DNA of 41,151 nucleotides from Crocinitomicaceae bacterium (GTDB taxonomy: Bacteria; Bacteroidota; Bacteroidia; Flavobacteriales_D; Crocinitomicaceae). Location: positions 2,829 to 43,979 of the forward strand of contig JAKVAQ010000038.1 of the NCBI GenBank assembly GCA_022447665.1. The letters run 5' to 3'. The position numbers and the translations under genes were made by a program. The notes beneath the pieces were generated by a model. It did not search any database. It was not told the origin of the DNA and was given only the letters and a program-made list of their open reading frames with translations. Shown here piece after piece: positions 1-41,151 of this stretch (the stretch's first letter is position 1; the number at the start of each line of letters is the position of its first letter).

Positions 1-888
1 GCGGGAGATGTTTACATTTCTGGTGGTGTTGAGAACATGACACGTGGACCATGGGTGATTTCAAAAGTATCTAAACCATTTGGTAGAGATGCTCAAATGC
101 ATGATTCTAGTTTTGGGTGGAGATTTGTAAACCCGAAAATGCATGAGATGTACGGTACTGATGGTATGGGTGTCACAGCTGAGAACTTAGTGGAGAAGTA
201 TGGCATTGAGCGTGAAGCTCAAGACTTGTTCTCATATAATTCTCAAATGAAAGCTGCTGCCGCTCAAGCAAACGGAAGATTAGGGGAAGAAATAGTTTCG
301 ATTTCTATTCCTCAGCGTAAAAAAGATCCTATCATTTTTGATAAAGATGAATTTATTCGTCCAAATACAACAGTTGAGATTCTATCAGGATTAAGAGCAG
401 TATTCAAAAAAGAAGGTGGATCGGTTACTGCCGGGAACGCCTCAGGACTAAATGATGGAGCAGTTGCATTGTTAGTCGCTTCTGAGCAAGCGGTTAAAGA
501 CCATAATTTCAAACCAATGGCAAGAATAGTTTCTGCTGCTGTTGCTGGTGTAGAACCAAGAATAATGGGAATTGGACCTGTTTATGCCGCTGAAAAAGCT
601 TTAAAACGTTCTGGACTTACACTTGATGATATGGACATTATTGAATTGAACGAGGCCTTCGCAGCGCAAGTATTGGCTTGTACGCGTAAAATAGGGCTTG
701 CTGATGATGATCCAAGAATCAACCCGAACGGAGGAGCAATCGCTATCGGTCACCCATTAGGAATGACAGGAGGACGAATCCTTCAAACGGCTGCAATAGA
801 GCTTCAAAAAACCAATAAGCGTTATGCCTTAGTAGCAATGTGTATTGGTGTTGGTCAAGGATATGCTACTATTATTGAACGCGTGTAG
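1..888 (+). CDS. Thiolase (acetyl-CoA acyltransferase), 5'-truncated by window edge
   Basis: This is a thiolase, which cleaves 3-ketoacyl-CoA in beta-oxidation or condenses two acetyl-CoA. The frame is open from base 1, so about 295 residues are present. The family is about 395 long, so roughly the first 100, including the acyl-accepting Cys, lie outside the window. Visible family motifs are SGGVENMTRGPW near the start, NEAFAAQ, the catalytic-His segment GGAIAIGHPLGMTG and the C-terminal active-site CIGVGQG. An internal ATG at 37 only begins an apparent ORF and is not the real start. The stop TAG overlaps the GTG of the next gene by one base, so the two are probably translated together. Whether it is degradative (FadA/PcaF type) or biosynthetic cannot be decided from this part. 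Confidence 0.95.
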   Translation, partial: AGDVYISGGVENMTRGPWVISKVSKPFGRDAQMHDSSFGWRFVNPKMHEMYGTDGMGVTAENLVEKYGIEREAQDLFSYNSQMKAAAAQANGRLGEEIVSISIPQRKKDPIIFDKDEFIRPNTTVEILSGLRAVFKKEGGSVTAGNASGLNDGAVALLVASEQAVKDHNFKPMARIVSAAVAGVEPRIMGIGPVYAAEKALKRSGLTLDDMDIIELNEAFAAQVLACTRKIGLADDDPRINPNGGAIAIGHPLGMTGGRILQTAAIELQKTNKRYALVAMCIGVGQGYATIIERV

Positions 889-1463
889 TGATAAAGTCTA
901 AGCTTTTCTGGTTAGAATTGCTTTCTGGTATTTTATTGGTAGCTGGGATAGCCATTGGTTATTTTGGCATTAGCTCTGCAGTATTTTATTTGATTGGGGA
1001 CATTGGATTATTGATCCTCATTACCTTCTTTTATTCTTGGCTTCCTAGTTCAAATGTGCAACCTGGACCTTTATTAGTAGGAGGAGGACTAATTTTACTA
1101 GTTAGTTTATTAGGGGCTTATCTTATAGCTAATTCGGCTAAAGAAGTAGTCGATAGTGAAGGAATCGAAATTGAGTATTGGACTTTTTTGGGAGATACTT
1201 ATATTAACCTCACACCGGTCTTATTGATAGGTGGCGTTGCGGTTATAGTAAGAATCATTAGAACTCCAAAGAAAAATCGCGACGATCATTTTCAAGTTGA
1301 ATTTCTGAAGAGAATTGGTGTGGTATTTCTTTTATTTTGCGTTGGATGGATTCTACTATACTTAATGGGCGAATCTGCTTTAACCATATCGATTGCCTTG
1401 GTTATTACCAGAATTCTCATCCTATGGTTTTTCTTTGAGAAAGAAAAGGTTGAGAAGGCTTAA
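888..1463 (+). CDS. Multi-span membrane protein, unknown function
   Basis: I do not recognise this 191-residue protein. It has about six hydrophobic segments: two in residues 5-50, one near 60-82, one near 103-122 and two in 138-186, with short charged loops and a charged C-terminus (EKEKVEKA). The start is a GTG that shares its G with the thiolase stop codon. This arrangement (TAGTG) suggests translational coupling to the thiolase, but gives no clue to a shared function. No conserved polar residues suggest catalysis. Confidence 0.75.
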   Translation: MIKSKLFWLELLSGILLVAGIAIGYFGISSAVFYLIGDIGLLILITFFYSWLPSSNVQPGPLLVGGGLILLVSLLGAYLIANSAKEVVDSEGIEIEYWTFLGDTYINLTPVLLIGGVAVIVRIIRTPKKNRDDHFQVEFLKRIGVVFLLFCVGWILLYLMGESALTISIALVITRILILWFFFEKEKVEKA

Positions 1464-1514
1464 TTCGAGATTTATATATAATCTTTGTTCCCTTAAATTT
1501 TAACAACCTTTAAA

Positions 1515-2300
1515 ATGGATACTAAAATCGCCATGATTGGAACTGGGAATCTTGGACAATCTATTGTAAATGGATTGATTCAAGAAGATGCTGCTTCCAA
1601 TATTATAGCTACGCGTAGAAACGTGAATAAGCTGAGTACTCTGAAGGAGCAAGGAGTTGATGTAACGGACAATAATGCTCATGCCGTAAACAATGCTGAA
1701 ATCATTTTACTCGGCTTAAAACCCTATACCATTTTAGAGACCATTGAAGGATTAAAGGATCAACTAGTTCCTGGTAAACATGTTCTTGTTTCACTTGCAA
1801 CAGGAATTTCAATAGAAGAAATCTCAAATGTGGTGGGCGAAGGTTTTGAAATATACAGAGCTATGCCGAACACTGGAGCAAGTGTGAATGAATCTTTGAC
1901 GTGTATTTGTGGACCAGAAGATGGTCCAAACCTAGAGAAGGTGAAGCAAATCTTCGATACGATTGGAGAATCCATTATCATTAATGAAAATTTGATGGAA
2001 GCCGCAACAGTATTGGGAGCATGCGGTATTGCCTATGTTTTAAGATTTATAAGAGCCATGGTACAAGGTGGCATTGAAATTGGATTTGATGCGAACACCG
2101 CCAGTAAAATCGTGAATCAAACTGTGCTCGGTGCCTCTCAAATGCTAATCCAAAATGGAAACCACCCAGAAGATGAAATTGATAAGGTAACCACACCAAA
2201 AGGGTGCACCATTTCAGGACTAAATCAAATGGAGCATAACGGATTCTCCTCTTCATTGATCAAAGGAATCTTAACCTCTTTCGAAAAAATAGAAAAGTAA
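1515..2300 (+). CDS. proC: Pyrroline-5-carboxylate reductase
   Basis: This enzyme reduces 1-pyrroline-5-carboxylate to L-proline with NAD(P)H, the last step of proline synthesis, in the cytoplasm. The 261-residue length is normal for the family. The N-terminal Rossmann fold opens with the dinucleotide motif GTGNLGQS at residues 9-16. RAMPNTGASVNE near residue 115 and the C-terminal TTPKGCTISGLNQME (the usual TPGGTT..GL..LE signature) mark the catalytic and dimerisation domain. The ATG at 1515 directly precedes the Rossmann beta strand, so the start is secure. It stands alone, about 50 bp after the membrane protein gene. Confidence 0.96.
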   Translation: MDTKIAMIGTGNLGQSIVNGLIQEDAASNIIATRRNVNKLSTLKEQGVDVTDNNAHAVNNAEIILLGLKPYTILETIEGLKDQLVPGKHVLVSLATGISIEEISNVVGEGFEIYRAMPNTGASVNESLTCICGPEDGPNLEKVKQIFDTIGESIIINENLMEAATVLGACGIAYVLRFIRAMVQGGIEIGFDANTASKIVNQTVLGASQMLIQNGNHPEDEIDKVTTPKGCTISGLNQMEHNGFSSSLIKGILTSFEKIEK

Positions 2301-2308
2301 ATTTCTTT

Positions 2309-2355
2309 CCTAAACCGTTTTAAGTTTAGGATGGTTAAAACAGCCTAGTTTTTTT
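2309..2355 (+). terminator. Possible rho-independent terminator after proC
   Basis: CCTAAAC (2309-2315) pairs with GTTTAGG (2324-2330), and a second inverted repeat GTTTTAA/TTAAAAC spans 2317-2341. A T-run follows at 2349-2355. The two stems are mutually exclusive and weak, so this is tentative. Confidence 0.3.
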
Positions 2356-2389
2356 GTGTGTTTACAGGTGTAATCGCAAAAAATTAGCT

Positions 2390-2848
2390 ATGAAAAATCT
2401 TATACTTTTTGGACTCGGAATAATCTCTTTATTTCTTTTTAGTTCCTGTAAAAAAGGTGGTTTTAAAACTTCTTCTGATCGAATTATGGGTGAATGGTAT
2501 TTTGAAAAAGTTCGCTTTCAAGAAGGTGGGACTTTCAGAAATAAAAACATTACCGAAGAATTTGAAAACATAACCGTCGAGTTTACCTCGGAGTTTGAAT
2601 ACATTGAAACCAACGGCACAGATGGAACTGTTCGCAATGGTACCTGGGAAATCAATAGAACATCTACCTACTATGGAGATGAAGTTGGAAACATCTCATC
2701 TGAAGTGATGACATTCCCTATTCTAGATCCCGTTTCAGGATTAATTGATTTTGTACAATGGGAAGACTTACGAATTCAACGTAATAGAATTCAAGCTATT
2801 GAGAATAAAACCGGAGGAAGATTTCAATACTTCCTACGCAGACTCTAG
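2390..2848 (+). CDS. Lipocalin-like lipoprotein
   Basis: A 152-residue lipoprotein. Its signal peptide MKNLILFGLGIISLFLFSSC ends in the lipobox LFSSC and is followed by KKGG. The mature part begins DRIMGEWYFEKVRF and continues as short beta strands with GTWEIN-type turns, the pattern of Bacteroidota lipocalin-like lipoproteins (GxW near the N-terminus). A TTG codon 36 bases upstream (2354) would add a charged N-terminus before the signal peptide, so the ATG at 2390 is preferred. The ligand is unknown. It probably faces the periplasm or sits in the outer membrane. Confidence 0.75.
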   Translation: MKNLILFGLGIISLFLFSSCKKGGFKTSSDRIMGEWYFEKVRFQEGGTFRNKNITEEFENITVEFTSEFEYIETNGTDGTVRNGTWEINRTSTYYGDEVGNISSEVMTFPILDPVSGLIDFVQWEDLRIQRNRIQAIENKTGGRFQYFLRRL

Positions 2849-2875
2849 TCATTTACTTTCTTATATTTGATCAAG

Positions 2876-3616
2876 ATGTTTTGGAAAGATTTTGGTCGAG
2901 CAATTAGCGCCTATGGCGAAGGAATTAAGTTAATTAATCAACTTAAACTTTGGAAGTTTTTCTTTATCCCCGCACTCATTGGTTTGCTCGTGGGAGCAAC
3001 AATCATTTGGGGCGGATATGCCCTATCCGGTAACATTGGCGAATACCTGAGCTCTTGGTACCCGTTTGAATGGGGAAGCGGAATTATTGAATGGATTGCA
3101 GATATAATAGGTGGAGGTTTGATTCTTATTCTTGGATATCTGATGTATAAGCATATTGTTTTGGCGTTTTCAGCTCCATTTATGAGTCCAGTATCGGAAA
3201 AGATTGAAAAGCATCTAACAGGTGCAAATGCACTTGAGTCACAGGGTACATTTACTTCTTTACTTATTCGTGGAATTCGATTGGCCATCAGAAATATTTT
3301 ATTGGAACTATTAATCACCATTCCATTATTGATTCTAGGAATTATTCCGTTGATTGGATTTCTTTCTCCAATTCTCTTGTTTTATGTGCAAGCCTTTTAC
3401 TGCGGTTTTGGTAACATGGACTACACCTTGGAGCGCCATAGAAAGTATAATCAAACCCCGGCCTTTGTCCGAAAAAATAAAGGCCTCGCATTTGGGAACG
3501 GAGCGGTATTTATGCTCTCATTATTAATTCCTTTTGTGGGCATAATGCTTACCCTACCTATTTCTACTGCAGCGGCAACTGTAGTAACAGTAGAACGATT
3601 AAATCAGACGAAATAA
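2876..3616 (+). CDS. EI24 domain-containing (CysZ-like) membrane protein
   Basis: About 246 residues with four to five hydrophobic segments: residues near 27-50, 75-105, 140-180 and 205-240. The layout and motifs, such as AISAYGEGIKLI before TM1 and the aromatic YVQAFYCGFGNMDYTLERH loop between late TM segments, match the EI24 family. That family includes CysZ sulfate permeases, but most Bacteroidota members are uncharacterised. The ATG at 2876 is chosen over the TTG at 2867, which adds only three residues. Sulfate transport is possible but not supported by neighbours. Confidence 0.8.
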   Translation: MFWKDFGRAISAYGEGIKLINQLKLWKFFFIPALIGLLVGATIIWGGYALSGNIGEYLSSWYPFEWGSGIIEWIADIIGGGLILILGYLMYKHIVLAFSAPFMSPVSEKIEKHLTGANALESQGTFTSLLIRGIRLAIRNILLELLITIPLLILGIIPLIGFLSPILLFYVQAFYCGFGNMDYTLERHRKYNQTPAFVRKNKGLAFGNGAVFMLSLLIPFVGIMLTLPISTAAATVVTVERLNQTK

Positions 3617-3706
3617 ATTTTTGCATTTTTCGCAAATAAATATTCATCTGACTTAATTCAATTCTCGTATAGCGCATGTTGCTGGTAACTTTACCAAAAA
3701 AACAAC

Positions 3707-3997
3707 ATGAAAAAGCTTAGTTTAATTTTAGCATTTATACTTCTAATACAATCAGCAGGAATAGGACAAACATTGGACTCGACATCTGTTTCTCAAGATA
3801 GTGTTCAAGTAGAAAAAGTGTCTTTAGAGCAGGACCCTCATTCATTTGACGAAGTTGATAAGAAAAATGTAAAAGCCCTTGGCATTACTGCTGCTGTTAT
3901 GCTTTCAGCGGGCACAGCTATTATGATCCTTGTAATTAGATCAGCAAACAAAGTAATAAATAGAGGTGTAGATAATACGATCCGTAACTATAGATAA
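3707..3997 (+). CDS. Small secreted/membrane protein, tandem paralogue A
   Basis: A 96-residue protein of unknown function. It has a cleavable signal peptide (MKKLSLILAFILLIQSAG, then IGQ) and a Ser/Val/Glu-rich linker. A single hydrophobic segment near residues 63-83 (ALGITAAVMLSAGTAIMILV) precedes a basic tail ending IRNYR. The signal peptide and part of its DNA are nearly the same as in the next gene, seven bases downstream, so the pair arose by duplication. No enzyme motif is visible. Confidence 0.65.
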   Translation: MKKLSLILAFILLIQSAGIGQTLDSTSVSQDSVQVEKVSLEQDPHSFDEVDKKNVKALGITAAVMLSAGTAIMILVIRSANKVINRGVDNTIRNYR

Positions 3998-4004
3998 TTA
4001 AGAC

Positions 4005-4388
4005 ATGAAAAGGACAAGTTTAATTTTAGCAATCATATTCTTTGTTCAGTCTTTTGGAATGGGGCAAACATACGGGGTAGATAATACATCTGCATTCAAG
4101 AAGAATAATAAAATTGATAGTTTAAAAATCATTGAGGAAACCTCATTGAACATTTGGTTAAAAGAAGACCTTTATGAAGCTTTGAATGAAAATTCGAACA
4201 CGCCTAAAAGTGAAAAAACAAAACTTTCAGAAGAAGAAAAAAGAAGAATGGAGGGCAGTGCCAAAGCCTTAATCGTTTTTACCGTTGCGGGAACGGTTTC
4301 AGGGTTGTTAATTTCAAAAGCACTGAAAAACTTCAGAAATAGACCGAGTAAAACTATAATTACTAGAGACGGAATTAAATTTGGATAA
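4005..4388 (+). CDS. Small secreted/membrane protein, tandem paralogue B
   Basis: A 127-residue protein paired with the preceding gene. The N-terminus (MKRTSLILAIIFFVQSFG, then MGQ) matches its neighbour's signal peptide, including a shared run at DNA level (AGTTTAATTTTAGCA). A charged, Lys/Glu-rich middle part is followed by one membrane segment near residues 88-107 (ALIVFTVAGTVSGLLISKAL) and a basic tail. Both proteins look like exported bitopic or signal-anchored proteins. The function is unknown. Confidence 0.65.
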   Translation: MKRTSLILAIIFFVQSFGMGQTYGVDNTSAFKKNNKIDSLKIIEETSLNIWLKEDLYEALNENSNTPKSEKTKLSEEEKRRMEGSAKALIVFTVAGTVSGLLISKALKNFRNRPSKTIITRDGIKFG

Positions 4389-4418
4389 TCATCCTTTCAA
4401 CATTAAATTACGAGAAAA

Positions 4419-5075
4419 ATGGCTAAGTTCAACCTACTGATATTGCTACTTACAACATTTCTACTTTCATGTGGATTGACTGGGAAATACTCCCTTGACC
4501 TAAGTGAATATTCAAAAGGCAATAATGAAATCTCTACTCAGAATAAACTGAATTCTTATGAGGGATTTTCGAACAAGATTAATATTCTAAATACCAAAAC
4601 TGAAGACTTCAGCCTAAAGCCTTTAGAACAGCCAAAAGATGAGTTCAATTTTGTTGAGAAGAACAGAATAAGTAAAAATACTTTTAATACTGCATTGAAA
4701 GGAGGCTCTAAAAAAGAGCTATCCGCAATAAACAAACGAGAATATAATTCTTCCGAGGATCCAGTGCAGACCACTCGCCTATTTTTATGGAGTGTTGGCT
4801 TGATTACTTTTGCGCTCTTATGTTTATTCTTAGCATTTAAAGGTTCCGAATTGACGGGTTTACTCATAGTCACGAGTTTTCTTGCTGGAGTGGCAGCCCT
4901 TATAAGCACAGGGAAATCCACTCAACTCATCACAGAAACGGATAAGGCAGATCGAACTAACTTTCAAAAAATTCAATTAATTTTTAATATCCTTCACTTG
5001 ATTATTGGAGGGTTAATAGCATTAGCTAGTTTGATCGTATTCCTGAGTGCTTTTATCCTAATGATATCGAGTTAA
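4419..5075 (+). CDS. Lipoprotein with C-terminal membrane segments, unknown
   Basis: A 218-residue protein. Its lipoprotein signal peptide ends in the lipobox LLSC (MAKFNLLILLLTTFLLSC). A polar region rich in Asn, Lys and Ser fills residues 25-115, followed by three hydrophobic segments near 123-142, 145-163 and 187-215. A lipid-anchored N-terminus joined to several C-terminal membrane spans is unusual. It lies 30 bp after the paralogue pair and is probably in the same transcript. I do not recognise a family. Confidence 0.6.
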   Translation: MAKFNLLILLLTTFLLSCGLTGKYSLDLSEYSKGNNEISTQNKLNSYEGFSNKINILNTKTEDFSLKPLEQPKDEFNFVEKNRISKNTFNTALKGGSKKELSAINKREYNSSEDPVQTTRLFLWSVGLITFALLCLFLAFKGSELTGLLIVTSFLAGVAALISTGKSTQLITETDKADRTNFQKIQLIFNILHLIIGGLIALASLIVFLSAFILMISS

Positions 5076-5167
5076 CTGCAGTGAATTGAGACACTCTAAA
5101 ATAAATCCCTGATAAATTCACTTATCATAACCTTCCCTTTTACAGCAAATATTTACCTTTAGGGTGA

Positions 5168-7012
5168 ATGAAAATTACGAGTACACTTATTCTTCTTTTC
5201 CTTGCTTTTATTGGGAAAGCGCAACATTATAAGGAAGTAACACTTTCTTCAGTTTCTATTGAGGTACCTAGAATTGTGACCTCGGGAAATATTACTTCAA
5301 TTTCTAACCTAGGATTTAGCACTTATTCATTCAACAGGCTTGCCAATGATAGTGTCGCCTACAAGTACAATTACAGCTTTCGGTACGGCAATGCAATGTT
5401 CGAATTTAGAGAAACTTCAAAAGCTGATATTTGGGAGTGGTTAGAGAATACTTACCGTCCAAAAAGAAAACGTAAGTCTGAGTTTAAGCATTATAAAATT
5501 GGCCATTTTAGGGATATTGAAAATGAAACTTTAAAAGGAAAATTTCAGCAATTTCAAATTGAATACATCGATGGGAGAAGGAAATTAAAGTTGATTTATA
5601 AATTAGACGAATCCACTCAATTCATGGCTTCTGTTAAGTCTGCAAAAAGTCCGGAAGTGTTTATGGCTGCTCAGGATAGCTTATTGACCTTTTTAAACTC
5701 ATTGCAACTTAACCCGTTAAAGAAGTTGGAACATAAGTCTTTCGAGCAATCCGAATACATCAAAGACCAAGCTAATAACCATCTTGTTGAATTACCTTTT
5801 GCGCTTTCTAACGACTTTGATAATCCTGTTGTGGCAACAACTCCAGATAATAAACTAATTGTCGCATTTGCCCATGCCGATGGTACAGAGATTCTCTTTT
5901 TTAATGAAAATTTTAAACTAAAAAGTCATATCACTTATGGCCGGTTAATTCATGCCATTAAGGCAACGGAAGATGGTTTCTTTGCGGTATCTTCCGACGA
6001 TTATAACCTGCTTACGTATGGTATTTATCCAAGTATTTATTTAACCAAACACGATAAAAAAGGGGAGTTGATCTTCACAGAAAGTTTCTTTAAAAAAGAC
6101 AATGTAAAAGTTCCAGGAAATAAGGTGTTTGACTATTACTCAAGGGATAATGTATGTTTAGAGATTGCTGATTCTGTTGGGATTGTTTATACAACTTCAG
6201 AAGAGCGCACAGGCCTTAAAGATGTGGTGCAAAAAGGAGCATACCGAACATTCCATGTGGATGATGGATTTTTGAAAAAAGGAAAACAAGATTTTTGGCA
6301 TGTTTCGCATTGCTTTGCACAAAAGTCTTTAGTACACGAAGAACATGCCTATTTGTATAGTTTAGGCGATTACGACCCTCGTGGACTTACCCTATCTAAA
6401 ATCAATCTCACAATGCATAAAGACTCTACTGATTCGACATCGTTTTTTCATGAAGTACTCCTTCCTATTTCCGGCTTAGATGGTGATAATTATATTGCAG
6501 ACAGTCATATTTCTGCACCTATTGTGTGGAAAAACAACCTCTACATTGCTGTAGAAACAGAGGAAGATGCTAAATCAAATCACGATGACAATCCCTATTC
6601 AGTAAACAGAGGAATGAATGATATTTTCATTGTGAAATGTGATTTGGATGCTTATGAAATAAAGATTACACAAATGACGAAGACTAAGTTCATTGAAGAG
6701 GTTAATCCAAAGCTTGCCGTCGTTGGAGATCGTTTATTGCTGATCTATAATGAGGTTCAGTACAATAATACAGGAGCAAAAAGTGGTATAGAAGATAAGT
6801 TTGTTTTCTTGAATGAGAGGTTACGAAGAGAAGGAAAATTGGATGTGCTACAAACCTATTATGGTAACGAACCTCAGTCGCAATGTAAAATGCCTGATGG
6901 CCCAGTTAATCGGGACGGTAATGAACTGGTAACCATGCCAAATGGAAATGTAATTTGGGTGCGATTAATGCGTAACACTCGTCAATTAGAAATAGTAGAA
7001 ATTAAGGGCTAA
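5168..7012 (+). CDS. Secreted protein, beta-rich, propeller-like
   Basis: A 614-residue exported protein with signal peptide MKITSTLILLFLAFIGKAQ. Residues 20-180 form a compact domain reminiscent of PsbP/DUF1795-type folds (two beta layers, then a helix with LLTFLNSLQLNPL). From about 195 on, repeated short beta-strand blades follow (for example NKLIVAFAHADGTEILFF, EDGFFAVSSDDYN, NDIFIVKCDLD), together with a WHVSHCFAQ...LYSLGDYDPRG segment. These suggest a beta-propeller. There is no T9SS tail and no lipobox. The next two genes follow within 2-3 bases, so the three form an operon. The function is unknown. Confidence 0.7.
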   Translation: MKITSTLILLFLAFIGKAQHYKEVTLSSVSIEVPRIVTSGNITSISNLGFSTYSFNRLANDSVAYKYNYSFRYGNAMFEFRETSKADIWEWLENTYRPKRKRKSEFKHYKIGHFRDIENETLKGKFQQFQIEYIDGRRKLKLIYKLDESTQFMASVKSAKSPEVFMAAQDSLLTFLNSLQLNPLKKLEHKSFEQSEYIKDQANNHLVELPFALSNDFDNPVVATTPDNKLIVAFAHADGTEILFFNENFKLKSHITYGRLIHAIKATEDGFFAVSSDDYNLLTYGIYPSIYLTKHDKKGELIFTESFFKKDNVKVPGNKVFDYYSRDNVCLEIADSVGIVYTTSEERTGLKDVVQKGAYRTFHVDDGFLKKGKQDFWHVSHCFAQKSLVHEEHAYLYSLGDYDPRGLTLSKINLTMHKDSTDSTSFFHEVLLPISGLDGDNYIADSHISAPIVWKNNLYIAVETEEDAKSNHDDNPYSVNRGMNDIFIVKCDLDAYEIKITQMTKTKFIEEVNPKLAVVGDRLLLIYNEVQYNNTGAKSGIEDKFVFLNERLRREGKLDVLQTYYGNEPQSQCKMPDGPVNRDGNELVTMPNGNVIWVRLMRNTRQLEIVEIKG

Positions 7013-7014
7013 AT

Positions 7015-7770
7015 ATGGTTCGAGTACTTCTTCTGTTAGCCTTATTTTTTGGTTTTAAAATCACCTATGCACAATATGAATGGCGTTTAAGCGGCAAAGT
7101 GTTTACTGAACAAGTTGCTTATGATCCGGAAGTACCCTTTAGGCCCCAAAGTATTAAACCGGAACTCTATTGCAAACTTATTGTTAACGGGGATATAATA
7201 CATGAGTGGGAAAGCATTAAAAATGTAAACAATAGATTTTTAGAGACCATTGAGTTTCGAGCGTTCAAAGAGGATACGATAGTACTAGAAGTTTGGGATG
7301 AAGATCAAAACCCAGATGATTTAATTGCTACTTTTTCAATTGATTTAAACACTGTCGACACAGAACCACTTAGACTAAGTAGCGGAAAAAATGAGATCAT
7401 CTTAGATGTTTTAGAAATCTTTGATGCACGAATGGAGTTTATCAGTTTTACTCCAACCAAAAAGTACAGGGGCAAACTAAAAAGAGGGATGAAAAAAGAA
7501 GGGTTAAGTTGGACTACTAAGGCTAAAGAAAGATATTTTAGAAGTAAAAGCGTGAAGGGAGCCTCTTTCGAAAAAATTGAATGGAAAGAAAGCTGTGTTC
7601 TTTCTGAAATGTACTATGGTAAAGAGTTTTATTTTTCAGTTTCAGTACGTGGCGGATACTATGTAGATGTCTTGGTATTCAACCACGAACTTCCATATCG
7701 TTTTAAACTAGGAGTTCACGAAATAGAAAATGAATACGGCATTTTTTTAATGAAATTAACGCGAGTCTAA
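7015..7770 (+). CDS. Secreted protein with C2-like domain
   Basis: A 251-residue protein starting 2 bp after the previous stop. The signal peptide is MVRVLLLLALFFGFKITYAQ. Residues 25-125 resemble a C2-type beta sandwich: a buried strand followed by LEVWDEDQNPDDLIATF, an acidic loop of the kind that binds Ca2+ in C2 domains. The remaining part is basic (KRGMKKEGLSWTTKAKERY), then beta-rich. No catalytic motif is visible. It is presumably periplasmic or exported and works with its operon partner upstream. The C2 call rests on pattern only. Confidence 0.65.
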   Translation: MVRVLLLLALFFGFKITYAQYEWRLSGKVFTEQVAYDPEVPFRPQSIKPELYCKLIVNGDIIHEWESIKNVNNRFLETIEFRAFKEDTIVLEVWDEDQNPDDLIATFSIDLNTVDTEPLRLSSGKNEIILDVLEIFDARMEFISFTPTKKYRGKLKRGMKKEGLSWTTKAKERYFRSKSVKGASFEKIEWKESCVLSEMYYGKEFYFSVSVRGGYYVDVLVFNHELPYRFKLGVHEIENEYGIFLMKLTRV

Positions 7771-7773
7771 TTT

Positions 7774-8133
7774 ATGAAAGTGATTAACATAGCCGAGAAA
7801 TTCTCTAAAATCAAAGAGCATTGGACACCGAAAATTGGAGCTGAATTGAATGGCCAGTGCGTGAAATTCGCGAAACTCAAAGGGGAGTTTACACGCCACG
7901 CACATGAATTAGAAGATGAATTGTTTTTGGTAATTTCAGGAACTCTAAAAATGGAGTTTGATGATAGAACTCAGGTAGTGAATCCAGGTGAATTTATTGT
8001 GATTCCAAAAGGAGTCTACCACAAACCAATTGCCGAAGAAGAAGTTGAAGTTATTTTATTTGAACCTGTGACTACCCTGAACACTGGTGATTCAGATGAT
8101 GAAAGGAAGCTCGAAAAATTGGATTGGGTGTAG
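7774..8133 (+). CDS. Cupin domain protein
   Basis: A 119-residue single-domain cupin in the cytoplasm. The first cupin motif is FTRHAHELEDELFLVISG, which gives His, His and Glu metal ligands. The second, PGEFIVIPKGVYHKP, supplies the last His. Such small cupins bind a divalent metal. Many are of unknown substrate, and sugar or mannose-6-phosphate isomerase-like labels would be over-interpretation. It starts 3 bp after the C2-like gene, as the last member of the three-gene operon. Confidence 0.88.
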   Translation: MKVINIAEKFSKIKEHWTPKIGAELNGQCVKFAKLKGEFTRHAHELEDELFLVISGTLKMEFDDRTQVVNPGEFIVIPKGVYHKPIAEEEVEVILFEPVTTLNTGDSDDERKLEKLDWV

Positions 8134-8195
8134 GGGTGATTCCGCAAAAAAGGAGATTTGCATAGTTTCTTAGTTTTATTGAAATTGAAGTAGCT

Positions 8196-8435
8196 GTGGA
8201 AAATGATAAAAACAAACGGGTCGGCAGATCAATGGGCTGGTTCGGATTCCTAGGCTTTTTGGGATTCTTAGCTTTTAACAGTAAAAACCCATTAGATCTT
8301 TATTACTTCAGCTTCTTTGCTTTCTTTTTTAGCTTAAGAGCCGTAAATAAAAATTTAAGCTACTTGGGTATATTAGGAATTATTGGATTGATTATAGCAG
8401 CTCTAGTGAACCTTGAGCTCATTAGTATATTTTAA
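8196..8435 (+). CDS. Small membrane protein (DUF3796-like)
   Basis: A 79-residue protein with three hydrophobic stretches: residues 13-26 (the Gly/Phe/Leu-rich run WFGFLGFLGFLAF), 33-48 and 56-76. The run followed by a Tyr/Phe-rich second span resembles DUF3796 proteins. The start is a GTG, and no in-frame ATG precedes the first membrane span. It is separated by 3 bp from the DUF1295 gene downstream. The function is unknown. Confidence 0.6.
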   Translation: MENDKNKRVGRSMGWFGFLGFLGFLAFNSKNPLDLYYFSFFAFFFSLRAVNKNLSYLGILGIIGLIIAALVNLELISIF

Positions 8436-8438
8436 GGT

Positions 8439-8705
8439 ATGGGACAAATTCTTGCCCTCTTATTGATTTGTTTTGGGATTGCCTTAATTGCAAGTGTAAT
8501 AGGCTTTATACGCACAGTCTGGTTTATTAGTATTGGCTACACGTTTAGCATCGTATTAATGTGCGTATTTATTACCGCATATTTATTTCCCTACCTGAAT
8601 ATATACAATTGGCTACAAGTGGGAATTATGGCATTCTGGGCCACACGTTTAGTGGGCTTTCTAATAAAAAGAGAGCGCAATGCATCTTACAATGAAGCAG
8701 TATAA
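8439..8705 (+). CDS. DUF1295 protein, N-terminal part (ends at premature TAA)
   Basis: This 88-codon part holds the first three membrane spans of the DUF1295 protein (MGQILALLLICFGIALIA..., VWFISIGYTFSIVLMCVF, LQVGIMAFWATRLVGFLI) and the cytoplasmic RERNASYN loop. It starts 3 bp after the upstream small membrane gene. On its own it lacks the conserved C-terminal half, so it is probably non-functional unless it assembles with the second part. Confidence 0.6.
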   Translation: MGQILALLLICFGIALIASVIGFIRTVWFISIGYTFSIVLMCVFITAYLFPYLNIYNWLQVGIMAFWATRLVGFLIKRERNASYNEAV

Positions 8706-8750
8706 GATCAAACCGATTCGTCAAAAGGACAATCAATTGGTGTTAAAATC

Positions 8751-9242
8751 ATGATTTGGCTTGGTATATCTATTCTCTATGTTTGTATGTTCTCTCCTAT
8801 CATTTTTGCACTCATTTCAATTTCTAGAAATCCATATATCGCTTACACTGGGGCAGGCATTATGGGGCTAGGCTTGTTGCTGGAAACGATTGGAGATTAT
8901 CAAAAATCAATTTTCAAAAAAGAGAACCCTAAGCTATTTTGCAATACTGGATTATACAAATGGGTTCGCTGTCCAAATTATTTTGGAGAGATTCTTATTT
9001 GGACCGGAAACTTAATCGTAGGAATTAGTTTCTTTGTGGGCTGGTGGCAATGGCTGATTGCTTTATTTGGTTGGATTTGCATTGTATTAATTATGATGGG
9101 ATCAACAAAAAGACTTGAGAAAAAACAACTGGAACGTTATGGTGAAGACCCGGAATTTCAAAAGTACATAACTTCCGTTCCAGTATTGTTTCCTTGGTTA
9201 CCAATTTATTCCTTGGCAAAAGTGAAGGTTTATTTGGAATAA
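8751..9242 (+). CDS. DUF1295 protein, C-terminal part
   Basis: From the first ATG after the nonsense codon this encodes 163 residues. They hold the conserved half of DUF1295: FSPIIFAL, GAGIMGLGLLLETIGDYQK, the signature KWVRCPNYFGEILIWTG, and the C-terminal RLEKKQLERYGEDPEFQKY. It is in the same frame as the N-terminal part. The ATG is a conserved internal codon of the family, so re-initiation here would make a protein lacking the first three spans. Confidence 0.65.
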   Translation: MIWLGISILYVCMFSPIIFALISISRNPYIAYTGAGIMGLGLLLETIGDYQKSIFKKENPKLFCNTGLYKWVRCPNYFGEILIWTGNLIVGISFFVGWWQWLIALFGWICIVLIMMGSTKRLEKKQLERYGEDPEFQKYITSVPVLFPWLPIYSLAKVKVYLE

Positions 9243-9316
9243 ATCCTGTTGAAGATTTTCTTCTAATTATTTAAAATAACATTGATTTCTCGTATTTTTA
9301 GTAGGTACTTACTGCT

Positions 9317-11155
9317 ATGAGATATACAGTTATTCTACTTAAGTTTTTATTGTTCTCCATTTCTTTTGGACAAACTGGGCCAGGCGGCGTAGGAAACACA
9401 GCTAGTAATGGCGTTTGGCTAAGGGCAGATAATATTGATCAAACTGACGGAACTCCTGTAATTTCTTGGGCCGATGCATCTGGTAATGCAAATGATGCCG
9501 AACAGATTGATCCAGCTCTTCAACCCCTTTATTTCGTTTCAAGCGCCTTAAATAGTATGCCTATAGTTCGATTTGATGGCGGAAATGATGAAATGGCAGT
9601 GCCCGACGCAGCAATACTAGATGGCACCACCGGTATTACCTTTTATACAGTTCTAAGACCAAATAATCTCTCTGGTGCTCCTAGAGGAATTTTAGGAAAA
9701 AGGGTAACATTTACTGATCCAACCAATTATGCCTATACCTGGTTTTTCTACACTGGCAGTAGACTCTATCTTGATGTGCACACGCAAAATAATAGATTCG
9801 ATACGGGAGGTAGCACATTTTCAAATGCCACCAATTACATTCTAAGTTGGAATTATGACGGTACTTTAGCTGCTGGGAATAGGAGTTCTATCCGAAGTGA
9901 AAGTAATGTGATAGTTACCTCTACAGAAGCTTCTACTTCTTTACCCAATAGTAATAGAGATTTAGCCTTGGGAGCTTTGAACACCGGGTATGGCACTTAT
10001 TTAGGAGCTGACTATGCAGAGGTCATTCACTTTAATTATGCACTTGACGCTGTAGACCATATAATGGTTCAAGACTACCTAAGCGCTAAATACAATATTG
10101 CATTAAGTTCGGAAGATTATTACGATGAGGATGACCCTGGAAATGGAGATTATGATTTCGATGTTGCTGGTATAGGTCAAATCTCTGCTACCGTTTTCAA
10201 TGACGATGCACAGGGGTCTGGAATTGTTAGAATATCTAACCCGCGTGATTTAAATGATGATGAGTTTTTTATTTGGGGACATGATGGCGGAACGCAGCAA
10301 GCAATTGAATCTACAGATGTGCCTGCATCTCTTGATGCAAGATTCGAGAGAGTTTGGCGGGTTAGTGAAGTGAACTCAAGTTTAACTGCTGTTGATGTTG
10401 GTGGAATTGATATTAGTTTTGATTTAACGGGTCTAGGTTCCGTGACTACGACCGATTTAAGATTACTAATTGACACTGATAATGACGGTAATTTTAATGA
10501 TGAAACACCAATTGCTGGAGCAACAGATTTGGGTGGCGATATTTATCAATTTGCTAATTTGACGGGGATTACGAACAACTTACGATTTACATTAGGAACG
10601 ATAAATTCGATTCAAACACCATTGCCTATTGAGTTAATGCATTTTCAAGCGAAAGCTATAGACAATGAGTTCGTAGAACTAAAATGGCTCACAGCTTCGG
10701 AAACTAATAACGATTATTTTACGGTTCAGCGATCAAAAGATGGTATTAATTGGATTGATTTATTTGAAGTTGATGGCGCAGGAAATTCTTCTACTCTAAT
10801 AGATTATCTGGAGTTGGATCGGGATCCGATTATTGGTCAATCATATTATAGATTAAAACAAACAGATTATGACGGCGCTTTTGAATATTCTAATTCTCAA
10901 AGTGTATTTATAGAAATCAATTCGCAAGAGATACTCGTTTATCCGAATCCTACAAATGATCAGATTACAATTATCGGATCTGAACAGGAACTCTCCGAAA
11001 TTAGACTCTTTAACACTCTTGGCCAAGAAATAACTAGCCAGGTATTTATAGAATTTTCAAATCCTGAAATGGCGCACATAGAATTGATTGATTTGGCGCC
11101 GGGAATCTTTCACCTTAAAACAAAAACCTTGGCTGAAAAAGTAATTAAGAACTAG
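9317..11155 (+). CDS. T9SS-exported LamG-like domain protein
   Basis: A 612-residue secreted protein. After a signal peptide (MRYTVILLKFLLFSISFGQ), residues 25-265 form a concanavalin/LamG-like domain starting VWLRADNIDQTDGTPVISW. A mid region (about 280-430) resembles the beta-sandwich found in Bacteroidota surface proteins, and is followed by the common LPIELMHFQAK...VELKWLTASETNNDYF module. The last 75 or so residues are a type A T9SS sorting domain (ILVYPNPTNDQITI ... VIKN). It is therefore expected on the cell surface or released, perhaps binding glycans. The stop TAG lies inside the left copy of a 26-bp direct repeat. Confidence 0.9.
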   Translation: MRYTVILLKFLLFSISFGQTGPGGVGNTASNGVWLRADNIDQTDGTPVISWADASGNANDAEQIDPALQPLYFVSSALNSMPIVRFDGGNDEMAVPDAAILDGTTGITFYTVLRPNNLSGAPRGILGKRVTFTDPTNYAYTWFFYTGSRLYLDVHTQNNRFDTGGSTFSNATNYILSWNYDGTLAAGNRSSIRSESNVIVTSTEASTSLPNSNRDLALGALNTGYGTYLGADYAEVIHFNYALDAVDHIMVQDYLSAKYNIALSSEDYYDEDDPGNGDYDFDVAGIGQISATVFNDDAQGSGIVRISNPRDLNDDEFFIWGHDGGTQQAIESTDVPASLDARFERVWRVSEVNSSLTAVDVGGIDISFDLTGLGSVTTTDLRLLIDTDNDGNFNDETPIAGATDLGGDIYQFANLTGITNNLRFTLGTINSIQTPLPIELMHFQAKAIDNEFVELKWLTASETNNDYFTVQRSKDGINWIDLFEVDGAGNSSTLIDYLELDRDPIIGQSYYRLKQTDYDGAFEYSNSQSVFIEINSQEILVYPNPTNDQITIIGSEQELSEIRLFNTLGQEITSQVFIEFSNPEMAHIELIDLAPGIFHLKTKTLAEKVIKN

Positions 11156-11175
11156 TCTTCCAACAACCAAGGAGC
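11150..11175. repeat. 26-bp direct repeat, left copy
   Basis: The 26 bases 11150-11175 recur exactly at 11787-11812. This copy begins AACTAGTCTTCC and ends AACCAAGGAGC. It contains the last base pairs and the TAG stop of the T9SS gene. The right copy contains the C-terminal codons of the glycosyltransferase gene on the other strand. Confidence 0.95.
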
Positions 11176-11196
11176 AAGAGTTAACGTACTTATCAC

Positions 11197-11781
11197 GTGA
11201 ACTTAACTCACTGGCTATATAAACACTTAATATTTTTATTTCAAAACATCAGCTATTCACAGTGCAGATCAAGTGCTGCTGATTCTATTTATAACCACTC
11301 TGAAATCTATTCAACTGTAGAAAACTTAAATAATCTTCCTGACACGTGTAAAGATTATTGGTTTAACTATTACTTAGCACTCGCTCAATTCAGATCAAAT
11401 TGCGTTAAGGAATCGAAGATCACAACCACATATCTTTTCGAAACTGTTGTGAATCGAGAAAGGCGTGCTACAGATTATCTATTAAAAATTAAAATAGGTG
11501 ATCTTATATTTTTAATAATGGAGGAGGCTCACAGACTAAAAGATAGAACTGAGTTTCTTGAATGGAAAAAGAAGCTATATCTTCTCGGTATTATGGAGCC
11601 ACATCATGGACAAAGAGTTTTAGAGCCAGCATACTTAACCATTCATATTATGATTGAGCGATTTAATTTCATACAAGATCAAAAATGGATAAATTATTAT
11701 GGCAAGATTAAGAAACGTACGCGAAAAAGCTTATTCTATTGGCGACGCTTTCGGCTGAAAAATAATCCCCGTATTCAATAA
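11197..11781 (+). CDS. Orphan ORF inside direct-repeat-flanked insert
   Basis: A 194-residue ORF starting with GTG (an in-frame TAA at 11182 limits extension). It occupies nearly the whole segment between two 26-bp repeats. The N-terminus (KHLIFLFQNISYSQ, then C) looks like a short or decayed signal peptide. The rest is helical with pairs of Cys and ends in a strongly basic stretch (KKRTRKSLFYWRRFRLKNN). I recognise no family. It may be a recently inserted gene, a gene fragment or a paralogue of something elsewhere in the genome. The start is uncertain. Confidence 0.5.
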   Translation: MNLTHWLYKHLIFLFQNISYSQCRSSAADSIYNHSEIYSTVENLNNLPDTCKDYWFNYYLALAQFRSNCVKESKITTTYLFETVVNRERRATDYLLKIKIGDLIFLIMEEAHRLKDRTEFLEWKKKLYLLGIMEPHHGQRVLEPAYLTIHIMIERFNFIQDQKWINYYGKIKKRTRKSLFYWRRFRLKNNPRIQ

Positions 11782-11786
11782 GATTT

Positions 11787-11812
11787 AACTAGTCTTCCAA
11801 CAACCAAGGAGC
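11787..11812. repeat. 26-bp direct repeat, right copy
   Basis: Exact copy of 11150-11175. On the minus strand it encodes the last residues (P-W-L-L-E-D) and TAG stop of the TIGR04282 glycosyltransferase. The flanking bases differ (G before and AAG after the left copy; T before and GCG after the right copy), so the identity is limited to 26 bp. Confidence 0.95.
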
Positions 11813-12376
11813 GCGTTTTAAATCCTCTTCGTAGTCAATATCACTCAATACCGGTAAAGTAGCGCAAGAGCGCTCCCCTATCCTATCCAATGTAGATCTA
11901 AAAACGGTCTCGGTACTCCAGGCTATGTCGTCGAAAACATCCGGAGCATAAGACTTCATCCCCAACAAATAATAACCTCCATCTAAAGCAGGACCGATAA
12001 CAAAATCGTGATCATCTAGCCCATAAAACGCTTGTTCTAAAATTTCATCATTCAGCTCAGCACAATCGCTTCCAATAATCACCACCTTCTCATACCCCAT
12101 CTCAAATATCTTCGAAAATGCAGCCTTAATTTTTACGTCGAGCTCCCCCTCTACCTGCAAGTGTTTGGCATCCTCATTCCACATATCATCCTCCACAATA
12201 TCAAATGCATAAAACACATGAAGGTCTGCTGGTGTTAAGCTGGCCACTTTCTTGGTATGTTCTAGAAGTTTTATGTAGACCTCCAAGGCTTTTTCATCGC
12301 CGATGGTTGCCGCTAAGCGCGTTTTTGTTTTTCCCAAAATCGGCTTCTTAACGAAAGTAATGAGAGCGTTTTTCAT
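11789..12376 (-). CDS. TIGR04282 family glycosyltransferase (arsenosugar-associated, DUF2064)
   Basis: A 195-residue nucleotide-sugar-transferase-fold protein. The N-terminal KKPILGKTKTRLA (residues 10-22) is the family's nucleotide-binding loop. IGSDCAEL (near 100) holds the metal-binding Asp, and GPALDGGYYLLGM (near 128) is the DUF2064 signature. Members are named for co-occurrence with the radical SAM enzyme ArsS in arsenosugar synthesis, but the acceptor is not established. The start overlaps the rhodanese stop by one base (TAATG), so translation is probably coupled. No arsS or arsM is in the window. The C-terminus lies in the duplicated 26-bp repeat but reads intact. Confidence 0.9.
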   Translation of the reverse strand: MKNALITFVKKPILGKTKTRLAATIGDEKALEVYIKLLEHTKKVASLTPADLHVFYAFDIVEDDMWNEDAKHLQVEGELDVKIKAAFSKIFEMGYEKVVIIGSDCAELNDEILEQAFYGLDDHDFVIGPALDGGYYLLGMKSYAPDVFDDIAWSTETVFRSTLDRIGERSCATLPVLSDIDYEEDLKRAPWLLED

Positions 12377-12873
12377 TAGTAAACTGCTGTTCCCTTTTTA
12401 AGCCATTGTCCCCAATCCTTTGAATAAACGTGGACATCGCTCGTTTTCTGATTTTCAGCATTCACCAATGGGTAGCCAGAATTTACCCATTGAATAATTC
12501 CCCCATAGAGGTTGTAGACATTCTTGTAGCCTTTATCCTGAATTTTCTCTCCAATACTCTCAGAACGAGCTCCAATAGTGCAATAGACTATGACTAGCTC
12601 ATCTTTCTTAATGTCCGAGATTTTCTTTACATTAAAACTTAAAAACCCTACATGTTGTGCTCCGGGTAATGTTGAAACTTCAAATTCCTTTTTCATGCGT
12701 GTATCTAGGATATGCATGATATCTCCGCGAAGCATTCGCTTGTATAAATCTGCAGGCTGAATGGTTGGAACCGTGTTTTTATAGTAGGTTTTAAGCATTT
12801 CATCATACGCTGTATCCTGCGCTTTCGCAGAAAAGAATATCAATAGAAATGATATAAATAAGCCTACCCTCAT
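12376..12873 (-). CDS. Exported rhodanese-like protein
   Basis: A 165-residue periplasmic protein with signal peptide MRVGLFISFLLIFFSAKAQ and one rhodanese domain. ILDTRMKKEFEVSTLPGAQHV is the usual CH2A region, and the active-site loop YCTIGARS carries the catalytic Cys. The C-terminal YNLYGGIIQWVNSGYPLV closes the fold. Rhodaneses carry sulfur as a Cys persulfide; the acceptor is unknown. An ORF reading extends 18 codons upstream, but the ATG at 12873 starts the signal peptide and lies one base after the DUF547 stop, so it is the better start. It sits between DUF547 and the TIGR04282 glycosyltransferase. Confidence 0.88.
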   Translation of the reverse strand: MRVGLFISFLLIFFSAKAQDTAYDEMLKTYYKNTVPTIQPADLYKRMLRGDIMHILDTRMKKEFEVSTLPGAQHVGFLSFNVKKISDIKKDELVIVYCTIGARSESIGEKIQDKGYKNVYNLYGGIIQWVNSGYPLVNAENQKTSDVHVYSKDWGQWLKKGTAVY

Positions 12874-12874
12874 T

Positions 12875-13591
12875 TTAATCGTTGATGCTCCAGTTGTATG
12901 GTAAATACTCAATTTTAGCATCGGCATTAATGGTCACTTTTGAGTATTTATTTAACCACTCAATTAATGTTTGCTCTTCAGTAAAATCAATCAAATACCA
13001 CTTAAAAATCTCCGATAACTGAAGTTTCTTCGGCTTAATCACATTATGTTTTTCATCATTGACATACGCCTTTGTGAGCTTAGTTAACGCACTATTTACG
13101 TTATCTCCTGTAAAGGCATGGTTGTATAATTTTGGACAAGAAAAAGATGCACAGTTAATTCCAAAATGAATTCTTGGATCACCCATTTTTCTCAGAATAT
13201 TATCCTCGACGTATTTCAGTGTAAAAGTTTGTGTGCCCAGAAAAACCAATTTGGTATTCCAAATGTCTTTTCCTGAAAACTTAACGTCTTTTACTGACTC
13301 AACGGGGTAACGACGAATAACAAATTTAATGGTGTATGCATTGTAAGCATTCATGTAATATGCCTTCTTCTCGTTTTTTGTCCATTCTTTATTTGGATAA
13401 TAATCCTTTAATTCTTTCAAATAAGCATCAAGCGTATCTTGCTTTATTTTAAAGTTGTTATAATTCACTTTGCCTGATGATGAGACATTTGCTTGTAGCA
13501 ATCTCTCCCATATTGAATGGTCTGGCTGGTCAGCACTGAATGATAAACTTGATACTAAAACTGCACAAAGTGCAAAAATTAAACGTTTCAT
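12875..13591 (-). CDS. DUF547 domain protein, exported
   Basis: A 238-residue protein with signal peptide MKRLIFALCAVLVSSLSFSA. The DUF547 hallmarks are all present: AYYMNAYNAYTIKFV, IWNTKLVFLGTQTFTL, DPRIHFGINCASFSCPKL (the conserved Cys pair in NCASxSCP) and the C-terminal YLPYNWSIND. The biochemical role is unknown. It heads a tight minus-strand operon with the rhodanese and TIGR04282 genes, an arrangement commonly seen next to arsenosugar or purine phosphorylase genes in Bacteroidota. On the minus strand a TAAATTTG element occurs upstream of the gene but without a clear -33 partner. Confidence 0.92.
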   Translation of the reverse strand: MKRLIFALCAVLVSSLSFSADQPDHSIWERLLQANVSSSGKVNYNNFKIKQDTLDAYLKELKDYYPNKEWTKNEKKAYYMNAYNAYTIKFVIRRYPVESVKDVKFSGKDIWNTKLVFLGTQTFTLKYVEDNILRKMGDPRIHFGINCASFSCPKLYNHAFTGDNVNSALTKLTKAYVNDEKHNVIKPKKLQLSEIFKWYLIDFTEEQTLIEWLNKYSKVTINADAKIEYLPYNWSIND

Positions 13592-13690
13592 AGTTCCTTT
13601 TTTATAGTTGTCGAAAGAATGGTATTACCCTTTCAAATTTAAACCATATTTAGCAAGTTTCTTGCCAAAAGTCACTTGAAAATCTGAGAT

Positions 13691-14242
13691 TTAGAATTTC
13701 GTTAATTTTTCTGGCTGAGCATAGAAGTGAAGGGGCACATCAAATTCATTGACATCTTCAATTTCATCAATAAGATCGTAAAAACCCACTCCAATGAAAA
13801 CGCAATTTTTAGGACATTGAGCTAAAAATCGGTCATAATAGCCTCCTCCATATCCTGTGCGGTATCCGCGTTTGTCAGCAGCCAATAACGGTACAATTAC
13901 AAAGTCGAATTTATCTGGACTAATTTGAGCCCCTGAAACAGGTTCCTTTATTCCCCAATTATTCTCCTCCCATTCGGTATTATCTGAAATTTGGATATGT
14001 TGCAAGGTATTATTGGCTTTCATTACCGGTGCATATACATTCACTTTTGAAAGGTTAAAGAAATGCCAAGTATTTACCTCATTCTTTGACTCTAAGCTTG
14101 TGAACAAACTCACATTTTTACCCTCAAAATCAAAATTCTCCAGCAAAACTTCTCGTATTTTACCAGAAAACAAAGACACGATATTGCGCTCGATAAATCG
14201 TCGCTTTTCTCCATATTTTTCTCTTACTTCTTTCTTTGTCAT
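13691..14242 (-). CDS. 5-formyltetrahydrofolate cyclo-ligase
   Basis: This ATP-dependent enzyme converts 5-formyl-THF to 5,10-methenyl-THF, salvaging the folate storage form. The 183-residue protein has the N-terminal Lys/Arg-rich helix (KKEVREKYGEKRRFIERN) and the family signature DFVIVPLLAADKRGYRTGYGGGYYDRFL, in which the Gly/Tyr loop binds ATP. The length fits the family. The ATG overlaps the last four bases of the upstream TauE gene (ATGA), so the pair forms an operon. Their functional link is unclear. Confidence 0.94.
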   Translation of the reverse strand: MTKKEVREKYGEKRRFIERNIVSLFSGKIREVLLENFDFEGKNVSLFTSLESKNEVNTWHFFNLSKVNVYAPVMKANNTLQHIQISDNTEWEENNWGIKEPVSGAQISPDKFDFVIVPLLAADKRGYRTGYGGGYYDRFLAQCPKNCVFIGVGFYDLIDEIEDVNEFDVPLHFYAQPEKLTKF

Positions 14243-15018
14243 CGGTTTAAAATTCCTGCCGCCAGCAAAATCCCAAAAACAAGCATAGCAATTCCAACAG
14301 TAATATTAAGTGTTTTTAATTTGATCTTTTTCAAGAGCATCTTACCCATAATCGCACCTGTTAGTGCCGCTCCAGTTGCAATACCAACAAATAACCAATC
14401 ATCAATGTTTAGGGAGGCCTTCTTTTCTATGAAGTAAAAAGGAGTTCGTACAATGTCTACCACCAATGCTATTACAATTCCGGTGGCAATAAAAGCCTCT
14501 TTACTCAACTTGAACTTAATTAAAAATGCAGTCCTTAACGCTCCTTGATGTCCTGATAATCCTCCAAAAAAACCACTCAACAAACCTCCGATTAAAGCGT
14601 TTGCCTTAGCAAAGAAAAATCCCCATTTCGGAATTAACTCGATTAATGCAAATACAATTAATACGAACCCAAATATGAGGTTGGATAAAAAGATTTCATT
14701 CTCTCCTCCATTAAGTGCGTACGCAAAAACTACTTGTTCTTCCAGATCAGAAATCAAATAAGCTCCTAAGGCTGCCGCTGGAATTGCAATCCCCCCAAAC
14801 CTAAGTGCAATAGACCAGTCTATTGACTTCTTCATAAGAAGAAACTTGAAGACATTATTGGCAAAATGCACAATTGCTGTCATCATCATAGCCAGCACTA
14901 AATCACCACCAGTTAATACTATAAAAACAGGTGTTAACATGGTACCTAGACCAAACCCACTAAAAAAAGTTAGGCAGCTCGCTCCAAAAGAAACCAATAC
15001 GAGAACTAGAATATCCAT
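14239..15018 (-). CDS. TauE/SafE family sulfite exporter-like permease
   Basis: A 259-residue membrane protein of the TauE/SafE (DUF81) family with about eight hydrophobic spans. The two repeated halves carry the typical SFGASCLTFFSGFGLGTMLTP motif at the N-terminus and LIGGLLSGFFGGLSGHQGALRT in the middle. Members move small anions such as sulfite, sulfoacetate or related compounds, but the substrate cannot be predicted here. It starts immediately downstream of the DUF4836-like gene's terminator, which suggests its own promoter (a TATTTTTA sequence lies in the T-tract). Confidence 0.9.
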   Translation of the reverse strand: MDILVLVLVSFGASCLTFFSGFGLGTMLTPVFIVLTGGDLVLAMMMTAIVHFANNVFKFLLMKKSIDWSIALRFGGIAIPAAALGAYLISDLEEQVVFAYALNGGENEIFLSNLIFGFVLIVFALIELIPKWGFFFAKANALIGGLLSGFFGGLSGHQGALRTAFLIKFKLSKEAFIATGIVIALVVDIVRTPFYFIEKKASLNIDDWLFVGIATGAALTGAIMGKMLLKKIKLKTLNITVGIAMLVFGILLAAGILNR

Positions 15019-15025
15019 CGGTGTA

Positions 15026-15063
15026 AAAATAAAAAGACCCGGTCATTTCTATAACCGGGCCTT
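15026..15063 (-). terminator. Rho-independent terminator of the DUF4836-like gene
   Basis: On the minus strand CCCGGT and ACCGGG (plus-strand 15054-15059 and 15038-15043) form a GC-rich stem with a 10-nt loop, followed by TTTTT (plus-strand 15031-15035). It lies 20 bp after the stop at 15082. Confidence 0.85.
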
Positions 15064-15081
15064 TCGATTCTTAATAATTAT

Positions 15082-16746
15082 TTATTCTTCGAAACTCTCC
15101 TCTAATGCCTTAAGTGCATCATCTACAACTTCTTCCGCATCTACCTCTTCTAATTCTTTTAATCCTTCTTCAACTGCTGCATCTAAATCGCTTTGAATGT
15201 CTGGATTCGCCATTTCATCCATTCTATTTAATGCATCTGCCACAGTCTCTGTAAGAATTCTTAAAGAGTTCTTAGAATCATCTTGCATTGTAAAGGTGAA
15301 AGACCCTCCATTAATATCTGCCGAACCATAGAAATCTACCATTAGATTAACATATGGCTCCATATCATTCAATCCTTCCATTTGCGATAATGCAGCAAAA
15401 TCAGCATAGATTCCGAAAGGCATTTCTGTTAATACATTATGAGGGTCAGAAATACTTGTTGTTTCACCCGCCATTACTTTATTGGCCCAAGAACTATCAT
15501 TTGAAGCAAAGAAAATCTCATCATTCAATACTATGAAGGCATCACCTAACTTTAGTACCCCTGTGCCAATGTCTTCCCCTTCAGAGAGTACATCAGCAAA
15601 ATTTGAAGGATTGGTAACACCGGCTACAACAGCGAATATTGGAACTTGTTGAACATCTGTATACGTTTCTTCGAACCCATAATCATACACTACTTCTTGC
15701 GTCATATAACCATCAATCATATACACTAACTGACCGTTTAAGGCGTCATCCATAGCATCCCATTCAATTCCCATTTCAGCCACCTCTGCTTTGAATTCCT
15801 CAGATTGTTTAGGATCCATCTCGGTATCTAAATATTCTTGCATTCCACCAATTTCAAGATTGTAAGAACCTGAAAGTACCGGGTTACGTCCATTTGCATA
15901 TCCTAATAAACTTGGATCAACTCCTGTTTCTCCAATAAAATCGTACTTCGCTTTAATATCGTCAGCAATGTTAGAAACGTATTCCATCACAAAGTTTCCA
16001 TTATTAAAGTTCATGCTAAAGTCAACAGAAGTACCTTCCAAGGTCTCTTGCATAGCCTCAATTTCTTCAGCTTCTCCCATGGACATTTCTGAGAAGAATT
16101 TGTAGAAACCTCTACCATCGAAGCGCATTGACATATCATTATCTCTTTTGAAAAACTCTGCATATTCCGCATTTGGTTCTTTTTCGTCGGCTGCTTTTAT
16201 GTAGCGGATAGACTTATCAACTGTTTTTTGACCTTGATCTCCTCCACCCTGGAACATAGCTGTAATATCTATTGGAATATTTGCTAAAATGGCAAATTCT
16301 TCATTCCAAGTAACGGCATACTGATCAGATTTTTTAATTGCGTATTTGAAGTCTTCTTTTTCCTCAATTTTAGCGTTTGCCTCTTTCTCTAAAAGTTCAA
16401 CGAAAGTCTCTTCTTTCTTTACCTTGAAGATTACAAAGAAATCCGGTGTAAAACCAGAACCATTGGTAACGATTACTTGCGCATCCGTATCATAATCTAT
16501 TCCTGTAACTGATTCATCGATAAAAAAGCTTAGAATTAGCTCATAGGTAAATGGCAATACACCATCCATTACTCCTGATTTATCCATTAAATTTTGAGGA
16601 TTCATACTCATCATAAAGAAGGGAGCATTCATCTCCGTCATCATTGATGCGATCTTATCTTCTCGTGATTTCTCTTCGCCCGTACAGGCAATAAAAACCA
16701 GTAAACCAAGACCTAATGCTAAAAATTGCTTAAACGCTTTTTTCAT
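15082..16746 (-). CDS. DUF4836-like lipoprotein
   Basis: A 554-residue lipoprotein. The signal peptide (MKKAFKQFLALGLGLLVFIAC) ends in the lipobox VFIAC. The layout follows DUF4836: an opening FFMMSMNPQNLMDKSG segment, a VIFKVKKEETFVELL strand-helix, and QYAVTWNEEFAILANIPID, then a second half repeating the theme, and a very acidic C-terminus (last 45 residues rich in Glu/Asp). DUF4836 proteins are uncharacterised. The acidic tail may matter for solubility or metal binding. The gene is monocistronic with a strong terminator. Confidence 0.7.
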   Translation of the reverse strand: MKKAFKQFLALGLGLLVFIACTGEEKSREDKIASMMTEMNAPFFMMSMNPQNLMDKSGVMDGVLPFTYELILSFFIDESVTGIDYDTDAQVIVTNGSGFTPDFFVIFKVKKEETFVELLEKEANAKIEEKEDFKYAIKKSDQYAVTWNEEFAILANIPIDITAMFQGGGDQGQKTVDKSIRYIKAADEKEPNAEYAEFFKRDNDMSMRFDGRGFYKFFSEMSMGEAEEIEAMQETLEGTSVDFSMNFNNGNFVMEYVSNIADDIKAKYDFIGETGVDPSLLGYANGRNPVLSGSYNLEIGGMQEYLDTEMDPKQSEEFKAEVAEMGIEWDAMDDALNGQLVYMIDGYMTQEVVYDYGFEETYTDVQQVPIFAVVAGVTNPSNFADVLSEGEDIGTGVLKLGDAFIVLNDEIFFASNDSSWANKVMAGETTSISDPHNVLTEMPFGIYADFAALSQMEGLNDMEPYVNLMVDFYGSADINGGSFTFTMQDDSKNSLRILTETVADALNRMDEMANPDIQSDLDAAVEEGLKELEEVDAEEVVDDALKALEESFEE

Positions 16747-16860
16747 CTTTTTTATTTAATTCAATCAAATGGTACAATTTCCATTCCGCTTTCGAAAAAA
16801 AGGCTTCCAGGAACAAAACAAAGGTAGTTAAATTGTTGTTTCTGCTAAGAGAAATGAAAG

Positions 16861-16868
16861 TAACTTTG
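16861..16868 (+). promoter_or_regulatory. -7 promoter element (TAACTTTG) upstream of 16874 gene
   Basis: TAACTTTG matches the Bacteroidota -7 consensus TAnnTTTG exactly, with TTG about 22 bp upstream. Transcription would begin about 6-7 nt downstream, which is at the GTG start codon. This implies a leaderless or nearly leaderless mRNA. Confidence 0.4.
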
Positions 16869-16873
16869 TATTC

Positions 16874-17446
16874 GTGCACAGCATAGAACCATATTATAAC
16901 TGGCGAGGTTTTTACATTGCCTCTGATGACATTCAATCACCTTTTTACGGAAGGATTTACTCAGAGTTTGAGTTTACTGATTTTATGTACAATTATGCCA
17001 TTCATCCGCAATGGGATAATTTTGGGTCGCCTACCCTGTTCATGAAAATTCTTTATGCTGATTATGAAGAAGGTTTTGCTGTGCTCGAGTTTATTGGAGA
17101 ATGGAATGATGCCGTCAATAATGATATTATGCTTTTGAAGCGGGATGTGATTGAGACTTTAATGCAGGCGGGAATCAATAAATTTATTTTGATTGGAGAG
17201 AATATTCTGAACTTTCACGGATCCGACGATTGTTATTACGAAGAGTGGTTCGAAGAAGTAGAAGATGAATTGGGCTGGATGTGCATGGTTAATTTGCGCG
17301 ACCATGTGGTGGATGAGCTCAAAGAAGAGAATATTGACCAGTATTTTATCATGGGTGGAGAATTAGAAGAAGTGGTGTGGCGGACAATGACACCTATCCA
17401 ATTCTACGAAAAGATTTCTAACTATGTAATGAAAAGGTTAGGGTAA
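16874..17446 (+). CDS. Conserved Bacteroidota hypothetical protein, acidic
   Basis: A 190-residue cytoplasmic protein. I recall the pattern from Bacteroidota genomes (IEPYYNWRGFYIA..., SPFYGRIYSEFEF, GEWNDAVNNDIMLLKRD, FILIGENILNFHGSDDCYYEEWF), but it has no known function. It is strongly acidic and aromatic-rich, with no membrane span. The start is a GTG, since there is no in-frame ATG upstream, and the conserved IEPYYNW begins three codons later. It is transcribed away from the lipoprotein gene at 15082-16746. Confidence 0.8.
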   Translation: MHSIEPYYNWRGFYIASDDIQSPFYGRIYSEFEFTDFMYNYAIHPQWDNFGSPTLFMKILYADYEEGFAVLEFIGEWNDAVNNDIMLLKRDVIETLMQAGINKFILIGENILNFHGSDDCYYEEWFEEVEDELGWMCMVNLRDHVVDELKEENIDQYFIMGGELEEVVWRTMTPIQFYEKISNYVMKRLG

Positions 17447-17460
17447 TAAATCATTCAGGC

Positions 17461-18153
17461 TTATGGAGCACTGATCAATAACCTTGGCTTATCATATTTT
17501 AAACTTGAAAGATCCAAATCTTCAAGCATAGGTTCTCCAATTCTTAATTTTCTAATTCGATCATGACATCTAAGAGACTCTAATCCACCCTTCTCATATA
17601 CGTTTGAATAAATTTCTATCGCTGAAGTTGTATCTCCTTGCATTTCATAATAGTTTGCCAAATAATAACCATCTTGAAAATAAGTTTTATAACGCGACTC
17701 AAGTTTGACTTTAGCAAGTTCCGTTTTCCCTAAAGCGATAAGGCACCTGGCTTCATTAATAATTGTGTAGCCATCGTATTTTCCATCATTTGCCTTTTCA
17801 TATTGAGCTAATGCTAGATCAAACTTTTCTAAATCAAACAAATGCTCAGCTGTAAAATATAAAAGCTCTTTTTCACAATCATCAACAAATTCAGAATCAC
17901 TTCTTAAAGAATCCAAATTTTGTATACCGAATTGATGACTCTCTGATAAGCTTTCTTCTATGAACTTCTTATATTCTTGACACTTCTGATCTATGTTTGA
18001 ATATAGCTTCTGTTGTTCTAACTCTATATTCGCGACGTTTTCGTGCAAATCATCCGTGAACCTGTTAAACGCATTGGGATCGTCCTCTGGAATACATGAT
18101 GCCGAGACAAATACAATAAGTATTAAGAATACCTTAAAATTAAACTTAAGCAT
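17461..18153 (-). CDS. TPR-like lipoprotein
   Basis: A 230-residue lipoprotein (MLKFNFKVFLILIVFVSASC, lipobox VSASC). After a coiled, Glu/Lys-rich segment (residues 30-85), residues 90-200 form paired helices of tetratricopeptide type: ELLYFTAEHLFDLEKFDLAL, YTIINEARCLIALGKTELAK and YYLANYYEMQGDTTSAIEIY. It is probably a scaffold in the periplasm or outer membrane. A 50-bp gap filled by a C/G-rich hairpin repeat separates it from the carboxylase gene upstream. The function is unknown. Confidence 0.7.
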   Translation of the reverse strand: MLKFNFKVFLILIVFVSASCIPEDDPNAFNRFTDDLHENVANIELEQQKLYSNIDQKCQEYKKFIEESLSESHQFGIQNLDSLRSDSEFVDDCEKELLYFTAEHLFDLEKFDLALAQYEKANDGKYDGYTIINEARCLIALGKTELAKVKLESRYKTYFQDGYYLANYYEMQGDTTSAIEIYSNVYEKGGLESLRCHDRIRKLRIGEPMLEDLDLSSLKYDKPRLLISAP

Positions 18154-18162
18154 GAGTCAAAA

Positions 18163-18197
18163 GTCCTCCCCCTAAATCCCCCTCCGAAGGGGGAAAA
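18163..18197. repeat. REP-like C-rich hairpin element
   Basis: The segment reads TCCTCCCCCTAAATCCCCC followed by a perfect CCCCCT-CCGA-AGGGGG hairpin. From memory, similar C/G-rich elements occur in many copies between genes of Flavobacteriia. It fills the entire gap between two minus-strand genes. It lacks a clean T-tract on the minus strand, so it is a poor classical terminator. Confidence 0.6.
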
Positions 18198-18203
18198 GAA
18201 ATA

Positions 18204-19847
18204 TCAAGTTTGTACAGCGCCAACGTTATAGCGCTTAGTTGCCTTTTTGCCGTTCGCGGCCTCAATACCCATTGATACCCATTTTCTAGTATCTAAAGGA
18301 TCAATAATCGCATCAACCCATAAACGAGAAGCAGAGTAATAAGGAGAGATTTGCTCATCGTAACGTGACTTAATTTTATCGTAAAGCTCCTGTTGTTTTT
18401 TCTCATCCACTTCTTCTCCTTTTGACTTGAGTGAAGCAACTTCAATTTGAAGAAGAGTTTTTGCAGCTGAAGCTCCAGACATAACGGCTAATTCTGCTGT
18501 TGGCCAAGAAACAATTAAACGTGGATCATAAGCCTTACCGCACATAGCATAATTTCCTGCTCCGTATGAATTCCCCATGACTACAGTGAATTTAGGAACA
18601 ACAGAATTTGACATAGCACTCACCAGCTTTGCTCCATCTTTAATAATTCCAGCATGCTCTGATTTAGAACCCACCATAAATCCAGAAACATCTTGCAAGA
18701 ATACCAATGGAATATTCTTTTGATTACATACCATGATAAAACGAGCCGCTTTATCTGCTGAATCATTGTAAATCACTCCACCAAATCTCATTTCGCCTTT
18801 AGCTGTTTTGGTTAGGGTTCGTTGATTCGCGACAATTCCTACGCTCCAGCCATCAATTCGGGCGTAACCGCAAACGATAGTTTGACCGTATTCTGCCTTG
18901 TATTCTTCAAATTCAGAATCATCGACTAAACGCGAAATAATATCGTTTACGTCATAAGGCTTTGTTCTATCCGCAGGAAAAAGACCGTAAATCTCCTCTG
19001 GATTTTCTTTCGGTTCTTTAGATTCTTTTCGGTCAAAACCAGCTTTGTCCTTAGCTCCGATTTTATCCATTAAATTCCTAATGGTTTCAATACAGTGCGC
19101 ATCATCTTTTGATTTATAATCACAAACGCCTGAAATACCGGTGTGTGTAGTGGCACCACCCAGTGTTTCATTGTCAATACTCTCGCCAATTGCTGCCTTT
19201 ACAAGGTAAGATCCGGCTAAGAAAATCGTTCCTGTCTTATCTACAATTAATGATTCATCTGACATAATTGGCAAATATGCACCACCAGCAACACAAGACC
19301 CCATTACAGCAGCAATTTGAGTAATACCCTCACTAGACATTACGGCATTATTTCTAAAGATTCTACCAAAGTGCTCTTTATCTGGGAAGATTTGATCTTG
19401 TAACGGTAAGAATACACCAGCACTATCTACCAAATAAATAATTGGTAAATGATTGTCCATAGCGATTTCCTGTGCTCTTAAATTCTTCTTTCCCGTAATC
19501 GGAAACCAAGCACCTGCTTTCACTGTAGCATCGTTTGCAACAATAATACATTGTCTTCCGCAAACATATCCGATCTTTATCACTACGCCTCCACTTGGGC
19601 ATCCTCCATACTCTTCATACATTCCCCATCCAGCAAAAGCTCCAATTTCAATTGTATCTGTTCCTTCATCAACCAAGGCATTGATTCGCTCACGGGCAGT
19701 CATTTTACCTTTCGCTTTATGCTTTTCGATTCGCTTCTTACCTCCGCCTACTTCAACTTTACCAAAGTTTCTTTTCATATCGGCAATGAGTAATTTCATT
19801 GCGTCTTCGTTCTTGTTAAATTCGAGTTCTTTTTTGCTTATTGCCAT
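18204..19847 (-). CDS. Acyl-CoA carboxylase beta subunit (methylcrotonyl-CoA carboxylase type)
   Basis: The 547-residue carboxyltransferase subunit moves carboxyl from biotin to an acyl-CoA. The two crotonase-like halves show the carboxybiotin and CoA sites: LVDSAGVFLPLQDQIFPDKEHFG, MGSCVAGGAYLPIMSDES, GTIFLAGSYLVKAA, then VFLQDVSGFMVGSKSEHAGI and MGNSYGAGNYAMCGKAYDPR. The IFPDKEHFGRIF stretch and the GNYAMCGKAYDPR/WPTAELAVMSG stretch fit methylcrotonyl-CoA carboxylase better than propionyl-CoA carboxylase. That would place it in leucine catabolism. No biotin-carrying alpha subunit is adjacent. A TATATTTG element lies about 40 bp upstream on the minus strand (plus-strand 19887-19894). Confidence 0.92.
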   Translation of the reverse strand: MAISKKELEFNKNEDAMKLLIADMKRNFGKVEVGGGKKRIEKHKAKGKMTARERINALVDEGTDTIEIGAFAGWGMYEEYGGCPSGGVVIKIGYVCGRQCIIVANDATVKAGAWFPITGKKNLRAQEIAMDNHLPIIYLVDSAGVFLPLQDQIFPDKEHFGRIFRNNAVMSSEGITQIAAVMGSCVAGGAYLPIMSDESLIVDKTGTIFLAGSYLVKAAIGESIDNETLGGATTHTGISGVCDYKSKDDAHCIETIRNLMDKIGAKDKAGFDRKESKEPKENPEEIYGLFPADRTKPYDVNDIISRLVDDSEFEEYKAEYGQTIVCGYARIDGWSVGIVANQRTLTKTAKGEMRFGGVIYNDSADKAARFIMVCNQKNIPLVFLQDVSGFMVGSKSEHAGIIKDGAKLVSAMSNSVVPKFTVVMGNSYGAGNYAMCGKAYDPRLIVSWPTAELAVMSGASAAKTLLQIEVASLKSKGEEVDEKKQQELYDKIKSRYDEQISPYYSASRLWVDAIIDPLDTRKWVSMGIEAANGKKATKRYNVGAVQT

Positions 19848-19886
19848 GTTTGTAATAGTGATTATCCTTTATAAAATCAGCGGTAT

Positions 19887-19894
19887 CAAATATA
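19887..19894 (-). promoter_or_regulatory. -7 element (TATATTTG) upstream of carboxylase gene
   Basis: Plus-strand CAAATATA reads TATATTTG on the minus strand, an exact TAnnTTTG match about 40 bp before the ATG at 19847. I see no clear -33 TTTG partner, so confidence is limited. Confidence 0.35.
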
Positions 19895-19945
19895 ATATAA
19901 AGTAGATAGATTATATATTTATGATTTAACAATTACTAGAACATT

Positions 19946-20380
19946 TTGAAAATAGAAAGGTTTAATATTCGGGTTTACGGACTCTTGATTAGAGAAGGTA
20001 AAGTATTAGTGACTGATGAAGTACGTGGTGGTCATGAAATGACCAAATTCCCTGGCGGTGGATTAGAGTTTGGAGAAGGTACAGCTGATTGTTTAAAGCG
20101 TGAGTTTCAAGAAGAGCTTGGGATCGACATTTCTGTAGACCAGTTCTATTATACGAATGATTTTCTACAAGTTTCTAGATTTAATAAAAGGGATCAATTG
20201 CACAGTATTTACTATAAGGTTTCTTCGGATGCGGATTTAAGCCTGTATAAAGAGGAAGGCTTTCAGCCCATGACAAATAAAGCCCAAAGATTTAGATGGG
20301 TTGCATTTGGCGATTTGAATCCTGAGGAATTTACTTTTCCTTTAGACAAGTTGGTAGCGGAGCAATTATCGGAACAATAA
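19946..20380 (+). CDS. Nudix hydrolase
   Basis: A 144-residue Nudix hydrolase that cleaves a nucleoside diphosphate linked to another group, X. The Nudix box is complete: G38-x5-E44-x7-R52-E53-F-Q-E56-E57-L-G59-I. A KFPGGGLEFGEGTADCLKRE segment leads into it. The substrate is not predictable. The start is a TTG at 19946, and no in-frame ATG lies before the first conserved strand. The stop abuts the stop of the convergent small Cys-rich gene (20381) with no gap. Confidence 0.9.
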   Translation: MKIERFNIRVYGLLIREGKVLVTDEVRGGHEMTKFPGGGLEFGEGTADCLKREFQEELGIDISVDQFYYTNDFLQVSRFNKRDQLHSIYYKVSSDADLSLYKEEGFQPMTNKAQRFRWVAFGDLNPEEFTFPLDKLVAEQLSEQ

Positions 20381-20581
20381 TTACGCTACTTCATCTTTCA
20401 TACACTGCTCATCTGGACGGGCACCACAGAAACTACAAACCCCATTGTTGTCAGGGTTTACGATAGGATTATTACTTGCACAAGTACCTTCAAACTTCCC
20501 ATCTTTCTTCGCCCAAATTTTGATTGCAATTCCTGCAAAACCAACTCCCAAAAGCCCTATTGTTATGAGTATTAATTCCAT
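20381..20581 (-). CDS. Small membrane protein with C-terminal Cys-rich tail
   Basis: A 66-residue protein often annotated only as a membrane or secreted protein in Flavobacteriia. One hydrophobic segment (MELILITIGLLGVGFAGIAI) precedes KIWAKKDGKFEGTC. A Cys-rich tail with C-x2-C (VCSFCGARPDEQC) could bind a metal such as zinc. The ATG at 20581 is preferred over an ATG ten codons upstream, since it begins the hydrophobic segment. A perfect TACTTTTG element ends five bases before the ATG. Confidence 0.75.
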   Translation of the reverse strand: MELILITIGLLGVGFAGIAIKIWAKKDGKFEGTCASNNPIVNPDNNGVCSFCGARPDEQCMKDEVA

Positions 20582-20585
20582 GGTA

Positions 20586-20593
20586 CAAAAGTA
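20586..20593 (-). promoter_or_regulatory. -7 element (TACTTTTG) next to the start codon of the Cys-rich gene
   Basis: On the minus strand TACTTTTG is an exact TAnnTTTG match that ends five bases before the ATG at 20581. Initiation about 7 nt downstream would fall at the ATG, predicting a leaderless mRNA. It lies directly after a terminator hairpin. Confidence 0.35.
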
Positions 20594-20628
20594 CGAAAAA
20601 AGCCGCTCCAAAAAAACTGAAGCGGCTC
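20594..20628 (-). terminator. Rho-independent terminator after DUF5684 gene
   Basis: On the minus strand AGCCGCT and AGCGGCT pair around a 13-nt loop (plus-strand arms 20621-20627 and 20601-20607), followed by a T-run (plus-strand A-run 20596-20600). It ends the 20655-23296 membrane-protein island. Confidence 0.85.
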
Positions 20629-20654
20629 ATTAATAATTTCTAATTGGATTTTAG

Positions 20655-20981
20655 TTAAGCATCCAGAATTTCTTGTGATCCTTCTGCTTGAGCTCCTTGA
20701 TATTGCGCATCACCAAATCCAAGAATTGGCCAGAAGTTTATTGGCAAGAAAATCATTCCTACTGTAAAGCCTTCCGTTTTTCCGAATGCTTTCGCTACTC
20801 CGTTTAACAGCATAATTGCGAAAACAAGATTCACAAGTGGAACCAACAGTATAATTGCCAACCACCATCCTGTTTTTTTTGCTATTAAGGTCATGATATA
20901 AATGTTATAAATTGGAATAAGACATGCCCATCCTGGTTGACCTGCTTTTGAAAAAACTCTCCATTGTGAAGCAATCATCAA
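20655..20981 (-). CDS. DUF5684 family membrane protein, N-terminus disturbed
   Basis: A DUF5684-type protein with the hallmark FSKAGQPGWACLIPIYNIY followed by membrane spans (WWLAIILLVPLVNLVFAIML) and GMIFLPINFWPILGFGDAQYQG. The first transmembrane segment of the family extends upstream of any usual start codon. The frame reads IVLIYIGIIVLMIASQW, but the only ATG that would include it (21027-21029) is followed by M-L-V-N-K and then a TAA (21012-21014). TTG (20981) or ATG (20978) would cut most of the first span. Either the gene carries an early nonsense codon, or it uses a rare start such as ATT at 21011. The function is unknown. Confidence 0.75.
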   Translation of the reverse strand: MMIASQWRVFSKAGQPGWACLIPIYNIYIMTLIAKKTGWWLAIILLVPLVNLVFAIMLLNGVAKAFGKTEGFTVGMIFLPINFWPILGFGDAQYQGAQAEGSQEILDA

Positions 20982-21030
20982 AACTATGATTCCGATGTAA
21001 ATTAATACAATTTATTTGTTAACCAACATT

Positions 21031-21411
21031 CTAACGCATACTTTTCACCTGAGAAGCAAATGCTGCTATAAAAATCACCGGCACGGCAATGGTCATGTAA
21101 CTCACGTCACCAGTGTACCAAATTTGAAGGCTGGTCACAACAATATTAGAGACTACATAAAGATAGAAGCCTATTCTTCGAAGCTTCCACATCAAAATAA
21201 TGGCGATTAATCCAAGCGCCCAAATCCCAAATGCAATTAGCATTATAGGTAAGGCATCGCCACTTGCAACAGCAGTGCCTAAGAAAAAGAAAATTACAAT
21301 TAAAAACACTCCCATTATCCCGGAAAAGATAGAGGAGAGAATGCATAAAATGGTTAGAATTACCGGACGTTGTTTCGGTTGATCTTGAACGTTTTCTAAA
21401 GCTTCTTCCAT
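21031..21411 (-). CDS. Four-span membrane protein, island paralogue
   Basis: A 126-residue member of the local paralogue family. A short acidic, polar head (MEEALENVQDQPKQ) is followed by RPVILTILCILSSIFSGIMG, which aligns with the RP(Q/T)FLTVLCILT segment of its neighbours. Then come four hydrophobic spans with a basic hairpin (WKLRRIGFYLYV) that matches the W/F-x-LKK-x-GFMLY motif in the other copies. The function is unknown. It lies downstream of a terminator and so may be transcribed separately from 21488-21892. Confidence 0.75.
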   Translation of the reverse strand: MEEALENVQDQPKQRPVILTILCILSSIFSGIMGVFLIVIFFFLGTAVASGDALPIMLIAFGIWALGLIAIILMWKLRRIGFYLYVVSNIVVTSLQIWYTGDVSYMTIAVPVIFIAAFASQVKSMR

Positions 21412-21437
21412 TGATTAATGGTTTAAATTTTGGAATA

Positions 21438-21471
21438 AAAAAAACCATTTTCACGGGGAAAATGGTTTTTT
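21438..21471. terminator. Bidirectional-looking terminator hairpin
   Basis: CCATTTTC (21445-21452) pairs with GAAAATGG (21458-21465) around a 5-nt loop. The stem is extended by A-runs and T-runs on either side, so it could work on both strands. It follows the stop of the 21488-21892 gene on the minus strand. Confidence 0.85.
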
Positions 21472-21487
21472 ACAGATTAAAAAATCT

Positions 21488-21892
21488 TTATTTTAAATGC
21501 CTAGCATTAATCCAGTACATAACTAGGAATGCGATTGGGAATAATGAAGTAATCATTAATAACCCGCTCATCATATTAGCTAAGAATGGAGGTAAAATAG
21601 CGTAAACTAAAATCCATGGTAAGATTAAAGCTAAAACTTCACCAGCAGTGTAGATCATAAGACCTTGCTTCTTTAAGTTCCACATTTCCCAAGCAGCGTA
21701 ACCAGTAGCTACGTTTGCTAATAAGATTGCAGACTTGTACCACATTGGTGTAGCAGATGCTCCGTCGCCAGTCCATACCAAGATTGCACCTAAACCAGAT
21801 CCAATCCAAGTAAGAATGCATAATACAGTTAAAAATGTTGGTCTTTCTACAGCTCCTGCAGGAGCTGCTCCATCGATAATATCTTCACTCAT
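21488..21892 (-). CDS. Four-span membrane protein, MSEDIID-type paralogue
   Basis: A 134-residue protein with the short N-terminal tag MSEDIIDG, then ERPTFLTVLCILTWIGSGLG, which is almost identical to the same segment in the 21990-22433 gene. Four membrane spans follow, with NLKKQGLMIYTAG between spans 2 and 3. No catalytic residues are visible. A good promoter (-33 TTTG, 21-bp spacer, TATTTTTT) lies 50-80 bp upstream. The function is unknown. Confidence 0.8.
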   Translation of the reverse strand: MSEDIIDGAAPAGAVERPTFLTVLCILTWIGSGLGAILVWTGDGASATPMWYKSAILLANVATGYAAWEMWNLKKQGLMIYTAGEVLALILPWILVYAILPPFLANMMSGLLMITSLFPIAFLVMYWINARHLK

Positions 21893-21941
21893 AATTTAAT
21901 TTTGATTAGTTAACAGAAGTGAATTTAAAAAATATATTGAT

Positions 21942-21974
21942 AAAAAATACCTCTCGTTGATAATTGTTTACAAA
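21942..21974 (-). promoter_or_regulatory. Bacteroidota-type promoter for the 21488-21892 gene
   Basis: On the minus strand TTTG (plus 21971-21974), a 21-bp spacer and TATTTTTT (plus 21942-21949, one mismatch to TAnnTTTG) give the expected -33/-7 layout, about 50 bp before the ATG at 21892. Confidence 0.5.
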
Positions 21975-21989
21975 CGTGAATAATGCTTA

Positions 21990-22433
21990 TTAGTGAATTA
22001 AAGCAGGTCTGTTTTGGTTATACATTGCTACGAATCCTGCCGCAATTGCAATTCCCAATCCAACACCCGTCCAGTTAGGCTCAACGTAAGAAGGCATAAG
22101 CATTGTACTAGCAATGTTTACAACAACATATAATCCTGATCCTGCAGCATAAAGCATGAAACCCATTTTCTTCAATTGAAACATTTGAATCGCTCCGAAA
22201 AGACATAGACCAGAAGAAATTAATCCAAGAATCAACCATATAAATAGCCCCTCACCTAATCCGCCAGGGATCATTTTAGCAAAGGTTCCTCCAGCTACAA
22301 GGAGTAAAAGGTTTGCTAGCACTCCTAATCCCGAACCTATGAAAGTAAGGATGCATAATACGGTTAAAAATTGTGGTCTTTCACCATTTCCTTGTGGTCC
22401 AGTTGCACCAGTGTCTAAGATTTCATCACTCAT
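21990..22433 (-). CDS. Four-span membrane protein, MSDEILD-type paralogue
   Basis: A 147-residue paralogue. The N-terminal tag is MSDEILDT, then a Gly-rich linker and ERPQFLTVLCILTFIGSGLG. Spans 2-4 include the MFQLKKMGFMLYAAG hairpin shared with the other copies. It starts 18 bp after the 22452-22877 gene, so the two probably share a transcript. The function is unknown. Confidence 0.8.
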   Translation of the reverse strand: MSDEILDTGATGPQGNGERPQFLTVLCILTFIGSGLGVLANLLLLVAGGTFAKMIPGGLGEGLFIWLILGLISSGLCLFGAIQMFQLKKMGFMLYAAGSGLYVVVNIASTMLMPSYVEPNWTGVGLGIAIAAGFVAMYNQNRPALIH

Positions 22434-22451
22434 AATGTAAATTTAAATTGA

Positions 22452-22877
22452 TTAGTTAAGATTTTTTTGTTGTGTTCCAAAAGCTATTAAAAAGCCGATT
22501 GATGCCAAGGCTGATATTAGGTTGATAAACTCAGTTGCTCCCAATAGCAAGAGTAAAGCCCATATACCCGTGCTTATAGCATACAATATAAAGCCACTTT
22601 TTTTCCCATTTAGCATTTTTATAGCGCCTACTAGTCCAAGAACATTGAGGAGTATCATGACTAAAAGTAAGATAGCCACAAGCCCCATCATTTCTTGACC
22701 TCCTGGTAGTACCGCTAACATATAGCTCCCAGCAGTCATTAAATAAGCCCCTCCAAGAACTACCAATAAAATCCAAACGCTTGAACCAATAATGCTAATA
22801 ATACTTAAGGTTTTTACTGCTTGAGGAGTTTCCTGAGAACCCGTTTCTGGGGAAACGTCTATGATATCATCACTCAT
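22452..22877 (-). CDS. Four-span membrane protein, MSDDIID-type paralogue
   Basis: A 141-residue, more divergent member. The MSDDIIDV tag is followed by an acidic linker and TPQAVKTLSIISIIGSSVW in place of the LTVLCILT segment. The LNGKKSGFILYAISTG hairpin is retained. It has four hydrophobic spans and is the most upstream of the four paralogues. The function is unknown. Confidence 0.78.
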   Translation of the reverse strand: MSDDIIDVSPETGSQETPQAVKTLSIISIIGSSVWILLVVLGGAYLMTAGSYMLAVLPGGQEMMGLVAILLLVMILLNVLGLVGAIKMLNGKKSGFILYAISTGIWALLLLLGATEFINLISALASIGFLIAFGTQQKNLN

Positions 22878-22951
22878 TGAGAAAGGTTAAATAGTTTTTT
22901 CTGAATCCGTAAGGTAATAAATATTTCTAGAAATAAAATTGTATTAAATGC

Positions 22952-23296
22952 CTACAAAGTTTTAAACCAATCTTGAAAGTATTCCCCTATCAAAGGCGTC
23001 GGTGATTTCTGACCATTGATCGAACCAATCAAACTTAAAATCCAGAACACAAGTGAAGCCATAGATATTATATAACCAATGAAGATCACTTGAAACATTG
23101 CACCCGCAACGGAAAGCAGAATAAGCCCCAACATTTGACGAATATAAAAGCTTGCAAATTCTTTTTTATCAGCATTGTTCTGAACCAAGGCGATCACCCA
23201 TCCAATAATGGTGATGTGTGCAACAATAGCTCTATTTTTAGCTACTTGATCATCATTTGGGTTATTGTTTATATCATCAATAATTTCGACTGCCAT
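22952..23296 (-). CDS. DUF4870-like membrane protein
   Basis: A 114-residue protein with three hydrophobic spans and the pattern VAHITIIGWVIALVQ ... FASFYIRQMLGLILLSV ... PLIGEYFQDWF typical of DUF4870/Tic20-like small membrane proteins. Its N-terminus, MAVEIIDD, resembles the MS(D/E)(D/E)IID tag of the four paralogues downstream although the rest is a different family. An exact TATTTTTG element lies 17 bp upstream on the minus strand (plus-strand 23313-23320). The function is unknown. Confidence 0.82.
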   Translation of the reverse strand: MAVEIIDDINNNPNDDQVAKNRAIVAHITIIGWVIALVQNNADKKEFASFYIRQMLGLILLSVAGAMFQVIFIGYIISMASLVFWILSLIGSINGQKSPTPLIGEYFQDWFKTL

Positions 23297-23312
23297 GATA
23301 GATTCTTTTTCT

Positions 23313-23320
23313 CAAAAATA
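23313..23320 (-). promoter_or_regulatory. -7 element (TATTTTTG) for the DUF4870-like gene
   Basis: Plus-strand CAAAAATA reads TATTTTTG on the minus strand, an exact TAnnTTTG match 17-24 bp before the ATG at 23296. The -33 partner is not clear. Confidence 0.4.
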
Positions 23321-23342
23321 ATTCTTTTGTCTTACCAGAATA

Positions 23343-24074
23343 TTAATATGGTAAATATTCTCCTGAACCGTTAAAATTTAGATCCTCTGTATTAGGAGTC
23401 CCTTGATAATAAACATTCCCAATCCCATCAATTATAAGCAGGACATTAGCTCCATCTACATTCGCTTTTAAATCTCCGGTAGAACGCTGGTAGAGAAAAA
23501 GATCGTTAGCGGTAAACCCTGTTGCATCAGCGAAACCATTATTCTGTACTTTTACCTCAGCCTGATTAGCAAAACCTTTAAGCACATAATCAGCCGTACC
23601 GTTTGAAACTACAATCGAAAGAAAATTTGATTCAGTAGTGAGTATAGCACTTCCTCCCCCGTCTCTAAGATCAATTCTTAAATCAGTACTTCTAATCGTA
23701 TCCATGAAAATAACAGAGTCACTCGGTTCTATATAAAATCTGCTGTAATTTGGATAATGAATTTCTACCTCAATCTCTTCTTTATATTTTCTGAAGAAAT
23801 TACATGAATTTTCATTGGCAATAGAAAGCATTCCACCCTCGTTTTGAACATCAACAAACGAAATTAGATTTTCTCCACCTTTAACACGAACTACATTCTG
23901 ACTATCCTGAAAAATACGATACTTGATATTCTTAAATAAACTTATGGAATCTACATCCGAAATGGGTATATCAATTTGACTGTATTCACCGGCCGATTTA
24001 AAACAAGATCGCTCAGTACTCTTCTTACAAGAGAACATTAACAGAGCCGCTATGACAAAAATTCTAAAATACAT
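23343..24074 (-). CDS. Head-GIN (DUF2807) domain lipoprotein
   Basis: A 243-residue lipoprotein. The signal peptide MYFRIFVIAALLMFSC ends in the lipobox LMFSC, and the mature part begins KKSTERSCFKSAGEY. Residues 60-235 are a right-handed beta-helix of the putative auto-transporter head-GIN type, with ladder-like turns (SDSVIFMDTIRSTDLRIDLRDGG, LSIVVSNGTADYVLKG, AEVKVQNNGFADATG). Such proteins are anchored in the envelope and their function is unknown. The start overlaps the PagL-like gene's end by 11 bp, so the two are co-transcribed. Confidence 0.85.
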   Translation of the reverse strand: MYFRIFVIAALLMFSCKKSTERSCFKSAGEYSQIDIPISDVDSISLFKNIKYRIFQDSQNVVRVKGGENLISFVDVQNEGGMLSIANENSCNFFRKYKEEIEVEIHYPNYSRFYIEPSDSVIFMDTIRSTDLRIDLRDGGGSAILTTESNFLSIVVSNGTADYVLKGFANQAEVKVQNNGFADATGFTANDLFLYQRSTGDLKANVDGANVLLIIDGIGNVYYQGTPNTEDLNFNGSGEYLPY

Positions 24075-25155
24075 AAGCTACTCCTGCCTCCATATAATCA
24101 GCCTTACCTAAATGGGCCTTAATTCCACAAAATCCTAACCAACGTTCAGCATCTCCGAACTTTCTTCTGTATCCAATTCTATTGTAAATCCAACCTGCAG
24201 GATTAATTTGATTATATAAATATCCGCCTAACCCAATGTAGATTTGTGCTTTGTAAAAATTATAAGCAACACCGACAGTGGCTCCTAATTGCACAGTTTG
24301 CATAAATGAATACGATTGATCTTCGTAAAAAACACGATTAGCTTGATTATAAATCACATCAACCGTACCCTCTAAATCCCACTTCAGGTTCAAATACCTG
24401 CGGTAAGCGGCTTGTACCCCAACTATTGGTAAAAATTTACTTGGTGCTAACCCAGGTAAATTTTGCTTAAATGTTGTCATTAGTGCTACATGGAAGTTGT
24501 TAGAAAATCTTGGCAAAACAGCAATAACTGGCCCTTCAAATGGAGTATAAACTTGACGTGGAGCGTCGTTATAACCTAGCTTCACATGAAGCATTGGCGT
24601 ATTTAAGCCTAAGTTTGGAGCGTTCATAGAGGCATTGGAGTAATGATTAATCTCTAATCCCAAACCAAAATTCACATGTCCCAAATGCTTTTCCCAGGTG
24701 AGCTGCGCTGAAATGAGGTGATTTAAATGTGAACCAATAGCATTGTTTTTGGGATTTTCAATCGCATCATAGTCCTTTGTAATTATTGAAAACCCACTGG
24801 CTAGTTTCAAGTCTAGGAAACCGATTTTTTCACGCTGAATCAAATTAAACTTTGTAAACTGCATTACACCTATACCCAATCCAAGCACCTCTCGAAAACC
24901 AAAATCTTGATAAGAGACAGAGAAACCTTGCACTGGCCAACGTAATCCCTCGGAATAAAAATTAAAATTCGAGCGCTGTTTGGCAAACTCTAATTCAACA
25001 CCATAGTTTAAGCCTTGTACTAAATGCGACATTTGAGATCGATGCGCAATGAGAAAGCCAGTTTTAGTTAAAACGGAGATACTACGCGGCTCCTTTTCTT
25101 GGGCAAAGATCCCCTGAACCATTAAAGTGAATAGCAAAAAGTGTAGTAACTTCAC
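24064..25155 (-). CDS. Acyloxyacyl hydrolase / lipid A 3-O-deacylase (PagL-like)
   Basis: A 363-residue outer-membrane beta-barrel protein with signal peptide MKLLHFLLFTLMVQGIFAQ. The PagL catalytic His-x-Ser motif appears as H171-Y-S173 in INHYSNASMNAPNLGLN. This acyloxyacyl hydrolase would trim the 3-O acyl chain of lipid A. Alternating hydrophobic strands fill the rest and the protein ends with an aromatic residue (AYVF), as outer-membrane barrels do. It is longer than classical PagL (about 170-190 residues) but typical for the Bacteroidota branch. It is divergent from mazG, with a 17-bp gap. Confidence 0.85.
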   Translation of the reverse strand: MKLLHFLLFTLMVQGIFAQEKEPRSISVLTKTGFLIAHRSQMSHLVQGLNYGVELEFAKQRSNFNFYSEGLRWPVQGFSVSYQDFGFREVLGLGIGVMQFTKFNLIQREKIGFLDLKLASGFSIITKDYDAIENPKNNAIGSHLNHLISAQLTWEKHLGHVNFGLGLEINHYSNASMNAPNLGLNTPMLHVKLGYNDAPRQVYTPFEGPVIAVLPRFSNNFHVALMTTFKQNLPGLAPSKFLPIVGVQAAYRRYLNLKWDLEGTVDVIYNQANRVFYEDQSYSFMQTVQLGATVGVAYNFYKAQIYIGLGGYLYNQINPAGWIYNRIGYRRKFGDAERWLGFCGIKAHLGKADYMEAGVAYVF

Positions 25156-25172
25156 TCCCTAAAATTAGCAAA

Positions 25173-25943
25173 ATGCAAGAGAAGCTAAAAGCCTTTGAGC
25201 GATTATTGAATATAATGGACGATTTAAGAGAGAAATGTCCATGGGATAAAAAGCAAACTTTAGAATCGCTAAGACACTTGACCATAGAAGAAACCTACGA
25301 GTTAGCCGATGCTATTCTTGACAATGATATGGAAGAGTTGAAGGGTGAAATTGGAGACCTAATGCTTCATATGGTTTTTTATGCAAAGATTGCTGATGAA
25401 AAGAAAGCTTTTGATATTACTGATGCTTTGAATGCCATTTGCGACAAACTCGTTCATCGTCACCCACACATATACGGAGATGTTGAAGTAGCTGATGAGA
25501 ATGAGGTTAAAGAAAATTGGGAAAAGTTGAAGCTTAAGGAAGGTAAAAAATCGGTATTAGAAGGGGTGCCTAAATCTCTACCGGCAATGGTAAAAGCACA
25601 ACGAATTCAAGAAAAAGTAAAGGGAGTTGGATTTGAGTGGGACAACGTAGATCAAGTATATGCCAAGGTTCAAGAAGAGTTGAAAGAACTGGACGATGAA
25701 GTTAAAAGTGGAGATCAAGAAAAGAAGGAAAAGGAATTTGGCGATGTACTCTTCGCATTGATTAATTACGGAAGATGGATAGGTGTTAATCCTGAAAATG
25801 CCTTAGCCAAAACCAATATTAAATTCCAAAACCGTTTTCAGTGGATGGAAGAAAAGATAAAGGAAGACAATGAAGAAATAAGTGAATTGGGACTGGAGAA
25901 GTTGGATGAATACTGGGATAAATCAAAGAAAGTATATGAGTGA
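25173..25943 (+). CDS. mazG: Nucleoside triphosphate pyrophosphohydrolase MazG
   Basis: A 256-residue all-alpha NTP pyrophosphohydrolase that converts NTPs to NMP and PPi, cleaning the nucleotide pool and lowering (p)ppGpp signalling. The first MazG domain (residues 15-115) has KCPWDKKQTLESLRHLTIEETYEL with EExxE metal ligands and GEIGDLMLHMVFYA. The second has EEKKEKEFGDVLFALINYGRW (residues 185-210). Length and both domains are complete. The ATG at 25173 fits. Its stop codon overlaps the start of the next small gene by 8 bp. Confidence 0.96.
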   Translation: MQEKLKAFERLLNIMDDLREKCPWDKKQTLESLRHLTIEETYELADAILDNDMEELKGEIGDLMLHMVFYAKIADEKKAFDITDALNAICDKLVHRHPHIYGDVEVADENEVKENWEKLKLKEGKKSVLEGVPKSLPAMVKAQRIQEKVKGVGFEWDNVDQVYAKVQEELKELDDEVKSGDQEKKEKEFGDVLFALINYGRWIGVNPENALAKTNIKFQNRFQWMEEKIKEDNEEISELGLEKLDEYWDKSKKVYE

Positions 25944-26103
25944 TTTACTTTGGGTGATTTTAATTTCTGCAGTTTCTGCAACTATTTTTGCTTTCGTTCT
26001 TCAAAAGAAAGGGTATGGATTTTGGCGCTATTTCGTAACGATCTTCATTGCTACAGCAGGGATAGCTGGAATCCTATTTAAGTTATTAAAACCCTATTTC
26101 TAG
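25936..26103 (+). CDS. Small two-span membrane protein
   Basis: A 55-residue protein starting at the ATG at 25936, which overlaps the mazG stop by 8 bp in another frame. It has two hydrophobic segments (DLLWVILISAVSATIFAFVL and YFVTIFIATAGIAGILFKLL) linked by QKKGYGFWR. The function is unknown. Its TAG stop overlaps the minus-strand TAG of the methyltransferase gene in a shared CTAG. Confidence 0.6.
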   Translation: MSDLLWVILISAVSATIFAFVLQKKGYGFWRYFVTIFIATAGIAGILFKLLKPYF

Positions 26104-26759
26104 GCAATTTTACGAATCGCCATTATTCCATCGCGAATAGGAAGTAGAACATTCTCAACGCGCGGATCTGCTTGAACTTTAGCGTTAAACTCCATTAGGA
26201 CTTTAGTGGTTTTATCCGTTGCTCCCGTAACTACCTTTCCCTTCCATAAAACATTGTCAGCTAGGATAATTCCGCCCATACGCACCTTATCGATTACAGC
26301 GTCAAAGTAATTTGAGTAATTGGATTTATCAGCGTCAATAAATACTAAATCAATATCATTTGGTAAAGAAGGAATTATGTCCAATCCGTTTCCAATTCTA
26401 AAATCAACTTGATTAGCTCTAGCATCCTGCTTTAAAAACTCTTCAATGATTGGTTCAAGTTCTTCGTTATTATCAATAGTAATGAGTTTACCCTCCGGGT
26501 GAAGTCCTTCTAACATGCACAAGGCAGAGTAACCAGTATAAGTCCCTAACTCTAGAATAAATTTAGGTTGAATTAGCTTGGAAATAAAGCTTAACACTCT
26601 TCCTTGAAGATGACCGGAAAGCATAATAGGACTTAAAACTTCTAAATGTGTCTTACGATTTAAGGTATGCAAGGCTTCAGATTCTGCTGAAGTGTGTTGC
26701 TCGCAATAGTCCAATAAGGTTTGATCTAATATTTCCATTGTTTCCATAAACTCATGCAA
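26100..26759 (-). CDS. Class I SAM-dependent O-methyltransferase
   Basis: A 219-residue methyltransferase of the catechol/caffeoyl-CoA OMT (Methyltransf_3) family. The SAM-binding motif I is KFILELGTYTGYSALCM, motif II is GKLITIDNNEELEP, and DLVFIDADKSNYSNYFD holds the divalent-metal Asp. GGIILADNVLWKGKV follows. The natural acceptor is not predictable. The start at 26759 gives a normal N-terminus. An alternative ATG seven codons in is possible. It converges on the small membrane gene with stop codons sharing CTAG. Confidence 0.93.
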   Translation of the reverse strand: MHEFMETMEILDQTLLDYCEQHTSAESEALHTLNRKTHLEVLSPIMLSGHLQGRVLSFISKLIQPKFILELGTYTGYSALCMLEGLHPEGKLITIDNNEELEPIIEEFLKQDARANQVDFRIGNGLDIIPSLPNDIDLVFIDADKSNYSNYFDAVIDKVRMGGIILADNVLWKGKVVTGATDKTTKVLMEFNAKVQADPRVENVLLPIRDGIMAIRKIA

Positions 26760-26819
26760 AAGTATAAATAGAACTACTTCAAACGCCTAAAGTTCTTTAA
26801 CTTTCCGAAAAAATAAGAA

Positions 26820-27032
26820 ATGGTTTTTTCATTAGTTCCTTGGTGGCTTGTTATAGGTTGGGCAATTTTCGCCACAGTTTTCTATTATATCGTATACCGA
26901 AAATCAAGTATAATGAGTAACATTTGGCTGGTCATTGGAGTTTTTGCTTTCAACTTTTTCTTCTTCGCATGGGGGGTATTACTCTTTATTATTCTGGAAT
27001 TTATTAGGAGTAAACGAAAAAAATCTGACTAG
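26820..27032 (+). CDS. Small two-span membrane protein
   Basis: A 70-residue protein with two hydrophobic segments (VPWWLVIGWAIFATVFYYIV and WLVIGVFAFNFFFFAWGVLL) and a basic tail RSKRKKSD, so the ends probably face the cytoplasm. A TAACTTTC element (one mismatch to TAnnTTTG) lies about 20 bp upstream. It is followed by a strong terminator. The function is unknown. Confidence 0.65.
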   Translation: MVFSLVPWWLVIGWAIFATVFYYIVYRKSSIMSNIWLVIGVFAFNFFFFAWGVLLFIILEFIRSKRKKSD

Positions 27033-27042
27033 ACTATAGAAC

Positions 27043-27090
27043 AAAAAAAATCCCGCTCCCGAATGTTATCGGGACGGGATTTCAAGTTTT
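27043..27090. terminator. Strong bidirectional terminator hairpin
   Basis: AAATCCCG (27048-27055) pairs with CGGGATTT (27075-27082), and the inner CCCGA/TCGGG stem (27058-27062/27069-27073) extends it. It is flanked by an A-run before and a T-run after, so it can end transcription from both the + gene at 26820 and the - gene at 27106. Confidence 0.9.
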
Positions 27091-27105
27091 TTTTAGGGAT
27101 ATGGA

Positions 27106-27321
27106 TTAATTATCCTCCCATTTGATTTGAAACTCAACTTCGTGCGCTCCATCTTCACGTTCGTGTTCAATTGTAAACTTCGCTCTGTCTGGTACATAAA
27201 TAGCCTCTCCAGCAATCGAAATTCTAAAGTTTTCACCGTTCTCAATTGAATCAGCTAATCTTCTGAGTTTCTCAACGAATTCCTCGTTTGTGTATTCCTT
27301 TTCAACGTCTCTTTCCGACAT
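27106..27321 (-). CDS. Amphi-Trp domain protein
   Basis: A 71-residue protein made of a single amphi-Trp domain: EKEYTNEEFVEKLRRLADSI, GENFRISIAGEAIYVP and the ending VEFQIKWEDN with the conserved Trp. The family is small, acidic and soluble and of unknown function, often standing alone. The ATG at 27321 is preferred. An ATG six codons upstream would add KNYKI residues not seen in the family. Confidence 0.9.
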   Translation of the reverse strand: MSERDVEKEYTNEEFVEKLRRLADSIENGENFRISIAGEAIYVPDRAKFTIEHEREDGAHEVEFQIKWEDN

Positions 27322-27391
27322 AATTTTATAATTTTTCAACTAAGATAATATATATCTAGAATCATCTTAAAGAATTAAGCTAAGGTTAACA

Positions 27392-27742
27392 TTACTTTTT
27401 ACCGCAACCCTCTCCCTTACAGCATTGCGGCAGACTGTTGTATCCTTCTTCACTTCTTTCAACTCCATCAGTAGTATAGCCCATATTCACTAATATATCT
27501 CGAATCTTCTCACCTGTGATTTGCTTTAATTTGTACTTCACCGTCACATTTCCTGCAGCCAAATCAACCTCACAAAACACAACCCCTTTGGTATAATTCA
27601 ATTCCTTTTCAATCCGGTCTTTGCACATTTTACAAACCGCACTAACATCGTAAGTTACTTCTTTGAATTTCGATGGTTTTTCAGTTTGGCCAAATGATGT
27701 CATAGCCGCTACAATAAATAGAATACTTAATATATGTTTCAT
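27392..27742 (-). CDS. Exported HMA-domain (heavy-metal-associated) protein
   Basis: A 116-residue periplasmic protein with signal peptide MKHILSILFIVAAMTSFGQ. It has one HMA ferredoxin-like domain with the metal site C37-K-M-C40 (VCKMCKDRIEKEL). An extra Cys-rich tail (LPQCCKGEGCGKK) could bind a second metal ion. The usual ligand of such domains is Cu(I). The start overlaps the TonB receptor stop by one base (TAATG), so it is translated with it and probably receives the metal after uptake. Confidence 0.9.
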   Translation of the reverse strand: MKHILSILFIVAAMTSFGQTEKPSKFKEVTYDVSAVCKMCKDRIEKELNYTKGVVFCEVDLAAGNVTVKYKLKQITGEKIRDILVNMGYTTDGVERSEEGYNSLPQCCKGEGCGKK

Positions 27743-29973
27743 TATTTTTCTTTTTGTTTAATTGTAAAATGGATTCCTCCATATATGTTAAAGCCATTAA
27801 TTGGCGCCCATATTTGGGTAGCATCAAAAAAGCTGCCAAACGGGTCGTCTGCTGCGATAATGGCATCGCTTTGCATTACGTTTAATAGGTTTTCGCCTCC
27901 TAGGTATATACTAAAACGTTTAAAGTTATACGTTAGTTGACTGTGTAAGATCCAATAATCTTCAGATTCTAACTCTCTTTGATATTCAAGAGGATTAGAT
28001 GCAGTACTTGGTAATCGCTTCTTTCCTACCCAGTTCCCAGTGATATCAAACATCCATTTCTTGTTTCTTGTTTCATATCCTAAACTAGTTAGGAATCTGA
28101 ATCTCGGAACAAATGGTCTATTTTGGAGCATCCCATTAAATTCTGCTCGAACATCGTAATACTTAAAAGCATTTCTAAATTCAAGCCCTTTAAAAGGCTT
28201 TATTGTAAGTTCGGCTTGAAAGCTATGTGAGTAAGACTCTGCGTTTGAGTTATAAATATGCAATTCATTAGGGGATACATCCATATCCATGATCATCTGA
28301 TTCAGAAAATACGTGTAGAAATAATCAATCGAGAAAGTAGATACGTTTTCATTCGTTAAGAACTTCTGCGTAAAGGTAATTCCGGAACTTATGCACTCTT
28401 CAGGAGTAATGTTTGGTGAAACAACCCACAATCTGCTACTTGCCATATTACCAACATAATCTGCAAATGGGTTAGGAACTCGAATACCTTTTCCGGTACT
28501 AATTCTAATAGCGCTTTTAGGTGTTGCATTCCATTTCACATGTAAACGTGGTGCCCATAAAGGACCAAACATATTATGCAAATCCCCTCGAATACCAGCG
28601 ACTAAGATGAATTTATCTAGGCTGTTATACGTGTATTCAAAAAAGGCACCAGGAACTATTTCCGTTTTTAAAAAGGTAGAATCGTTGTAAGCCTCCACAT
28701 AATCATCATAAATAAAACTTAAACCAGTTTTATAGGTGTGATTTGTATTTCCAATAATATCACTGTAAATAGCATTTGAATACCACTTTCGTTGTGTCCC
28801 ATTATAGGTGGTAGAACCAATTCCATTCGTCATATTATGGTATTTCCATTGGTTCACAAGACCTAAACTTGCAAATTTTCGATTCTTCGAAAAAAAACCT
28901 GCCTTGGCAAAAGCCTCAAGATGTTGCGTTTGAAATCTAGCGCCAAATCCAGATTCATCAGGAGAATAATTTGTTCCCAATTGACCAGAGTATTTATCTG
29001 CCCAAGTTCCTTTGAACCCAAACCGTGACTCCATATTCTCGCCTTCAAAAATCCAGCGATGCATTCCCATTAGGTTCAAACCCACAGGAATATCACGAAA
29101 TCCATCGTTGTTCACATCATTATCCACAAAGACATTTCCCGCATGCAGAAAAGTCATTGTAGACCATCGATCATTGATTTGTTGAGCCCCATGAATATTT
29201 AGTTCTGCTCTACCAAATCTATTCCCGTAAGCATTCACATAAAGGAGTTCTTTGCTTGAAGGTTTCTTCAATTCGAGATTAATTAATCCCGCCATTGATT
29301 CATAACCGTTCACAACAGAACCAGTTCCTTTAGTAATTTGAATGGATTGGATCCATGTACCTGGTGTAAATGCTAAGCCATAGGAAGTAGACAAACCTCT
29401 TACCAAAGGAATATTCTCATATTGAAGCTGAGTATAGATCCCGTCTAGCCCTAGCATTTGAATCTTCTTAGCGCCTGTAACAGCATCCGTAATATTCACA
29501 TCAACAGAGGCATTGGTTTCGAAAGATTCAGAGAGATTACAGCATGCTGCTCTTCTCAATTCTCCTTCTCCAATCGTCTCTAAATTCATCGGATTCATCA
29601 GATCAATGGAATGTCCTAGGTCCTCAGCAAATACTTCCACTCCTTTAAGCATTTCTCCCTCTTTCAGATTAATATTTAAAGATTCTTCTTGAGGTGAAGC
29701 TATGGCGTAGGATTGATCTTCAAAACCTACAGAAGATATTATTAACGTATCGGGTAAACGGGTTGCAGCAATGGAAAAAGTACCATCTACTTTAGAAGTA
29801 ACTTTTTGCCTATTGTTTTTCCAATAGATCTTAGCGCTAGGAACAGGTTCCTCAACACCTTCATCGCTTACCGTAAATACCTTTCCGCGTATTATTATTT
29901 CGTCTTCGTGTGCTTGCTGCGCGGAAAGTTGAAAAGTCAACAAGACCCAAAGCATTAATAGTATATATTTCAT
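27742..29973 (-). CDS. TonB-dependent receptor (probable metal/copper uptake)
   Basis: A 743-residue outer-membrane receptor. After signal peptide MKYILLMLWVLLTFQLSAQ comes a carboxypeptidase-like regulatory domain (residues about 25-100). A plug follows at about 130-235 (KIQMLGLDGIYTQLQYENIP, VRGLSTSYGLAFTPGTW, IQITKGTGSVVNGYESMAGLI), then a beta barrel ending in an aromatic-rich HFTIKQKEK tail. The motifs match receptors that in Bacteroidota sit beside HMA and HYC_CC_PP genes, which points to copper or another transition metal rather than a siderophore. It starts 48 bp after the HYC_CC_PP gene. Confidence 0.92.
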   Translation of the reverse strand: MKYILLMLWVLLTFQLSAQQAHEDEIIIRGKVFTVSDEGVEEPVPSAKIYWKNNRQKVTSKVDGTFSIAATRLPDTLIISSVGFEDQSYAIASPQEESLNINLKEGEMLKGVEVFAEDLGHSIDLMNPMNLETIGEGELRRAACCNLSESFETNASVDVNITDAVTGAKKIQMLGLDGIYTQLQYENIPLVRGLSTSYGLAFTPGTWIQSIQITKGTGSVVNGYESMAGLINLELKKPSSKELLYVNAYGNRFGRAELNIHGAQQINDRWSTMTFLHAGNVFVDNDVNNDGFRDIPVGLNLMGMHRWIFEGENMESRFGFKGTWADKYSGQLGTNYSPDESGFGARFQTQHLEAFAKAGFFSKNRKFASLGLVNQWKYHNMTNGIGSTTYNGTQRKWYSNAIYSDIIGNTNHTYKTGLSFIYDDYVEAYNDSTFLKTEIVPGAFFEYTYNSLDKFILVAGIRGDLHNMFGPLWAPRLHVKWNATPKSAIRISTGKGIRVPNPFADYVGNMASSRLWVVSPNITPEECISSGITFTQKFLTNENVSTFSIDYFYTYFLNQMIMDMDVSPNELHIYNSNAESYSHSFQAELTIKPFKGLEFRNAFKYYDVRAEFNGMLQNRPFVPRFRFLTSLGYETRNKKWMFDITGNWVGKKRLPSTASNPLEYQRELESEDYWILHSQLTYNFKRFSIYLGGENLLNVMQSDAIIAADDPFGSFFDATQIWAPINGFNIYGGIHFTIKQKEK

Positions 29974-30021
29974 TGAATTTCAATTGAATTTGACAATAGT
30001 TTTATCAGCTTGTCAAATCAA

Positions 30022-30456
30022 TCAAATTTGGAAAGACTGCACTAGCACCCTTAGATCCCGTGACAATAGAGGTGGGATATAATTCTCTGGCAGTATATCT
30101 TGCTTTACCTCAAAAGTTAAACCTTGAAAGGTAAAGGCTTCATGGGTAATATAAAGTTTCTCAAAAGCGATCTTGTTCGTTGCCAAAACTTCGTCTGAAT
30201 GCTCATGCTCAAGAGTCTGGGTAGAACAACAGTCTTTTTTTGCAACAACTTCTTTCGTAGAATGATCACAAGATTTTTTATGCGAATGACATTTATTATC
30301 ATGTTCCCCTTCATGTATGTCTAGGCAAACACAATCAGTTCCACCCGAGAAAGAGATATCCGTTAAAGTTGCATGACAAAAGTGCAAATCAAGGCTAAAG
30401 CTCACCTGAGAAGTCAGGAACAGCATTAGAAAGAATATAGCCTTTAACTTTCGCAT
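30022..30456 (-). CDS. HYC_CC_PP family protein
   Basis: A 144-residue secreted protein. After a signal peptide (MRKLKAIFFLMLFLTSQVSF) the family landmarks appear in order. H25-F-C27 replaces the more usual HYC, a His- and Cys-rich middle region (CHSHKKSCDHS) and KDC76-C77S follow, and the C-terminal YIPPLLSRDL gives the PP. The density of His and Cys suggests metal binding at the cell surface or periplasm. It heads the module with the TonB receptor and HMA protein. TATCTTTG (minus strand, plus 30469-30476), an exact -7 match, lies 13-20 bp upstream. Confidence 0.88.
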   Translation of the reverse strand: MRKLKAIFFLMLFLTSQVSFSLDLHFCHATLTDISFSGGTDCVCLDIHEGEHDNKCHSHKKSCDHSTKEVVAKKDCCSTQTLEHEHSDEVLATNKIAFEKLYITHEAFTFQGLTFEVKQDILPENYIPPLLSRDLRVLVQSFQI

Positions 30457-30468
30457 AGGACGAAATTA

Positions 30469-30476
30469 CAAAGATA
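30469..30476 (-). promoter_or_regulatory. -7 element (TATCTTTG) of the metal-uptake module
   Basis: Plus-strand CAAAGATA reads TATCTTTG on the minus strand, an exact TAnnTTTG. It lies 13-20 bp before the ATG at 30456. A second possible TATTTTTG lies further upstream. The -33 partner is ambiguous. Confidence 0.4.
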
Positions 30477-30519
30477 GATCAGTTAATGCAAAAATAATTT
30501 ACCTCCTCAAATTGAAATC

Positions 30520-32517
30520 CTAGTAATTCAATAATCTTTCAAGTTTCTCTTTAAACCTTTCTTTCGGGAAAAAGTTCTTTTCTAGTTCTCCATCAAAAGG
30601 AACTGGCGTATCTAAACTTCCAGCACGCATCACTGGAGCATCTAAATATTCAAATGCTTCTTCCGAAATAATGGCTGAAATATCTCCACCGATTCCTCCA
30701 GTTTCGCAATCCTCGTGAAGAACAATGGCACGTCCAGTTTTCTTAACTGTTTCAAGAACCGCATCTTTGTCTAAAGGAAGTAAGGTTCTTAAATCAAGTA
30801 TTTCAACATCCCAATTATTCTCTTCCACAATTTCACGAGCCCAGTGCACTCCTAAACCATACGTAATAACAGAAGCTGAATTTCCTTCTTTTACGACATT
30901 AGCTTTCCCTATTTCAAGTGTGTAGTAATTGTTTGGAACATCTTCTTTAATACTTCTGTAAAGTCCTTTATGCTCAAAGAAAATTACTGGATTCGGATCT
31001 TCAATAGCCGCAGCCAAAAGTCCTTTAGCCTCCGTTGGCGAACTTGGGTAAACTACCTTTAATCCTGGCGTATGCACAAACCAAGCTTCATTGCTTTGTG
31101 AGTGAAATGGACCAGCAGCGGAACCACCACCAGTTGGCATTCTTACTACCACGTCAGCATTTTCACCCCAGCGATAGTGAAGTTTAGCAAGGTTGTTTAC
31201 GATTTGATTGAAACCACAGGTTACGAAATCAGCAAACTGCATTTCCATAACTGCTTTCATTCCGTTTAAAGAAAGTCCTAAAGAAGCTCCTACAATCGCT
31301 GACTCACATATAGGCGTATTCCTAACGCGCTCTTTTCCAAAATCTTCAACAAATCCCTCAGTGATTTTAAATACTCCTCCGTATTCCGCGATATCTTGAC
31401 CCATAATCACTAAATCGTCATGGCGTTGCATTGCTTGTCTTAATCCATCTGAAATGGCGTCAATCATTCTTTTCTCCGATTGGTCTGAACTTGCAGGTAT
31501 ATCTATAGGAGTATACGGCGCATAGATATCACCTAGCTCATTCTCCGTACTCACCTCCACATTAGGTTCAGCATAAGCAATCTCTAATTCATCTTGTATA
31601 TGCTTTTTGAACTCTTTTTTAATTTTCTCCGCTTCTTCTTCACTCAAAACTCCCTCAGCAATTAAATACTCCTCATAATTATCTACGGGGTCTTTCTTTG
31701 ACCATTCATCTTGAATTCCTTCTGGGTAGTACTTGGTTCCCGAAGCTTCTTCGTGGCCACGCATTCTGAACGAAATACACTCCAATAAAAATGGACGTGG
31801 GTTTTCACGCAGTGAAGCTGAGATCTTCTTCACTGATTTATATACCTCTAAAATGTTGTTCCCATCAATTTGAAAAGCATCCATACCGTAGCCAATTCCT
31901 TTATCAGTAAACTGCTTGCAACGGAACTGCTCGTTCGAGGGAGTTGATAGCCCCCACTGGTTATTCTCAACTACAAAAATTACGGGCAAATCCCATACTG
32001 AAGCTACATTTAACGCCTCGTGAAAATCGCCCTCACTCGCTCCACCATCACCTGTAATGGCCAATGCTACTTTTTGTTCACCTTTTAGTTTATGCGCTAG
32101 CGCAACACCATCTCCCAAAGCTAATTGAGGACCTAAGTGTGAGATCATACCCACAACATGATGTTCTTTTGACCCAAAATGGAAAGAACGATCGCGTCCA
32201 TTCGTGAAACCTAATTTCTTTCCTTGAAATTGAGCGAATAATCTATGTAATGGTATATTTCTTCCCGTGAATACGCCCAAATTTCTATGCATAGGAAAGA
32301 TAAACTCATCCTCCTCTAATGCTAGAGCAATTCCTACGGAAATAGCTTCCTGTCCCCAGCCCGAGAACCACTTTGAAATTTTTCCTTGTCTAAGTAGGAT
32401 AAGCATTTTCTCTTCTATCAGTCTCGGTAGTACGAGTGACTTATATAGATGCATTAATTCATCATCGGTAAGGTTCTGACGATCGAATACAATTTGTGGT
32501 TTTTTGAGCGTTGCCAT
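30520..32517 (-). CDS. Fused 2-oxoacid (branched-chain) dehydrogenase E1 alpha/beta
   Basis: A 665-residue protein joining E1 alpha and beta, the thiamine-diphosphate decarboxylase of a 2-oxoisovalerate (or related) dehydrogenase. In the alpha part, GDGGASEGDFHEALNVAS (near residue 157) plus ENN 29 residues later is the ThDP-binding motif, and YGMDAFQIDGNN follows. The beta part begins near residue 350 (DDLVIMGQDIAEYGGVF) with CESAIVGASLGLSLNG and HEDCETGGIGGDI. The fused form is common in Bacteroidota. The start ATG (32517) is preferred to a TTG two codons upstream. E2 and E3 are not in the window. An exact TATTTTTG element lies 25 bp upstream (plus-strand 32542-32549). Confidence 0.93.
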   Translation of the reverse strand: MATLKKPQIVFDRQNLTDDELMHLYKSLVLPRLIEEKMLILLRQGKISKWFSGWGQEAISVGIALALEEDEFIFPMHRNLGVFTGRNIPLHRLFAQFQGKKLGFTNGRDRSFHFGSKEHHVVGMISHLGPQLALGDGVALAHKLKGEQKVALAITGDGGASEGDFHEALNVASVWDLPVIFVVENNQWGLSTPSNEQFRCKQFTDKGIGYGMDAFQIDGNNILEVYKSVKKISASLRENPRPFLLECISFRMRGHEEASGTKYYPEGIQDEWSKKDPVDNYEEYLIAEGVLSEEEAEKIKKEFKKHIQDELEIAYAEPNVEVSTENELGDIYAPYTPIDIPASSDQSEKRMIDAISDGLRQAMQRHDDLVIMGQDIAEYGGVFKITEGFVEDFGKERVRNTPICESAIVGASLGLSLNGMKAVMEMQFADFVTCGFNQIVNNLAKLHYRWGENADVVVRMPTGGGSAAGPFHSQSNEAWFVHTPGLKVVYPSSPTEAKGLLAAAIEDPNPVIFFEHKGLYRSIKEDVPNNYYTLEIGKANVVKEGNSASVITYGLGVHWAREIVEENNWDVEILDLRTLLPLDKDAVLETVKKTGRAIVLHEDCETGGIGGDISAIISEEAFEYLDAPVMRAGSLDTPVPFDGELEKNFFPKERFKEKLERLLNY

Positions 32518-32541
32518 GGACAAAGTGTTAAAATACTAAAA

Positions 32542-32549
32542 CAAAAATA
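32542..32549 (-). promoter_or_regulatory. -7 element (TATTTTTG) of the E1 gene
   Basis: Minus-strand TATTTTTG (plus CAAAAATA) is an exact TAnnTTTG match, 25-32 bp before the ATG at 32517. A good -33 box at 19-21 bp is not evident. The remainder of the 206-bp divergent gap (32524-32729) shows no RNA or hairpin I can support. Confidence 0.35.
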
Positions 32550-32729
32550 CAAGTTATATTAAGGCGAAAGACACCAAATAACGATTATTTTCAACACCTT
32601 ATTTACAAGGCAATTGCATCCTCAAAACGACATAAGTAGAGGAATTGCAGAACATTATGAACCGAGTCTCGTATGAATTGGGTATAAATGTTGTGTTACA
32701 AATTCGTAACTTTACAGTTATAAGAGCAA

Positions 32730-33836
32730 ATGAAAACCTTTCTTGTATACCTATTATTGATTCTTCCGTGCCTGAGTTTTGGAATGGATGAAGAGGATAT
32801 GGCTGAAATGGACGCCTATGAAGCCGAACTTTCTGGTGTTTTAAACGAACTTAGAAATGCTGAAACAGATAATGAGCGTGAAATGCACAATACCGTGCTT
32901 ATTGAAAAGCTGAGAATTATGTTGAGAAAGCCCGGTGTAATGGAGTATCCTTTCGCTGAACTTACTTCAATGTCTACAATATCAGCACCTGACGGAGCAT
33001 TTAGGCTTTTTAATTGGAACGTGGAAAACGAAAGTCAAGTACACAGCCATTATTGTTTTGTTGTAAAACCTGGAAGAAGCAAGAATACGGTTATTGAGTT
33101 AAAGGAAGATAACATTACCATTCCTCGCCATCCTGAGCAAATGTTAACTAGCCAAAACTGGTACGGTGCTTTATACTATAACATCATTCCGATAAAAAAA
33201 GGAAGCAAAACCTTATACACTGTTATGGGGTACGCTGGTAATGATAGATCTACGAATGAGAAGTTGCTAGATGTTTTCTATTTCAAAGGCAAATCATTAA
33301 GAATGGGATATCCCCTATTCCAGGAGTCAAAAGGTTCTTCAGTATTGTTAAAGCGTGTATTTTTTGAATATTCAAACACTGCGTACATGGCTTTAAACAT
33401 GAATGATAAGCTCGGAAGAATTGTATTTGACCACCTTTCACCAGAGAGTCCAAGCATGAAAGGGTTTAGAGAGTATTATGTACCGGACATGTCTTATGAC
33501 GGATATTTTTGGAATGGTTCTCATTGGGAGTATCAAGAAGATGTAATTGCTTATAACGATCCTAATAAAAGATATAAAGCCTACAAACCAGGAAGTTTAT
33601 CAATCAATGACACGACTGATGCTGAGTACATAGACGTTAAGGATAAATGGGAAAATCCGGTTGATAATGCAAACCCAATCGAAAATGGCGGTAATGCTAT
33701 TGCACCGATTGAGACCTATGACCCGAATACGGGTAAAAAGAAGACAAAGAAAAAACGCAATAAACGCACCAAGAAAAGAAGGAATTTATTTGGTCGTAAA
33801 AAAGGTAAACCGCGTTCAGCGATCGGTAACGATTAG
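32730..33836 (+). CDS. Secreted protein with highly basic C-terminal tail
   Basis: A 368-residue exported protein with signal peptide MKTFLVYLLLILPCLSFG. Residues 20-70 are acidic and helical (EEDMAEMDAYEAELSG). Residues 75-290 form a conserved-looking beta-rich domain (FRLFNWNVENESQVHSHYCFVV, NWYGALYYNIIP). The last 30 or so residues are almost wholly Lys/Arg (KKKTKKKRNKRTKKRR). I recognise no function; similar proteins are hypothetical in Bacteroidota. The tail could bind nucleic acid or an anionic surface, or may retain the protein in the envelope. It is followed by apaG about 94 bp downstream. Confidence 0.75.
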   Translation: MKTFLVYLLLILPCLSFGMDEEDMAEMDAYEAELSGVLNELRNAETDNEREMHNTVLIEKLRIMLRKPGVMEYPFAELTSMSTISAPDGAFRLFNWNVENESQVHSHYCFVVKPGRSKNTVIELKEDNITIPRHPEQMLTSQNWYGALYYNIIPIKKGSKTLYTVMGYAGNDRSTNEKLLDVFYFKGKSLRMGYPLFQESKGSSVLLKRVFFEYSNTAYMALNMNDKLGRIVFDHLSPESPSMKGFREYYVPDMSYDGYFWNGSHWEYQEDVIAYNDPNKRYKAYKPGSLSINDTTDAEYIDVKDKWENPVDNANPIENGGNAIAPIETYDPNTGKKKTKKKRNKRTKKRRNLFGRKKGKPRSAIGND

Positions 33837-33930
33837 CTCTTAATTTGGAAAGCTCTCCCAACCAAACCCCACGTTATTACGTTATTATTGTTGAAAAGTG
33901 CATTAAACTTGACTTTATTAAATTTAGATC

Positions 33931-34317
33931 GTGGTAACTGAATTGACATCTGGTGTTAAAATTTCTGTAGAGAATATCTACCGCAAAGATTTATCGAATA
34001 TTGAGTTCAATCAATACTTCTTTAATTACCGCGTTGTTATCGAAAATAAGAATGCATTTGACATTCAATTAAAGTCGCGTTACTGGTACATATTTGACTC
34101 TCTACAAACCCCAAGAGAAGTACAAGGGGAAGGTGTTGTAGGAGAGCAACCCATTCTAAAACCAGGCGAAAAGCACGTTTATGTTAGTGGTTGTGATTTA
34201 AGCAGTGAAATTGGCTACATGAGAGGATTCTACTTATTTGAAAGAGTAGATTTACAAGAGCAATTTCGTGTACAAATTCCACGCTTCACAATGATGGCGA
34301 CATTGAAGATGAACTAG
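33931..34317 (+). CDS. apaG: ApaG protein
   Basis: A 128-residue immunoglobulin-like beta-sandwich protein of the ApaG family. The family is linked by name to Co2+ resistance and Mg2+ efflux, though its biochemical role is unsettled. Conserved segments are FFNYRVVIENKN, QLKSRYWYIFDSL, REVQGEGVVGEQPILKPGE, YVSGCDLSSEIGYMRGFY and FRVQIPRF. The start is a GTG (33931), with no ATG in frame upstream. Confidence 0.95.
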   Translation: MVTELTSGVKISVENIYRKDLSNIEFNQYFFNYRVVIENKNAFDIQLKSRYWYIFDSLQTPREVQGEGVVGEQPILKPGEKHVYVSGCDLSSEIGYMRGFYLFERVDLQEQFRVQIPRFTMMATLKMN

Positions 34318-34322
34318 TCCAC

Positions 34323-34407
34323 TACCCTTTTTCTGGTATTTTTAGCAAATCTCTAATCTTTACCATTTTTAGGGTATTGATAATTCTTTATACTGATTCT
34401 ACTTTTG
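34323..34407 (+). promoter_or_regulatory. Imelysin-operon promoter with two TACC-N8-GGTATT operators
   Basis: TACC (34323-34326), 8 nt, GGTATT (34335-34340) is site 1. TACC (34361-34364), 8 nt, GGTATT (34373-34378) is site 2, which overlaps ATTG (34376-34379) as the -33. A 20-bp spacer leads to TACTTTTG (34400-34407), an exact -7 element. Transcription is expected near 34414 and the first gene starts at 34436. The same arrangement recurs at 39149-39233. Confidence 0.6.
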
Positions 34408-34435
34408 GGCTAAAATTAATTTAAGCGACACCCAA

Positions 34436-35605
34436 ATGAAAAAATTATTCTTAGGAATTTTTGTTGTAACGGCCTTAGGAGCTGTTAGCTGTAAAAAGAA
34501 AAAAGTAAACAATCTTAAAGAAGAGTTTAGAGTAACCTACGCAGACATTGTACATGCTAGTTATGAGGATTCTTACAACAAAGCAGTTGAAATGCAAACT
34601 ACGATCAACTCTTTTGTAGATGCACCTACAGATGCGGGCTTTACGGCATGTAAAAACGCATGGTTAGCTGCACGTGAGCCCTACGGGCAAACAGAGGCTT
34701 ATCGATTTGCAAATGGACCTATTGACGATGCTAATGGACCAGAAGGTGCGTTAAACGCATGGCCATTAGATGAAGGATACATTGATTATGTAGACGGAAT
34801 GGCAATGTCCGGAATTGTTAATGATGGTACGACCACAATAGATGCAGCAACTTTAGCTGGACTAAATGAAGCAGGTGGAGAGAAAAACATATCTATCGGA
34901 TACCATGCTATTGAATTCCTACTTTGGGGACAAGATGATGCAAACACTGCGTTATTGACTCCTGGTCAAAGACCTTATACTGATTACTTGACAACAGGCG
35001 GTACAGCTTCGAACCAAGATCGAAGAGGTGATTATTTAAAAGTAGTAGCTCAAATCCTTGTGGACGATTTAAATTCATTAGTTCAAGAATGGAAAGAAGG
35101 CGGTTCTTACAGAACTTCATTTCTTGCTGAAGATATTGATGTTTCCATCGCCAATATTCTTACAGGAATGGGAGTGCTTTCTAAATCAGAATTAGCCGGT
35201 GAAAGAGTTTTCGTTGCATTGGACAACCAAGATCAAGAAGATGAGCATAGCTGTTTTGCCGATAACACGCACAGAGACATTATATTAAATTTTGTTGGTA
35301 TTCAAAACATCTATAACGGCGCTTACACAAGAGTTGACGGAACAGTAGTTTCAGGAACTTCCTTAGCAGACGTTATAGAAAAACAAGACAAGAAATTGAA
35401 AGAACAGCTAGATGCTGCATTTAGTGCGGCAAATGCAGCTGTCAACGCCATACCTGTTCCTTTTGACAATGCACTAACTTTAGAGACGGCAGGAGGATCG
35501 GGTGCAATAAACACTGCAGTAACTGAACTTCAAGCATTAGGTGATTTAATCGCTGAAATGGGAAGTGAATTAGGATTAACTATTAACACGGCACTGCCTG
35601 AATAA
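34436..35605 (+). CDS. Imelysin family lipoprotein (iron-associated)
   Basis: A 389-residue lipoprotein (MKKLFLGIFVVTALGAVSC, lipobox GAVSC). It carries the imelysin domain (Peptidase_M75-like, now regarded as an iron-uptake family including IrpA and EfeM/EfeO relatives). The family GxHxxE motif is intact as G155-Y-H157-A-I-E160 in GYHAIEFLLWGQDDANT. LLTPGQRPYTDYL follows, and RTSFLAEDIDVSIANILTGMG is another conserved stretch. It is expected in the outer envelope. It is the first gene of a three-gene operon with the di-heme oxidoreductase and a second imelysin, and lies under a strong promoter with operator-like repeats. Confidence 0.92.
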   Translation: MKKLFLGIFVVTALGAVSCKKKKVNNLKEEFRVTYADIVHASYEDSYNKAVEMQTTINSFVDAPTDAGFTACKNAWLAAREPYGQTEAYRFANGPIDDANGPEGALNAWPLDEGYIDYVDGMAMSGIVNDGTTTIDAATLAGLNEAGGEKNISIGYHAIEFLLWGQDDANTALLTPGQRPYTDYLTTGGTASNQDRRGDYLKVVAQILVDDLNSLVQEWKEGGSYRTSFLAEDIDVSIANILTGMGVLSKSELAGERVFVALDNQDQEDEHSCFADNTHRDIILNFVGIQNIYNGAYTRVDGTVVSGTSLADVIEKQDKKLKEQLDAAFSAANAAVNAIPVPFDNALTLETAGGSGAINTAVTELQALGDLIAEMGSELGLTINTALPE

Positions 35606-35608
35606 TAA

Positions 35609-36994
35609 ATGAGAAGTACTTGTTTATTTCTAATAGTACTATTTTTAGTTATAACCGCTTGCTCAAAAGGCAAGCGGTTTTCACGTGTAGATGAATTGAG
35701 TGGAGGTACAAACGGTACTATTTATGATCAAAGCTCCGCAGCTTTTTCTCAAATTATGCCTGCGGCAGATAATCAACAAGAACTTCTCTTTGCGGTTGGA
35801 AATAGCTTTTTTAACCAAAACTGGGTATCATCACCGGCTTCAACAACAGCTAGAGATGGTTTAGGACCCTTATTTAATGCTAAAAGTTGTAGCGCTTGTC
35901 ATTTTAAAGATGGACGTGGGATGCCCTATTTAGGTGCAGGTGATAATTCGAATGGCTTTTTAATTCGTTTGAGCGTTCCTGGTCAAGACGAATTTGGAGA
36001 AAATTTGCCTGAACCAACTTACGGTGGTCAGTTTAATGATTTAGCATTACCAATGGCCACTGATGAAGGTAATATCAATGTGACCTTCGAGTATATTACA
36101 GGCACTTATGACGATGGTACACCTTACGAATTGAGAAAACCTATCTACACATTAGATGATCTTCAATACGGACCTATGGACCCTAACGTGGAGATGTCTC
36201 CTCGAATTGGTCAACAAATGATAGGCTTAGGTCTATTGGAAGCCATTGATGAAAGTACCTTGCTCCGATTTGCTGATGAGAATGACGCCGACGGTGATGG
36301 TATTTCTGGTCGTCCTAATTATGTGTGGGACGTGACAATTGGAGCAACGTCTATTGGGCGATTTGGCTGGAAAGCTAATATGCCAAATTTATTGCAACAA
36401 ACTGCGGGTGCCTTTGTAGGTGATCTCGGAATAAAATCTTATTTATTTTCATCTGAAAATCACACTTCTAATCAATCTACACTTGATGCTTTACCAGATG
36501 GGGGTGTCGAAGAAATTGAGGTAGATGATTTAGGAAAGGTAGTCTTATACGTAAGTTCTTTGGCCGTTCCAGCTAGGAGAAATGCAAAAGACAAGTCGGT
36601 AAAAAAAGGTCACAACATATTTTATGACCTGGGCTGTGTTAAATGTCATATACCAACTATAGAAACAGGTAGCTCGCATGAGTTAACTTATTTAAATAAT
36701 CAAACCATACATCCTTACACAGATCTATTATTACATGATATGGGTGCAGAGTTAAGCGATGGAAGACCTGATTTCCTCGCAACAGGAAATGAATGGAGAA
36801 CTCAACCACTTTGGGGACTGGGACTAATTGAAACTGTTAACGGACATACCTTTTTGCTTCACGACGGAAGAGCGAGAAATATAGAAGAAGCAATTCTTTG
36901 GCACGGAGGTGAAGCTGAACAATCTAAAAATGATTTTAAAGCATTATCAGCTGAAGAAAGGGCTGATTTAATACTATTCTTAAACTCTTTATGA
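35609..36994 (+). CDS. Di-heme oxidoreductase family lipoprotein (DHOR/thiol oxidoreductase type)
   Basis: A 461-residue lipoprotein c-type cytochrome (signal MRSTCLFLIVLFLVITAC). Two heme-binding CxxCH motifs are present, C94-S-A-C97-H98 and C343-V-K-C346-H347, as in the di-heme oxidoreductase family (formerly putative thiol oxidoreductase). GPLFNAKSCSACHFKDGRGMP and PLWGLGLIETVNGHTFLLHDGRA are typical flanks. Family members occur in imelysin operons and are thought to handle electron transfer linked to iron. The substrate is unproven. The ATG lies 3 bp after the first imelysin's stop and overlaps the next gene by ATGA. Confidence 0.92.
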   Translation: MRSTCLFLIVLFLVITACSKGKRFSRVDELSGGTNGTIYDQSSAAFSQIMPAADNQQELLFAVGNSFFNQNWVSSPASTTARDGLGPLFNAKSCSACHFKDGRGMPYLGAGDNSNGFLIRLSVPGQDEFGENLPEPTYGGQFNDLALPMATDEGNINVTFEYITGTYDDGTPYELRKPIYTLDDLQYGPMDPNVEMSPRIGQQMIGLGLLEAIDESTLLRFADENDADGDGISGRPNYVWDVTIGATSIGRFGWKANMPNLLQQTAGAFVGDLGIKSYLFSSENHTSNQSTLDALPDGGVEEIEVDDLGKVVLYVSSLAVPARRNAKDKSVKKGHNIFYDLGCVKCHIPTIETGSSHELTYLNNQTIHPYTDLLLHDMGAELSDGRPDFLATGNEWRTQPLWGLGLIETVNGHTFLLHDGRARNIEEAILWHGGEAEQSKNDFKALSAEERADLILFLNSL

Positions 36995-38016
36995 TGAGAT
37001 ATCTTGCATTTGTACTTCTATTATTTGTTCTCGGAAGCTGTAAAAAGAATCGTTTTAAAAAGAGTGAATTCTTAGAAAGCCTATATGATTTAGAAATAAA
37101 ACCAGAAGTGGAAAATGGTGTATCGGCAATAGAGACTTTTAATACTAGCTGGGCAAATTATGTAGCATCCCCAACCCTAGCGAACTTGGACTTGGTTAAA
37201 ACAGATTTGCAATCTACAGTTCAAAAACTAGAAGAAATTTCAATATTCAATTTAGGAGATGTAAGTAAGACCTACGTTTATAATAGAATGTTTAAAACAA
37301 AGATTGATACCGCCTTATTGATTGATAATTATAATGAGGGAACTACTTTTACCTCTTCCGATGTTACAGGTTTCACAAACCCAACAAAAGGGATATATGC
37401 TCTGGAGTATCTGCTTTACTCCTCCTCTTTTAGAGACTCTACAGAAGTCGTAAAGTTTCAAAGTTTCTTTACTGCAATGCAGGAAAATCTTCTAACTACA
37501 TTTCAAGACTTTCAAACAAACTGGGAAACCTATCGAGGCACATTTATTGAACAAACGGATGAAGGCGTTGGAGGTTCATATAATATCGTGGTGAATCGTG
37601 TAGTTCATGTATTAGAAGATGTAACAAAGAAGAGAATTACAGAACCACTTGATTTAGAAGATCCAATACTAATGCCTGGCTTTAGAAGTAACCAAGGAGT
37701 TTTAAATGTTTTGGCTATTGTAAGTAAACTGAAAAAGGTTTATTATGGTAATGGTCTTTCTGGAGATTTTAATTCAATTTCTGTCAACGTTAGAAAGAAA
37801 AATAAAAAGCTTTCTGAATCTATAGATGAAAAATTTGAAATGGTTGATAACCTAGGACTGGCGTTAACTGAAAATGACACCTATTATTTTGAGACTAGTT
37901 CTGGTGCACTTGATGAATACAACACAGCACTTAAAGAACTTCTTACGCTTATAAAAATTGATGTCATCCAAGAACTAGGAATTATTTTAACTTTCGGTGA
38001 TACAGACGGAGATTAA
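36991..38016 (+). CDS. Second imelysin family lipoprotein
   Basis: A 341-residue lipoprotein (MMRYLAFVLLLFVLGSC). It has imelysin architecture: an N-terminal helical bundle with FNTSWANYVASPTLANLDLVK, NPTKGIYALEYLLYSS in the motif region, and FQDFQTNWETYRGTF later. The GxHxxE motif is changed to G-I-Y-A-L-E, with Tyr in place of His, so iron-binding may differ from the first copy. It starts by ATGA overlap with the di-heme gene (a second ATG at 36994 is also possible). It converges with the 38013 gene, whose TAA overlaps its own in TTAA. Confidence 0.88.
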   Translation: MMRYLAFVLLLFVLGSCKKNRFKKSEFLESLYDLEIKPEVENGVSAIETFNTSWANYVASPTLANLDLVKTDLQSTVQKLEEISIFNLGDVSKTYVYNRMFKTKIDTALLIDNYNEGTTFTSSDVTGFTNPTKGIYALEYLLYSSSFRDSTEVVKFQSFFTAMQENLLTTFQDFQTNWETYRGTFIEQTDEGVGGSYNIVVNRVVHVLEDVTKKRITEPLDLEDPILMPGFRSNQGVLNVLAIVSKLKKVYYGNGLSGDFNSISVNVRKKNKKLSESIDEKFEMVDNLGLALTENDTYYFETSSGALDEYNTALKELLTLIKIDVIQELGIILTFGDTDGD

Positions 38017-39086
38017 ATCCTCTCACGCTTTACTCTTCGTTTTACTGATTTATAATACTCGACCTCACGCGCATTAAATAAACCTCTTATTTTTTGCTTT
38101 CTATTTAAGTTTCTGTCTGTTTGCAAAAAATCAATTACTGCATGCTGCAAATCCTCTGACCACGCCTCGCGATTCTTCAATAGGTCATATAAGTATTGAA
38201 ATGATGTTGGGTCTTCTTGAACGTAAGAGAACATATCCATTATGGTGTTTTCTGCGCATGAATTCATTTGCCAAATTAGGTTAATCTCGAACCTAATATC
38301 ATCATCTCCCTGTTTGAAAATTGTATATATAGCTTTCTGAATATTCGTATCTAAAACTTCTTCTGCACTTAATTTGGGAAGTGTTCTCATGATCAAGCTA
38401 TTGTCAAGAGCAATTAGCTTATCTGCAAACATTTGCAAATCAGTCTCTTTTTTATACTTCATCAACGCGTATAGACTTCCTTGTTCTGAGTTAGAAGAAA
38501 TTAATTCATCTGGATTCTGAGAGTTCAATAATACAGATTTAGTATGGCTTGCCATCATCTTCTTCTTATCATGCGCCAAATGCCATAACCGCACCGAAGT
38601 ATACAAAGCACCTGGAATGTAGGACCCTTCAGGCATTAATGTTGTTGGTCCAGTTATACCATCAACTTCTTCATCTTCTGAAACATGAGTAGAGTCTACG
38701 TGGAACATCTCCTCTAAATAATCTACCGTATATTTCTTAATAACACTGAAGCTATCCTGCATAATCAAATCAAGCAAAACATATTCTCTCTTAGTAAAAG
38801 GCTCATGTTCTGTTTTGGTCAGTATCTCCTCGCCTGGCATTTCGTATTTCCAATAATTACCATCCAAGTCCCAGTAAATATGAATTTTAACTGGTAAACA
38901 TTCAGAGGTGTTACAAACAGGTGTAAATACATCTGCCCAATAATATGAAGGAATATTTTCCTTATTTCTACCTAGCTGAATTACATTCCCGTATTTATCC
39001 AATTCTATTTCAGTATTAGAGGCCAATTCATTCACTTCAAAAGCGAGTAAGAAAAATGAAAATAGTAGAGGAAAAAATTTGATCAT
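38013..39086 (-). CDS. Exported hypothetical protein
   Basis: A 357-residue protein with a hydrophobic N-terminal signal (MIKFFPLLFSFFLLAFEVNEL). Residues 30-110 contain SYYWADVFTPVCNTSECLPV and KIHIYWDLDGNYWKYEMPG, which look like a Cys-containing beta domain. Residues 180-340 are helical and repeat-like (HDKKKMMASHTKSVLLN, SLYALMKYKKETDLQMF, IQKAIYTIFKQGDD). It lies inside the iron/heme region but on the opposite strand. The gene start faces the operator-rich divergent region at 39134-39233. In Bacteroidota such proteins occur next to cytochrome or HmuY-type genes. The function is unknown. Confidence 0.75.
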   Translation of the reverse strand: MIKFFPLLFSFFLLAFEVNELASNTEIELDKYGNVIQLGRNKENIPSYYWADVFTPVCNTSECLPVKIHIYWDLDGNYWKYEMPGEEILTKTEHEPFTKREYVLLDLIMQDSFSVIKKYTVDYLEEMFHVDSTHVSEDEEVDGITGPTTLMPEGSYIPGALYTSVRLWHLAHDKKKMMASHTKSVLLNSQNPDELISSNSEQGSLYALMKYKKETDLQMFADKLIALDNSLIMRTLPKLSAEEVLDTNIQKAIYTIFKQGDDDIRFEINLIWQMNSCAENTIMDMFSYVQEDPTSFQYLYDLLKNREAWSEDLQHAVIDFLQTDRNLNRKQKIRGLFNAREVEYYKSVKRRVKRERI

Positions 39087-39133
39087 AAGGACGAAAATAC
39101 AGAACGTATTTTTTTTTGATGTAACCCAAAAAG

Positions 39134-39233
39134 GGTATTTTAATAAAATACCAGAAATGTGGTATTTTAAGTGTTTACAGGGCTTATACCACGTTTTAGG
39201 TATTCCATATTAACAACTCACCATGTAGATTTG
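39134..39233 (+). promoter_or_regulatory. DUF6607/HmuY promoter with palindrome and two TACC-N8-GGTATT operators
   Basis: Site 1 is TACC (39149-39152), N8, GGTATT (39161-39166). Site 2 is TACC (39187-39190), N8, GGTATT (39199-39204). A 21-bp gap follows, then TAGATTTG (39226-39233), an exact -7 match. A perfect 9-bp-arm palindrome GGTATTTTAATAAAATACC (39134-39152) supplies the site 1 TACC. The layout copies that of 34323-34407. The divergent gene at 39086 may also be affected. Confidence 0.6.
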
Positions 39234-39249
39234 TCCAAAAATTTTTCTG

Positions 39250-40173
39250 ATGAATCGAATTGAAATTTTATTATCACTATTCGCATTATGCGGTAGTCTT
39301 TTTTCTATAGCTCAAGACAATAAAAAAGAGTTAGACAAAGAATCTATTAAATCTATGTGTGGTTGTTTTGAAATCGATTTTGATTATACCGAAACATTTA
39401 GTCCTGACACCAATTATCAATTCCACAAGGATTATCACGCTCATGCTGACGCGGAATATGCGTTTGTAGTTGAAGAGGATGAAAACCATATCGTCATTCA
39501 ACATCTACTAATTATTGGAGATGAGATGATTATCAAGCATTGGCGTCAAGATTGGATTTACGAAAACACTGAGTTTTGGGAATACGATAATGACTTTGCC
39601 TGGAAATACGTGAAGAAATCAGAGGAGGAAGTTACAGGACAGTGGACGCAAAAAGTATATCAAGTAGACGACAGTCCTAGATACCAAGGTTCAGGAACGT
39701 GGGTACATGTTGATGGAAAACATTATTGGGAAAGTACTTCTTACTCTCCTTTACCTAGAAGAGAATATTCGAAAAGAAGCGATTATAACATACTAGTTCG
39801 TGGGAATAGACACGAAGTAACCGATTATGGATGGCTTCATGAACAAGACAATTCTAAACTACTACGTAATGAAAATGGAGATAAGATATTAGCTCAAGAA
39901 AAAGGATACAACAAGTACTATTCTCAACCAGTATCGAAATGTCAAGCCGCTATTGAATGGTGGGAGAAAAATGAAGAATTCTGGGCGATGGTAAGAGGTC
40001 AATGGGATGTGATATTCTCAGACAAAAAAGATCTAACAATGAAAAAATTTGTAGAAGAGAAAATGATGTGGGAAGAAGTTTTCGGCCTAGGGTCACAATT
40101 TAGTGAAGGAGAAATCAAGAAAAAAGCTGCTAAAGCAGGAGTGATCGATGTTATCGATAAGTTCACTGTTTAG
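39250..40173 (+). CDS. DUF6607 family secreted protein
   Basis: A 307-residue protein with signal peptide MNRIEILLSLFALCGSLFSIAQ. The mature N-terminus has the family's ESIKSMCGCFEIDFDYTETF (two close Cys). DWIYENTEFWEYDNDFAWKYV and GQWTQKVYQVDDSPRYQGSGTWVHV are rich in Trp and Tyr, and a WWEKNEEFWAMVRGQWDVIF segment lies near the C-terminus. DUF6607 proteins are uncharacterised, but I recall them beside TonB receptors and HmuY-type heme proteins. It starts with ATG 17 bp after an exact -7 element and is followed by the HmuY-like gene. Confidence 0.82.
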   Translation: MNRIEILLSLFALCGSLFSIAQDNKKELDKESIKSMCGCFEIDFDYTETFSPDTNYQFHKDYHAHADAEYAFVVEEDENHIVIQHLLIIGDEMIIKHWRQDWIYENTEFWEYDNDFAWKYVKKSEEEVTGQWTQKVYQVDDSPRYQGSGTWVHVDGKHYWESTSYSPLPRREYSKRSDYNILVRGNRHEVTDYGWLHEQDNSKLLRNENGDKILAQEKGYNKYYSQPVSKCQAAIEWWEKNEEFWAMVRGQWDVIFSDKKDLTMKKFVEEKMMWEEVFGLGSQFSEGEIKKKAAKAGVIDVIDKFTV

Positions 40174-40190
40174 CTGATAACAAGTTCCAT

Positions 40191-40216
40191 GAGGGAGGAA
40201 ACTCCCTCTATTTTTT
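40191..40216 (+). terminator. Rho-independent terminator after DUF6607 gene
   Basis: GAGGGAG (40191-40197), loop GAAA and CTCCCTC (40202-40208), then TATTTTTT. The stem is perfect with a GNRA tetraloop and the T-tract follows. It would partly separate the DUF6607 gene from the HmuY-like gene, perhaps setting their relative levels. Confidence 0.88.
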
Positions 40217-40252
40217 AATCAGTTATTTATAATTAGTCTAAATAAAAATAAA

Positions 40253-41151
40253 ATGAAAAAACTATTACTTTCTAGTTCAATTATGCTAGCCTTTTTTGGA
40301 GCTAACGCTCAAGAGGCCGACTCGGTTTCATTGGAACCTGGGTATATCAAACAATCATATTACAGCATTGAAAACGGCGAAATGGCATCCGTAACTTTAG
40401 CTTCATGGGATCTTGCTTTTGATGTGAGTTCATGGGGATCTGCCGTTAGAATTAACGCTACAAAGTACGAACTTTATCTTTCAACTACAGATACAGCAGA
40501 TTTCGGTTCACCACTCGATACCGCAGGAATAGATGGATGGGATTCTTACTTGAACAGTGATGTTTCATGGGGTTCTGGAGCATTTAATGGCCCTGCCGAT
40601 GGCGGTGACGCAACGGATTTAGGCTGGGGACATTACAGTACGATTACCCACCACACTGTTGGGGACAGAGTTTTTGTACTTAAAGACATTGCGTCGAACG
40701 AATGCCATAAAATTTGGATACAGTTATTGGCTTCTGGAACATTTACATTTAGAGTTGCCTCATTAGACAATACCGATGATGATGTTTACACTGTTGTGAA
40801 GAGCGATTTTACTAACAAGAATTTCGGCTATTTTTATTTAACTGCTGGAACAACATTAGATCTAGAGCCAAATAACGAAACTTGGGATATTATTTTCACT
40901 AAATATGTTACAGAATTAGCTCCAGGAGTATCCTATGGTGTAACAGGAGTCCTATCAAATGCTTCAGTGATGACGCAAAAAATTGACGATCTACCTGTTG
41001 CTGACGCTAATTACGTTGAAGGAGCATCCATTGACGAAATCAATGTAATTGGTTACGACTGGAAGTACTTTGATATGGGGTCTTTCAGTTTTATGTTAGA
41101 AGATTCAACTTCATTCTTTGTTGAGTCATTTTCAGGAGATGTATGGAAACT
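40253..41151 (+). CDS. HmuY-like heme-binding protein, 3'-truncated by window edge
   Basis: The frame is open from ATG 40253 to the end of the window, about 299 codons. The signal peptide is MKKLLLSSSIMLAFFGANAQ. The protein resembles HmuY-family hemophores, with the phrases ASWDLAFDVSSWGSAVRIN and NETWDIIFTKYV, then SYGVTGVLSNASVMTQKIDD. Each half begins with a tryptophan-rich strand, and the sequence continues beyond the window, so it may carry a T9SS C-terminus. It is expected to be surface-exposed or released and to take up heme. It follows the terminator at 40191 by 37 bp and probably depends on readthrough or its own promoter. Confidence 0.82.
   Translation, partial: MKKLLLSSSIMLAFFGANAQEADSVSLEPGYIKQSYYSIENGEMASVTLASWDLAFDVSSWGSAVRINATKYELYLSTTDTADFGSPLDTAGIDGWDSYLNSDVSWGSGAFNGPADGGDATDLGWGHYSTITHHTVGDRVFVLKDIASNECHKIWIQLLASGTFTFRVASLDNTDDDVYTVVKSDFTNKNFGYFYLTAGTTLDLEPNNETWDIIFTKYVTELAPGVSYGVTGVLSNASVMTQKIDDLPVADANYVEGASIDEINVIGYDWKYFDMGSFSFMLEDSTSFFVESFSGDVWK

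Follow-up and report, generated by a model that had tools for sequence, protein, structure and literature searches.

Paired TACC-N8-GGTATT sites that look like activator sites for genes of iron and heme uptake in a branch of the Flavobacteriales

Paired-site promoters in the window and in its genome

The window (the whole stretch of 41,151 nucleotides analyzed here) lies on contig C32 of a 4.06-Mb draft genome (G000) of a Crocinitomicaceae bacterium. It contains a presumed operon that begins with an imelysin gene (Peptidase_M75 by Pfam, 34436–35605), followed by a di-haem oxidoreductase gene (DHOR, 35609–36994) and a second imelysin gene (Peptidase_M75 by Pfam, 36991–38016); further downstream are a DUF6607 gene (by Pfam, 39250–40173) and a gene for an HmuY-like protein (40253–41149, extending past the window end), all on the + strand. 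The Pfam scan returned no match for the HmuY-like protein, which is 48% identical to protein L177_7 and 25% identical (E = 1e-16) to the product of a Pfam-HmuY gene elsewhere in its own genome. The gene of a 357-residue protein without a Pfam match (38013–39086) reads divergently from the operator region of DUF6607, which it might share.

The initial annotation had described one and the same layout ahead of the imelysin and DUF6607 genes, with two TACC-N8-GGTATT sites paired at 38 bp and 21 bases (a 27-bp distance) separating the second GGTATT from a TAnnTTTG element; the four sites, at 34323, 34361, 39149 and 39187, and all of these distances were confirmed in the sequence. In the imelysin promoter the distal site (34323–34340, + strand) lies 38 bp 5′ of the proximal site (34361–34378, +), which forms an exact composite, TACC-N8-GGTATT-N21-TAnnTTTG, with the −7 box TACTTTTG (34400–34407, +). 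In the DUF6607 promoter the distal site (39149–39166, +) is a complete AATACC-N8-GGTATT palindrome, the proximal site (39187–39204, +) is again part of an exact composite with the −7 box TAGATTTG (39226–39233, +), and a third, degenerate site with one mismatch, TAACCCAAAAAGGGTA, is present at 39122–39137 (+). The TAnnTTTG consensus is placed at −12 to −5 in the excerpt of PMC9723704 that describes it; as the −7 box is set accordingly, the proximal palindrome is centered at about −43.5, and the distal site of the imelysin promoter at about −81.5. The window holds five matches to TACC-N8-GGTATT, from four sites of which one is palindromic, where 0.06 would be expected, and none of 100 shuffled windows reached five. 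The chance rate of once per 65 kb that accompanied the original description holds for the eight bases of TACC/GGTA, but not for TACC-N8-GGTATT, which fixes ten.

Across the source genome, TACC-N8-GGTATT gives 25 matches at 20 places, 12 of them outside the ORFs kept and eight within genes, and the reversed pattern gives four matches. The composite has six exact matches, including the two window promoters and others upstream of a DUF4856 gene, of a hemerythrin-like gene that adjoins the Pfam-HmuY gene, and of a gene without a Pfam match that is followed by TauE. A seventh composite has one mismatch and is followed by a gene with no Pfam match and a methyltransferase gene, and an eighth, with two mismatches, falls within a gene; the reversed composite yields no exact match and five at up to two mismatches. 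On the minus strand of contig C11 (G000:C11:51013-51059; L027/L248), an exact composite precedes a 40-codon ORF with a GTG start, seven cysteines and many lysines; this ORF starts four nucleotides after the −7 box, so is leaderless if real, and its product is a candidate small metal-binding protein. Two further loci carry the palindrome. At L011 (G000:C16:48940), a divergent Fe-S_biosyn gene and a gene whose Sdh_cyt match is sub-threshold flank the full TACC palindrome, and two Fur-box-like sequences were noted there by eye; this arrangement hints that iron-using genes are also under control. At L016 (G000:C29:43909), the gene behind the TACC palindrome encodes a TonB-dependent receptor, and TAnnTTTG is about 14 bp more distant (by eye).

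Spread, register and predicted targets of the composite promoter

Recurrence in related genomes, proposed in the initial annotation as a check, is evident at two levels. Among 59 genomes (the source genome and 58 relatives), the composite with GGTANT is present in 45, with no match for the reversed pattern, and when the gap was left free 82 of the 124 matches fell at exactly N21 (14 matches for the runner-up length). At the order level (245 genomes of at least 90% completeness), the GGTATT composite is found in 137 genomes and a reversed-control match in three. Any composite match is present in nine of 28 named genomes; the two Brumimicrobium genomes have composites before FeoA, DUF4856 and HmuY-like genes, the sole such case seen among the 28. 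Roseivirga, Reichenbachiella, Aquimarina and other named genomes also contain composite look-alikes (7 of the 26 that lack the regulator orthologue described below); these were set aside, as their downstream genes, judged by eye from the first residues, did not look iron-linked. Three Roseivirga species (L155–L157) share a conserved TACC-N8-GGTAT, one base nearer to TAnnTTTG, before a gene of ~150–160 codons, and this site probably serves another regulator.

Conservation before DUF6607 fails as a general rule, with the composite upstream of one of 59 named DUF6607 loci (L063) and any exact site within 300 bp at two of the 59; the operator tracks lineage rather than gene. The nearest named relatives of the window protein, L063 and L064, are both 72% identical to it; L063 has the same composite and a second site 38 bp upstream, and an exact site within 300 bp is absent from L064.

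A set of 140 distinct composite promoters was assembled, comprising 75 from 80 neighborhoods (relatives and source genome), 63 from 60 short regions picked among the matches listed in the order-level scan, and the two of the window. Eight of the 80 rows of the first set lie within a predicted ORF, and six of these ORFs are shorter than 100 aa. The first genes were assigned by BLAST to reference members, and 112 of the 140 belong to nine recurrent families tied to iron or heme by name or by neighbors: DUF4856 (39), a 401-aa porin-like protein (14), HmuY-like (12), imelysin (11), FeoB (9), hemerythrin-like (9), TonB receptor (9), FeoA (6) and DUF6607 (3). Outside the nine are one methyltransferase match and 27 unclassified genes, L210 (a FeoA promoter missed by the longest-ORF rule) being counted with the latter. 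By name, 47 are linked to iron or heme (FeoA, FeoB, TonB, imelysin and HmuY-like), and DUF4856 is linked through its neighbors, with an imelysin-cluster gene at 23 and a TonB receptor of a single cluster at 22 of 24 loci in the first set. The names DUF4856, FeoA, TonB, hemerythrin, Peptidase_M75 and DUF6607 are based on Pfam, FeoB and "porin-like" (which has no Pfam match) on reading of the sequences, and "HmuY-like" denotes a weak similarity. This concentration supports the earlier suggestion of an iron/heme operator, through which an iron signal would presumably act.

Two loci add detail on the genes themselves. The HmuY-like protein of L212:4713-5960 bears a sorting tail of the type IX secretion system (Por_Secre_tail), as if it were a secreted hemophore. 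At L185:6063-10180, the composite is followed by genes for the 401-aa porin-like protein, a Rieske protein, an imelysin-cluster protein and a C16-cluster protein (DHOR-like by eye); Rieske, cytochrome and imelysin-like genes are described as MliR-dependent in Bizionia in an excerpt of PMC9478572.

Base frequencies over the 140 sites reveal an A/T-rich center and outer A and T (AATACC...GGTATTG), TACC and GGTA themselves being fixed by the search pattern, and 119 of the 140 sites end in GGTATTG, which places a TTG at about −35 to −33. An exact second site 37 or 38 bp upstream is present in ten promoters (six HmuY-like, two DUF6607, the window imelysin and one unclassified), and at up to one mismatch and all distances 26 upstream sites are found compared with four for the reversed control. 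On these counts the pair described in the initial annotation is a real sub-type (10/140), but the core of the arrangement is the single promoter-proximal site at fixed register. The 38-bp pair spacing does not equal an integral number of helical turns.

Fur boxes and an orphan NarL/FixJ-type response regulator as candidate factor

A second element is superimposed on many of these promoters. The Fur box of Riemerella anatipestifer is ATTTAGAATTATTCTAAAT, and Fur shifted promoter fragments with putative boxes in EMSA experiments excerpted from PMC5609570. With up to three mismatches, a box of this type is present in 86 of the 140 promoters versus 28 of 2800 mononucleotide shuffles; among control strings, the reversed one matched 0, the scrambled one 3 and the rotated one, which retains 12 of 17 positions in order, 13 of the 140. 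The boxes lie over the start site (45), abut the TACC site on its upstream side (23), or fall in the spacer (14) or elsewhere (4). The composite promoters of the source genome are poor in Fur boxes, the best having four mismatches. In the imelysin promoter of the window, the degenerate Fur-box-like TTTATACTGATTCTACT (34387–34403, +; four mismatches) is weak alone and occupies one of the three preferred positions, and the best TTTAGAATNATTCTAAA-like Fur palindromes, with four (imelysin) and five (DUF6607) mismatches, are too divergent to be counted at either window promoter. The view that the TACC motif is not the classical Fur box is upheld. The Fur box is a separate element, which also occurs before the regulator gene described below and differs from the TACC site itself.

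The geometry of the sites pointed to the NarL/FixJ family, because TACCCCTAAAGGGGTA, an engineered site for E. coli NarL, fits the motif of the window. This published 7-2-7 probe has the form TACC-N8-GGTA, and the NarL-activated napF and yeaR promoters have 7-2-7 sites at −40 to −49 and −38 to −47 (excerpt of PMC4549865). The sites described here have the same form, with inverted heptamers 2 bp apart and TACC...GGTA ends, the ends being fixed by the search pattern itself. The most likely factor is an orphan NarL/FixJ response regulator encoded at G000:C23:9691-10353, on a different contig from the window, as befits the original remark that the factor is not in the window. Response_reg (PF00072) and GerE (PF00196) domains score above cut-off in the own-genome regulator and in the L235 protein, and the solved-structure relatives of the candidate include VraR, DevR and NarL. 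Counting the candidate, the source genome has five NarL-type matches with E values of at most 1e-20.

An orthologue (at least 200 bits) is present in 56 of the 59 genomes, plus a fragment in G031; G051 and G057 contain only distant paralogues, and lack the motif too. At the order level the orthologue is found in 231 of 245 genomes, and the motif in 134 of these 231 versus 3 of the 14 without it (Fisher p = 0.011, a value that ignores kinship). Draft gaps are possible in the three exceptions, G118, G209 and G219, and G209 also has a reversed-control match. Among the 28 named genomes the orthologue is restricted to two, both Brumimicrobium, and all six genomes of family f13 lack both regulator and motif. 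Family f9 has the regulator in 50 of 51 genomes and the exact composite in 5 of 51 (rows counted by eye), a pattern that the proposed circuit leaves unexplained.

Reading by eye of 268 neighbor proteins (70–320 aa, within 4 kb of composites) led to the finding that the regulator gene is immediately followed by feoA under a composite promoter in G048 and G218. In G055, G229 and G230, a TonB receptor gene with a composite promoter comes one gene on from the regulator gene. This adjacency came out of a search open to any regulator, is limited to two genera within family f3 and amounts to two independent cases at most; in the loci read for two f3 genomes of g25 (G037 and G223) the regulator is not adjacent to a composite, and in the loci read for other families no composite was noted next to it. 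A Fur box with up to three mismatches lies within 170 bp upstream of 55 of 68 regulator orthologues, compared with 11 of 236 other genes of those loci (orthologues removed via a sequence motif; for some of the 236 the intergenic stretch may be a shared one) and with 11 of 1360 shuffles. The own-genome gene has such a box with three mismatches, and TAnnTTTG starts 8–18 bp before the box in 33 of the 55 promoters. No exact TACC site was found upstream of any of the 68 orthologues, so no autoregulation is seen.

Three cysteines, in the contexts KKxC, FxC and SCEP (positions 104, 124 and 148 of the own protein), are kept in 69, 69 and 68 of 69 orthologues and in 3, 3 and 0 of 30 paralogues, 21 of which have a gap at the third position. 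In 49 orthologues, D53, T80 and K101/K102 (equivalence via the VraR alignment) are 98–100% conserved, and in at least 90% Ala replaces the first acid of the acidic pair, giving AD instead of DD. No histidine kinase was found among the eight Pfam-scanned neighbors of the own-genome gene, three of which have no match at all. A tentative idea, less likely than not to hold, is that through these cysteines the orphan protein directly senses iron, redox state or an Fe-S cluster; a receiver-domain protein would then have become a metalloregulator that activates iron uptake, forming the positive arm of a Fur feed-forward loop in these families.

Alternative factors, the proposed circuit and its place among known systems

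The strongest competing proposal, still unlikely, is that the sites are bound by another NarL/LuxR-type paralogue, or by a factor of another family with equal spread, such as an XRE protein. Each genome has several NarL-type paralogues, the order-level co-occurrence is confounded by kinship, the factor groups compared across genomes are MliR, HTH_Crp_2 and this NarL-type group, and in G005 a 180-aa LuxR-type protein (L187_3) is encoded divergently from a composite. Against this, no other NarL-type orthologue was seen beside composites in more than one genome of the neighbor list (by eye), and the combination of wide presence, adjacency and Fur box is found for the three-cysteine orthologue alone.

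Somewhat less probable is that the factor represses, its dimer covering the −33 region until iron or heme runs short. The operator does overlap −33, and since 119 of the 140 sites end in GGTATTG a repressor too would be held in register by the −33/−7 spacing. The sharp N21 register speaks for activation, however, and iron repression could already come from Fur; moreover, 23 of the 86 Fur boxes abut the site far upstream, where they would get in the way of an activator more than of RNA polymerase, which favors an activator over a repressor.

MliR, the MerR-like iron activator of Bizionia argentinensis, is a poor prospect as the main binder. It is likewise a positive regulator of the same kinds of gene, deletion of mliR lowering TonB receptor, imelysin-like, Rieske/cytochrome and FeoB-associated transcripts, and the excerpt of PMC9478572 names no operator for it. 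The source genome encodes a 106-aa homologue, with no exact TACC site in the surrounding 3.2 kb. It was rejected because, unlike the motif, it is near-universal, being present in 58 of the 59 genomes, including the motif-less G051 and G057. No composites were seen before iron genes in Flavobacteriaceae, to which Bizionia belongs, among the 28 named genomes. Most MerR proteins, moreover, use promoters with a long 19-bp spacer (excerpt of PMC9478572), whereas here the site lies upstream of −33.

CRP/FNR proteins were set aside because the sole HTH_Crp_2 match of the source genome sits in a sulfur (rhodanese) locus, where 6.5 kb of surrounding sequence contain no exact TACC site. CRP-type genes do lie near composites in two relatives (L204_9 and L206_3, in G058 and G050), and the comparison of distributions covered the HTH_Crp_2 group. 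IutR of Synechocystis, likewise an activator of iron uptake, belongs to the AraC family (excerpt of PMC11221513) and was ruled out as a relative of the candidate. Overall, MliR, CRP and Fur itself fit worse than the orphan NarL-type regulator. Chance or sequence composition can be dismissed: although the reversed pattern is not always silent (3/245 genomes), its absence from 59 genomes of which 45 have the motif, the 137 of 245 genomes with matches and the clustering before iron-linked genes agree with the initial annotation that the arrangement is not accidental.

We therefore return to the orphan regulator and propose, with a probability of roughly 0.7, that the sites are operators of a NarL/FixJ activator, likely the C23 regulator, which is repressed by Fur and turns on iron and heme uptake; binding, activation and sensing by this protein are what we infer from the genomes. 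Each TACC-N8-GGTATT would be a 7-2-7-type operator for a dimer of the activator, with its LuxR-type HTH. The proximal dimer, at about −43.5, would touch the −33 region and may recruit RNA polymerase to the TAnnTTTG promoter, and a second dimer 37–38 bp upstream may strengthen promoters of the HmuY, DUF6607 and imelysin type. Fur, whose boxes are found before the regulator gene and, in relatives, many targets, would repress both. With Fur placed over regulator and targets, iron shortage would thus open a feed-forward loop, in which release of Fur allows the regulator to be made and the uptake genes to be switched on.

Both the site type and the protein family are known already. The sites resemble E. 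coli NarL/NarP operators in their 16-bp inverted repeat, TACC-N8-GGTA, and activating position in the −40s (excerpt of PMC4549865), and the candidate resembles NarL/NarP as a REC-GerE response regulator predicted to bind as a dimer. Unlike NarL/NarP, which serve nitrate respiration, the system described here has an iron/heme-linked regulon and a Bacteroidota promoter, no kinase among the eight scanned neighbors, and three near-invariant cysteines. Searches of open-licence PubMed Central papers turned up no orphan regulator of the NarL type that activates iron uptake under Fur control and bears a three-cysteine signature.

Control of iron beyond Fur seems thinly covered in the literature consulted on Bacteroidota. 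The paired sites look like activator sites for genes of iron and heme uptake in a branch of the Flavobacteriales. For a group of families the analysis yields a predicted positive regulator with its operator, promoter geometry and list of targets, in a simple scheme that puts Fur above an activator and the activator above the uptake genes. DUF4856, DUF6607, the 401-aa porin-like protein and the cysteine-rich peptide of 40 aa thereby gain a place in a predicted iron regulon, where their roles can be tested.
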